From the NCBI GenBank assembly GCA_021828055.1, contig JAKATH010000001.1:80707-122318 (forward strand): a DNA stretch of 41,612 nt, written 5' to 3'. Within the stretch, counting starts at the first letter, position 1. Every line of letters begins with the position of its first letter. Below, one piece after another: positions 1 to 41,612 of this stretch. The position numbers were made by a program, and so were the translations under genes. The notes under the pieces were generated by a model. That model did no database searches and was not told the origin of the DNA. It saw nothing but the letters and a program-made list of their open reading frames with translations. Source of the stretch: Actinomycetes bacterium (GTDB lineage Bacteria > Actinomycetota > Acidimicrobiia > Acidimicrobiales > RAAP-2).

Positions 1-246
1 ACCGAAGAGGTCGACCGCGAGCTGGTGTTCGAGCGGATCCGCGCGGCTGTGGACCGCCTGCCCGAGCTCCAGCGCGACGTGCTTTGCCTGCGGTTCGGCT
101 TCAACGGGAACGATCCTGCATCGCTGCAGACGACCGCCGAGCGGCTCGGCGTCGGGGTCCGCCGGGTGCGGCGTGCCGAAGAGGAGGCGCTGGCAACCTT
201 GTCGGCCGACGGTCTGGTCGTCGGGGCGCGGGCCGCCGCAGCCTGA
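1..246 (+). CDS. RNA polymerase sigma-70 family factor, C-terminal fragment (cut by window edge)
   Basis: The frame is open from the first base and ends at TGA 244-246, so the true start lies outside the window. The visible 81 residues match sigma-70 region 4: a stretch like LPELQRDVLCLRFGF, then a helix-turn-helix (about residues 45-65) with RLGVGVRRVRRAEEEAL, the part that contacts the -35 element. The spacing resembles primary-like sigma factors more than short ECF factors. An Ala-rich tail follows region 4. The stop codon lies inside the first copy of a 26-bp tandem repeat, so the last residues appear to be repeat-derived. The sigma group cannot be decided without regions 2 and 3. Confidence 0.75.
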   Translation, partial: TEEVDRELVFERIRAAVDRLPELQRDVLCLRFGFNGNDPASLQTTAERLGVGVRRVRRAEEEALATLSADGLVVGARAAAA

Positions 247-322
247 CGGGCACGCGGACCGCCGCAGCCTGACGGGCACGCGGACCGCCGCAGCCTGACG
301 GGCACGCGGACCGCCGCAGCCT
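233..322. repeat. 26-bp tandem repeat, about 3.5 copies
   Basis: The unit begins CCGCCGCAGCCTGACGGG and is 26 bp long. Copies start at 233, 259 and 285, with a 12-bp partial copy at 311. The copies are identical, which points to recent slippage expansion. The array begins inside the end of the sigma gene and supplies its stop codon, then runs toward the end of rluD on the other strand. Confidence 0.95.
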
Positions 323-349
323 CGCCAGGACAGGCCCGCCGAGCCCCGA

Positions 350-1321
350 TCAGCCTGTCGTTCCCTCGAGCACCACGCGGAGGTCTTCCGGCAGTGCGGA
401 GGTCCAGGTCGTGCGGATGCCGGACACGGGGTGGTCGATCGAGAGCTCGGCCGCGTGCAGGAACAGGCGTCCGGGCCCAAGCCCACCGCGCGTCGCCCTC
501 GCCCCGTAGCGGTCGTCCCCCACCACCGGATGGCCGATCGCGGCGAGATGCACCCTGATCTGATGGGTCCGTCCCGTCTCGAGGGTGCACGTGAGGAGCG
601 TCGCCGGACGGTCCGCCCAACCTCGCCCGTCGAAGAGGCGCGCGTAGCGCTCCACGACGACGTAGCGCGTGCGCGCGGGGCGGCCTGCCGGCGTCACCGC
701 CATCCTGGTCGGCGTCCGCGCCGACCGGCCCACCGGCGCGTCCACGAGGCCCCGGTCGTCGGGCACGATGCCCACTACCAGCGCCAGGTACCGTCGCCCC
801 ACGGTGCGCGCGCTCATCTGGGCGACGAGCGACCGGTACGCGAGCGCCGAACGCGCGACCACGAGCAGCCCGGACGTCCCCTTGTCGAGGCGGTGGACCA
901 GGCCCGGGCGGACCGGGTCCGACACCGAGGCCAGGGCCCCGATGTCCGGATGCCGGGCGAGGAGACCGGCGACCAGCGTCCCGCCGCGCGTCCCTGCGCC
1001 CGGATGCACCACCACCCCTGCCGGCTTGTCGACCACCACGAGGTCCTCGTCCTCGTACACCACCTCGAAGGGCACTCTCGGATCGGGCTCGAGGGGGACG
1101 GCCTCTTCGGGGAGCTCGACGACGAGCTGGCTCCCTGCATCGAGCGGAGCGCTCCGCTGCACGACGGGCCGGCCGTCGACGAGGACGCGGCCGCCCGCGA
1201 CGAGGGCTGCGGATTCCGCCCTGGACACGCCGGTGAGCATGGACACCGCACGGTCGACGCGCACCCCCGCGAGCACCTTGGGCACCGTCGCGACGAACGG
1301 GCCGGACGGGTCCGCGGTCAC
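350..1321 (-). CDS. rluD: RluD-type 23S rRNA pseudouridine synthase
   Basis: The product is 323 residues. An N-terminal S4 RNA-binding domain (about 15-75) is followed by the RluA-family catalytic domain. The catalytic Asp is D146 in HRLDKGTSG, and the RTHQIRVH motif near residue 255 is also diagnostic. The family isomerises uridines in helix 69 of 23S rRNA or similar sites. The start is GTG at 1321, which overlaps the lspA stop as GTGA; the frame stays open upstream but only as a shadow of lspA. The order DksA-like, lspA, rluD is also found downstream of divIVA in Streptomyces. RluD versus another RluA paralogue is not certain from sequence alone. Confidence 0.93.
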   Translation of the reverse strand: MTADPSGPFVATVPKVLAGVRVDRAVSMLTGVSRAESAALVAGGRVLVDGRPVVQRSAPLDAGSQLVVELPEEAVPLEPDPRVPFEVVYEDEDLVVVDKPAGVVVHPGAGTRGGTLVAGLLARHPDIGALASVSDPVRPGLVHRLDKGTSGLLVVARSALAYRSLVAQMSARTVGRRYLALVVGIVPDDRGLVDAPVGRSARTPTRMAVTPAGRPARTRYVVVERYARLFDGRGWADRPATLLTCTLETGRTHQIRVHLAAIGHPVVGDDRYGARATRGGLGPGRLFLHAAELSIDHPVSGIRTTWTSALPEDLRVVLEGTTG

Positions 1322-1866
1322 CTCGGCCGCACGCCGTGCGGCGGCGCCGCCTGCGCCGGGTCGCTCTCGCCGTCGTCCCGCGCGTGCCGGGCTGGGAGCA
1401 GCACACCCAGGGCCAGGAGAGCGACGCCGACGGTGATGCACGCGTCGGCGACGTTGAAGGTCGGCCAGTGGCTGAGGGTCACGAAGTCCACGACGTCCCC
1501 GTGGTGGCCGCGCAGAAGGCGATCGGCCAGGTTGCCGAGCGCGCCGCCCAGCAAGAGCCCGTAGGCGACGGCGAGCAGCCGGCGTCGTGCGTGCCAGGCG
1601 AGCCAGCCCACGGCGGCGAGGATCGCCACCAGGACGGGGACGAGCCAGTCGCCGGCACCGGTCAGCAGGCTGAACGCGGTCCCCGAGTTGTACTGGAGCG
1701 CGAGGCCAAGGGGACCGACCAGGTGGACGGGGTGGCGGAGGGCTGCGAGGGCCCACGACGTCGTTGCCTGGTCGGCCGCGATCACCAAGACCGTGACGGC
1801 GCCGGTCACGATGGGGACACGGTTCCGCCCCCCGGTCAGCGTCGCGACAGCCCTCCGCTCTTGCAT
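1318..1866 (-). CDS. lspA: Lipoprotein signal peptidase (signal peptidase II)
   Basis: The product is 182 residues with four predicted membrane segments. LspA cleaves the signal peptide of prolipoproteins after lipid is attached to Cys. The family motifs are present: NSGTAFSLL near residue 60, GNLADR with catalytic D115, and FNVADA with catalytic D141. I chose ATG 1866, which overlaps the end of the upstream DksA-like gene by 31 bp. Its Shine-Dalgarno is weak, and GTG 1809 just before the first membrane helix is an alternative. The stop overlaps the rluD start by 4 bp, which suggests translational coupling. Confidence 0.92.
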   Translation of the reverse strand: MQERRAVATLTGGRNRVPIVTGAVTVLVIAADQATTSWALAALRHPVHLVGPLGLALQYNSGTAFSLLTGAGDWLVPVLVAILAAVGWLAWHARRRLLAVAYGLLLGGALGNLADRLLRGHHGDVVDFVTLSHWPTFNVADACITVGVALLALGVLLPARHARDDGESDPAQAAPPHGVRPR

Positions 1867-2957
1867 GCGACACAGAGCCTTGCGTAGGGCAGCGCCTTGA
1901 GCCGGGGCTTCGGGATCGGCTGCAGGCATCGCTCGCACACGCCGTAGGTGCCGTTCGCGATCTTCTCGAGGGCTGCGTCGATCTCCTCTACGGCGGCCAG
2001 CGCCTGCGCAGACAGGGCGAGGTCGCGTTCACGGTCGACGGTCACCGTCCCGCCTTCCCCCGACTCCTCGTCGAACTGCACGTCCCCAGGCTCGCGCTCT
2101 TGCGCGAGCGAGTCCGCCTCCGCCTTGAGGTCGGACGCCTGCGCAAGGTACACGGCCCGCTCGCCCACGAGAAGCTGGCGCTGCTCCGTGAGGAACTTCT
2201 CGTCCTGGGCGTAGGGTCCGGCGGGCGCTGCGGGAGCACGCCGGCTCGTCGGCTTCCTCTCCCGCCCGGCAGCCGCCCGCCGCTCGGGGGTGGCCTTCCG
2301 CTCGGAAGCTCCCTTGGCCTGCGCGGAGGGAGCGGCCTTGGCCTGCGCGGAGGGAGCGGCCTTGGCCTGCGCCCGTCCCCCGGCGGTGGCCTTCCGCTCG
2401 GGGGCGGCCTTGCCCTGCGCCGTGGTCTTCGACGCCGCCGACCTCGACGTCGCCGGTGCTCCTGTCCGCCGCGGGAGCTTTGCCGCCTTCGCGACCGTGG
2501 ACGCGCCGGAGGCTCGCTTCTTCGTCTCCTTCGTCGTGGGAGAGGTCGAGGTGACTGCCGTCTTCACTGCCGTCTTCACCGTCGCTTTCGTGGCCGCGTT
2601 CCTGGCGGCCTTCGTCGTCGTGGTCACTACGTCACCGCGCGGCGATCCGGCTCGCCGCCGGGAGCCCGACGGCGCCGGCTCCTTCGCCGACGACCGGGAG
2701 CTGGCCTTCTTCGGCGCGGCGCGGCGGCGCGGCGCCGACCCCTGAGGAGTCGGCTTCGCCCTGCGAACGGCGCTGGCCGAGGCCGCCGCCGGTCGTTTCG
2801 GGACCTCACCCGTTCGGCCCCCCTTCACGACGGGCGTCGCCCGCTTCTTCTGCACGGTCGAACGGCTCGCCGCCGTCTTCCCGCCTTGCGCCACCCGCGC
2901 CGTCGGCTGTGACTTGCGTGCCGCCCTCGAGGCGCCACCCGTCGTCGCTGGCGCCAT
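1836..2957 (-). CDS. TraR/DksA-family protein with a long Lys/Ala/Arg-rich N-terminal extension
   Basis: The product is 373 residues in two unlike parts. Residues 1 to about 245 are Ala-, Lys-, Arg-, Ser- and Thr-rich with no hydrophobic core, resembling histone H1-like basic tails. The last 120 residues are a helical hairpin followed by a C4 zinc finger (CERC...CVAC), typical of the TraR/DksA family that binds the RNA polymerase secondary channel. ATG 2957 follows a clear GGAGG. DksA relatives usually have 120-150 residues, so the extension is the odd feature; it suggests nucleic-acid binding by charge, which is inference. Inside the extension a 24-bp DNA unit is tandemly repeated. Position between divIVA and lspA matches other actinobacteria. 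Confidence 0.85.
   Translation of the reverse strand: MAPATTGGASRAARKSQPTARVAQGGKTAASRSTVQKKRATPVVKGGRTGEVPKRPAAASASAVRRAKPTPQGSAPRRRAAPKKASSRSSAKEPAPSGSRRRAGSPRGDVVTTTTKAARNAATKATVKTAVKTAVTSTSPTTKETKKRASGASTVAKAAKLPRRTGAPATSRSAASKTTAQGKAAPERKATAGGRAQAKAAPSAQAKAAPSAQAKGASERKATPERRAAAGRERKPTSRRAPAAPAGPYAQDEKFLTEQRQLLVGERAVYLAQASDLKAEADSLAQEREPGDVQFDEESGEGGTVTVDRERDLALSAQALAAVEEIDAALEKIANGTYGVCERCLQPIPKPRLKALPYARLCVACKSGGLSRR
2317..2373. repeat. 24-bp tandem repeat inside the TraR/DksA-like gene
   Basis: The unit GCCTGCGCGGAGGGAGCGGC plus CTTG occurs at 2317 and 2341, with a partial third copy at 2365. It encodes an 8-residue Ala/Lys-rich repeat (AQAKAAPS) in the basic N-terminal extension. 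The unit length is a multiple of three, so copy-number change would keep the frame. Confidence 0.9.
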
Positions 2958-3100
2958 GCAGACCTCCTCTCCGTCTCGTCCCCCGCAGCGCGAGCAGCGC
3001 GCCTCGCGGGGGAGCCGGTGACCCTAGCGGACCGCGCGCCCCCCTTCAACCACCCCGCCGGCGACCTGCAGGCAAGGCGGCGGCGGCCCGCCCTCGGAGG

Positions 3101-4123
3101 TCACTCGCCGATGCGGCTGCGCTCGAGCTCGACCGTCTCGTCGCGCCCGGTCTCGAAGAGGTCTCTGTGCAGAGCGCCCGGGCGAGCTCCGACCGGCGTC
3201 TGCGACCGGTCAGGTGCCGCCGTCGCGTGCGATCGCGAGGGGGCCGGCGGGTGAGGTTCGGGCGCACCCGGCTGGGGCGCCGGCGCTTGCGGACGCGTCT
3301 CACCCGCGCGGGTCGCGGCAGGCGAGCCGGGCCCGGCACCCGCCGGCGAGCCTGGGCCGACCCCGTCCGAGACGGCAGGTTCACCGCTCGCGGCGTTCCT
3401 TGCCTTCTCGAGGCTCTCCGCGGGCCTGCGGTCAGCGGCCGGCTGGGCGGGGGAGCGGTCCGTGGGAGGCTCTCCGGAGCTCCGTGCAGGCATCGCCATC
3501 CGCTCGTCGACCCAGCGGAGCATCTCGGCGAGCGACGTGCGGATCTTCGTGCGCTGGTCCTCGAGATGCCTGCTCATCGCCTCCACGTCGCCTGCGAGCC
3601 GCTCCCGGGCACCTTCGAGCCGCCCGACCTCGTCGCGCAACCGCTCCTCGGCCTCAGAGGTGAGCTGCCGAGCGCGTTCTTCGGCCTGCGTGAGCAGCAC
3701 GCGGGCGCGCTCCTCGGCCTGGCTCACCAGACGCGCTGCCTCCGCCTCGCTCTCCCGCTTCGTCTGGTCCACGAACCTCTGGGCCAGAAGAAGGGTGCGC
3801 TGCAACGTGTCGTTCGACACCGCGGTCTCCTGCGGAGAAGGACCGCTCACGGCCGGAGCTGCTCCCGGCACGCCGCGGTCGAGCGCGGCGGTGCGCTCAG
3901 CCTGAGGATGCTCGAGCTCCTGTTCGAGCTGCGCGACCCGCTCGGTGGCGATACGGAGACGCTCGTTCGCCGAGCGGAGCCGCTCTTGGACCTGCTCCGC
4001 CTCCACCGCCGCCTTCTCCAGGTACTCGTCGACCTCGTCGACGTTGTACCCCTTCAACCCGAGGCGGAATTCGACCGTGCGCAGCGTGTCGAGGATCGAG
4101 TGAGTGGATGGTGCGTTGTCCAT
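3101..4123 (-). CDS. divIVA: DivIVA/Wag31-type polar growth and division protein
   Basis: The product is 340 residues. The N-terminal DivIVA domain (about 10-45) contains FRLGLKGYNVDEVDEYLEKA, the membrane-associating crossed-loop region and first coiled coil. A central coiled coil (about 110-205) is rich in Glu, Arg and Ala heptads. The C-terminal third is Pro/Gly-rich and probably disordered. In actinobacteria DivIVA marks poles and septa by sensing negative curvature and organises peripheral wall synthesis. It lies after yggT in the ftsZ-sepF-yggT-divIVA order typical of Gram-positives. The spacing to yggT is 55 bp. The residues before the conserved motif differ from mycobacterial Wag31, so the exact subfamily is open. 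Confidence 0.9.
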   Translation of the reverse strand: MDNAPSTHSILDTLRTVEFRLGLKGYNVDEVDEYLEKAAVEAEQVQERLRSANERLRIATERVAQLEQELEHPQAERTAALDRGVPGAAPAVSGPSPQETAVSNDTLQRTLLLAQRFVDQTKRESEAEAARLVSQAEERARVLLTQAEERARQLTSEAEERLRDEVGRLEGARERLAGDVEAMSRHLEDQRTKIRTSLAEMLRWVDERMAMPARSSGEPPTDRSPAQPAADRRPAESLEKARNAASGEPAVSDGVGPGSPAGAGPGSPAATRAGETRPQAPAPQPGAPEPHPPAPSRSHATAAPDRSQTPVGARPGALHRDLFETGRDETVELERSRIGE

Positions 4124-4178
4124 GCGCGCGAAGTGTAGTCCTGGGACTTTCTTTCCCCTTGGATGGTGCAGGAACGGC

Positions 4179-4445
4179 TCAGGCGCGGAGCAGCGGGATC
4201 ACGACGAGCTCGGCGACGATCACGACGATGATGATCGAGAGGTCGATGCCCATCCCGCCGGCGCGGATAGGCGGCAGCACCCGGCGGATCGGTCGAAGCA
4301 CCGGCTCGGTGACTGCATCGAGGACGCGGACGACGCGGTAGAACGCGGTCCCCGGCCTCGCCGGCAGCCAGCTCAAGAGCGCCCGGGCGATCAGGACGAC
4401 CACGTACGCCTCGACGAGGTAGGCAATGATGTTGAACACGTTCAC
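4179..4445 (-). CDS. yggT: YggT-family integral membrane protein
   Basis: The product is 88 residues with two hydrophobic segments (about 5-27 and 66-86). Between them is the family motif region WLPARPGTAFYRVVRVLDAV followed by TEPVLRPIRR. YggT proteins sit next to sepF and divIVA in many actinobacteria and firmicutes. Their molecular role is not settled; links to division-site assembly and osmotic tolerance have been suggested. It starts at ATG 4445, 17 bp after the sepF stop, so it is probably co-transcribed. Confidence 0.92.
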   Translation of the reverse strand: MNVFNIIAYLVEAYVVVLIARALLSWLPARPGTAFYRVVRVLDAVTEPVLRPIRRVLPPIRAGGMGIDLSIIIVVIVAELVVIPLLRA

Positions 4446-4462
4446 CTGGCGGCCTCCACGGG

Positions 4463-5026
4463 TCAGCTCCGCCCGTAGCCTCGCTCCTGCAAGCGCTGGC
4501 GCTCCTCCTCGGACACCTTCACGTTGGTCGGAGCGAGCAGGAAGACCTCGTCCGCCACCTTCTCCATCTCGCCGCTCAACGCGTAGGTGACGCCGCTGCA
4601 GAAGTCGATCATGCGACGCTGCAGGTCGCGCTCGGCGACCTGCAGGTTCACGATCACCGGCCGGTTCGACTTGAGGCAGTCTGCGATCTCCTTCGCGTCG
4701 CCGAAGCGCGTCGGCGCGACGACTTGCACCCGCGTCGCCTCGCCTGCGCTCATTGGGCGGATGACCGGCTGGCGGGTCGTGACCGCACCGCTCCCGAAGG
4801 CGGGCATCGACGGCGCACCTTCTCGCGGGATCGTCCGGATCCGGCTCGGTGGCATGGGAGCTGGGCGCTCCTCCTCGACGTACTCGGGTTCACGCTGGCT
4901 CCGAGGCTCCGAGCGGGACACCGACACGAAGTTGCGCTGCGTGTGGTCGCCGTACTCGTCGTACTCGTCGTACTCGTCCTCGAGCAGACCGAGATAGACC
5001 ATGGTCTTTTTCAAGAAGGTGGGCAT
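4463..5026 (-). CDS. sepF: Cell division protein SepF
   Basis: The product is 187 residues. The N-terminus MPTFLKKTMVYLGL is the amphipathic membrane-binding helix of SepF, followed by an acidic Asp/Glu/Tyr stretch and a Pro/Arg-rich linker. The C-terminal SepF domain (about 95-180) contains VIVNLQ and DFCSGVTYALSG. SepF anchors FtsZ polymers to the membrane. No ftsA is present in this cluster, consistent with SepF as the anchor. ATG 5026 is preceded by GAGGAG at good spacing; an upstream in-frame ATG at 5083 is less likely because the membrane helix should be N-terminal. Confidence 0.95.
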   Translation of the reverse strand: MPTFLKKTMVYLGLLEDEYDEYDEYGDHTQRNFVSVSRSEPRSQREPEYVEEERPAPMPPSRIRTIPREGAPSMPAFGSGAVTTRQPVIRPMSAGEATRVQVVAPTRFGDAKEIADCLKSNRPVIVNLQVAERDLQRRMIDFCSGVTYALSGEMEKVADEVFLLAPTNVKVSEEERQRLQERGYGRS

Positions 5027-5087
5027 CGCATTTCTCCTCGGCGGGTAGCGTACCGCCTCCCCCGCCGATCGGGCGGACACCACCCGG

Positions 5088-5861
5088 TCACGTTGCGGTC
5101 ACACGACGGGGCGGGCGATCACCGAAGAGCGCCCGTCCCACCCGGACCATCGTGGAGCCCTCGGCGACAGCGAGCTCCAAGTCGTCGCTCATCCCCATCG
5201 ACCGCTCGCTCAGCCCCAGGTCGTCGGCGAGAGCCCGCACCGTCCTGAACGCGAGTCGGGCACCCTCCGGGTCGGTCGGCGCGACCGTCATGAGCCCGCG
5301 AACGTCCAGCTGAGCGGCACGCAGCTCCGTGACCAGCCCAGGAACTGCCTCCGGCGGGCAGCCGTTCCGGCCCGATGCCGCCGTGGTGTCCACCTCGACG
5401 AGCACGATCGCCCCCGGGCGCCGCCGGGCGATCGCCTCGCCTTCCACCGCCCTCGCGACCCCTTGCCAGCACGACACGACCGGGGCCAGGGCCGCCACCT
5501 TGTTCCGCTGCACCGCGCCGAGGAAGTGCCAGCGCGCGCCGAGGTCCGCATCGCCACCTTGCACACGGGCTCCCCCGCTCTCGGCGCCACCCCCGCTCTC
5601 GGCGCCAGCCCTGTTCTCGGCGCCCCCGATCCCCGCCGACCGAACCGCCTCGACCTTCGCGAGCAGCTCCTGCGCGTAGTTCTCTCCCACGTCGGCGATC
5701 CCGGCGCGCAGCGCCGCGCGAACGGCCTCCGCGCCGAACCCCTTGGTCACGGCCACGACGCGGACGGCGGCAGGGTCCCCACCCGCGTCGGCGATGCGCT
5801 GACGCACCTGCCCGAGCGCTGCCTCCACGCCGGAGAAGCCCTCGGCCCCACGAGGGGCCAT
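5088..5861 (-). CDS. yggS: YggS/PLPBP pyridoxal-phosphate homeostasis protein
   Basis: The product is 257 residues, a PLP-binding barrel protein of the YggS/PROSC family. The PLP lysine lies in VAVTKGF (K39), and the phosphate-binding end is seen in GMSDDLELAVAEGSTMVRVG. The family buffers free PLP and affects amino-acid pools; no enzyme activity is established. It lies between ftsZ and sepF as in many Gram-positives, but ylmD, usual beside it in streptomycetes, is absent. A Gly/Ala/Glu-rich insertion of about 30 residues (about 75-105) precedes the conserved WHFLGAVQRNK and is encoded by an 18-bp tandem repeat; such an insertion is not normal for the family. Confidence 0.92.
   Translation of the reverse strand: MAPRGAEGFSGVEAALGQVRQRIADAGGDPAAVRVVAVTKGFGAEAVRAALRAGIADVGENYAQELLAKVEAVRSAGIGGAENRAGAESGGGAESGGARVQGGDADLGARWHFLGAVQRNKVAALAPVVSCWQGVARAVEGEAIARRRPGAIVLVEVDTTAASGRNGCPPEAVPGLVTELRAAQLDVRGLMTVAPTDPEGARLAFRTVRALADDLGLSERSMGMSDDLELAVAEGSTMVRVGRALFGDRPPRRVTAT
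5578..5631. repeat. 18-bp tandem repeat inside yggS
   Basis: Three imperfect copies of CTCTCGGCGCCACCCCCG start at 5578, 5596 and 5614. They encode a Gly/Ala/Glu/Ser linker in YggS. The unit is a multiple of three, so the frame is preserved. Confidence 0.85.
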
Positions 5862-5875
5862 GGCCGGCCGGCCGC

Positions 5876-6973
5876 TCAGCGCAGGAACGACGGCACGTCG
5901 AAGTCGTCGTCGTCGAGGTCGATGCCGCCGTTCTCGCTGGTCGCGCCGAAGATGTCCACCGGCGCCGGAGACTCCAGGCCGAGCGACGTGTCGGAGCGCT
6001 CGGCGGGGCGGGACGACTCATCCCAGCGTTCGAAGCCTGCAGCGATCACCGTCACCCGCACCTCCTCGCCCATGTTGTCGTCGACGACCGCGCCGAAGAT
6101 GATGTTCGCGTCGGCGTGGGCGACGCTGTGGATGATCTCGGCCGCCTCGTTCACCTCGAAGAGGCCGAGGTCGCTTCCCCCCGCGATGTTGAGGAGGATT
6201 CCCCGGGCGCCTTCGATCGACGCCTCGAGCAGCGGGCTCGTGATCGCGGCGCGGGCCGCGTTGACCGCCCGGCCGTCCCCGCTCGCGCTCCCGATCCCCA
6301 TGATGGCGGTTCCCGCGTTCAGCATGATCATCCGCACGTCGGCGAAGTCGGTGTTGATGAGCCCGGGCACGGTGATGAGGTCCGTGATCCCCCGTACGCC
6401 CTGAAGCAGGACCTCGTCCGCCATCTTGAACGCGTTCACCATCGAGGTCTTCTCCGTCGACACCGTGAGCAGGCGGTCGTTCGGTATGACGATCAAGGTG
6501 TCGACCTTCTCCTTCAGGTTCTGGATGCCCTTCTCCGCCTGCATCGCACGGCGCCGGCCCTCGAAGGTGAAGGGCCTCGTCACCACGCCGATCGTGAGGG
6601 CGCCGATGGCCTTCGCGACTTCGGCGACCACTGGCGCCGCACCGGTGCCGGTGCCGCCGCCCTTCCCGGCGGTGATGAACACCATGTCCGCGCCCTGGAG
6701 CGCCTCCTCGATCTCGGCTCGGTGCTCCTCGGCCGCCTGGCGCCCGATCTCCGGGTCGCTGCCGGCACCAAGCCCTTTGGTGAGCTGGCGGCCGATGTCC
6801 AGCTTCAGGTCCGCGTCGCTCATGAGCAACGCCTGTGCATCCGTGTTCGCCGCGATGAACTCGACGTGCTTCAGCCCGGCGTCGATCATGCGGTTCACCG
6901 CGTTGACGCCACCACCCCCCACACCGACCACCTTGATCAACGCGAGGTAGTTGCTCTGCGAAGGTCCGGTCAT
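5876..6973 (-). CDS. ftsZ: Cell division GTPase FtsZ
   Basis: The product is 365 residues, the tubulin-like GTPase that polymerises into the Z ring. The GTP-binding signature GGGTGTG is at 105-111, and the T7-loop region NTDFAD near 207 carries the catalytic Asp. A short linker leads to the conserved C-terminal peptide [10 protein letters not shown], which binds SepF and other partners. ATG 6973 has GAGGGAG five bases upstream; the frame continues upstream but without homology. The gene has its own promoter in the 298-bp gap after ftsQ, so FtsZ can be made independently of the upstream wall genes. yggS follows 14 bp after the stop. Confidence 0.98.
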
Positions 6974-7117
6974 GTGCTCCCTCGATGCTGTGGCGGCCGC
7001 CGGCCGATCGCATGTCCCCGTGAGCGCTTGGGCGGGCCGGCTAGGGAGTGGGCTCCGCAGCGCCGCGACCATCAACCTGACGCGGAGGTCGACGTCAGCT
7101 GGACGCGACCCGCCGAC

Positions 7118-7146
7118 ACCATAAGGGAGCGGCCAGCCGCGGTCAA
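7118..7146 (-). promoter_or_regulatory. Sigma-A-type promoter of ftsZ
   Basis: Reading the minus strand: -35 TTGACC (7146-7141), exactly 17 bp spacer, -10 TATGGT (7123-7118). This is the best promoter match in the ftsQ-ftsZ gap. The predicted start is near 7111, giving a leader of about 138 nt before the ftsZ ATG. Confidence 0.65.
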
Positions 7147-7227
7147 GCGACGAGACGACGAAGAACGGCGCCCGACGGCGCGGTGCTCCTGCACGGGTCT
7201 GCCGCCCACGAATGCGCGTCGGGTCGC

Positions 7228-7269
7228 GCCCGAGCCCGCCTGCCCGAGCCCGCCTGCCCGAGCCCGCCT
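7228..7269. repeat. 14-bp tandem repeat abutting the ftsQ stop
   Basis: Three exact copies of GCCCGAGCCCGCCT at 7228, 7242 and 7256. The array ends two bases before the ftsQ stop codon and lies in the ftsQ-ftsZ intergenic region, upstream of the ftsZ promoter. Confidence 0.95.
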
Positions 7270-7271
7270 CG

Positions 7272-8189
7272 TCACGGCCTCACGAACGGCGTCGCCGGTG
7301 CCGCCACGTCGATCGTGGAGCCAGCGGTGAGGTCCGCACCCTTCAGGATCGCAGCGACGTCTTCGTACTTCTGCGACAGCTGGCTCGTGGACCCCACGTA
7401 GACGGTGAGCGTCGACGTCAGCTCGAGGGTGACATCGCCGCCGCGGTCCTGGGTGACGGTTGCGACCTGGTCGGCGAACGCCTTTGGAAGCGACGTCACC
7501 ACGCGCAGCGCCGCGCGAAGCCCGCCTGAGATGGACCCCGGTCTCCCTGCCGGTTGGGCGCCGGCGACACGAGGCAGGCCCGCGGGCGTCCGCGCCCCCA
7601 CCGCGAGGACCCTGCCGGTCCGGTCCACGAGCGCCCAGCCCGCCGACGCGGGAGCTTCCCGCACCGCGGCGACGGGCGTCCGCTCTCGGACCGCGATGCG
7701 GACCCCGTCCGGCCATTCCCGCGTGACGGTCGCGCTCGCGATCCACGGGAGCCGCTCGACCCCTGCCACCGCCGCCGCGCCGACATCCACGAGGGGCGGA
7801 TCGCCGGAGAGTCCGGCCGCTGCGACGATCTGCCGTACGGGCGTGTGCACCGCGCCGACGACGGTGACGACGCGGGCCGCGAACAGCCGCGAATGCAACG
7901 CCGACCACCCGGCGACCACGACCACGACCAGCCCGAGGACGACGAGGGCGATGCGCAGCCGCCGCCGGGCCTCGCGCCGCAGGACCTCGGCCCGGCGGGC
8001 ACGGATGCGCGGATCGACGGACACCCAGGCGTGACCGTCCTCGCTCGGGGCAGGGGGCGTCGCGGGCACGTCTTGCCGGCGCGGAGCCCGCCGAGAACGA
8101 GGGCGCGCCGGAGGGGACGGACGCCGCGCCGGAGGGGACGGACGCCGCGCCGGAGGGGACGGACCTCGCGCCGGAGGGGACGGCTTCAC
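7272..8189 (-). CDS. ftsQ: Cell division protein FtsQ/DivIB
   Basis: The product is 305 residues. A cytoplasmic tail (1-77) contains four near-identical PSPPAR repeats, then one membrane helix (about 78-96), an extracellular POTRA domain (about 102-170) and the beta FtsQ domain. FtsQ links FtsB/FtsL and the septal synthase to the Z ring. GTG 8189 overlaps the murB stop as GTGA. Tandem DNA repeats occupy the first 80 bases of the gene, so the length of the Pro-rich cytoplasmic tail is probably variable between strains. The position after murB and before ftsZ is standard. Confidence 0.9.
8104..8184. repeat. 21-bp tandem repeat at the 5' end of ftsQ
   Basis: The unit CGCGCCGGAGGGGACGGACG plus C is 21 bp. 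Copies start at 8104, 8125 and 8146, with a partial fourth at 8167. On the coding strand it encodes the seven-residue repeat RPSPPAR in the FtsQ cytoplasmic tail. The copies are almost identical at DNA level, so expansion is recent. Confidence 0.95.
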
Positions 8190-9286
8190 GGGTCGACCTC
8201 CATCGGGGCGTGCCCGGCGTCACCCAGCGGGTCGTCGCCGAACCCGACGAGCTTCACCTCGGGGCGGAGGACGACCCCGGTCGCCGCGGCCACCTTCCGG
8301 CGCACGTGCGTCATCAGGGCCAGGACGTCGGCCGCCTTGCCACCGTCGTCGGCCTGGATGAAGTTGGCGTGCTTCTCGGACACCTGTGCCGTCCCGAGAC
8401 GGAGCCCCTTCATGCCCGCCGCCTCCACGAGCCGACCCGCCGAGTCGCCAGGCGGGTTCGTGAACACGGACCCTGCGTTGCTCCCACCGGGCTGGTGCTC
8501 GCGGCGCCAGCGGACGATCTCCGAGATGAGCGCCCTGCCGGTCTCGGGGTCGCCCCGAATGGTCGTGAGCTCGGCCCACACCACGACCTCGGCGTCGCCG
8601 AGGGAAGAGGTCCGGTAGCCGAGACGCAAGCGGGCGGCCTCGGACTCGCCGCCGCCGGCGCCCACCAGGTCCACCGACCGGTACCGGACGAGACAGGACG
8701 CGGTGTCGGCGCCGTGGCCCCCCGCGTTCATCTTGAGCGCGCCGCCGACCGATCCGGGGATCCCCACCGCCCACTCCAAGCCTCTCAGTCCCGCGTCGAC
8801 CGTCCTGCGCGCGAGGACCGCCAGCCCCAGCGCGCCCCCCGCGCGGACCAGCACGGCCGCGCCGGAGACGGCGGGAAGGCCGGCGCGGCCGCCCTCGCCG
8901 GGCGCCTCGGCATCCAGCCCCCCGAGCGCCGCGAGGCCGCTGCCGGGACGCACCACCACGCCGGGGAACCCGCTGTCCGCGACCAGCAGGTTGGACCCCT
9001 TCCCCAGCACGAGCACCGGCACCTGGCCCGCCGCGCCGCTCGACACCAGTGCGTCGCGGAGCCCGAGCAGGTCGTCTTCGCTCTCGGCGTCGACGAGCGC
9101 CGCCGCGTTGCCCCCGACGCGGTACGTCGTGAGCGCGCCGAGCGGCGCGTCGACACGGGCACGCGGTCGGACGCGCGCGGGCAGCGCGGCCAGGACCTCC
9201 GCCAAGACCTCCCGCCGCGCGGCCTCGTCGAACGCCTGGCAGGCCCGCGCGTCCGGCGCCTCGGCCGACACGTGATCCGGCATCAT
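8186..9286 (-). CDS. murB: UDP-N-acetylenolpyruvoylglucosamine reductase
   Basis: The product is 366 residues. MurB reduces UDP-GlcNAc-enolpyruvate to UDP-MurNAc with NADPH and FAD. The FAD-binding region shows TTYRVGGNAA near residue 53 and LGKGSNLLVADSGFPG near 95. The proton-donor Ser is S273 in NAGSVFTNP, and a catalytic Glu is expected in LRPEVKL near the C-terminus. The first 40 residues are an extra N-terminal segment. ATG 9286 overlaps the murC stop, and the stop overlaps the ftsQ start, each by 4 bp, so the block is translationally coupled. Confidence 0.96.
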   Translation of the reverse strand: MMPDHVSAEAPDARACQAFDEAARREVLAEVLAALPARVRPRARVDAPLGALTTYRVGGNAAALVDAESEDDLLGLRDALVSSGAAGQVPVLVLGKGSNLLVADSGFPGVVVRPGSGLAALGGLDAEAPGEGGRAGLPAVSGAAVLVRAGGALGLAVLARRTVDAGLRGLEWAVGIPGSVGGALKMNAGGHGADTASCLVRYRSVDLVGAGGGESEAARLRLGYRTSSLGDAEVVVWAELTTIRGDPETGRALISEIVRWRREHQPGGSNAGSVFTNPPGDSAGRLVEAAGMKGLRLGTAQVSEKHANFIQADDGGKAADVLALMTHVRRKVAAATGVVLRPEVKLVGFGDDPLGDAGHAPMEVDP

Positions 9287-10695
9287 CCGCTCACCTCCGC
9301 GCGGAGCGCCATGAGCTCCTCCGGCAGGGTGGTGAGATCGCCAGCCCCAAGAGTCACGCAGAGATCTCCGGGCGCCAGCGCCGCGGCGACGGCCGCACGG
9401 AGCCCGTCACGCGACGGGACGTAGAAGACCCGGCGAGCCCCTCTGCGGCGGACCACGGCGTCGGCGACGAGACGGCCCGACACGCCGGGCGCTGGAGGCT
9501 CCCCTGCGCTGTAGACCTCGGTGACGAAGACGAGGTCGGCGTCGTCGAACGCCCCGGCGAACGACTCGGCGAGCGCGGCCGTCCGCGTGTAGCGGTGGGG
9601 CTGGAACACCGCGACCGTGCGCTGCCAGCCGCCGGCCGTCGCGGCGGCGAGCGTCGCGCGCACCTCGGATGGGAGATGCGCGTAGTCGTCCACGAAGGTC
9701 ACGCCGCCCGCGTCCCCGCGGAACTCGAAGCGACGGGGGACGCCGGCGAAGCGGGCGAGCGCCGACACGACCGCCCCGAAGGGGGCGCCGACCTCGAGCG
9801 CGCCGACCGCGGCGATCGCAGCGTTGCGCGCGTTGTGGGCGCCCGGCACCGCGAGCTCGATCCGCCCGAGCAGCCCGCCGGGCCCGTGCAGGTCGAAGCC
9901 GATCGCGCTCCGCCCCGCCACGATGCCGTCCATGCGGTACGCCGCGCCGTGCGACGTCCCGACCGTCACCGCTCCCGCCTGCGCGCCGAGGCGGGCCGCG
10001 ACAGGGTCGTCCGCGCCCACCACCCGCCGCCTCGCAGAAGCGAGGTAACGGGCGAACGCGTCGGTGAGCGCGTCGAACGTCCGGTAGTGGTCGAGATGGT
10101 CCGGCTCGACGTTCGTGACGATCGCGATGTCGGAGCGGAGCGAGCCGAAGGAGCCGTAGCTCTCGTCGGCCTCCATCACGAGCCACTCGCCGGCGTCCCA
10201 CACGGCGTTCGTGCCCGTCTCGTTCACGTCCGCGCCGATGAGGTACGAGGGATGCAGGCCCGCCTCGGCGAGGGAGAGGGAGAGCATGGATGCGGTGGTG
10301 GTCTTGCCATGCGTGCCTGCGACCGCGACGCACTTGCGGCAACGTGCGATCGCCGCGAGGACCGAGGAGCGGTGCACGACGGGGATGCCGCGCCGGCGCG
10401 CCTCGGCGAGCTCCACGTTGTCCCCGGGGACCGCCGGCGAGTAGGTCACGAGATCCGAGCCCGGGACCTGACCGGCCGCGTGGCCGATCGAGACCTCGAT
10501 GCCCGCCGCGCGCAGGCGATCGGTGACCGGCGAAGCCTTGAGGTCGCTGCCGCTCACGTCATGGCCCATGCCCACGAGCACCATGGCGATCGCGCTCATC
10601 CCGGCGCCCCCCACCCCCACCACGTGGACGTGACGGGCGGCGGAGAGATCGACCTCGTCAGCCGAGGACCGGACCGTCGGGGAGTCAGCGGGCAT
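9283..10695 (-). CDS. murC: UDP-N-acetylmuramate--L-alanine ligase
   Basis: The product is 470 residues. MurC adds L-Ala to UDP-MurNAc with ATP, the first amide-ligase step of the stem peptide. An N-terminal Rossmann-like domain (VHVVGVGGAGMSAIA near 23-38) binds the nucleotide sugar. The central ATPase domain has the P-loop GTHGKT (127-132) and NVEPDHLDHY, and a C-terminal domain follows. ATG 10695 lies inside the end of murG, an 11-bp overlap. The end overlaps murB by 4 bp. Confidence 0.97.
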   Translation of the reverse strand: MPADSPTVRSSADEVDLSAARHVHVVGVGGAGMSAIAMVLVGMGHDVSGSDLKASPVTDRLRAAGIEVSIGHAAGQVPGSDLVTYSPAVPGDNVELAEARRRGIPVVHRSSVLAAIARCRKCVAVAGTHGKTTTASMLSLSLAEAGLHPSYLIGADVNETGTNAVWDAGEWLVMEADESYGSFGSLRSDIAIVTNVEPDHLDHYRTFDALTDAFARYLASARRRVVGADDPVAARLGAQAGAVTVGTSHGAAYRMDGIVAGRSAIGFDLHGPGGLLGRIELAVPGAHNARNAAIAAVGALEVGAPFGAVVSALARFAGVPRRFEFRGDAGGVTFVDDYAHLPSEVRATLAAATAGGWQRTVAVFQPHRYTRTAALAESFAGAFDDADLVFVTEVYSAGEPPAPGVSGRLVADAVVRRRGARRVFYVPSRDGLRAAVAAALAPGDLCVTLGAGDLTTLPEELMALRAEVSG

Positions 10696-11824
10696 GGGTC
10701 ACCACGATCTCGCAGATCCGGTCCGCAGCGTCCGGGCGGCCGAGGCTCCGGGCGGCCTCTCCCATCGCGCGCAGGCGACCGGGGTCGTCCAGCAGCCCGT
10801 CGAGGACCGACGCCAGGCGGTCTCCGTCGCAGTCTTCGTCGGGGACGACGACGGCGGCGGCCGCGTCGAGGAGCCCACGCGCGTTCGCGCTCTGGTGGTC
10901 CCCCGGCGCGCCCGGCAGCGGCACCAGCACGGACGGAACACCCGCGACGGTGAGCTCCGCGACGGTGCTCGCGCCGGCACGGCACACCATGACATCGACC
11001 GCCTCGTAGAGGCGCGCCATCCGGCTCTCGAAGTCGACCATGCGATAGCAGAGCCGGTCTCCCCCGGCGGCGAGGCCACGCGCCGAGACCTCGGCGCGCA
11101 GCTGCCCCGCGTCACGCCGGCCCAGGACGTGGTAGAGCGCGCGATCGTCTCGACCGCGCCAGCGCTCTGCGAGTCCGAGCGTCGCGACGTTCAGGCGCCG
11201 GGCGCCGAGCGAACCGCCCATGACCCCGACCACCCGGCGGCTCTCGGGCAGCTCGAGCTCCCGGCGCGCACGCGCAACACCCGGACCGCTGCGATCGACC
11301 TCGGTGATCTCGGGACGCACCGCCACCCCGGTCACCACCGCCCTGGGGAGCCCGCTCCCCGGGAAGGCCACGGCGTTCGCCGCGGCGCGCTTCGCGAAGA
11401 GACGGTGCACCGCGCCGGGCACTGCGTCGATGGTCACGAGCACGAGCGGCACACCGAGCACGATCGCGGCCGCGTCAGCAGGAAAGCTCGCGTACCCGCC
11501 GACGGACACGACCACGCACGGCCGCCGCCGCGCGAGGTCTGCGATCTCCCGGATCGTCGCGGACACGAGCCCTGCCACAGCGCCGAGGTTCGCCCGCAGC
11601 GAGCGCGGATCGAGCCGCCGCACGATTCCGCGGCCCGGCAGCAGCGTGAAGGGGAAGCCCTGGCCGTCGAGGAGCAGCGCCTCCTGCCCGCGCCGGGACC
11701 CGACGAGCTCGATCGACTCGGCCTCGTGACCGAGCGCACGAAGAGACCGGGCGATCGTCAGCGCCAGGAAGACGTGCCCGCCCGTCCCTCCACCGGAGAT
11801 CACGGCGAAGGGCCTCCTGTTCAT
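10685..11824 (-). CDS. murG: Lipid II synthase (UDP-GlcNAc transferase) MurG
   Basis: The product is 379 residues, a GT-B glycosyltransferase that adds GlcNAc to lipid I on the inner membrane face. GGGTGGH at 11-17 is the N-terminal G-loop. The C-terminal domain shows GGSLGARRLN and VMVCRAGASTVAELTVAGVP, which contact UDP-GlcNAc, and the HQSANA motif. ATG 11824 overlaps the ftsW stop as ATGA. The open frame extends far upstream, but that part is a shadow of ftsW. Confidence 0.97.
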   Translation of the reverse strand: MNRRPFAVISGGGTGGHVFLALTIARSLRALGHEAESIELVGSRRGQEALLLDGQGFPFTLLPGRGIVRRLDPRSLRANLGAVAGLVSATIREIADLARRRPCVVVSVGGYASFPADAAAIVLGVPLVLVTIDAVPGAVHRLFAKRAAANAVAFPGSGLPRAVVTGVAVRPEITEVDRSGPGVARARRELELPESRRVVGVMGGSLGARRLNVATLGLAERWRGRDDRALYHVLGRRDAGQLRAEVSARGLAAGGDRLCYRMVDFESRMARLYEAVDVMVCRAGASTVAELTVAGVPSVLVPLPGAPGDHQSANARGLLDAAAAVVVPDEDCDGDRLASVLDGLLDDPGRLRAMGEAARSLGRPDAADRICEIVVTHAR

Positions 11825-13098
11825 CCCGGCCTGATCCGACCGTCGCCGGCGAGGCGACCGTCGGCTGCGAGGCGACCACCGCCGGCGAGGCGACCACCGC
11901 CGGCGAGGCGACCACCGCCGGCGAGGCGACCGTCGCCGGCGAGGCGACCGTCGCCGGCGACCCTCTCCCGGCGGGCGACGCTCACGAGGACGCCGGCGCC
12001 AGCCATGGTGACCACGAGCGAGGACCCGCCGTAGGAGATGAACGGCAGCGGGATCCCGGTCACCGGGAGCAACCCGATCACGGCCCCCACGTTGATCAGC
12101 GTCTCGACGCCGATCCACACGACGAGCGCCACCGCGAGGATCCCGCCGAAGCGGTCGGGGGCCCGGTTCGCAGCCCTGAGCCCGAACCAGCACAAGGCGC
12201 CGAGCAGCAAGAGGACGCTGACGGTGCCGACGAGCCCGAGCTCCTGCCCGATCACTGAGAAGATGAAGTCCGAGTGGGGATTGGGCAAGAAGCCCCACTT
12301 CTCCGTGCCGTTGCCGAGCCCGACCCCGAAGACGTGACCTGACCCTAGGCCGATGAGCGACTGCACGACCTGGTAGCCCGAGCCCGACGCGTGGGCGCCC
12401 GGGTTCACGAATGAGAGGAGCCGCTGGCGGCGGTAGGGGTCGACGAGGCTCACCGCGACCGCCAGCGCCACCACGACCCCGCCGATCTTCAGGATCGGAC
12501 GGAACGACACGCCGGACGCGAACAGGATCGACAGGCCGATGCACCCGAGCACGACGGTCGTGCCCATGTCCGGCTCGAGAAGCACCAGCCCGGCCGCCGC
12601 GAAGGTGACGAGGAGGAGCGGTCCGATCACCGTTCGGTCGCCGCCCCCCACCTCCTCCCGACGCACCACGACGTCCGCGCCGAAGACTGCGAGTGCGAGC
12701 TTCATGATCTCGGAGGGCTGCACGTCGAAGGACCCGAACCCGATCCATCGGCTCGCGCCTGTCGCCTGCACCGCGAGGTGCGGCACGAGGACCAGGACAA
12801 GGCCGCCGAACGCGACGAAGGCGATCAGCCGCGCCAGCCGCCGCAACTTGCGGTAGTCCATCCGGCTCGCCACGACCATGGCCACCGTGCCGATCACGAG
12901 CCACAGGCACTGCCGGATGAGGATCGACCACGCCGACCCGTACGTCTCGATCGAGACGACCTCCGACGCGGACCCGACCATCACCGTCCCCAGGACGCAG
13001 AGCACGGCCACGAGCGTCACGATGATGGTGGAGGTCGGCATCTCGCGCAGGAGAACCACCACGCGTGCCTGGCGCGCCACCGACTTGGTCGCCGTCAT
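11821..13098 (-). CDS. ftsW: FtsW, SEDS-family peptidoglycan glycosyltransferase, with a repeat-encoded C-terminal tail
   Basis: The product is 425 residues with about ten membrane segments. FtsW polymerises lipid II at the septum together with the class B PBP encoded upstream. SEDS motifs are visible: DVQPSEIMKLALA near 140, YQVVQSLIGLGSG, and LPFISYGGSS near 365. The last 45 residues are a Gly/Arg/Leu/Ala repeat (RLAGGG-type, six residues per unit) made by an 18-bp tandem repeat, not a normal FtsW tail. ATG 13098 has AGAGGGAAG upstream; ATG 13128 in frame is an alternative. murD would normally lie between mraY and ftsW; here only 82 bp of non-coding sequence is present. Confidence 0.95.
   Translation of the reverse strand: MTATKSVARQARVVVLLREMPTSTIIVTLVAVLCVLGTVMVGSASEVVSIETYGSAWSILIRQCLWLVIGTVAMVVASRMDYRKLRRLARLIAFVAFGGLVLVLVPHLAVQATGASRWIGFGSFDVQPSEIMKLALAVFGADVVVRREEVGGGDRTVIGPLLLVTFAAAGLVLLEPDMGTTVVLGCIGLSILFASGVSFRPILKIGGVVVALAVAVSLVDPYRRQRLLSFVNPGAHASGSGYQVVQSLIGLGSGHVFGVGLGNGTEKWGFLPNPHSDFIFSVIGQELGLVGTVSVLLLLGALCWFGLRAANRAPDRFGGILAVALVVWIGVETLINVGAVIGLLPVTGIPLPFISYGGSSLVVTMAGAGVLVSVARRERVAGDGRLAGDGRLAGGGRLAGGGRLAGGGRLAADGRLAGDGRIRPG
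11845..11958. repeat. 18-bp tandem repeat at the 3' end of ftsW
   Basis: Six copies of an 18-bp unit like GCCGGCGAGGCGACCACC start at 11845, 11863, 11881, 11899, 11917 and 11935, plus a 6-bp partial copy. They encode the FtsW C-terminal tail and end about 20 bp before the murG start codon. The copies differ mainly at one or two bases. Confidence 0.95.
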
Positions 13099-13180
13099 GG
13101 GGTCTTCCCTCTCGACTTCCCTAGGCATCCCGACACACCATCGTCGCCGACGGGGAAGCGTCCGTGGGGGACCGTCCGCA

Positions 13181-14218
13181 TCAGATCTTGGCCGCCGTGA
13201 GGAAGACCCCGTAGAAGACCCCCAAGGCGAGCGCGGCGAAGAGGCCGGCACAGATCCACAGCCGCACGATGACCGTGGTCTCCGGCCACCCGATCAGCTC
13301 GAAGTGGTGGTGGATCGGCGCCATCCGGAGGATCCGCTTGTGGAACAGACGGAAGCTCACGACCTGCCCGATCACCGACACCGTCTCGATCACGAACAGC
13401 CCGCCGAGGATCGGGAGCAGCAGGTCGAGGTTCAGCAAGAGGCACAGCGCGCCCAGGCCCGAACCGAGGGCGAGCGAGCCGGTGTCCCCCATGATGATCT
13501 TGGCCGGCGCCGCGTTCCACCACAGGAAGCCGAGGCACGCCGCCCCGAGCGCCACCGAGGTGAGGGCAAGGTCGATCCCGTACGCAGGCAACAGGTGGAA
13601 GATCCCGTAGTGCCGGAAGATCCAGTACCCGAGGATCGCGAGCACGGTGAAGCAGAAGCCCGACGAGCCGGCGGCGAGCCCGTCGAGCCCGTCGGTCAGG
13701 TTGACCGCGTTCGACGTGCCCACGAGGACGAACACGGCGAAAGCGACCCATCCCGCCTCGCCGAGCTGCACGCCGGGCGAGCTGAGGCGGGTGAACGACA
13801 ACGTCGTGGAGGTGTGCGCCCAGTGCACGGCCAGCTCCGCGACGAACACGGAGGCGACCACCTGCGCGGCCAACTTCGCCCGCTTGTTCAGCCCGAGGCT
13901 GCGGCGGTTCCGCACCTTCATCCAGTCGTCGAGCGCGCCGATGGCCCCGAACAGCACGACGGCGATCACGACGAGAACCCCCTCGGCCGAGAACTTCACC
14001 TCGGTCCCCAGGTGGCCGATCAGGTACCCGCCGACCACTGCGCCGACGATCGCGAGCCCTCCCATCGTGGGGGTGCCCGCCTTGGCGGTATGGGTGGCCG
14101 GGCCCTCCTCCCGGATCTGCTGCCCGATGCGCTTGCGCATGAGCCATCGCATGAGGACTGGCGTGCCCAGGATGGCGAGCCAGAAGGCGGAGGCCCCGGA
14201 GGACATGATCGAGAGCAC
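13181..14218 (-). CDS. mraY: Phospho-MurNAc-pentapeptide transferase MraY
   Basis: The product is 345 residues with about ten membrane helices. MraY transfers phospho-MurNAc-pentapeptide to undecaprenyl phosphate, giving lipid I. Family motifs are clear: KAGTPTMGGL near 46, GALDDW near 93, NAVNLTDGLDGLA near 172 with Mg-binding and catalytic Asp residues, and MAPIHHHFEL near 300. GTG 14218 begins two bases after the murE stop, so there is no room for murF between them. A GTG start in a tightly packed operon is consistent with coupling to murE. Confidence 0.97.
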   Translation of the reverse strand: MLSIMSSGASAFWLAILGTPVLMRWLMRKRIGQQIREEGPATHTAKAGTPTMGGLAIVGAVVGGYLIGHLGTEVKFSAEGVLVVIAVVLFGAIGALDDWMKVRNRRSLGLNKRAKLAAQVVASVFVAELAVHWAHTSTTLSFTRLSSPGVQLGEAGWVAFAVFVLVGTSNAVNLTDGLDGLAAGSSGFCFTVLAILGYWIFRHYGIFHLLPAYGIDLALTSVALGAACLGFLWWNAAPAKIIMGDTGSLALGSGLGALCLLLNLDLLLPILGGLFVIETVSVIGQVVSFRLFHKRILRMAPIHHHFELIGWPETTVIVRLWICAGLFAALALGVFYGVFLTAAKI

Positions 14219-14220
14219 GG

Positions 14221-15684
14221 TCAGCCACCCCGGCCAGGGCGCCGGCCGGACGTGCGCGCCGCCAGCGCCTGCGCGATGACGGCGTGGTCGTCGAAGGGAA
14301 GACGCTGGTCGCCCACCTCCTGCACCGTCTCGTGTCCCTTGCCCGCGACGAGCACGACGTCCGCGGGGCGGGCGAGCTCGATGGCTGCTTCGATCGCACG
14401 GCGGCGGTCAGGCTCGACGACGAGGCGGACCGAGGGTGCGGGCGCGGCGACCCCGCGCAGCACGTCTTCGACGATCGCTCCGGGATCTTCGTGGCGCGGG
14501 TTGTCCGACGTGACGACGACGACGTCTGCCGAGCGCGCCGCCACTGCGCCCATGAGCGGACGTTTCAACGCGTCACGGTCGCCCCCGCACCCGAAGACGA
14601 CGATCGTCCGACCTCCGCTTTCGGCAGCCATGCGCCCGGCCTCCGCCAGCGCGGCCTCGAGCGCGGCAGGAGTGTGCGCGTAGTCGACGAGGACGTAGAA
14701 GCCCAGCGCGCCGGCGCCGACGACCTCCAACCGACCCAAGACGGGCCCGGCGGCGGGGAGGCCCTCGGCAGCGACGGCGGGCGGCACCCCCAAGGCGACG
14801 GCGGCCTCGGCCGCGAGCTGCGCGTTCTTCACGTTGACGAGGCCGGTGAGCGGCACGACCACCCGCTCACCGCGCCAGGTGAACGCGGAGGTGCCGAGTC
14901 GGAGGACCACGTCGCTCACCGCTGCGCGCGTGACCGCGACCGTGGGGACCCGTGCGCGACGGAGGATGCGCCGGCCCCACGGGTCGTCCACGTCCACGAC
15001 CGCGATCTTTGCCCGCTCGGGCTCGAACAGCGTCGCCTTCGCCTCGAAGTACGCCTCCATCGATCCGTGGAAGTCGAGGTGGTCGTGGCTCAGGTTCGTG
15101 AAGACAGCCACGTCGAACTGGACAGCGTCGACGCGCGACTGGACCAGCGCGTGGCTGGACACCTCCATCGCGACCGCCGGTCGAGGCGAGAGAGGGTGCG
15201 AGTCCCGGGCTGCGGCGAACAGCCGCTGCAGGTCCGTCGACTCCGGCGTGGTGCGAACGCCCGTGAGCGTGCCGATGACCGTCGTCGGGTGTCCCGCGTG
15301 CTCGAGGATCGCGCCCAGAAGATGCGTGACCGTGGTCTTCCCGTTGGTGCCGGTCACTCCCGCCATGAGGAGGGACGAGGCCGGGTGGCCGTAGAAGGCG
15401 GCGGCGAGCCGCGCCATCGCGGCGCGTCCCTTGCCCGGTGCAACTCGCACCTGGACGACCCGGCGGGGAAGCGGCCCTACTTCGTGCTCTCGCACGATGC
15501 CGACCGCTCCCATCTCGACCGCCTCCCGCGCGTGGGCATGGCCGTCGGTCTCCTGCCCGGCGAGACAGCAGAACAGCGCGCCCGCGCTCACGCGCCGGCT
15601 GTCGTGCTCCACGCCGGCGATGTCGACCGCGTCGGGGTCGCCCGACGTCTCGAGCACGTCGATCTCGTCGAGCAGGAGGGTCAT
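14221..15684 (-). CDS. murE: UDP-MurNAc-tripeptide synthetase MurE, DAP-type
   Basis: The product is 487 residues. MurE adds the third stem-peptide residue using ATP. The P-loop TGTNGKT is at 111-117, NLSHDHLDFHG lies near 210, and DNPR at 394-397 is the motif associated with meso-diaminopimelate selection. The wall is therefore predicted to be DAP-type. I chose ATG 15684 because it gives the usual length before the GVEHDSRRV motif; ATG 15723 is in frame and possible, and neither has a strong ribosome site. The gap from the PBP stop is about 70 bp. murF is absent downstream. Confidence 0.95.
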   Translation of the reverse strand: MTLLLDEIDVLETSGDPDAVDIAGVEHDSRRVSAGALFCCLAGQETDGHAHAREAVEMGAVGIVREHEVGPLPRRVVQVRVAPGKGRAAMARLAAAFYGHPASSLLMAGVTGTNGKTTVTHLLGAILEHAGHPTTVIGTLTGVRTTPESTDLQRLFAAARDSHPLSPRPAVAMEVSSHALVQSRVDAVQFDVAVFTNLSHDHLDFHGSMEAYFEAKATLFEPERAKIAVVDVDDPWGRRILRRARVPTVAVTRAAVSDVVLRLGTSAFTWRGERVVVPLTGLVNVKNAQLAAEAAVALGVPPAVAAEGLPAAGPVLGRLEVVGAGALGFYVLVDYAHTPAALEAALAEAGRMAAESGGRTIVVFGCGGDRDALKRPLMGAVAARSADVVVVTSDNPRHEDPGAIVEDVLRGVAAPAPSVRLVVEPDRRRAIEAAIELARPADVVLVAGKGHETVQEVGDQRLPFDDHAVIAQALAARTSGRRPGRGG

Positions 15685-15757
15685 GCGCACGAAAGGCAGT
15701 CGGAGAGCACGGGCACGGACCATCCGTGAGCCGTGGCCCCAACGGATGGTAGCCGCC

Positions 15758-17722
15758 TCACGTCGCTTTCCGGACGAGCGCTGTGAGTGTCGTGGGCGCT
15801 GTGGCCTGCGGCTTGCCGCCGAGCCCAGGCGACGTCGGGACGTCGTAGCGATGCAGTGCGTACGCCATGATCTTCGAGAACACCGGAGCCGCCGCGGCCC
15901 CGCCGTAGATGGGGACCGGCCGGTCGAGCATCACGATGGCCGAGAGGACCGGGTGATTGGCGGGGGCGAACCCGACGAACGTGGCGTCGAACGCCCCTGT
16001 GATGTACCCTGCCCTGCCGTTGTCATAGGGGATCTGCGAGGTGCCGGTCTTCCCTCCGACCAGGTACCCGGGCACTGCGGCGGCGACGCCGGTCCCGGAG
16101 TCGACGACCTGCTCGAACATCGCCACGAGCTCCTTGTCCACCGCGCGCGAGATGACCCTTTCCATGTGCGACGGCGGCGTCGGGCGCACGGTCCCGTCCG
16201 AGGCCACGGTGGCACGTACCAGCTTCGGCGACACGAACACCCCGCCGTTCGCGACCGCGTTGAACGCATCGAGCACTTGCAGCGTGCTCACCGCGTCCAC
16301 CTGGCCGATCGGGAGCGAGACGTAGTCGGTGGGCTCCCATTGCGGCGCTGTCACGAGCAGCCCGGGTGACGCGCCCGGGAAGTGCAGTCCGGTTGTCTTC
16401 CCGAAGCCGAGCCTCTTCACCTGCTGGAGGAGGCGGGCCTCGCCCAGCCTCTGTGCGATGTAGGAGGTCCCGATGTTCGAGGACTGGGCGAGGATCTGCG
16501 TCGCGGTCATCTGCTGGGTCGGGTGCGGTGTCGCGTCGTGAAAGAGGTAGCCGTCGATCGTCCGCTGGTCGGGCACCAAGAAGGTGGACCGCGGCGTGAT
16601 CACGCCCGTGGAGAGCGCGGAGGAGAACGTCACGATCTTGAAGACCGACCCTGGCTCGTACAGCTGCGTGACGGCGGCGTTGGTGGGCGCTTCCGCGACG
16701 GGCCCGCCCGGGCCGATGCGAATCGGAGCGCCATTGGCGCTCGGCGAGGCGGTGGACGCCGGCGGGGCGGCTTTGGTCGGAGCCGTCTTGGTCGGCGTCG
16801 AGACGAGGTTGACCATCGCCAGGATCTGGCCCGTGGCCGTGTTCATCACGACCGCGTCGCCACCTTGCGCGTGCGACGCCACGATCTCCTGCGCAAGGTC
16901 CTGCTCGGCGGCGTACTGCAACGGCTCGTCGATCGTCAGCTCCAGCCCCGTGCCTGCGACGGCGGGCATCTTCTGGGTTACCGGCGTGCCGGGGAGCTGG
17001 ACGCCGAGCGGGGACTCGAGGATCGTCTCGCGGCCCGCCTGGCCCGCGAGGATCCGGTTGTACTGCGCCTCCAGGCCCGCGTCGCCGTTGCCGGACGCGT
17101 TCACGCCGCCGACCACGGGGGACGCCACGCCGCCGTCGGTCGTGACGTTGACCGAGGTGTCGACCGTCGTGATCCCCGGGAACGCCATCGACGAGACCTT
17201 CTCGGCCCGGCCGACCGAGAGGTGCCGCACGAGCGGCACGTACCCGGAGCGCTCGGAGAGGAGACGGGCGAGCGTCGACGCGCGAAGGTGCAGCAGAGGA
17301 GCCAACGCGCGCCCTTCCTCGACCGGATGGTCGACCTGGAAGTCGTCTGCGAGGATCATCTTGGTCGGGATCGACATCTCGAGGACCGCACCGTTGCGGT
17401 CCGTGATCGCGCCGCGTAGCGCTGGGACGACGACCGGCTGCGCCGTCTCCTGCGCCGCCTCCGCCTCGTAACGCCCCGCGTGGAGGACCTGCACGTCGAC
17501 GAGCCGTGCAGCGACGGCGACGAGCGCCAGCACCAGGACGACCCGCGCCATGCGGACGCGCCGCACGAGCAGTTGGCGCCGCGACTCCGCCGATCGCAGC
17601 CCGCGAACGCGCCCACGGGCCGGCGGTCGCGCACGCCGCGCGTCCGAGGTGCCCGGCGGCTCAGGAGCTGCTTGGCGGCGGGGAGGCGACGCCGGACGCG
17701 TCGCCGTGGGCGCGGGGCTCAC
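15758..17722 (-). CDS. ftsI: Class B penicillin-binding protein (FtsI/PBP3-type septal transpeptidase)
   Basis: The product is 654 residues. A Pro/Arg-rich cytoplasmic tail (1-55) precedes a membrane anchor (about 58-75), a pedestal domain, and a transpeptidase domain. The active-site motifs are intact: SVFK with Ser359 and Lys362, SSN at 414-416, and KTG from Lys558. A Thr/Ala/Pro-rich insertion (about 305-330) lies within the transpeptidase region. The enzyme cross-links septal peptidoglycan and partners FtsW. GTG 17722 overlaps the ftsL stop as GTGA. The position after ftsL and before murE supports the septal role. Confidence 0.95.
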   Translation of the reverse strand: MSPAPTATRPASPPRRQAAPEPPGTSDARRARPPARGRVRGLRSAESRRQLLVRRVRMARVVLVLALVAVAARLVDVQVLHAGRYEAEAAQETAQPVVVPALRGAITDRNGAVLEMSIPTKMILADDFQVDHPVEEGRALAPLLHLRASTLARLLSERSGYVPLVRHLSVGRAEKVSSMAFPGITTVDTSVNVTTDGGVASPVVGGVNASGNGDAGLEAQYNRILAGQAGRETILESPLGVQLPGTPVTQKMPAVAGTGLELTIDEPLQYAAEQDLAQEIVASHAQGGDAVVMNTATGQILAMVNLVSTPTKTAPTKAAPPASTASPSANGAPIRIGPGGPVAEAPTNAAVTQLYEPGSVFKIVTFSSALSTGVITPRSTFLVPDQRTIDGYLFHDATPHPTQQMTATQILAQSSNIGTSYIAQRLGEARLLQQVKRLGFGKTTGLHFPGASPGLLVTAPQWEPTDYVSLPIGQVDAVSTLQVLDAFNAVANGGVFVSPKLVRATVASDGTVRPTPPSHMERVISRAVDKELVAMFEQVVDSGTGVAAAVPGYLVGGKTGTSQIPYDNGRAGYITGAFDATFVGFAPANHPVLSAIVMLDRPVPIYGGAAAAPVFSKIMAYALHRYDVPTSPGLGGKPQATAPTTLTALVRKAT

Positions 17723-18195
17723 CCGCCTGACGCGGCATTGGGCGCGGGTGTGCGACCCGCTGCCGCGACGTGCGGAGCCGGCAGCACGACTCCGAGAGGG
17801 ACGTGCGCGAGCTGGCGCACCTGGGACGGCGACCTCATGTGGAGGGTGCCCTCGGCTACTGCCAGGATGCGCGAGGGGTTCTCCAGCTCGGCAAGGGCGA
17901 GCACCTCGCGCTGGTGGAGAAGCTGCGCCGATGTGATCTCGACCTGCAGGTTCGCGAGCCGGACCTGCCCCTGCGCGAGCTCGGCATGGCCGGCTACCAC
18001 GAACAGCAGGCTGCCGCTCACCAACGCTGCCGACGCGAGAGGAGCGAGCCTGCGGCGCCGGACGCGGCGCGTGCGCGGCGCGACGACCTCCAGCGGGGCT
18101 CGCCGGGCTTCTTCACCCTGCGCCGGTGGCGCTGCCTCGCGTGGTGCGACCCGCGCGCCAGCGACGGCCCGTGCGCGCTCCGCCCCGGTGCTCAC
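17719..18195 (-). CDS. ftsL: FtsL-type septum protein
   Basis: The product is 158 residues. A basic cytoplasmic tail (1-50) is followed by one membrane helix (about 55-73, LAPLASAALVSGSLLFVVAG) and a short coiled coil that begins AQGQVRLANLQVEITSAQ. The C-terminus is Pro/Ala-rich. FtsL forms a complex with FtsB and FtsQ that activates FtsW/FtsI. Sequence conservation in FtsL is low, so the call depends on topology and on its place between rsmH and ftsI. GTG 18195 overlaps the rsmH stop as GTGA, and the stop overlaps ftsI the same way. It is much shorter than the open frame, whose upstream part is an rsmH shadow. Confidence 0.85.
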   Translation of the reverse strand: MSTGAERARAVAGARVAPREAAPPAQGEEARRAPLEVVAPRTRRVRRRRLAPLASAALVSGSLLFVVAGHAELAQGQVRLANLQVEITSAQLLHQREVLALAELENPSRILAVAEGTLHMRSPSQVRQLAHVPLGVVLPAPHVAAAGRTPAPNAASGG

Positions 18196-19163
18196 GCGGC
18201 GGGTCTGCGCTGGATCGCGCGGAGCCTTGCGCTCTCCGCCCGATGGTTCCGTGCGACTTCGGCCGCCGACGGCTTGCGCGAGCCCCTGAACACGAGGTCG
18301 TGCTCGGGCCGCGCGCCGCACACGCAGGGCAGCCCGGGAGGGCAGGTGCAGCCGCCGGCGACTGCCTCGGCGAAGGCCGCCTTCACGAGGCGGTCCTCCC
18401 CTGAGTGGTACGAGATCACGACCAGCCTGCCTGCCGGCTTCAGCAGGCGCAGCGCGACCGGCAACGCCCGCGAGAGCTGAGCGAGCTCGTCGTTCACGGC
18501 GATCCGGAGCGCTTGGAAGACTCGGCGCGCGGGATGGCCGCGCCGGCGAGCAGGAGCCGGGACGGCTCTCTCCACGATCCCGGCGAGCTCGCTCGTTCGC
18601 GTGACCGGCCTCGCCAGGACGATCGCCCGCGCGATCCGCCTGGCGAGGCGTCCTTCGCCGTTGGCCACGAAGAGCGCCGAAAGCTCGTCGACGGTCGCGG
18701 TGTTCACCAGATCCGCTGCGCTCGGGCCGCCGGACGCGTCCATGCGCATGTCCAAGGGCGCCGAGGAGCGGTATGAGAAGCCGCGTTCGGGCCTGTCGAG
18801 CTGGGGCGAGCTCACGCCGAGATCGAAGAGGACGCCGGAGACCGTCGGCGACGGCGCAGAGGACTGCGGCCACGACGCCGGGTCGGATGCGACCTCGCCG
18901 AGGACTTCCTCCATGCGGTCGAAGGTCGCGTGCCGTACCGTCGCACGCCGCCCGAAGCGGGCGAGACGCAACCCGGACGCGGCCACCGCGTCCGGGTCGC
19001 GGTCGAGCGCCAGCACGCCGAGGTGCGCGTGCGCGTCGAGCAGCCCTGCGGCGTGCCCGCCGCCGCCCGCGGTGCCGTCGACCACCACGCCGGCGGGCAC
19101 CGGCCCGAAGAGCGAGACGACCTCGTCCAGCATGACGGGCTCGTGTGCGAACGTCTGGGTCAT
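18192..19163 (-). CDS. rsmH: 16S rRNA (cytosine-1402-N4)-methyltransferase RsmH/MraW
   Basis: The product is 323 residues. RsmH uses SAM to methylate N4 of C1402 in the ribosomal P site. The SAM motif DGTAGGGGHA lies near 29-38, DLGVSSPQLDRPERGFSY near 115, and a Cys-rich segment CTCPPGLPCVCG near 275, common in actinobacterial members. ATG 19163 has GAGGGG six bases upstream. That ribosome site is part of a 14-bp inverted repeat and could be masked in the mRNA. A 314-bp gap separates it from mraZ, much longer than other gaps in the operon. Confidence 0.96.
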   Translation of the reverse strand: MTQTFAHEPVMLDEVVSLFGPVPAGVVVDGTAGGGGHAAGLLDAHAHLGVLALDRDPDAVAASGLRLARFGRRATVRHATFDRMEEVLGEVASDPASWPQSSAPSPTVSGVLFDLGVSSPQLDRPERGFSYRSSAPLDMRMDASGGPSAADLVNTATVDELSALFVANGEGRLARRIARAIVLARPVTRTSELAGIVERAVPAPARRRGHPARRVFQALRIAVNDELAQLSRALPVALRLLKPAGRLVVISYHSGEDRLVKAAFAEAVAGGCTCPPGLPCVCGARPEHDLVFRGSRKPSAAEVARNHRAESARLRAIQRRPAA

Positions 19164-19164
19164 C

Positions 19165-19268
19165 TGCAGCCCCTCGACGAGCGAGGCTCCCCAAGGACGA
19201 GTCCCCAGGCGACCAGAGCAGAAGAGGGCGGAGAAGAAGTCTTCCACCGTGCCGGTCGAGGGGCTGCA
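19165..19268 (-). promoter_or_regulatory. Inverted repeat that can pair with the rsmH ribosome-binding site
   Basis: The sequence GTCGAGGGGCTGCA occurs once on the plus strand (19255-19268) and once on the minus strand just before the rsmH ATG (19178-19165). In the rsmH transcript the upstream arm is UGCAGCCCCUCGAC and the downstream arm contains the GAGGGG ribosome site, so a perfect 14-bp stem with a 76-nt loop can form and hide it. This is seen in sequence; a regulatory role is inference. Confidence 0.5.
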
Positions 19269-19415
19269 AATGGTCCAGCACAGCACAGGTGCCAAGGGAC
19301 GCTGTGGTGCGACGCGACGAGTGCCGGTGCAGAGCTCCTTTCTCTGCCTTTTTCCTTGCCCTTCAGTGCTTCCTTTGCTTCTTGTTCTTGTGCCTCTTGT
19401 GCCTCTTGCGCCTTG

Positions 19416-19450
19416 CCCGGCGGGGCCGCGCCCGCCGCGGCCCCGCCGGG
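19416..19450 (-). terminator. Strong GC hairpin downstream of mraZ (terminator or attenuator)
   Basis: A perfect 15-bp inverted repeat (CCCGGCGGGGCCGCG and its complement) with a 5-nt loop lies 27 nt after the mraZ stop. No U tract follows, which is common in very GC-rich actinobacteria. It would separate mraZ from rsmH transcription partly or fully. After it the transcript is unusually purine-rich. Confidence 0.55.
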
Positions 19451-19477
19451 AGTCACGTCGCCCGTCGTGCGGGCCAG

Positions 19478-19891
19478 TCAGTCCGCCTCGAGGAACCAAC
19501 GTTCCTCGGGGGCGACCCGCTCCTCCCACACCGCGGGGTTCCACAGCTCGATGCGGTCGATCGCGCCGTGCACGAGCACCTCCGCCTCCAACAACGCGAA
19601 CCCTCGCAGCCGCGCGGGGATGGCCATCCGGCCCTGCCGGTCGATCTCCACTTCGTACGAGCTCGCCGACCACAGACGGGCTCGGTTGCGTGCAGTCTTC
19701 CCCTCTGCGGCCTGCTGCTGCATGGCCTGCAGCTGACGCTGGAACTCCCCCGGCGTCCACAGCGCGAGGCAACCCTCCCGATGCTCGGTCAGGTAGCCGC
19801 CTCGCTCGAAGTCGGGACGGAACTTGGAGGGGAGGATGACCCTCCCCTTCGTGTCGAGCGAGTGCTCGTACCTGCCAACGAATGCCGCCAC
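19478..19891 (-). CDS. mraZ: MraZ, transcriptional repressor of the dcw cluster
   Basis: The product is 137 residues with two SpoVT/AbrB-like MraZ repeats. The first is FVGRYEHSLDTKGRVILPSK (4-23), the second YEVEIDRQGRMAIPARLRGF (about 79-98). MraZ forms a ring-shaped oligomer that binds spaced direct repeats in its own promoter and controls division genes. The start is GTG 19889-19891. It is the first gene of the division block, and boxes of the expected form lie directly upstream, overlapping the promoter, so autoregulation is likely. Confidence 0.95.
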   Translation of the reverse strand: MAAFVGRYEHSLDTKGRVILPSKFRPDFERGGYLTEHREGCLALWTPGEFQRQLQAMQQQAAEGKTARNRARLWSASSYEVEIDRQGRMAIPARLRGFALLEAEVLVHGAIDRIELWNPAVWEERVAPEERWFLEAD

Positions 19892-19943
19892 CAGCCCCGT
19901 TCCCGTCCCCGTCCACGACGCTCCTCAGCCTGCGCCCTGTGCT

Positions 19944-20005
19944 CCACGTCCCACCTGCGCTCCACTTCCAACCACTTCCCGCCACTTTACGCCTCACTCC
20001 TCCAC
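19944..20005 (-). promoter_or_regulatory. mraZ: Probable MraZ operator: spaced GTGG direct repeats
   Basis: On the minus strand AGTGG occurs at 19986-19982, 19976-19972 and 19966-19962, exactly 10 bp apart. Further GTGG boxes lie at 19954-19951 and 19947-19944, and one lies 20 bp upstream at 20005-20002, in phase. Known MraZ sites are TGGG/GTGG-type boxes separated by about 5 nt, so the 10-bp period fits. The boxes overlap the -10 element and the start site, the right place for repression. Confidence 0.7.
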
Positions 20006-20012
20006 CAGTCAA
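19984..20012 (-). promoter_or_regulatory. Sigma-A-type promoter of mraZ and the dcw block
   Basis: On the minus strand: -35 TTGACT (20012-20007), exactly 17 bp, -10 TAAAGT (19989-19984). The predicted start is near 19976, giving a leader of about 85 nt before the mraZ GTG. The -10 element runs straight into the first GTGG box. Confidence 0.7.
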
Positions 20013-20089
20013 CATTCCGGCTCCACTTGGCCTCCTTTCGAGGCTGCCGCGCTGACCGGCCCGGCTGCCGACCGGCCCACCGGCGGCGC

Positions 20090-20345
20090 GAGGCGGCGCG
20101 AAGCCGGCGTGAAGCCGGCGTGAGGTGAGCCGGCGCGAGCCGGCGTGAGATGAGCCGGCGCGAGCCGGCGTGAGATGAGCCGGCGTGAAGCCGGCGTGAG
20201 GTGAGCCGGCGCGAGCCGGCGTGAGATGAGCCGGCGCGAGCCGGCGTGAGATGAGCCGGCGCGAGCCGGCGTGAGATGAGCCGGCGTGAGATGAGCCGGC
20301 GCGAGGCGGCGCGAAGGCGGCGCGAAGCCGGCGCGAGCCGGCGCT
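20090..20345. repeat. Composite GCCGGC tandem array between the lipoate-ligase-like gene and mraZ
   Basis: About 250 bp made of two alternating units, GCCGGCGCGA (10 bp) and GCCGGCGTGAGATGA (15 bp), often joined as a 25-bp period. The palindrome GCCGGC occurs in nearly every unit, so any two units can pair as hairpins in RNA or single-stranded DNA. No credible gene lies in it. It separates the dcw promoter from the end of the neighbouring operon and may act as a terminator or insulator. Confidence 0.9.
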
Positions 20346-20363
20346 CCGCCTATCCGCGCACGG

Positions 20364-21056
20364 TCACGCCTGCACCACTTCCCAGGACGCGGGTTCGGGG
20401 AGCGCAGCGACCAATTGGTCGTGGCCCCACGACGCGACGCCCATGTCCCCCAGGCCGAGCGCTGCAGCCCGCAGCGTCCCGACGAGCGCGTGGCGCGTCG
20501 TCGACGGCAGGTCGAGAAGGTCGACGAGGGGCTCGGGGTCCCACCGGCGGTACGCACACCCGTGCACGAGCACCCCCTCGCGGCTGCGCCACTGGGCAAG
20601 GCCCACGACCTTGCGGCCTTCCCGCACCACCTCTCCGGGCCCGACGCCCGCGAAGCACACCATGTCGCTTCCGGGCGCTGGGATCGACGCTCCTCGGTGG
20701 ACGCTCAGGTCACCGGCCTCCCGGCGGAAGGCCGCGCCGAGAGCGCGTGCCCACCATTCTCCCGCGACGGCCGCGCTCGCTCGTGGCTCGACCGACCAGA
20801 GCGGGTCGTCACGCGGGACCCACAAATCCGCCCAGACCTGAGCGCCCGGGAGGAGGAGCACCGCTGCCCCTCCGCTCCGCCGCCGCACGACGGAGGCCCC
20901 GCAACGAGAAGCGCGGTCCGCGTCCACCACCGAGCTGGGCTGCGCGCTCCCGATGACGAGCACCACCTCGTCGACATCGCGCAGCACCACCCGGCGACCC
21001 GCGCTCCGGAACGGCTCGACGTCGAAGGCGCCCGAGATCTCGCGGGCCCCTGGCAC
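20364..21056 (-). CDS. Lipoate/biotin protein ligase family protein (LplA-like)
   Basis: The product is 230 residues. Two family motifs are present: RRRSGGAAVLLLPG (58-70), the substrate-binding loop usually written RRxSGGGAV, and GRKVVGLAQWRSREG (147-161) with the ligase lysine K149, followed by HGCAY. Such proteins activate lipoate or octanoate and attach it to a lysine of E2 or H proteins. The third Gly of the usual SGGG is Ala here. GTG 21056 begins two bases after the HNH gene stop, which suggests one operon. Which acyl group or target it uses cannot be told. Confidence 0.75.
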   Translation of the reverse strand: MPGAREISGAFDVEPFRSAGRRVVLRDVDEVVLVIGSAQPSSVVDADRASRCGASVVRRRSGGAAVLLLPGAQVWADLWVPRDDPLWSVEPRASAAVAGEWWARALGAAFRREAGDLSVHRGASIPAPGSDMVCFAGVGPGEVVREGRKVVGLAQWRSREGVLVHGCAYRRWDPEPLVDLLDLPSTTRHALVGTLRAAALGLGDMGVASWGHDQLVAALPEPASWEVVQA

Positions 21057-21058
21057 GC

Positions 21059-21565
21059 TCAGGAGGCTGCCGCCAGGTACGGCTCCCACAACGGGTCGAC
21101 CTCGGCGAGGTGGCGGAGCCGCCAGAGATGGCCGTCCGGCGCCCAGGGCTTGAACGACAGCGTCCAGCCCATCTCGGAGAGGAGCTGGTCCCCCTTCATC
21201 AGGTTGTCCCGCTTGCAGGATGCCACGACGTTGGTCCAGTCGTGTCGCCCCCCACGACTCCTCGGCACCACATGGTCGACGGTGTCGGCGGCCTGCGCAC
21301 AGTACGCACAGACGCCGCCGTCGCGGCGGAGCACCGCGCGTCTGGTGAGCGGGGGCGTGCGGGCCCAACGCGCAATGCGGACCATGCGCGAGAGCCGAAC
21401 GATCGCGGGCACCTCCACGCTCAGGTGCGCCGACCGGAACACTCGCCGCTCTGGCCTGAACGCGACCGCCTCTGCCCGCCCGTCCAGCATCAGCACGATC
21501 GCGCGTCGGTCGGAGACCAAGGCCAGCGGTTCGTACGTCATGTTGAGCAGGAGTACCCGCTCCAT
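21059..21565 (-). CDS. HNH endonuclease family protein
   Basis: The product is 168 residues. The N-terminal half begins MERVLLLNMTYEPL, typical of a widespread actinobacterial HNH protein; the HNH core is CAYC (about 88-91), TVDHVVPRSRGG, then NVVASCKRDNLMKGD. DHV supplies the catalytic His and N/H residues bind metal. The usual fourth zinc Cys (CxxC before N) appears as CKRD here. ATG 21565 begins the conserved N-terminus. These genes are housekeeping-like in actinobacteria and are not linked here to restriction or mobile genes; the biological substrate is unknown. Confidence 0.8.
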   Translation of the reverse strand: MERVLLLNMTYEPLALVSDRRAIVLMLDGRAEAVAFRPERRVFRSAHLSVEVPAIVRLSRMVRIARWARTPPLTRRAVLRRDGGVCAYCAQAADTVDHVVPRSRGGRHDWTNVVASCKRDNLMKGDQLLSEMGWTLSFKPWAPDGHLWRLRHLAEVDPLWEPYLAAAS

Positions 21566-21576
21566 GGTCTCGAAGG

Positions 21577-21852
21577 CTACCGGAGCGCGCGCACCGGACG
21601 GCGCCATCTTCTTCTGCACCACTGGAGAAACTCGCGCACGTCGTCGGGATCGGGAGCCGTGTCGCCCTCGCCTCCGTAGGCGGTCTCCATGCGAAAGCGC
21701 CAGTAGCCCGCGTCCGGCCACGGCGCTGGTGGCCATCTCCGCCACCACCCCACCGGCGCCAGGCGCACTGCCACCACCACCGCGACGGGCCACAGCTCGG
21801 GTCGGGCGGCGATCCCCCGCGCGACGCGGCAGAGGCCGTGCGGTCCGCTCAC
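21577..21852 (-). CDS. Small basic protein of unknown function
   Basis: The product is 91 residues. GTG 21852 overlaps the ROK kinase stop as GTGA, and the gene fills the gap before the HNH gene. The sequence is Trp/Pro/Arg-rich in the middle (LAPVGWWRRWPPAPWPDAGY), followed by a YGG motif and an acidic-then-basic end (PDPDDVREFLQWCRRRW). The segment around residues 17-30 is moderately hydrophobic. I know of no assigned function. The coupling and coherent composition make it a real gene. Confidence 0.7.
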   Translation of the reverse strand: MSGPHGLCRVARGIAARPELWPVAVVVAVRLAPVGWWRRWPPAPWPDAGYWRFRMETAYGGEGDTAPDPDDVREFLQWCRRRWRRPVRALR

Positions 21853-22781
21853 GAGCCGGCGAGCCACGTCTTGGACCCGAGCTCGGTCCCGCGGAACCCG
21901 ACGGCAGCCGCCCCGACGAGCGGCCCGTCGGCTCCGAGCGCTCCCGGCACGATCCTGGCGCGGGAGACGAATTCCAGACGCGCCCGCGCCGACAGCTCCC
22001 TTTGCGCCGCGGCGAAGAAGGGCGCGCCGAAGCCCAGCGCGACGGACCCGGAGACGACGGCGAGATCGAGGTCCAGCAGTGCCGCGACCGACGCGACCGC
22101 TCGTCCCACGAGCGTGCCCGTCCGCGCCACCACGTCGGGCGACGCCTCGGCTGGCGCGCTCTTGGTGAAGGCCTCGATCGCGATGCCAGAGGCCTCTGCC
22201 TCGAGGCACCCCCTGGCGCCGCACCTGCAGCGGCGTCCGTCGGGGACGACGACGACGTGGCCGACATGGCCCGCGTTGCCCAGCCGCCCGTCGAGGAGCC
22301 GCCCGTTCACCACGAGGCCGCCGCCCACGCCCGTCGAGACCACCATGGCGAGGTAGTCGTCAGAGCCCTTCGCGCTCCCGTACCTGCCCTCCGCGAGCGC
22401 CAGGGCCTTGGCGTCGTTGTCGACGAAGGTCGGCAACGCCGTCAACACCTCGAGCCGGCTGCGCAAGGGGAAATCCCGCCACCCGCGGATGTTGAGCGGC
22501 GAGACGGCGTCGCCGTGGTCGCGCATCGGCCCGCCGCAGCCCACGCCGCACGCCAGCGCGGCGCCTGCGAGCGAGTGCTCGAGCAACCCGCGCACCAGGA
22601 AGGCGAGCGCGACCCACACGCCCTCCGGGTCCGGCGTGGACGGCGTCGGCACCGTGCGCGCGGCGAAGATCCGGCCGTCGGCTCCCACGATCCCGGCTCG
22701 CAGCTTGGTGCCGCCGATGTCGACGGCCAGGACGTGCGCGGTGCTCAGCGGTCTCGCCGGAAGAAGTGCGAGCGGAACCAC
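21849..22781 (-). CDS. ROK-family sugar kinase (glucokinase-like)
   Basis: The product is 310 residues. The N-terminal phosphate loop is LAVDIGGTKLRAG (about 16-28). The ROK zinc motif CRCGARGCLE near residue 190, with the preceding GHV histidine, is intact. The VDNDAKALALAEG segment holds the catalytic Asp near 115. Proteins of this type phosphorylate glucose or other hexoses; the substrate is not certain. The start is awkward: GTG 22781 is the only standard in-frame codon near the domain and overlaps the DUF3040 gene by 37 bp, while CTG 22748 would give the 4-bp overlap common here. Confidence 0.88.
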   Translation of the reverse strand: MVPLALLPARPLSTAHVLAVDIGGTKLRAGIVGADGRIFAARTVPTPSTPDPEGVWVALAFLVRGLLEHSLAGAALACGVGCGGPMRDHGDAVSPLNIRGWRDFPLRSRLEVLTALPTFVDNDAKALALAEGRYGSAKGSDDYLAMVVSTGVGGGLVVNGRLLDGRLGNAGHVGHVVVVPDGRRCRCGARGCLEAEASGIAIEAFTKSAPAEASPDVVARTGTLVGRAVASVAALLDLDLAVVSGSVALGFGAPFFAAAQRELSARARLEFVSRARIVPGALGADGPLVGAAAVGFRGTELGSKTWLAGS

Positions 22782-23134
22782 TCCCTGGTGCCCTCGAGAG
22801 CTTGCACGATGCCGGCCGGCTGCTCCCCGGAGCGACGCGACCTCGTCAGGTCGTGCCAGCCCGCCCTCCCCAGCCGCCGCAAGTTCCGTTCGAACACGAC
22901 AGCCGAGCCGAACATCAGCGCGACGCCCGCGAGCCCGAGGACGACCGACTGCGAGTAGAAGGCGACGAGCACGGCGAGACCGGCGAGGAACCCGAGCGCC
23001 GCCCACTTGCACTGCCGGCCGGCGTGCCGGTAGACGGTCTTCGACCGCACGCGCTCCGCGAACCGCGGGTCCTCGCGGACGAGCGACTCTTCGAGCTCGG
23101 CCAGGATGCGCTGCTCGTGCTCAGACAGCGGCAC
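22745..23134 (-). CDS. DUF3040 membrane protein
   Basis: The product is 129 residues starting MPLSEHEQRILAELEESL, the signature opening of DUF3040. Two hydrophobic helices (about 43-62 and 64-82) follow. The C-terminus is basic. DUF3040 proteins are small actinobacterial membrane proteins often found near division or wall genes; their function is not known. GTG 23134 starts the gene. It leads the run of five minus-strand genes that ends with the lipoate-ligase-like gene. Confidence 0.88.
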   Translation of the reverse strand: MPLSEHEQRILAELEESLVREDPRFAERVRSKTVYRHAGRQCKWAALGFLAGLAVLVAFYSQSVVLGLAGVALMFGSAVVFERNLRRLGRAGWHDLTRSRRSGEQPAGIVQALEGTREWFRSHFFRRDR

Positions 23135-23156
23135 CGGCCCACCCTTCTTCCGCTTC

Positions 23157-23193
23157 GCCCTGCGGCCCCATGCCCTGCGGCCCCATGCCCTGC
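23157..23193. repeat. 15-bp tandem repeat upstream of the DUF3040 gene
   Basis: Two exact copies of GCCCTGCGGCCCCAT (23157, 23172) and a 7-bp partial copy. It lies in the 200-bp leader between the LapA-like gene and DUF3040, 20-60 bp before the DUF3040 start. Confidence 0.9.
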
Positions 23194-23285
23194 AGCACCT
23201 GCACGGTGAAGGACCTCCTCGCCCTTCCGCTCGGTGCGTCCGTGGTCACCGCGGCCATGGTCGCGCGAGCGCTCTTCGAGACCCG

Positions 23286-23291
23286 ATTCTA
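23286..23291 (-). promoter_or_regulatory. Possible -10 element for the DUF3040-ROK-HNH operon
   Basis: The minus strand reads TAGAAT, five of six matches to the sigma-A -10 consensus. The -35 region 17 bp upstream is poor. The predicted leader would be about 145 nt and would contain the 15-bp repeat. This is a weak call based on one element. Confidence 0.35.
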
Positions 23292-23334
23292 TGGCGCAGC
23301 GGTCCGCGCGACATCTCGCCCCGCCCCGGGGGGG

Positions 23335-23619
23335 TCAGCCGCCTCCCGGCTCACCGGCCCTGCGACGCCGCCGGAGCCAGGACCACAGGTTGGACGCCGC
23401 GGCTCCGAGGAAGCCCGAGATGACGATGACCACGATCAGCGGAGCACCGGCCGTCGACACCCAGAAGTGGATCTGCACGTCCTGCAGGTTCGCCACCGCG
23501 AACCAGATCAAGAGGACGAGGGCGACGCCGAACAGCACCAGCCGGGCGGGCCGGAGCTCCCGGCGCGACGGTTCATGGTCCGGGGGCTGAGCGCCCGGCA
23601 ACGTCGACTGGTCGTCCAT
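23335..23619 (-). CDS. LapA-domain (DUF1049) small membrane protein
   Basis: The product is 94 residues with two membrane helices (about 27-46 and 60-78). The pair is joined by NLQDVQIHFWVSTAGAP, and the end is Trp/Arg-rich, the usual form of LapA/DUF1049 proteins (LapA after an E. coli lipopolysaccharide assembly protein; in actinobacteria the role is unknown). ATG 23619 follows GGAGG at six-base spacing, which decides it over ATG 23631. Confidence 0.8.
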   Translation of the reverse strand: MDDQSTLPGAQPPDHEPSRRELRPARLVLFGVALVLLIWFAVANLQDVQIHFWVSTAGAPLIVVIVISGFLGAAASNLWSWLRRRRRAGEPGGG

Positions 23620-23666
23620 GGCCGCCTCCATCTCCAACTGGGATCCGGCTCGCTGGAATCCTCGCA

Positions 23667-24296
23667 CTAGCCTCCCAGACCCGCGACGCCCACGGGGCAC
23701 GCGACGCCGGTGCCCCCCAGCCCGCAGTAGCCGTTCGGGTTCGCGGCGAGGTACTGCTGGTGGTACGGCTCGGCGTAGTAGAAGGGGCCCGCGGGCTCGA
23801 TCTCCGTCGTGACGAGGCCGAACCCTGCCGCGCTCAGCCTCTCCTGGTAGGTCGCTCTCGCCGCCCGCGCCGCGGCGAGCTGCACGTCGGAGACGCCGTA
23901 GACGGCGGAGCGGTACTGGGTGCCGACGTCGTTCCCCTGCCGCATGCCCTGGGTCGGGTCGTGACCCTCGAAGAAGACCGCCAGAAGCTCCTCGTAGGAC
24001 GTCTTGGAGGCGTCGAAGACGCAGAGGACCGCCTCGGCGTGGCCGGTGAGCCCCGTACAGACCTCCTCGTAGGTGGGGTTCGGGGTGAAACCCCCGCTGT
24101 AGCCGACTGCGGTCGTGACCACGCCGTCGGTCTGCCAGAATTTGCGCTCCGCGCCCCAGAAGCAGCCCATGGCGAAGATCGCGTGCTCCGTCCCCTCCGG
24201 GAAGGGGGGCACGAGCGGCGAACCGAGCACGAGGTGCCGCTCAGGCACGGCCGTCGCCGCCTGCCGGCCGGCAAGCGCGCGCGCCGGATCCACCAT
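23667..24296 (-). CDS. msrA: Peptide methionine-S-sulfoxide reductase MsrA
   Basis: The product is 209 residues. MsrA reduces the S epimer of methionine sulfoxide in proteins. The catalytic Cys lies in [10 protein letters not shown] near residue 44; the QYRSAVYG and HQQYL motifs are present, and a resolving Cys pair appears in the tail ([12 protein letters not shown]). ATG 24296 has GGGAGGG upstream. It is divergent from egtB, so two oxidative-damage functions share a 299-bp intergenic region. Confidence 0.94.
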
Positions 24297-24595
24297 CTGG
24301 GCCCTCCCCCCGGCCGTCCTGCTCCCGAAGCTGCCCACCCGGCGGTCCTCCGTCCACGAGCGTCGACCTGCGGCGCCCGGAACCGGCCGCGCGGCACGCC
24401 CGTCCGCACCTTAGTGGCGACCCCCAGGGCCCCCGGCGCTGCGAAGGGCCGAGGGTCACAGAGCAGGGTCGGCGGCACGAATTCCGGGCGAAGGGATTAC
24501 GTTGGTTGGGCCCCCTCCTGGCGGGGGCACTGCCAGTGTTCGCACGGACCGCACACGACGAGCGCTCGTCGTCCACCGAAGGGACGGTGCGCGGC
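24297..24595. other. Divergent intergenic region between msrA and egtB
   Basis: About 300 bp without a credible gene. I looked for sigma-A and SigR-type promoters in both directions. A GGAAT lies at 24481-24485 region on the minus strand but has no GTT at the right spacing, so I do not call it. An in-frame GTG at 24587 is a possible alternative egtB start. Confidence 0.5.
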
Positions 24596-25867
24596 ATGAC
24601 CCCAGCAGACTCCGACCCGACCTCACAGACACGCTCCGCACGTGCAGCTCGCCTGAGCGCTGCCTATGCCGGCGCGCGAGCTGCGACCGAGACGCTGGCG
24701 GCACCGCTCTCCGCCGAGGACCAGACCGTGCAGTCGATGCCCGACGTGAGCCCCACCAAGTGGCACCGTGGCCACACGTCGTGGTTCTTCGAGACCTTTC
24801 TCCTGCTGCCTGAGCTGCCGGGCTACGAGCAGCGTCATCCGATGTACGCCTACCTCTTCAACTCCTACTACGAGGCGCTGGGGGCGAGGCATCCCCGGCC
24901 CGAGCGGGGCATGCTCTCGAGGCCGGGGATCGACGAAGTCGCCGCATACCGGCGGCACGTGGACGAGGCGATTGACAGGCTGCTCGCCCGTCCCCTCGCC
25001 GCGGAGACGCTCGACCTCGTGGAGCTCGGGATCCACCACGAGCAGCAGCACCAAGAGCTCCTCCTCATGGACATCAAGCACGTCTTGTCGAGGAACCCTC
25101 TGCGACCTGCCTACGACCCACTGCCTCGATCCACTCGAGGGGGCTCGGAGGCAGAGGTCCCGAAGATGGGGTGGATAGAGCGCTCCGGCGGAGCCGTCCG
25201 GATCGGGCACGAGGGGAGCCGTTTCTCGTTCGACAACGAGTCGCCGCGACATGCGGTGCAGCTCGTCCCGTTCGCGCTCGCGGACCGCCCGGTGACCTGT
25301 GGCGAGTGGATGGAGTTCGTGGACGACGGCGGCTACACGCGACCCGAGCTCTGGCTCTCGGAGGGCTGGGCCGCCGTCCAAGAGCAGCGCTGGCGGGCGC
25401 CGCTCTACTGGGACGTTGGCGACGGCGACGTCTCCGTCTTCACCCTCCGCGGCCCTCGAGCGCTCGCGCCCGGAGAGCCGGTGGTCCACGTCAGCTACTT
25501 CGAGGCGGACGCCTTCGCGCGATGGGCCGGCGCGCGCCTCCCCACCGAGGCGGAGTGGGAGACGGTGGCATCTGCGAGGGACGCCGAAGACGCGCCGTTC
25601 GACCTGCACCCCCGCAGGGTCGCCGGCACGGGCTTCTTCGGCACCGTGTGGCAGTGGACGCAGTCCAGCTACAGCCCCTACCCGGGCTTCCGGCCCAACC
25701 CGGGAGCGGTCGGCGAGTACAACGGCAAGTTCATGGTGAACCAGCAGGTGCTGCGCGGGAGCGCGTGCATCACCCCGGTGGGTCACGCCCGGAGGACGTA
25801 CAGGAACTTCTTCCCGGCCTCGGCCCGCTGGGCGTTCAGCGGCCTGCGCCTCGCGCGGGACCTGTGA
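24596..25867 (+). CDS. egtB: Hercynine sulfoxide synthase EgtB (ergothioneine biosynthesis)
   Basis: The product is 423 residues. An N-terminal DinB-like domain carries the iron ligands: H60 in WHRGHTSWFFE, and H148 and H152 in HHEQQHQE. The C-terminal FGE-sulfatase fold includes LPTEAEWE and a conserved end with YRNFFPASARWAFSGLRLA. EgtB uses O2 and iron to join a thiol substrate to hercynine. The RNFFP-type ending resembles enzymes from bacteria that lack EgtA more than the mycobacterial type, so cysteine rather than gamma-glutamylcysteine may be the donor (inference). It overlaps egtD by one base. ATG 24596 is preceded by a modest AAGGGA. Confidence 0.92.
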   Translation: MTPADSDPTSQTRSARAARLSAAYAGARAATETLAAPLSAEDQTVQSMPDVSPTKWHRGHTSWFFETFLLLPELPGYEQRHPMYAYLFNSYYEALGARHPRPERGMLSRPGIDEVAAYRRHVDEAIDRLLARPLAAETLDLVELGIHHEQQHQELLLMDIKHVLSRNPLRPAYDPLPRSTRGGSEAEVPKMGWIERSGGAVRIGHEGSRFSFDNESPRHAVQLVPFALADRPVTCGEWMEFVDDGGYTRPELWLSEGWAAVQEQRWRAPLYWDVGDGDVSVFTLRGPRALAPGEPVVHVSYFEADAFARWAGARLPTEAEWETVASARDAEDAPFDLHPRRVAGTGFFGTVWQWTQSSYSPYPGFRPNPGAVGEYNGKFMVNQQVLRGSACITPVGHARRTYRNFFPASARWAFSGLRLARDL

Positions 25868-26862
25868 TGGCAGGCTCCACGTCGCCTCCGCTCAGCCTCG
25901 ACATCCATTTCGGGGCCGAAGACCTGAGAGCCGAGCTGGAACGCGACGTCACGTCGGGGCTCGGCGGCGCACGGAAGTCGCTCCCTCCCAAGTGGTTCTA
26001 CGACACGGTCGGGAGCAAGCTGTTCGAGGAGATCACCGAGCTTCCCGAGTACTACCCGACCAGGGCCGAGCGGGCGCTCCTCGAGCTCCACGCGGCGGAC
26101 ATCGCCGCACTTACCCGGTCCGACACGCTCGTCGAGCTCGGCGCCGGGTCGTGCGAGAAGACGCGACTGCTCCTGGACGCGCTGGCCGCCGGCGGCGACG
26201 TGCGCAGGTACGTGCCCTTCGACGTGAGCGCGGACTTCTTGCAGGCATCCGCTGCCGAGCTCTCGCGCGACTACGAGGGACTGAAGGTGCACGCAGTCGT
26301 CGGCGACTTCCTCTGCCATCTCGACGCGATCCCCGGTGCAGGACGGCGCCTGGTCGCGTTCTTGGGCGGGACGATCGGCAACCTCGTCCCTACGCAGCGC
26401 CGCCGCTTCTTTGCGGCCCTCCGGGGCACCATGCGTCCTTCCGACCATCTCCTGCTCGGCGCAGACCTCGTGAAGGACGTGCCGAGGATCCTGGCCGCCT
26501 ACGACGACGCCGCCGGGGTGACCGCCCGATTCAACCGCAACATCCTGAGCGTGGTGAACCGGGAGCTCGACGCCGATTTCGTCCCCTCACGGTTCGACCA
26601 CGTCGTCCGCTGGGACCCGTACGCGCGCTGGGTCGAGATGCACCTCCGCTCCGACCGCGATCAGCTCGTCCACGTCGGCGCGCTCGGGCTCACCGTCCCC
26701 TTCGAGCGGGACGAGGAGCTCCTGACCGAGATCAGCGCGAAGTTCACACCTGCGGGCATCGAGGCGGAGCTGGTCCGAGCCGGTTTCACGGTCGACCGCC
26801 AGTGGGGGGTGGACGGCGGCGAGTTCCTGCTCACCCTTGCTCACCCGGGCTCTCGCCGCTGA
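25867..26862 (+). CDS. egtD: L-histidine N-alpha-methyltransferase EgtD
   Basis: The product is 331 residues. EgtD trimethylates histidine with SAM to form hercynine, the EgtB substrate. The N-terminal motif LPPKWFYDTVGSKLFEEITE and PEYYPTRAE are typical, SAM is bound at VELGAGSCEKTRLLL near 90, and GGTIGNLVP near 165. The C-terminal VEMHLRS segment shapes the histidine pocket. ATG 25867 overlaps the egtB stop (TGATG), a clear translational coupling. No egtA, egtC or egtE lies in the window, so the lyase and any thiol supply step must be elsewhere. Confidence 0.95.
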   Translation: MAGSTSPPLSLDIHFGAEDLRAELERDVTSGLGGARKSLPPKWFYDTVGSKLFEEITELPEYYPTRAERALLELHAADIAALTRSDTLVELGAGSCEKTRLLLDALAAGGDVRRYVPFDVSADFLQASAAELSRDYEGLKVHAVVGDFLCHLDAIPGAGRRLVAFLGGTIGNLVPTQRRRFFAALRGTMRPSDHLLLGADLVKDVPRILAAYDDAAGVTARFNRNILSVVNRELDADFVPSRFDHVVRWDPYARWVEMHLRSDRDQLVHVGALGLTVPFERDEELLTEISAKFTPAGIEAELVRAGFTVDRQWGVDGGEFLLTLAHPGSRR

Positions 26863-26875
26863 GGGCCGGCTCCGA

Positions 26876-26892
26876 CGCGCCGGCGAGGCGCG
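26876..26892 (+). terminator. Possible terminator of egtBD
   Basis: CGCGCC-GGCGA-GGCGCG forms a 6-bp GC stem with 5-nt loop, 13 nt after the egtD stop. There is no U tract. A tandem GGGCCGCC-rich array follows immediately. Confidence 0.35.
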
Positions 26893-26915
26893 GTGTCCGA
26901 AGGTGCAGACGGCCT

Positions 26916-27003
26916 CGGGCCGCCGTCGCGGGCCGCCGTTGCGGGCCGCCGTCGCGGGCCGCCGTTGCGGGCCGCCGTTGCGGGCCGCCGTTGCGGGCCG
27001 CCC
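26916..27003. repeat. 13-bp tandem repeat, six full copies and a partial
   Basis: The unit CGGGCCGCCGTTG or CGGGCCGCCGTCG starts at 26916 and repeats every 13 bp to about 27003. It lies between the convergent ends of egtD and the DUF2630 gene. The units differ only by T/C at position 12. The non-triplet length fits its non-coding location. Confidence 0.95.
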
Positions 27004-27032
27004 GAAGGGCCTCCTGCTGGGTGCTCTCTCCG

Positions 27033-27299
27033 TCACTGCTGGTAGTGCTCCACGGTCTCGACGGGGCGCTCTTCCGCTCCGTCAGGATCACGGCCTGCGC
27101 GCCGCAGGGCCCGCCGCTGCCGGAGCAGGTCCCAGAGCTGGTCGAGCGTCGTCTGCAGCCGCTCGAGACGGTCTCGCTCGTCCTGGCCCAGCCCTAGAGA
27201 CGTGGCCGCGTGCGCCTCCTCTAGGCGCCGCTCCTCGTCTGCGAGCTCCCCGATGCGGCGGATGATGTCTGTGTCCTGCGTTGGTTGCACGTGTTCCAC
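27033..27299 (-). CDS. DUF2630 family protein
   Basis: The product is 88 residues, nearly all helical and charged. The pattern IRRIGELADEERRLEEAH, then LERLQTTLDQLWDLLRQRRA and a tail ending VEHYQQ is the DUF2630 signature. Function is unknown; it is a common small actinobacterial protein. GTG 27299 has AGAGGA nine bases upstream. It begins 28 bp after the lon stop on the same strand, so it may be co-transcribed with lon. Confidence 0.9.
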   Translation of the reverse strand: MEHVQPTQDTDIIRRIGELADEERRLEEAHAATSLGLGQDERDRLERLQTTLDQLWDLLRQRRALRRAGRDPDGAEERPVETVEHYQQ

Positions 27300-27327
27300 G
27301 CACGTGATCCTCTCGTCGCCGCCGCGT

Positions 27328-29751
27328 TCACGCGACCGCCGGGAGCGCGTCTCCCCCCGCGTTCGCGGTGTCCGCCGCTCCGCCTTCCACGGCTTCTCCC
27401 TCTTCTCCCTCTTCGCCCTCTTCGCCCCACGTCGCCCGGTCGTCCCGGAAGGCGGGGCCGAGCACGTCCGCGACGGTGCGCGCGAGATGGAAGGTCATCT
27501 GCGCGCGCACGTCCTCGGGGACGTCCTCGAGATCTGGGTCGTTCCGCACGGGCAGGACGACCTCGGAGAGCCCCGCGCGATGCGCGGCCAGCACCTTCTG
27601 CTTCACCCCGCCGATGGGGAGGACCCGGCCCCGGAGCGTCACCTCGCCGGTCATGCCCACGACCGGCCGCACGGGCACACCCGTCAGGAGGCTCACGAGC
27701 GCGGTGGTCATGGTCACCCCCGCCGACGGGCCGTCCTTCTGGACCGCGCCCGCGGGCACGTGGAGGTGGAACCGCTTTCCGGCGAACGCCCCCGGATCGA
27801 CCCCGAGCTCGACGGCGTGCGACCGCACGAAGGAGAGCGCGATCTCCGCAGACTCCTTCATGACGTCGCCGAGCTGGCCGGTGAGCGTCAGCCCCTCGGG
27901 GCCGTCCGACAGCGACGCCTCCACGTACAGCACTTCGCCTCCGGCTCCCGTGACCGCGAGCCCCGTCGCCACACCGGGAACGCCGGTTCGGTCGGCCGGC
28001 TCGAAGAAGTACCGGGGCCGGCCCAGCCAGCTGCGGAGGTCGGCGGCGTCGACCAGGACCGGGGTCGCGGCCTTGTCGGAGGCCAGCGCCGTCGCAACCT
28101 TCCGAGCGAGCCGGCCGAGCTCCCGCTCGAGCGACCGGACTCCCGCTTCACGGGTGTAGTCGGCCACGATCGTCTGCAAGGCCTCGGTCGTCACGTCGAG
28201 CTCTCCCGCGTGCAGCGCCGCCCGGGACACCTGGCGCGGCAGCAGGTGGTGACGCGCGATCGCGACCTTCTCCGCTTCCGTGTAGCCGTCGAGACGGATT
28301 ACCTCCATCCGGTCGAGAAGCGCAGCCGGCACGGTGTCCACGACGTTTGCGGTCGCGATGAAAAGGACCCTGGACAGGTCCAGCTCCACCTCGAGGTAGT
28401 GGTCGCGAAAGGTGTGGTTCTGTGCGGGGTCCAGCACCTCGAGCAGCGCAGACGATGGATCGCCGCGGTAGTCCGCGCCGATCTTGTCCACCTCGTCGAG
28501 AAGAAGCACCGGGTTCATCGTGCCCGCCTCGCGCAGCGCGCGAACGAGCCGGCCAGGCTGCGCCCCGACGTAGGTGCGCCGGTGACCGCGGATCTCGGCT
28601 TCGTCGCGCACTCCGCCCAGCGCGACTCGGACGAACTTGCGCCCGAGCGCGCGGGCCACCGACTCGCCGAGCGAGGTCTTCCCGACCCCGGGCGGGCCGA
28701 CGAGCGCGAGGATCGCGCCCGCGCCCCGCCCCTCGGCGAGCGCAAGCCCGCGTTCGGTCTGGAGCTTGCGGACCGCCAGGTGCTCGAGGATTCGGTCCTT
28801 CACGTCACGGAGCCCCTCGTGGTCCTCGTCGAGGATCTGCGCGGCCGCCGCCACGTCCAACCGGTCCTCCGACTCGACGGACCACGGCAGGTCGAGGACC
28901 GTGTCGAGCCAGGTGCGGATCCAGCCGCTCTCGGGGTTCTGCTCGCTGGTGCGCTCCAGCCGGTCGACCTCCCGCTCCACCGCCGCACGCACCTTGGCAG
29001 GAAGCTCGCGCGACGCCAACTTGGCCCGGTAGTCGTCGGGATCCTCCTCCCCCTCTCGTCCGCCCAGCTCACCGAGCTCCTTGCGGATCGCCTCGAGCTG
29101 GCGACGGAGCAGGAACTCGCGCTGCGTCCGCTCCATCCCTTCTTCCACGTCGCTCTTGATCCGCTCCCGGAGCGCCAGGTCGGCCAGGGTGTCACGAGCC
29201 CAGCCGAGCACGAGCTGCAGGCGAGCCTCCACGTCGATCGTCTCGAGCACCTGCACCTTCTGCGCGAGCGTGAGGTCGGGCGAGTACCCGGCGAGGTCGG
29301 CGAGCCGCCCGGGATCGGCGACCTCTCGAAGCTGCGCCACGACCCGGCGCTCGCCGCGCCCGAGCAGGATGTTCTCGAGCACCGCACGGTACTCACGGGC
29401 GAGCTCGGCCGCGACGGGCGTCGCCGGTCCCTCGTCCACGGGCTCGGCCTCGACCCATAGCGCCTCACCGGTGCCCGGCACCCCGGTCCCGATGTGCGCT
29501 CGCTGTTCCCCTCGCACGACGATGGCGACGAGCCCGCCGGGGAGCTCCCCGCGCTCGGTGATCTCGGAGACGGCGCCAACGGACGCGTAGCGCCCCTCGA
29601 TGTGGGGAACGAGCAGCAGCCTCCCGCCCGCCGACGTGGCCGCGTCCGCCGCCGCCAGCGCCTCGGCAGACTCGAGGGCGATCGTGAACACCATGCCGGG
29701 GAGCATGACTCCCGACTTGAGCGGGAGGAGGGGAAGGGTCAACCTGTCCAA
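27328..29751 (-). CDS. lon: ATP-dependent protease Lon
   Basis: The product is about 807 residues. The N-terminal substrate-binding domain (LPLLPLKSGVMLPGMV), the AAA+ module with Walker A GPPGVGKTS and LLLDEVDKIG, and the protease domain with the Ser in KDGPSAGVT and Lys in GGVKQKVLAA are complete. Lon degrades damaged and regulatory proteins. The C-terminus is a Glu/Gly run (EEGEEGEEGE) from a short DNA repeat. I prefer TTG 29751: it has GGAGAG upstream and fits the family N-terminus. GTG 29799 is possible but lies only about 8 nt from the predicted transcription start and has no ribosome site. Confidence 0.95.
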   Translation of the reverse strand: MDRLTLPLLPLKSGVMLPGMVFTIALESAEALAAADAATSAGGRLLLVPHIEGRYASVGAVSEITERGELPGGLVAIVVRGEQRAHIGTGVPGTGEALWVEAEPVDEGPATPVAAELAREYRAVLENILLGRGERRVVAQLREVADPGRLADLAGYSPDLTLAQKVQVLETIDVEARLQLVLGWARDTLADLALRERIKSDVEEGMERTQREFLLRRQLEAIRKELGELGGREGEEDPDDYRAKLASRELPAKVRAAVEREVDRLERTSEQNPESGWIRTWLDTVLDLPWSVESEDRLDVAAAAQILDEDHEGLRDVKDRILEHLAVRKLQTERGLALAEGRGAGAILALVGPPGVGKTSLGESVARALGRKFVRVALGGVRDEAEIRGHRRTYVGAQPGRLVRALREAGTMNPVLLLDEVDKIGADYRGDPSSALLEVLDPAQNHTFRDHYLEVELDLSRVLFIATANVVDTVPAALLDRMEVIRLDGYTEAEKVAIARHHLLPRQVSRAALHAGELDVTTEALQTIVADYTREAGVRSLERELGRLARKVATALASDKAATPVLVDAADLRSWLGRPRYFFEPADRTGVPGVATGLAVTGAGGEVLYVEASLSDGPEGLTLTGQLGDVMKESAEIALSFVRSHAVELGVDPGAFAGKRFHLHVPAGAVQKDGPSAGVTMTTALVSLLTGVPVRPVVGMTGEVTLRGRVLPIGGVKQKVLAAHRAGLSEVVLPVRNDPDLEDVPEDVRAQMTFHLARTVADVLGPAFRDDRATWGEEGEEGEEGEAVEGGAADTANAGGDALPAVA

Positions 29752-29812
29752 CGGGATCTCTCCGATCTCTCGTGCTGCGGCGGGCCTGAGCGATCCCACC
29801 TGGGCAGAGGTT

Positions 29813-29840
29813 CAACACCTCTTGGTGCCGGCGGTATTCC
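29813..29840 (-). promoter_or_regulatory. SigR/SigH-type (thiol-oxidative and heat stress) promoter of lon
   Basis: On the minus strand GGAAT (29840-29836), 19-bp spacer, GTTG (29816-29813). This matches the GGAAY-N18/19-GTT pattern of actinobacterial SigR/SigH ECF promoters, whose regulons include Lon and Clp proteases. The start would be near 29806. The GGAAT lies in the proximal copy of a 59-bp duplication; the distal copy repeats it without a -10. Confidence 0.55.
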
Positions 29841-29952
29841 GTGTTGGCGCGCTGCCGCCTCCAGGCCGCTCCCGATCGCACCGGGCGGGGCGGTATTCCG
29901 TGTTGGCGCGCTGCCGCCTCCAGGCCGCTCCCGATCGCACCGGGCGGGGCGG
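29831..29952. repeat. 59-bp direct duplication between lon and the MhuD-like gene
   Basis: Two identical 59-bp copies (29831-29889 and 29890-29948), plus 4 bases of a third. The unit begins GCGGTATTCCGTGTTGGCGC. It lies between divergent genes, so both promoters may be affected. No mutations separate the copies, so the duplication is recent. Confidence 0.95.
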
Positions 29953-29997
29953 ACGATGGAACGAGCCGGCCCTCCAGGTGCGGCCATGATGTGGTCC

Positions 29998-30324
29998 ATG
30001 ACCGTCGTGCGCATCAATGCCATCACCGTCCCAGCCGATCAAAGCGCCGAGCTCGCACGCCGTTTCGCCGCGCGTGCCGGCCAGGTGGAGCGGGCCGAAG
30101 GATTCGAGGGGTTCGAGCTCCTCCGGCCGACCGACGGCCGTGGCACCTGGCTCGTCGTGACCCGCTGGCGCGACGACGCCGCGTTCCGGGCATGGGTCGC
30201 GTCCCCGGCGTTCGCGCACGGCCACCGTGGAGCGGCCGGGGCGGCGGACGCCACCCAGGGAGGGGGGGTCGCCACCTCGAGCGAGCTCTGGTCCTACGAC
30301 GTGGCCGACCTCTCAGGGGGCTGA
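29998..30324 (+). CDS. MhuD-like haem-degrading monooxygenase
   Basis: The product is 108 residues, a single ABM-fold domain. It aligns from the first residue with mycobacterial MhuD: VVRINAITVP, RFAARAGQVE, GFEGFELLRP, LVVTRW. The catalytic-pocket residues N7 and W66 keep the same numbers, and the haem-ligand His is expected at H74 (or H76) in AFAHGH. Such enzymes open haem to release iron without CO in mycobacteria. ATG 29998 matches MhuD length; ATG 29986 has a better ribosome site and would add four residues. The 3' end overlaps the convergent hypothetical gene by 12 bp. Confidence 0.8.
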   Translation: MTVVRINAITVPADQSAELARRFAARAGQVERAEGFEGFELLRPTDGRGTWLVVTRWRDDAAFRAWVASPAFAHGHRGAAGAADATQGGGVATSSELWSYDVADLSGG

Positions 30325-30816
30325 CGCCTGCCGGGGCAGGAAGACCCGCGCCTGCCACGTCCCGGTCAGCGGCGCCACGGCGAGCGCGGTCCCTGCCCTG
30401 AGCATCCAGTCGAGCACCTCGGGCGTCGACGCGCCGGCGGGCGGGTGGACGATCAGCCCTCGTCTGGAGTGGTCCTGCCTGACGCGCCAGCCCGACGGCA
30501 CGGGCACCCCGAGCTCTGCCAGCTGCGGCGCAGCACGACGCCCTCGCGGGTGGAGGATGCCGACGCTCTGCACGCCGGTCCCACCCCTTCCACCTCCTGC
30601 CGGCATCCAGGTGCACATGCTCACAGGAGGCTGCGCGGTCCCGAAGAGGGCCGAGAAGACCCCCCGCGAGGGCGGCTCCACCTCGTCTTCGGGCACTCCG
30701 GGGAGGAGGTTCATCCAACCGTCGTGCGCCTCGGAGAGCGCGCGCATCCAGTCGAGCACCGCCGCAGTCGTGGGCGGGCGGAACTCGAGCTCCTCAACGC
30801 TGCGTCGCGCCGCCAT
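30313..30816 (-). CDS. Hypothetical protein
   Basis: The product is 167 residues and has no motif I recognise. It is soluble by composition, begins with an Arg/Glu-rich segment, has Trp residues in amphipathic segments (VLDWMRAL, GWMNLLPG, VLDWMLRAG), and ends PRQASAP. VLDWM occurs near both ends, which may mean an internal duplication of a small alpha/beta unit. It is convergent with the MhuD-like gene. The coding strand is chosen on amino-acid composition and lack of a better competing frame. Confidence 0.55.
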   Translation of the reverse strand: MAARRSVEELEFRPPTTAAVLDWMRALSEAHDGWMNLLPGVPEDEVEPPSRGVFSALFGTAQPPVSMCTWMPAGGGRGGTGVQSVGILHPRGRRAAPQLAELGVPVPSGWRVRQDHSRRGLIVHPPAGASTPEVLDWMLRAGTALAVAPLTGTWQARVFLPRQASAP

Positions 30817-30851
30817 GCCGGAGTGTCTACAGGACGGAGGCCGGGCGCGAC

Positions 30852-30889
30852 ACCGCCCCGCTCGACAGAGACCCGTCGAGCGGGGCGGT
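30852..30889 (-). terminator. Bidirectional hairpin terminator
   Basis: A perfect 15-bp stem (ACCGCCCCGCTCGAC and its complement) with an 8-nt loop AGAGACCC lies 62 nt after the stop of the membrane-protein gene. No U tract follows, as usual at this GC content. It would end the transcript of the two-TM protein before the next minus-strand gene. Confidence 0.65.
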
Positions 30890-30950
30890 ACGCCGTCCCT
30901 GGAGTCGGCAGGCGCCCGACGTCAGGGAAGACCGCCAGGCTGCGGAGCGC

Positions 30951-31541
30951 TCACGCCGCCTTGGCGATCTCGGTCGACCGCGCCTTGGGGAACTCCTCCG
31001 CCACTGAGGTCCTCGAGACGTGGCGGACGCCGAGACCCGTGAGGACCAGCATCAGGAAGGCTGCGCCGAAGGCCGCCAGCGCCCCGTCGAAGGCGAGCGT
31101 CCCGAAGACCGAGAAGGCGTAGGCCTCCAAGAGGAGCCCCTCGAGGGTCACCGCTCTGAAGCTGGTTGTCACGAGGGCTGCCATCTTCGTTGTCCCGGGG
31201 TGTGCCATCGCATACGCGGAGATCTTCGAGTAGACGCCGTGGAACGGCATCCCGTAGACGTCCATCTGCACTTTGTACGCGTAGGCCTTCGCCTGCGCGC
31301 CGCTGAGCACCCGCTGGCCCGCGTATGGCAGCTGCACGGCTCGCGAGGGGTAGTTCTCGCTCTTCGGTGTGTTGATTGTCTTGGCCGTCGGGAACGTGAC
31401 CTCCTGGCGTGCCAGCTGGTTGTGCACCTGGTCGCTGGTGAAGTTGGACCCCCACAGGAGAAGCGCTCCCGCCGCGATCAGGACGACCGTGAGGACTGCG
31501 CCGGCGCTCGTGAGGATCATGTCGAGGGTCTTGCGTTTCAT
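30951..31541 (-). CDS. Two-TM membrane protein of the family often mislabelled 'aromatic ring-opening dioxygenase LigA'
   Basis: The product is 196 residues. MKRKTLDMILTSAGAVLTVV opens the first membrane helix (about 8-30); a second lies at 152-174. Between them is an extracytoplasmic domain of about 115 residues (QLPYAGQRVLSGAQAKAYA...). This is the form of a common actinobacterial family with a wrong automatic name; nothing suggests dioxygenase activity. ATG 31541 has GGGAG upstream. Two DosR-like boxes precede it (31637-31672), so expression may follow redox or hypoxia signals. Function is unknown. Confidence 0.75.
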   Translation of the reverse strand: MKRKTLDMILTSAGAVLTVVLIAAGALLLWGSNFTSDQVHNQLARQEVTFPTAKTINTPKSENYPSRAVQLPYAGQRVLSGAQAKAYAYKVQMDVYGMPFHGVYSKISAYAMAHPGTTKMAALVTTSFRAVTLEGLLLEAYAFSVFGTLAFDGALAAFGAAFLMLVLTGLGVRHVSRTSVAEEFPKARSTEIAKAA

Positions 31542-31560
31542 GGTGTCCGCTCCCTTTGTC

Positions 31561-31626
31561 GACCCGCTCGGGGTCTCCTGACGCCCTCTTTGGGGCGTCT
31601 CGAAGACAGCGTGCTCTTCGAAGAGC
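31561..31626. promoter_or_regulatory. Three consecutive small hairpins/palindromes in the leader of the two-TM gene
   Basis: GACCC-GCTCG-GGGTC at 31561-31575, GACGCCC-TCTTTG-GGGCGTC at 31580-31599, and the perfect palindrome GCTCTTCGAAGAGC at 31613-31626. They sit between the sigma gene stop and the two-TM gene start. They may terminate the sigma transcript or act in the leader of the next gene. Confidence 0.45.
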
Positions 31627-31636
31627 GGTCAGTGGA

Positions 31637-31672
31637 GGGCCAGAGGTCCTTCGGCTGCGGGCCGAAAGTCAC
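31637..31672. promoter_or_regulatory. Two DosR/DevR-like boxes upstream of the two-TM membrane protein
   Basis: GGGCC-AGAG-GTCCT at 31637-31650 and GGGCC-GAAA-GTCAC at 31659-31672, each 7 of 8 fixed positions of GGGnC-N4-GnCCC, spaced 22 bp centre to centre (two helical turns). They lie 96-131 bp before the start codon. The DosR consensus core is GGGAC-TWWA-GTCCC. Confidence 0.4.
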
Positions 31673-31695
31673 AACGTTTGGACCGTCGCGACTCG

Positions 31696-32631
31696 TCAGG
31701 AGGCCCAGGAGCTCCGCTCGAGCCGGTGGCGCAACGTCGCGATCGCGCGCATCTCGATCTGCCGTACACGCTCGGCGGAGATCGACAGTGCCGCGCCCAC
31801 TTCCGCCGCGGTGCGGGGGCCGTCGGATGGGCCGATGCCGTAGCGCATGCGGAGGACCGTTGCCGCCGACGCCGGCAAATGCTCGAGGAGGTTGCCGACC
31901 TCACCCGGAAGGACAGCTGAGATCGCGACGTCGCCGACGTCTCTCGAAGGGTCCGCGACGAGCTCTCCGAGCTCGCTGCCGTCTTCGTCGATCAGAGCGG
32001 ACAGCGACGCCACGGGTGCGGCGGCTCTGCGGATCGCGACCACGTCCGCCACCCTCATGCCGGTCTCGTCGGCGAGCTCGCGCGTCCCGGGAGCGTGACC
32101 CAGGTGCCGTTCGAGCCGCTCCGCGGTCTCCGACAGCATCCGCGCCTGATCGCGACGGTGCCGAGGGAGCCGCACCGACGAAGAGTCTCCGACGGCCTGC
32201 GCCACGCCCTTTCGGATCCACCAGGTCGCGTACGTCGAGAACTTGTACCCCCGCCGCCAGTCGAACCTCTCGATCGCATGGAGCAATCCGACGTTTCCCT
32301 CCTGGACCAGATCGGCCAGGTCGACGCCGCGGTGCTGGTAGCGCTTGGCGATCGAGACGACCAGGCGGAGGTTGGACCTCGTGAATTCCTGGCGGGCACG
32401 GCTGCCCGCTTCGACCGTCTTGTGCAGCGCCTGCCTCCGCTTGCGGCTCATCCGTCGTCCCTGCTCCAGCTCTGCCGCTGCGTGCTCGCCCTCCTCGATC
32501 GCCTTGGCGAGGCGCACCTCGTCTTCTCGGAGGAGGAGCGCGTGCCACCCGAGCTCGTCGAGGTACATGCGCATGAGGTCGATGTCTCGCTGGCCGGGGT
32601 GGTCGCCGGAGTCTCCTCGGTCGTACCGCAT
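31696..32631 (-). CDS. RpoD-like (group 2) RNA polymerase sigma factor
   Basis: The product is 311 residues. It lacks the long region 1.1. It has region 1.2 (DLMRMYLDELG), region 2 with NLRLVVSIAKRYQHRGVDL, DLVQEGNVGLLHAIERFDW and YKFSTYATWWIRKGV, region 3, and region 4 (VLRMRYGI, then AERVRQIEMRAIATLR). That layout fits a HrdB/SigB-type non-essential sigma factor. ATG 32631 is preceded by GGAGGCGGAG. It is divergent from the FtsH-like gene, and the shared region carries DosR-like boxes. The promoters it reads are unknown. Confidence 0.92.
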   Translation of the reverse strand: MRYDRGDSGDHPGQRDIDLMRMYLDELGWHALLLREDEVRLAKAIEEGEHAAAELEQGRRMSRKRRQALHKTVEAGSRARQEFTRSNLRLVVSIAKRYQHRGVDLADLVQEGNVGLLHAIERFDWRRGYKFSTYATWWIRKGVAQAVGDSSSVRLPRHRRDQARMLSETAERLERHLGHAPGTRELADETGMRVADVVAIRRAAAPVASLSALIDEDGSELGELVADPSRDVGDVAISAVLPGEVGNLLEHLPASAATVLRMRYGIGPSDGPRTAAEVGAALSISAERVRQIEMRAIATLRHRLERSSWAS

Positions 32632-32706
32632 CGTCTCCGCCTCCGTTCCCCGCGCGTGGTCGCGCAGGTTCGAGCCAGGAGTAACCCACCAGTCAGCGGC
32701 GGGCTA

Positions 32707-32799
32707 GAGACGGAAGTCCCTTCGCCTCGCCGAGCGCTCTCGAGACGCCTCGTCCGGCTCTTCTTCGGGTCCTTCGGCTCCAGAAGGGACGTTCGACCC
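32707..32799. promoter_or_regulatory. Cluster of DosR/DevR-like boxes between the sigma factor and FtsH-like genes
   Basis: GAGAC-GGAA-GTCCC at 32707-32720, GGGTC-CTTC-GGCTC at 32767-32780, and GGGAC-GTTC-GACCC at 32786-32799. The last matches all fixed positions of GGGnC-N4-GnCCC and lies 47 bp before the FtsH-like start. The region is 214 bp and divergent, so either gene or both may be controlled. Confidence 0.45.
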
Positions 32800-32845
32800 T
32801 CCCGGCGCTCCGTGCCCGCGAGAAACGCTTTGGAGGGAGGAGAGC

Positions 32846-34828
32846 GTGACCACCACCCACAACGTCTGGCGCCCCCACGGCCCCCGCGGCCAGAGCCCTG
32901 GCCCGAGCCAAAGGGCGCGCGGAGCGGCGGGAAGCATCCTCGCCACCCTCGCGATCAGCGCGGCGAGCACCACCGTCCTGTGGCCCGCGCCCAGCGCGTC
33001 GGCGGCACCCTCGGCCGAGCGCGCCGCCAACGGGGTGGCGACGCTGCCGCTCAGCCAGCTCCTCTCGCTCGCGCGGCGAGGCGCCATCCGTTCGGCCGTG
33101 CTGGACACAGCCGCCGACACGGTGAGCGGGACCTTCACGGAGGGCGGCGCTACGCGGGACTACGAGTCCGCCTACCCCTCTGGCTACGGCGTCCGCCTCA
33201 CCGAACAGCTCCTGGCCGACCGCGTGAACCTCTCTGCGGCGCCGGCGGCCCAGGGGGGGTCCTACGCGACGGCGGTCGCCGCAATCGGCGGGGGCACCTT
33301 CCTCGTCGCCCTGTGGATCGCGCTTGCCGCGCGCCGCCGCCGCTCGGGGGCCGGCGTGCATCCGGGCAGGTTCGGCGGCTCGCAGTCGGCCGCGAACCCG
33401 GCGGGGTTCGCCAAGGGTCACGGAGAGCAGGCCGAAGTGCCGCCGACCCGCTTCAGCGACGTCGCAGGGCTGGACGAGGCTGTCGACGACCTCTCTGAGC
33501 TCGTGGACTACCTGAAGGACCCCGAGAGGTACCAGGCTGCCGGCGCCGACCTGCCCCGTGGGTTCCTCCTCGTCGGGCCGCCGGGAACCGGCAAGACCCT
33601 GCTCGCCCGCGCCGTCGCCGGGGAGGCGGGCGTGCCGTTCTTCGCGATCTCGGCGTCGGAGTTCGTCGAGAGCTACGTCGGGGTCGGCGCGGCGCGCGTC
33701 CGCGCCCTCTTCGACCGGGCGCGGGAGGCGGAGTCGGCGATCGTCTTCATCGACGAGCTCGACGCGATCGGCAGGTCGAGGAGCAGCCACTCGGTGCCGG
33801 GCAACGAGGAGCGGGAGAGCACGCTGAACCAGCTCCTCGTCGAGATGGACGGGTTCGCCACGTCGGCGTCGGTCATCGTGCTTGCGGCCACGAACCGCCC
33901 GGACATCCTCGATCAGGCGCTCTTGCGCCCCGGCCGCTTCGACCGGCAGATCGCCGTGCCCACCCCCGACCGACGAGGCAGGCTGCGCATCCTCGACCTC
34001 TACCTCCACCGACGCCACGTCGCCCCGGACGTGGACCCCGACGTGCTCAGCCGCCGAACGGCCGGGTTCAGCGGGGCCGACCTCGCCAATCTCGTCAACA
34101 CCGCGGCGTTGCTCGCGGTGCGCGCGGGGAAGCACTCCATCACGAGCTCCGAGCTGGACGAGGCGCTCGCGACCGTCGCGCTCGGTCCTGCCCGCAAGTC
34201 CGTGTCAGTCGCAGCCGGGGACCGCCGGATCACGGCGTGGCACGAAGCTGGCCACGCGCTCGTCGGCCTCTGGCTCGAGCACGCGGCAGACCCCATCTCG
34301 GTCTCCATCGTCCCGCGAGGACAGGCGGGCGGGGTGACGTGGTTCCCCGGGCACGACGACATGTTCCTCAGCCGCCGGCAGGCCACTGCGCAGCTCGCCG
34401 TCGCGATGGCCGGGCGCGCGGCCGAAGAGCTGCTCCTCGGCGACGACTTCACCCAGGGGGCGGCCCAGGACTTCAAAGCGGCGACGGAGCTCGCGCGCCG
34501 GATGGTGACCGAGTACGGCATGGGCTCGACGGGACCCGGCTTCGTCCTTCCCGAGGAGACGCGCATCGGCGTTCTCGCCGAGCGCGTCCACGCCTCCGTC
34601 CAGGCCCTCCTCGATGAGGCGCTCTCGTGCGCCCGCGACCTCCTGTCACCCGCACGCGACGTGCTCGAAAGGGTTGCAGCCCGCCTGCTCTTGGAAGAGA
34701 CGATCGACGCCGCGGTGCTGCAGGAGCTCGCCGGCCGCCCTCTGCCCGGCAGCGGCGAGCCGCAGTCCACGGTGCGCCGCGAGCTCGCCCGGCCCCCGGG
34801 GGGCCACGCGATCGCGGGCGCAGCCTGA
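32846..34828 (+). CDS. FtsH-like membrane AAA+ zinc metalloprotease
   Basis: The product is 660 residues. A first membrane helix (about 30-50), an extracytoplasmic domain of about 85 residues and a second helix (about 143-160) precede the AAA+ module with Walker A GPPGTGKT (244-251), [12 protein letters not shown] and the SRH region [18 protein letters not shown]. The protease domain has HEAGH from H466 and a downstream acidic zinc ligand. The C-terminal end is short. GTG 32846 has a strong GGAGGGAGGAG. FtsH degrades membrane and regulatory proteins. Its place beside a DevR-like regulator and a sigma factor suggests a stress-linked paralogue rather than the main FtsH; that is inference. Confidence 0.9.
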
Positions 34829-34974
34829 CATGGGTCGACATGGATGCAGGGGCCTCGGCGCCCGCAGGGAATTCAGGACCGCGCATTGTCGCCGGTGCGG
34901 CCCGAGAGGCGCGACGACTCCACCGACGGCGTGACCACCCCGCCGACCTGGCCCACGCGTGGCAGACTCTTCGC

Positions 34975-35649
34975 ATGAGCCTGCGGGTCTTCCTCGTCGA
35001 CGACCACGAGGTCGTGCGGGCCGGGCTCCGCTCGCTGATCGAATCCGAAGAGGACATCGCCATCGTCGGCGAGGCGGGAAGCGTCCAGGAGGCACTGGTC
35101 CGGATCCCGCTCGCGAAGCCAGACGTCGCCATCCTCGACGTTCGCCTCCCCGACGGGAGCGGCATCGCGGTCTGCCGCCAGATCCGGTCCGACCACCCGC
35201 AGATCGCGTGCCTGATGCTCACCTCCTACGCCGACGACGAGGCGTTGCTCGCAGCGATCATGGCCGGTGCGGCCGGCTACGTCCTCAAGCAGGTCGGGGG
35301 CAACGACCTCGTCGCCGACATCCGCAAGGTGGGCGCAGGTGGGACGCTGCTCGACCCGAAGCTCACCGAGCGGGTCCTCGACAGATTGCGGCGCGGCCCC
35401 CAGGAGGACGAGCGGCTCGCCACCCTCACCCCCCAGGAGCGACGGATCCTCGACCGGATCGCCGAAGGCCGGACCAACCGGCAGATCGGCGAGGAGCTCT
35501 TCCTCGCGGAGAAGACCGTGAAGAACTACGTCTCGAACCTGCTCGCGAAGCTCGGCATGGAGCGTCGCACCGAGGCGGCGGTCTACGCGACGAAGCTGGC
35601 CGAGCGGCGCGGCGCGCTCGCCCGTGAGGAGCCGACGGGCGGCTCGTGA
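34975..35649 (+). CDS. NarL/LuxR-family response regulator, DevR/DosR-like
   Basis: The product is 224 residues. The receiver domain has the acidic pair at D9-D10, the phospho-acceptor D55 in VAILDVRLPDGSG, the switch Thr in LMLTSY and Lys in YVLKQVGG. The LuxR helix-turn-helix (about 148-205) reads TPQERRILDRIAEGRTNRQI then AEKTVKNYVSNLL. Length and domain order match DevR/DosR. ATG 34975 begins 146 bp after the FtsH-like gene. The likely partner kinase is the GAF kinase at 36,253. GGGnC-N4-GnCCC palindromes in nearby promoters fit a DevR-type binding site. Confidence 0.88.
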   Translation: MSLRVFLVDDHEVVRAGLRSLIESEEDIAIVGEAGSVQEALVRIPLAKPDVAILDVRLPDGSGIAVCRQIRSDHPQIACLMLTSYADDEALLAAIMAGAAGYVLKQVGGNDLVADIRKVGAGGTLLDPKLTERVLDRLRRGPQEDERLATLTPQERRILDRIAEGRTNRQIGEELFLAEKTVKNYVSNLLAKLGMERRTEAAVYATKLAERRGALAREEPTGGS

Positions 35650-36014
35650 CCGCCGCCCGTCGCGGCGCGGCGCATGTTGTCACGCCGCCGGGGCGCGCGC
35701 ACGTCCACTCCGGCAGCTTCCAGCGCCTCTTCCAGACGCCTCCGCTCCTCCTGCGGGCATGTGAACCGCCAGGCTCCACATGGGATCTCGTGAAGGCTGC
35801 AAAGACCGATCAGCGCACGGTCGTACCGCAGCTCCGTGGCAACGCGCGACGGAGCGTCTGGCCGGCGCGCGGAGGCGATCGACTGGTCGGCACGGAGCCG
35901 GTCACGGCACTCGGAGAGCTGCTCGAGGAAGCGCTTCTCGCTCGAGGCGTCGGCTTCCGAAGTCTCGTCCTCCTGGCTCAACGACATGGCCAGGAGCTCG
36001 CTGTACATCGACAT
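35583..36014 (-). CDS. Hypothetical protein, convergent with the DevR-like gene
   Basis: The product is 143 residues from ATG 36014. The first part is acidic (EDETSEADASSEKRFLEQL), the middle contains VATELRYDRALIGLCSLHEI, then a helix EERRRLEEALEAAGVDV, and the tail is basic and low in complexity. The middle section resembles small helical proteins seen in other actinobacteria, but I cannot name the family. The end overlaps the convergent response regulator gene by 67 bp. A DosR-like box lies 38 bp upstream of the start. The extension to an upstream ATG at 36113 looks non-coding. Confidence 0.5.
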   Translation of the reverse strand: MSMYSELLAMSLSQEDETSEADASSEKRFLEQLSECRDRLRADQSIASARRPDAPSRVATELRYDRALIGLCSLHEIPCGAWRFTCPQEERRRLEEALEAAGVDVRAPRRRDNMRRAATGGGHEPPVGSSRASAPRRSASFVA

Positions 36015-36051
36015 CGTCGCCAATCTCGTGTCCGCCACTCCACGACACTCG

Positions 36052-36065
36052 GGGACCGTCGGCCC
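36052..36065. promoter_or_regulatory. DosR/DevR-like box
   Basis: GGGAC-CGTC-GGCCC, matching all fixed positions of GGGnC-N4-GnCCC, 38 bp upstream of the 143-residue hypothetical gene on the minus strand and 188 bp before the kinase on the plus strand. Confidence 0.45.
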
Positions 36066-36180
36066 GCGGCTGCACTCCCGGGACCACTCTTGAGCGCAGG
36101 AGCCATGGGGCAACAGGGTCCTCGGTCACACGCAGAGCCCCATGTCCTGAAGGCTGCTCACCGGTGCAGGGCTGCTCGGA

Positions 36181-36202
36181 GGGCCTTCGGCACGCCCTAT
36201 GC
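36181..36202 (+). promoter_or_regulatory. Candidate promoter of the GAF kinase with a partial DevR-like half site
   Basis: A -10-like TATGCT is at 36197-36202. The 17 bp before it begin GGGCC-TTCG-GCACG, a partial box, and the -35 hexamer (CTCGGA) is poor, as expected for an activator-dependent promoter. The kinase GTG is 50 bp downstream. Weak evidence. Confidence 0.3.
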
Positions 36203-36252
36203 TCGCACCGAGGGAAGCGATCGGACGCAGCCCCGTACCGATAGGATCGGCC

Positions 36253-37395
36253 GTGCCATACCGGCACATTGACGACCCCGCCCGGCTGCGGCGGCTCCTC
36301 GAGGCGGTGCTCCTCCTCGAGGAGGACCTGAGCATGCCTGTCCTCCTGCGCCACTTCGTCCAGGAGGCGTGCTCCATCACCGGCGCCCGCTACGGCGCGC
36401 TCGGCGTGCTGAACGACGAACGCAACGCGATCGCCGAGCTCATCGCCGTCGGCATCTCGGACGAAGAGGCGCAGGCCATCGGGCACCCGCCCACCGGCCT
36501 CGGCCTGCTCGGGATCCTCGTCACCGACCCCAAGCCTCTTCGGCTCGCGAACATCTCGGACCACCCGGACAGCGCGGGGTTCCCTCCGGGCCATCCTCAG
36601 ATGCGCTCGTTCCTCGGCGTCCCCGTCGCGGCCCACGACGAGGTCTACGGCAACCTCTACCTCGCCGACAAGATCGGGTGGTCCGAGTTCACCGAAGACG
36701 ACGAGGCTCTCGTGATGTCGTTCGCGCACGCCGCAGCGATCGCGATCGAGAACGCGCGCCTCCACGAGCGGGTGCAGGAGATCGCGGTGCTCGAGGATCG
36801 AGACCGCATCGCGAGGGACCTTCACGACGTCGTCATCCAACGGCTCTTCGCGGTCGGGCTGTCCCTCCAGGGGCTCGCGAAACCGCCGCTCGAGCCACCG
36901 ACGGTCGAGCGCATCCAGCACGCTATCAGAGACCTCGACGAGACCATCCGGCAGATACGGTCGTCGATCTTCGACCTCGCGAGCACATCCTCACCGAGGC
37001 CCGGACTGCGCGCGAGCGTGCTCGCGCTCGTGCGCGAGCTGCGCCCGGTCGTCGGGTTCGACGTCTCGGTGTCCTTCGACGGCCCGGTCGACACGAGCAT
37101 CCCGGAGCCGATCGCCGAGCACCTCCTCTTCACCATCCGCGAGGCGCTCACGAACGTCGGCCGTCACTCCAAGGCGTCGCGCGCCTCGGTGCGCCTCCAG
37201 GCCGACACCGCATCGGTGACCCTCGAGATCGTGGACGACGGCCGAGGGCTCGCGGCTGCGATGGGCGACGGCAGCACCGGCACGGGCCTCGGGCTCGCGA
37301 ACCTTCGACGCCGGGCGGAGAAGCTCGGCGGCGAGCTGGAGCTCGGCACGCCGGAAGGCGGAGGCACCTCGATCCTCTGGCGCGTGCCGGTCTGA
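36253..37395 (+). CDS. GAF-domain sensor histidine kinase, DevS/DosT-like with a single GAF domain
   Basis: The product is 380 residues. One GAF domain (about 18-170) closely follows the first GAF of mycobacterial DevS: ARYGALGVL, PTGLGLLGIL, DPKPLRL, GFPPGHPQMRSFLGVPV, GNLYLADK. The residue matching the DevS haem ligand His149 is H114 and the one matching Tyr171 is Y136. The HisKA_3 dimerisation domain has the phospho-acceptor H191 in IARDLHDVVIQ, followed by the ATPase domain with VDDGRGL and GTGLGLANL. DevS normally has two GAF domains. GTG 36253 has AGGAT upstream. The sensor is probably cytoplasmic; haem binding is inference from two residues. Confidence 0.88.
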   Translation: MPYRHIDDPARLRRLLEAVLLLEEDLSMPVLLRHFVQEACSITGARYGALGVLNDERNAIAELIAVGISDEEAQAIGHPPTGLGLLGILVTDPKPLRLANISDHPDSAGFPPGHPQMRSFLGVPVAAHDEVYGNLYLADKIGWSEFTEDDEALVMSFAHAAAIAIENARLHERVQEIAVLEDRDRIARDLHDVVIQRLFAVGLSLQGLAKPPLEPPTVERIQHAIRDLDETIRQIRSSIFDLASTSSPRPGLRASVLALVRELRPVVGFDVSVSFDGPVDTSIPEPIAEHLLFTIREALTNVGRHSKASRASVRLQADTASVTLEIVDDGRGLAAAMGDGSTGTGLGLANLRRRAEKLGGELELGTPEGGGTSILWRVPV

Positions 37396-37511
37396 TGACC
37401 TGATCGCCTCCTCCCGCGCTCGAAGTCCCTCTTGCAAAGGTGCCCGTCGAGGGACTCGGAGCGCGCGGCGCTGCCGGTGGCTCTCCGGCCTCTTCCCACG
37501 GAGCCGAGGAT

Positions 37512-37551
37512 GGGCCGTTGGGCCCTGCCTGCCCTCGACCTCCAGAGGTCG
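37512..37551. promoter_or_regulatory. Two palindromes upstream of the 45-residue gene
   Basis: GGGCC-GTTG-GGCCC at 37512-37525 is a perfect palindrome in the DosR-like 5-4-5 layout. CGACCTC-CA-GAGGTCG at 37536-37551 is a second, unrelated perfect palindrome. Both lie 75-115 bp before the small gene. They may be operators; the second could also be a small stem in the leader. Confidence 0.4.
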
Positions 37552-37624
37552 AATGGGCACGAGACGCCACCTGTGGTCGGACGGGCGGCGACGATGGTCC
37601 ATCGGCTGCGGCAAGGAGTCCAAC

Positions 37625-37762
37625 ATGGAGAACACGAAGCGTCGCCCGTCCACTCGAGTCCCCCGAGGCAAGCGCCCAGCGCGCGCCACGCTCAGTCCTT
37701 ACCTGGTCGAGGAGATCACCTTCACGCTCGAGGAGATCCGCCGCGCGCGCGACGCGGCCTGA
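37625..37762 (+). CDS. Small basic protein, 45 residues, unknown function
   Basis: ATG 37625 is preceded by AAGGAG at ideal spacing, the best ribosome site in this part of the window. The N-terminal half is very basic (TKRRPSTRVPRGKRPARATL) and the C-terminal half is an acidic amphipathic helix (LVEEITFTLEEIRRARDAA). There is no membrane segment. It follows the kinase gene and has two palindromes upstream. I do not recognise a family; a small regulatory or nucleic-acid-associated protein is possible. Confidence 0.6.
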   Translation: MENTKRRPSTRVPRGKRPARATLSPYLVEEITFTLEEIRRARDAA

Positions 37763-37814
37763 TCGCCGACGACGATCTTCGTCCTTCGTCCGGCCGGCGC
37801 CGGGATCTGCGGCG

Positions 37815-38908
<1,094 letters not shown>

Positions 38909-38915
<7 letters not shown>

Positions 38916-39574
38916 GGAGCGCCGGCCTCTCTTCCTGCGTCGCCTCTCGCGCCGACGAGCCTGGCGGCTTCTCGCCGCGCGAGCACCTCGAGGTACTCGC
39001 GAACGGGCTCGATCGAATACCTGACCTTCACGACCCCTTCTTCGAAGCTGGTCGTCACGGGGAACCCGGTCTTGGCGAACATCTCGAGCATCGGGGCGTT
39101 CTCCGTGAGCGTGTCGGCCACGAACACCCCGATCCCCTGGACGCGAGCCGCCCGCGCGAGCTCGTCCGCGAGCAGCGTGCCGATCCCCAGGTTCTGGTAG
39201 GAGTCCTCGACGACGAACGCCACCTCGGCTTCGTCGGTGCCCTCCACCCGATCGTACCGGCCGACCGCGACGAGCCGGTCCTCCGCCAGCACGATCAGCG
39301 CGAGCCGAGCTGCGTAGTCCACGTGGGTGAAGCGCTCCACCTCTCGGGCGCTGAGCTCGGGGTGGAAATTGAAGAAGCGCAAGTAGACAGACTGCGGCGA
39401 CAGCGACGCGTGGAACTTCACCAGCATTGCCGCGTCGTCAGGAAGGATCGGGCGGACGTGCACCACCTGTCCGTCGCCGATCCGCGCGTCGCGCTCCCAC
39501 TTGCTCGGGTTCTCCGAGCCATCCGGCACGGTGACTCTCACGATCGTCCGCGACACCACGGTGCAGGATCGCAC
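38909..39574 (-). CDS. GNAT acetyltransferase, Pat-like protein acetyltransferase domain
   Basis: The product is 221 residues. The sequence follows the GNAT domain of bacterial protein acetyltransferases: VRPILPDDAAMLVKFHASLS, VYLRFFNFHPELS, VGRYDRV, EAEVAFVVEDSYQNLGIGTLL (acetyl-CoA pyrophosphate loop QxxGxG), and FAKTGFPV. The cyclic-nucleotide domain of mycobacterial Pat and the acyl-CoA synthetase domain of E. coli PatZ are absent. It overlaps the deacetylase by 7 bp. Several GTG codons lie within the first 15 codons (39574 is the longest), so the exact start is uncertain. An IS110-type element lies about 75 bp upstream. Confidence 0.85.
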
Positions 39575-39595
39575 ACAGACGGCTCAGTGACGATG

Positions 39596-39613
39596 GAACG
39601 GCTGGCGCCGTTC
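39596..39613. promoter_or_regulatory. Inverted repeat upstream of the GNAT gene
   Basis: GAACGGC-TGGC-GCCGTTC, a perfect 7-bp inverted repeat with a 4-bp centre, lies 22 bp before the longest GNAT start and 36 bp outside the left inverted repeat of the IS. It could be an operator of the GNAT-deacetylase pair or a hairpin recognised as a target. Confidence 0.4.
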
Positions 39614-39676
39614 AGCAAAGGTTGATCCAGCGTGGGTCACCGTATTGGGCGGTGCCACATACTGAAGGAGCCAGCC

Positions 39677-40777
39677 ATGTTCCATCATCAGTCCCAGTCT
39701 GGCACGACGTTCGTCGGGCTTGACGTCCACAAGAGTTCCATCACCTCAGCCGTTCTCGTCCCCGGCGCCGATACCGCCGTGGTCGACCGGTTCTTCCCCG
39801 ACGAGCCGTCCATCAGGCGCTTTGTGAGCGGGCTCGGAGACCCCGGGGCGGTTTCGGTCTGCTACGAGGCCGGCCCCACCGGCTACTCCCTGGCCCGGCT
39901 GCTCGGGGGCTGGGGAGTCGCCTGCGAGGTCATCGCCCCCTCGCTCATCCCCGTCGCCGCCGGCGCCCGGGTGAAGACCGACCGCCGCGACGCCCGGCGC
40001 CTGGCCGAGCTCCACCGGGCGGGCCAGCTCACCGCGGTGCGGATGCCGACCGAGGCCGAAGAGGCGATCCGGGACCTGTGCCGGACGAGAAGCGACCTGG
40101 TCACCGACCGGGTCCGGGCCCGGCACCGCCTGGTCAAGTTCCTCCTCCGCCACAACGTGGTGTTCCGAGACGGGGTGCACTGGACCATGCGCCACGAGGC
40201 GTGGCTGGCCAAGGTCACCTTCAGTGACGAGGCCCTCACCCGCACCTACGCCCGCTACCGCTCGGTGCTCTCGGGGATCGAGGTCGAGCTGGCCGCGGTC
40301 GAGGCCGATCTCAAGTGCTACCTCGACCAAGGCCCGTTCGCCGAGGCGGTGGCCCGGCTCGCCGCCTACCGCGGCGTGACCGAGCTCGGGGCCCTGTCGC
40401 TCGCCGCCGAGGTGGGTGACTGGGCCCGGTTCCCCCGTGCCAGCTCCTTCATGGGCTTCTGTGGGCTCACCCCGGCCGAGTACTCCTCGGGGGACCGCAC
40501 CAGGCGGGGGCGGATCACCAAGACCGGCAACGTCCACCTGCGCACCGCCCTCGTCGAGTCGGCCTGGTCCTACCAGCACCGCCCGGCCGCCGGCGCCGTC
40601 ATTCGCCGCCGCCAGGCCCGGGCCACCGATGAGACGATCGCCCGGGCCTGGAAGGCCCAGGTCCACCTCACGGCCAAGTTCCGCCGCCTGGCGGCCACCA
40701 AGAGCTCACGCAACGTCGTGGTGACCGCGGTGGCTCGGGAGCTGGCGGGCTTCTTGTGGGCCGAGATGGTCGCCTGA
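39677..40777 (+). CDS. IS110-family transposase (DEDD RuvC-like plus serine domain)
   Basis: The product is 366 residues. The N-terminal DEDD domain has D16 in FVGLDVHK, E64 in CYEAGPTG, and D102/D105 in KTDRRDARRLAEL. The C-terminal Transposase_20 domain includes the sequence ASSFMGFCGLTPAEYSSGD, with the catalytic Ser at about 270-271, and KTGNVHLRTALVESAW. IS110 recombinases act with an RNA guide encoded in a non-coding end of the element. ATG 39677 has AAGGAG upstream. The frame is intact with no stop or frameshift, so the copy may be active. Confidence 0.95.
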   Translation: MFHHQSQSGTTFVGLDVHKSSITSAVLVPGADTAVVDRFFPDEPSIRRFVSGLGDPGAVSVCYEAGPTGYSLARLLGGWGVACEVIAPSLIPVAAGARVKTDRRDARRLAELHRAGQLTAVRMPTEAEEAIRDLCRTRSDLVTDRVRARHRLVKFLLRHNVVFRDGVHWTMRHEAWLAKVTFSDEALTRTYARYRSVLSGIEVELAAVEADLKCYLDQGPFAEAVARLAAYRGVTELGALSLAAEVGDWARFPRASSFMGFCGLTPAEYSSGDRTRRGRITKTGNVHLRTALVESAWSYQHRPAAGAVIRRRQARATDETIARAWKAQVHLTAKFRRLAATKSSRNVVVTAVARELAGFLWAEMVA

Positions 40778-40914
40778 CATGCCAACCATCCAGCTCGCCC
40801 GACCCTCGGCGGGGTCGTGAGCGAGGCCTCCACCATGCACCGGGCCGCCGCCGCGGCAGAGAAGATCCCCGTTTCGGCTGTGCGAACCCGGGCCCTCGTG
40901 CCCGGACGCGAACT
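40778..40914 (+). ncRNA. Candidate guide (seek/bridge) RNA region of the IS110-family element
   Basis: These 137 bases between the transposase stop and the right inverted repeat have no gene. Stems are visible: CGACCC-TCGGCG-GGGTCG at 40800-40817 and CCGGGC-CCTCGT-GCCCGG at 40888-40905. In IS1111-type elements the guide RNA is encoded in this position. I cannot identify the guide loops or match them to the flanks, so this is a location prediction only. Confidence 0.4.
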
Positions 40915-41068
40915 CAGTGAGGGGCACCGTTCTGCGCATCGTCATCTTGCGGTCCCAACCCGCGAACATCAGCGTGGCGGTTCGTCGAACCGCACCAGTG
41001 TCCCGGTGCATGGTCGGGTTCTCGATCGCTCACCGCCGAGCGGCACGGGGAGGGCGTAGCAGCCGCCA

Positions 41069-41128
41069 CCCCTGGGTCAAGACCGTTCGTCCTCGCTTCG
41101 CTGCGGGCGCTCCGTCTTGACCCAGGGG
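41069..41128. repeat. 15-bp perfect inverted repeat with a 30-nt loop
   Basis: CCCCTGGGTCAAGAC at 41069-41083 and its exact complement at 41114-41128. It could be a terminator for the small gene on the minus strand (stop at 41235, 107 bp away), or the ends of a 60-bp miniature repeat. No target duplication is visible next to it. Confidence 0.7.
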
Positions 41129-41156
41129 ACCCCGTCGCCTGCCAACGAGCAGCTAT

Positions 41157-41179
41157 GCGCTGAACCTCTGGTTCAGCGC
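41157..41179. terminator. Compact hairpin downstream of the small minus-strand gene
   Basis: GCGCTGAACC-TCT-GGTTCAGCGC, a perfect 10-bp stem with a 3-nt loop, 56 nt after the stop of the 86-residue gene. On the plus strand it is followed by GTCCGAAAAC. It is a plausible terminator of that gene; there is no U tract on the minus strand. Confidence 0.5.
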
Positions 41180-41234
41180 GTCCGAAAACCGCCCGGAGAA
41201 CGATCCACGCCAGGGGTTGACATTCCGTTCCACA

Positions 41235-41495
41235 TCAGCCGGCGGACGACCAGACGATCTCGACGAGGTGCCGCACCCTCACGGCTTCAGCCACCTCCTG
41301 TCGGAGCCGCCGGCCGAACTCCTCGTCCTCGCCCCGTCTGCGCAGCGTGTGCACTCGGACGTGGACCGCGCCCCCCCAGCCGTCCCTGATGTCGACCCTC
41401 GTCACCACGCCCTCGGCGGTGTCCGGGATCGTCCGTGCCACGGCCTCCAGCACCTCGCGCGTCGTCAGGCCGCCAACCACCAGCCGCTCCGACAC
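41235..41495 (-). CDS. Small hypothetical protein
   Basis: The product is 86 residues. It has an alpha/beta look: LTTREVLEAVARTI helix, GVVTRVDIRDGWGGAVHVRVHTL strands, then FGRRLRQEVAEAVRV helix and a VEIVW strand. The pattern is loosely like Asp23/DUF322 proteins, but I would not assign it. GTG 41495 begins the gene; its ribosome site is weak. An open frame with stop at 41535-41537 enters from the right edge on the same strand, but only 25 codons are visible. Confidence 0.55.
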   Translation of the reverse strand: MSERLVVGGLTTREVLEAVARTIPDTAEGVVTRVDIRDGWGGAVHVRVHTLRRRGEDEEFGRRLRQEVAEAVRVRHLVEIVWSSAG

Positions 41496-41612
41496 GTGCC
41501 CATCGGGAGATGCTGCCGACTCGCCACGTCACGCTCACAGGGTCGAAGGTCCCGATCCCGCCGATCGGATCCGGGTCGGGGCCGCGGCCAGGCGCGGCCG
41601 TCCTTCCGCCTC

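What the first reader, a model, noticed from the sequence alone, without database searches (positions are those of the whole stretch)
39650..40936. Intact IS110/IS1111-type element with recoverable ends and a likely guide-RNA segment
Sub-terminal repeats (12 of 15 matching) define the element to within a few bases. The transposase is intact, and 137 bases after it contain stems and no gene, where IS1111-type elements encode their guide RNA. Such RNA-guided recombinases are of strong current interest, and this lineage's guide is probably undescribed.
Basis: partly seen in the sequence, partly recalled or inferred. Interest (0 to 1): 0.6.

Follow-up and report, generated by a model that had tools for sequence, protein, structure and literature searches.

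The report
RNA-guided insertion sequence, ends corrected
This is an intact mobile element of the IS1111 type, about 1.65 kb rather than 1.29 kb, whose own RNA carries short guide stretches matching both the site it sits in and its own ends, so it is a well-supported new member of a known class of RNA-guided DNA recombinases.

Summary
An empty site in a congeneric genome and 13 full copies put the element at 39,586-41,236 (1,651 bp). The true sub-terminal repeats are TGGAACGG / CCGTTCCA (39,594-39,601 / 41,225-41,232), with the 7-bp-left, 3-bp-right asymmetry of IS1111. The transposase (366 aa) is intact. The 3' non-coding region is 457 nt, not 137. It holds a covariation-supported RNA (40,822-41,024) with a target loop and a donor loop. 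One target guide (40,871-40,880) is complementary to the right flank plus core, copy by copy: 48 of 52 positions next to the core match in 13 copies at different sites (0 of 20,000 permutations). It holds again in 6 of 8 copies outside that set, including Paenibacillus and Paraburkholderia (p = 3.5e-5). The second target guide follows the left flank over 4 nt. A donor guide follows the right end through lineage-specific changes. So this is an IS1111-group bridge/seekRNA element: a new member of a known kind. Side findings: landing on stop codons, and 28-bp solo copies of the left tip.

The parts
39586..41236 (+). whole insertion sequence, 1,651 bp, by the IS1111 7/3 convention; the exact register is ambiguous by up to 4 bases because TCAG occurs at both junctions
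   Evidence: empty site in congeneric genome G009; copies at other loci share exactly this DNA
39586..39592 (+). left terminal extension AGTGACG (7 bp)
39593..39602 (+). left sub-terminal inverted repeat ATGGAACGGC (8 of 10 match the right repeat; TGGAACGG identical)
39596..39613 (+). palindrome GAACGGCTGGCGCCGTTC in the left end; relatives carry variant hairpins here; also found as solo/tandem copies elsewhere
39677..40777 (+). transposase, DEDD RuvC-like plus PF02371 domain, 366 aa, intact, with GLTPAEYSSG motif (GTG start at 39632 also possible)
40778..41234 (+). 3' non-coding region, 457 nt (415-474 nt, counted to the end of the right core, in 15 full copies)
40822..41024 (+). guide (bridge/seek) RNA with outer stem P1 40822-40844/41002-41024 and inner stem P2 40848-40855/40973-40980
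   Evidence: RNAalifold and pair counts: 94.7% of cells paired, 16 pairs with double changes, 0/500 shuffles as high; model R1 (40845-40983) E = 1.9e-26
40871..40880 (+). target guide A (right target guide) GTTTCGGCTG, complementary to top strand of right flank plus core (rc = CGGCTGA)
40911..40920 (+). target guide B (left target guide) AACTCAGTGA, same strand as left flank plus core (CTCAG)
   Evidence: last 4 nt 45/48 vs 31.6 expected, z = 5.2
40936..40947 (+). donor guide C GCATCGTCATCT, complementary to the element's left tip TGACGATG (8 nt)
   Evidence: direct match in the 85% clade; not significant over all copies
40948..40964 (+). hairpin TGCGG-CCGCG separating the two donor guides
40965..40972 (+). 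donor guide D AACATCAG, same as the right tip CACATCAG; ATGAG and AACAG variants co-occur with matching right ends
41059..41142 (+). extra conserved hairpin domain between guide RNA and right end, not seen in the Paenibacillus and Paraburkholderia relatives; function unknown
41157..41179 (+). hairpin GCGCTGAACC-TCT-GGTTCAGCGC followed by GTCCGAAAA
   Evidence: sequence and alignment
41217..41222 (+). TTGACA, -35-like box in the right end; joined ends would place it upstream of the left tip (circle-junction promoter)
   Evidence: conserved in nearly all right ends; function inferred from PMC11187229
41224..41233 (+). right sub-terminal inverted repeat TCCGTTCCAC
41234..41236 (+). right terminal extension ATC (3 bp)
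41235..41237 (-). TGA stop codon of the minus-strand ORF 41235-41495, re-formed across the right junction (element TC + target AG)

Best explanation
An intact insertion sequence of the IS1111 group of the IS110 family. SHOWN by sequence: ends, sub-terminal repeats, intact transposase gene, a conserved structured RNA just 3' of it, and a match between its target loop and each copy's own insertion site. INFERRED from studied relatives: the ends join into a circle, creating a promoter (TTGACA of the right end reading into the left end) that transcribes the transposase gene and the RNA. The transposase binds the RNA. The target loop pairs with the two strands of a short target (about 2-4 nt left, core AG, 4-6 nt right). 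The donor loop pairs with the element's joined ends. The DEDD recombinase then exchanges strands at the core without target duplication.
For: Empty site with no duplication. Ends conserved in all full copies. 7/3 asymmetry and sub-terminal repeats as defined for IS1111 in PMC11187229. RNA structure supported by covariation: 16 of 45 pairs with changes on both sides, shuffles 6.9 +/- 1.4, slid versions 0-5. Guide A matches its own flank in 13 of 13 copies, 55 of 78 positions vs 21.3 +/- 4.4 under permutation, 0 of 20,000; the four positions next to the core match in 10, 13, 13 and 12 of 13. Outside the building set, in-register matches of 5-8 nt in 6 of 8 copies, permutation p = 3.5e-5, including elements from Bacillota and Pseudomonadota. 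Guide B last 4 nt z = 5.2. Guide D follows right-end variants CATGAG and CAACAG in six copies. Guide order (top-strand complement 5' of bottom-strand match) is the IS1111 order (PMC11187229). Donor guides sit in a multiloop, as described for IS1111 (PMC11208160).
Against: No experiment. Guide C matches the left tip perfectly only in the 85% clade and is not significant across all copies. Of the outside copies, L118 does not match its flank and L122 matches only with a 1-nt slip. The identical repeat is 8 bp, shorter than the 11-13 bp usual for IS1111. The transposase is 366 aa, against 330-350 for typical IS1111 transposases, and only 27% identical to IS4321 over the aligned part. Only one copy exists in this genome, so current activity is unproven.
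Confidence: 0.93

Rival explanations
1. The element ends where the reader put them (39,650-40,936), and DNA outside is host or an older nested element.
For: A 12/15 inverted repeat exists there.
Against: Copies at unrelated sites share DNA from 39,584 to 41,241. The empty site lacks all of 39,588-41,238. The repeat is at chance level (10 of 60 shuffles).
Confidence: 0.01
2. The conserved 3' structure is only a terminator or mRNA-stability element, and the flank matches are coincidence.
For: GC-rich hairpins are common in this genome; another terminator-like hairpin lies at 41,157-41,179.
Against: The guide A to right flank match is specific to each copy's own flank (z = 7.6) and repeats in outside copies (p = 3.5e-5). 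The structure covaries.
Confidence: 0.02
3. A decayed, no longer mobile element whose guide is a fossil.
For: Single copy in the genome; assembly only 84% complete.
Against: Open transposase, both ends, structured RNA and matching guides are all intact; a congeneric genome has the empty site, so the insertion is fairly recent.
Confidence: 0.15

Closest known systems
IS1111-group elements with seekRNA (ISEc11, ISKpn4, ISPa11; PMC11187229)
   Same: 3' NCR after tnp, sub-terminal repeats with 7/3 extensions, no target duplication, guide order top-strand complement then bottom-strand match, GL-P----SG motif, promoter-like box in the right end
   Different: Identical repeat only 8 bp; transposase 366 aa and distant in sequence; 3' NCR 457 nt with an additional hairpin domain; different targets
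IS621 bridge RNA system (IS110 group; PMC11208160)
   Same: Two loops, each with two guides, for target and donor; core included in the pairings; one donor guide apparently discontiguous (guide C TCGTCA-T-CT vs TCGTCACT)
   Different: RNA is 3' of the gene, not in the left end; donor guides lie in a multiloop; order of guides reversed; core AG instead of CT
IS110-family element of Paenibacillus cellulosilyticus plasmid NZ_CP054609 (L151), 45% identical transposase
   Same: 3' RNA found by the same model at the expected place, 8-nt guide A match to its own flank, guide D AATATCAG vs right end CATATCAG, perfect 11-bp sub-terminal repeats with 7/3 extensions
   Different: No extra hairpin domain; other phylum
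ISEc45 (E. coli, 39% identical transposase), nearest named element seen
   Same: IS110-family transposase; weak model hit (E 0.04) directly after the gene
   Different: The copy examined (L148) shows no recognisable right end, so its guides could not be tested

Membership tests
IS110 family (DEDD recombinases) | PF01548 N-terminal and PF02371 C-terminal domains | tested here: met
   3.9e-17 and 4.7e-19; NF033542 1.2e-64 above cut-off
IS1111 group | sub-terminal inverted repeats (7-17 bp) with 7 bp left / 3 bp right extensions | tested here: met
   TGGAACGG 8 bp identical, 8 of 10 with outer bases; extensions 7 and 3 if one outer mismatch is counted in
IS1111 group | longer non-coding region downstream of tnp | tested here: met
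   91 bp left, 457 bp right; 415-474 nt in 15 copies
IS1111 group | insertion without target duplication, orientation-specific site | tested here: met
   empty site TCAG single
IS1111 group | guide order: top-strand complement 5' of bottom-strand match | tested here: met
   guide A before guide B
IS1111 group | GL-P----S(t)G motif | tested here: met
   GLTPAEYSSG in P0001
IS1111 group | transposase in the IS1111 clade, 330-350 aa | tested here: inconclusive
   366 aa; 27% to IS4321 over 68% of the query; no tree with ISfinder references was made
IS1111 group | circular intermediate and junction promoter | not testable with these tools
   TTGACA conserved in right end only suggests it
bridge RNA system | target loop whose guides covary with both target flanks | tested here: met
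   guide A p < 5e-5, guide B last 4 nt z = 5.2; outside set p = 3.5e-5 for guide A
bridge RNA system | donor loop whose guides match both element ends | tested here: inconclusive
   guide D to right end met with lineage-specific changes; guide C to left end perfect only in the 85% clade
TIGR-Tas | NCBIfam NF052498 above cut-off | tested here: not met
   27.4 bits vs cut-off 100

The most novel reading that the evidence does not exclude
The 28-bp solo copies of the left tip (TCAGTGACGATGGAACGGCTGGCGCCGT|TCAG) that abut stop codons are footprints of RNA-guided excision: a deletion between the TCAG inside the left end (just after the palindrome, about 39,612-39,615) and the TCAG at the right junction leaves exactly this unit and restores the guide-matched right half-site, so the element can return. 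The five-unit tandem array behind the PEPCK gene would then record repeated visits.
Probability: 0.15. Interest if true: 0.6.

Novelty: new member of a known kind. Interest (0 to 1): 0.4.

Why it matters
It gives a fully delimited RNA-guided recombinase from uncultured Acidimicrobiia-related actinomycetes (MAGs), with predicted target and donor guides. It also gives a set of natural copies in which the right target guide has been rewritten together with the site. That makes guide-target rules (4-6 nt right, about 4 nt left including core AG) directly testable outside the studied enterobacterial and Pseudomonas elements.

Tried and rejected
Rfam over the window: no hit. Left-tip palindrome as a REP-like target: rejected, because the empty site lacks it and it is present in the left ends of all close copies. 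TIGR-Tas assignment: below cut-off. Guide C in a fixed register over all copies: several registers tried, none significant. One automatic extraction mis-anchored some left ends, so the sites were re-entered by hand. A transposase tree was not made.

Full report
OBSERVATION. The window lies in one contig of a 2.64-Mb, 84%-complete genome. Its relatives in the public set are MAGs labelled Acidimicrobiaceae, Acidimicrobiales and Actinomycetes. However, 10 of 60 shuffles of the same two segments contain at least one 12/15 pair, and the repeat does not lie at the ends.

TRUE ENDS. Copies at unrelated loci (L007, L009; 85-86% identity) share DNA with the window from 39,583/4 to about 41,241 and nothing outside. 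In a genome of the same genus (G009 contig 104) the two flanks are joined, TCAG being present once: window 39,300-39,587 plus 41,239-41,612 aligns over 415 bp at 88% with no gap at the junction. The element is therefore 1,651 bp. All full copies carry the right end TTGACANNCCGTTCCACAT[C/G]AG or a close variant and a left end NNAG-6 nt-TGGAACGG. With one outer mismatch counted into the repeat, the terminal extensions are 7 bp (left) and 3 bp (right), the rule given for IS1111 elements in PMC11187229. This places the element at 39,586-41,236. A Paenibacillus relative (45% identical transposase) shows the same rule with perfect 11-bp repeats ATGAACGAAAG/CTTTCGTTCAT.

TRANSPOSASE. 366 aa from ATG 39,677, intact, with both IS110-family domains, the GL-P----SG motif, and weak but significant similarity to IS621 and ISCro4 structures. 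Nearest named element seen: ISEc45, 39%. This genome holds one copy plus two distant IS110 relatives.

GUIDE RNA. The 3' non-coding region is 457 nt here and 415-474 nt in 15 full copies, counted to the end of the core. Alignment and RNAalifold on 13 copies give one RNA (40,822-41,024): P1, P2, a target loop closed by GCAGA/TCTGC and CCCC/GGGG and split by an apical hairpin, then a donor loop split by a second hairpin. On these pairs 94.7% of cells pair and 16 pairs show changes on both sides. Shuffles give 6.9 +/- 1.4 such pairs and none of 500 reached the observed value; slid versions reach 0-5. A covariance model (R1) finds the RNA in further copies not used to build it, and weakly but at the right place in Burkholderia, Paraburkholderia and Paenibacillus elements. 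A single-sequence fold is moderately better than shuffles (z = -2.6).

GUIDES. Guide A (5' side of the target loop) is the reverse complement of the right flank plus core. Window TTTCGGCTG vs CCGGCTGA; L009 TTACGCCTG vs AACGCCTGA; L007 TTTGGGCTG vs CTGGGCTGA; L061 TACATTCTC vs GACATTCTCA. Over 13 copies in a fixed register, 55 of 78 positions match against 21.3 +/- 4.4 under permutation, 0 of 20,000 permutations as high; the four positions next to the core match 10, 13, 13 and 12 times out of 13. In eight copies outside this set, six match over 5-8 nt in register, one (L122) matches with a 1-nt slip and one (L118) does not; permutation p = 3.5e-5. Two of the six are from Paenibacillus and Paraburkholderia. 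Guide B (3' side) has the same sense as the left flank; its last 4 nt including core AG match 45 of 48 (z = 5.2), beyond which there is no signal. Guide D (3' side of the donor loop) equals the right tip (ACATCAG). Copies with right ends CATGAG (L061, L096, L122, L095) or CAACAG (L118, L126) carry the same change in guide D, though these fall into few lineages. Guide C (5' side) is complementary to the left tip over 8 nt (CATCGTCA / TGACGATG) in the 85% clade. With core CT it would need one looped-out base, similar to the discontiguous pairing reported for IS621 (PMC11208160). Across all copies it is not significant.

MECHANISM. The anatomy is that of an IS1111-group bridge/seekRNA element. 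The order of the target guides is the IS1111 order (PMC11187229), and the donor guides lie in a multiloop, as reported for many IS1111 elements (PMC11208160). Circle formation, the junction promoter and RNA-guided strand exchange are inferred from those studies, not shown here.

SITE. The right junction (element ...ATC + target AG) re-forms TGA on the opposite strand. At the window the TGA of the minus-strand ORF 41,235-41,495 is retained. Coding frames that end exactly at the junction are also seen for RuvB (L050), a short-chain dehydrogenase (L053), a cell-wall-binding protein (L052), a PqqD protein (L093) and a Calx-beta protein (L097). Loss of gene-disrupting insertions by selection could explain this; I did not test it against an expectation. 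Some copies sit in sites without a stop codon (for example L061, L096).

SIDE FINDINGS. (1) Solo 28-bp copies of the left tip occur at one locus in each of about eight genomes, in this genome as a five-unit tandem array behind a PEPCK gene. At least four of these loci (L102, L107, L109, L112) abut a TGA stop codon. Sister genomes lack the array at PEPCK, although the intergenic DNA is otherwise divergent. An excision footprint is one reading; a miniature derivative or hairpin duplication is at least as likely. For comparison, IS1111 of Coxiella burnetii inserts into a MITE that carries a REP (PMC5896051), a different arrangement. (2) An extra hairpin domain (41,059-41,142) separates the RNA from the right end in this clade and was not seen in the other-phylum relatives examined. 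Its core also occurs alone in several genomes.

VERDICT. Ordinary in kind, unusually well resolved by natural variation. New member of a known kind; interest 0.4.

Noticed in passing
G000 contig 16:12,395-12,535 (L002 1390-1530, L112): Five tandem 28-bp copies of the element's left tip directly behind the stop codon of a PEPCK gene; sister genomes lack them.
   Followed up: partly
L101 (G023), L102 (G009), L103 (G008), L105 (G010), L107 (G043), L109 (G069), L098 (G161): Solo copies of the same 28-bp left tip, one locus per genome; L102, L107 and L109 abut a TGA stop codon of a gene.
   Followed up: partly
window 41059-41142; L066, L067, L069, L070, L092: Hairpin GTCAAGACCGTTCGTCC...GTCTTGAC conserved in this clade's right ends also occurs alone in other loci and genomes, function unknown.
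   Followed up: partly
L050, L052, L053, L093, L097 and window 41235: Right junctions coincide with stop codons of genes facing the element; possible stop-codon preference or survivorship, not tested statistically.
   Followed up: partly
L046 (G000 contig 90), L047 (G000 contig 17): Two other, distantly related (29% identical) IS110-family transposases in the same genome.
   Followed up: no
L011 and L024, 3' region: In these copies the extra hairpin domain is replaced by an unrelated hairpin sequence at the same place, as if the module were swapped.
   Followed up: no
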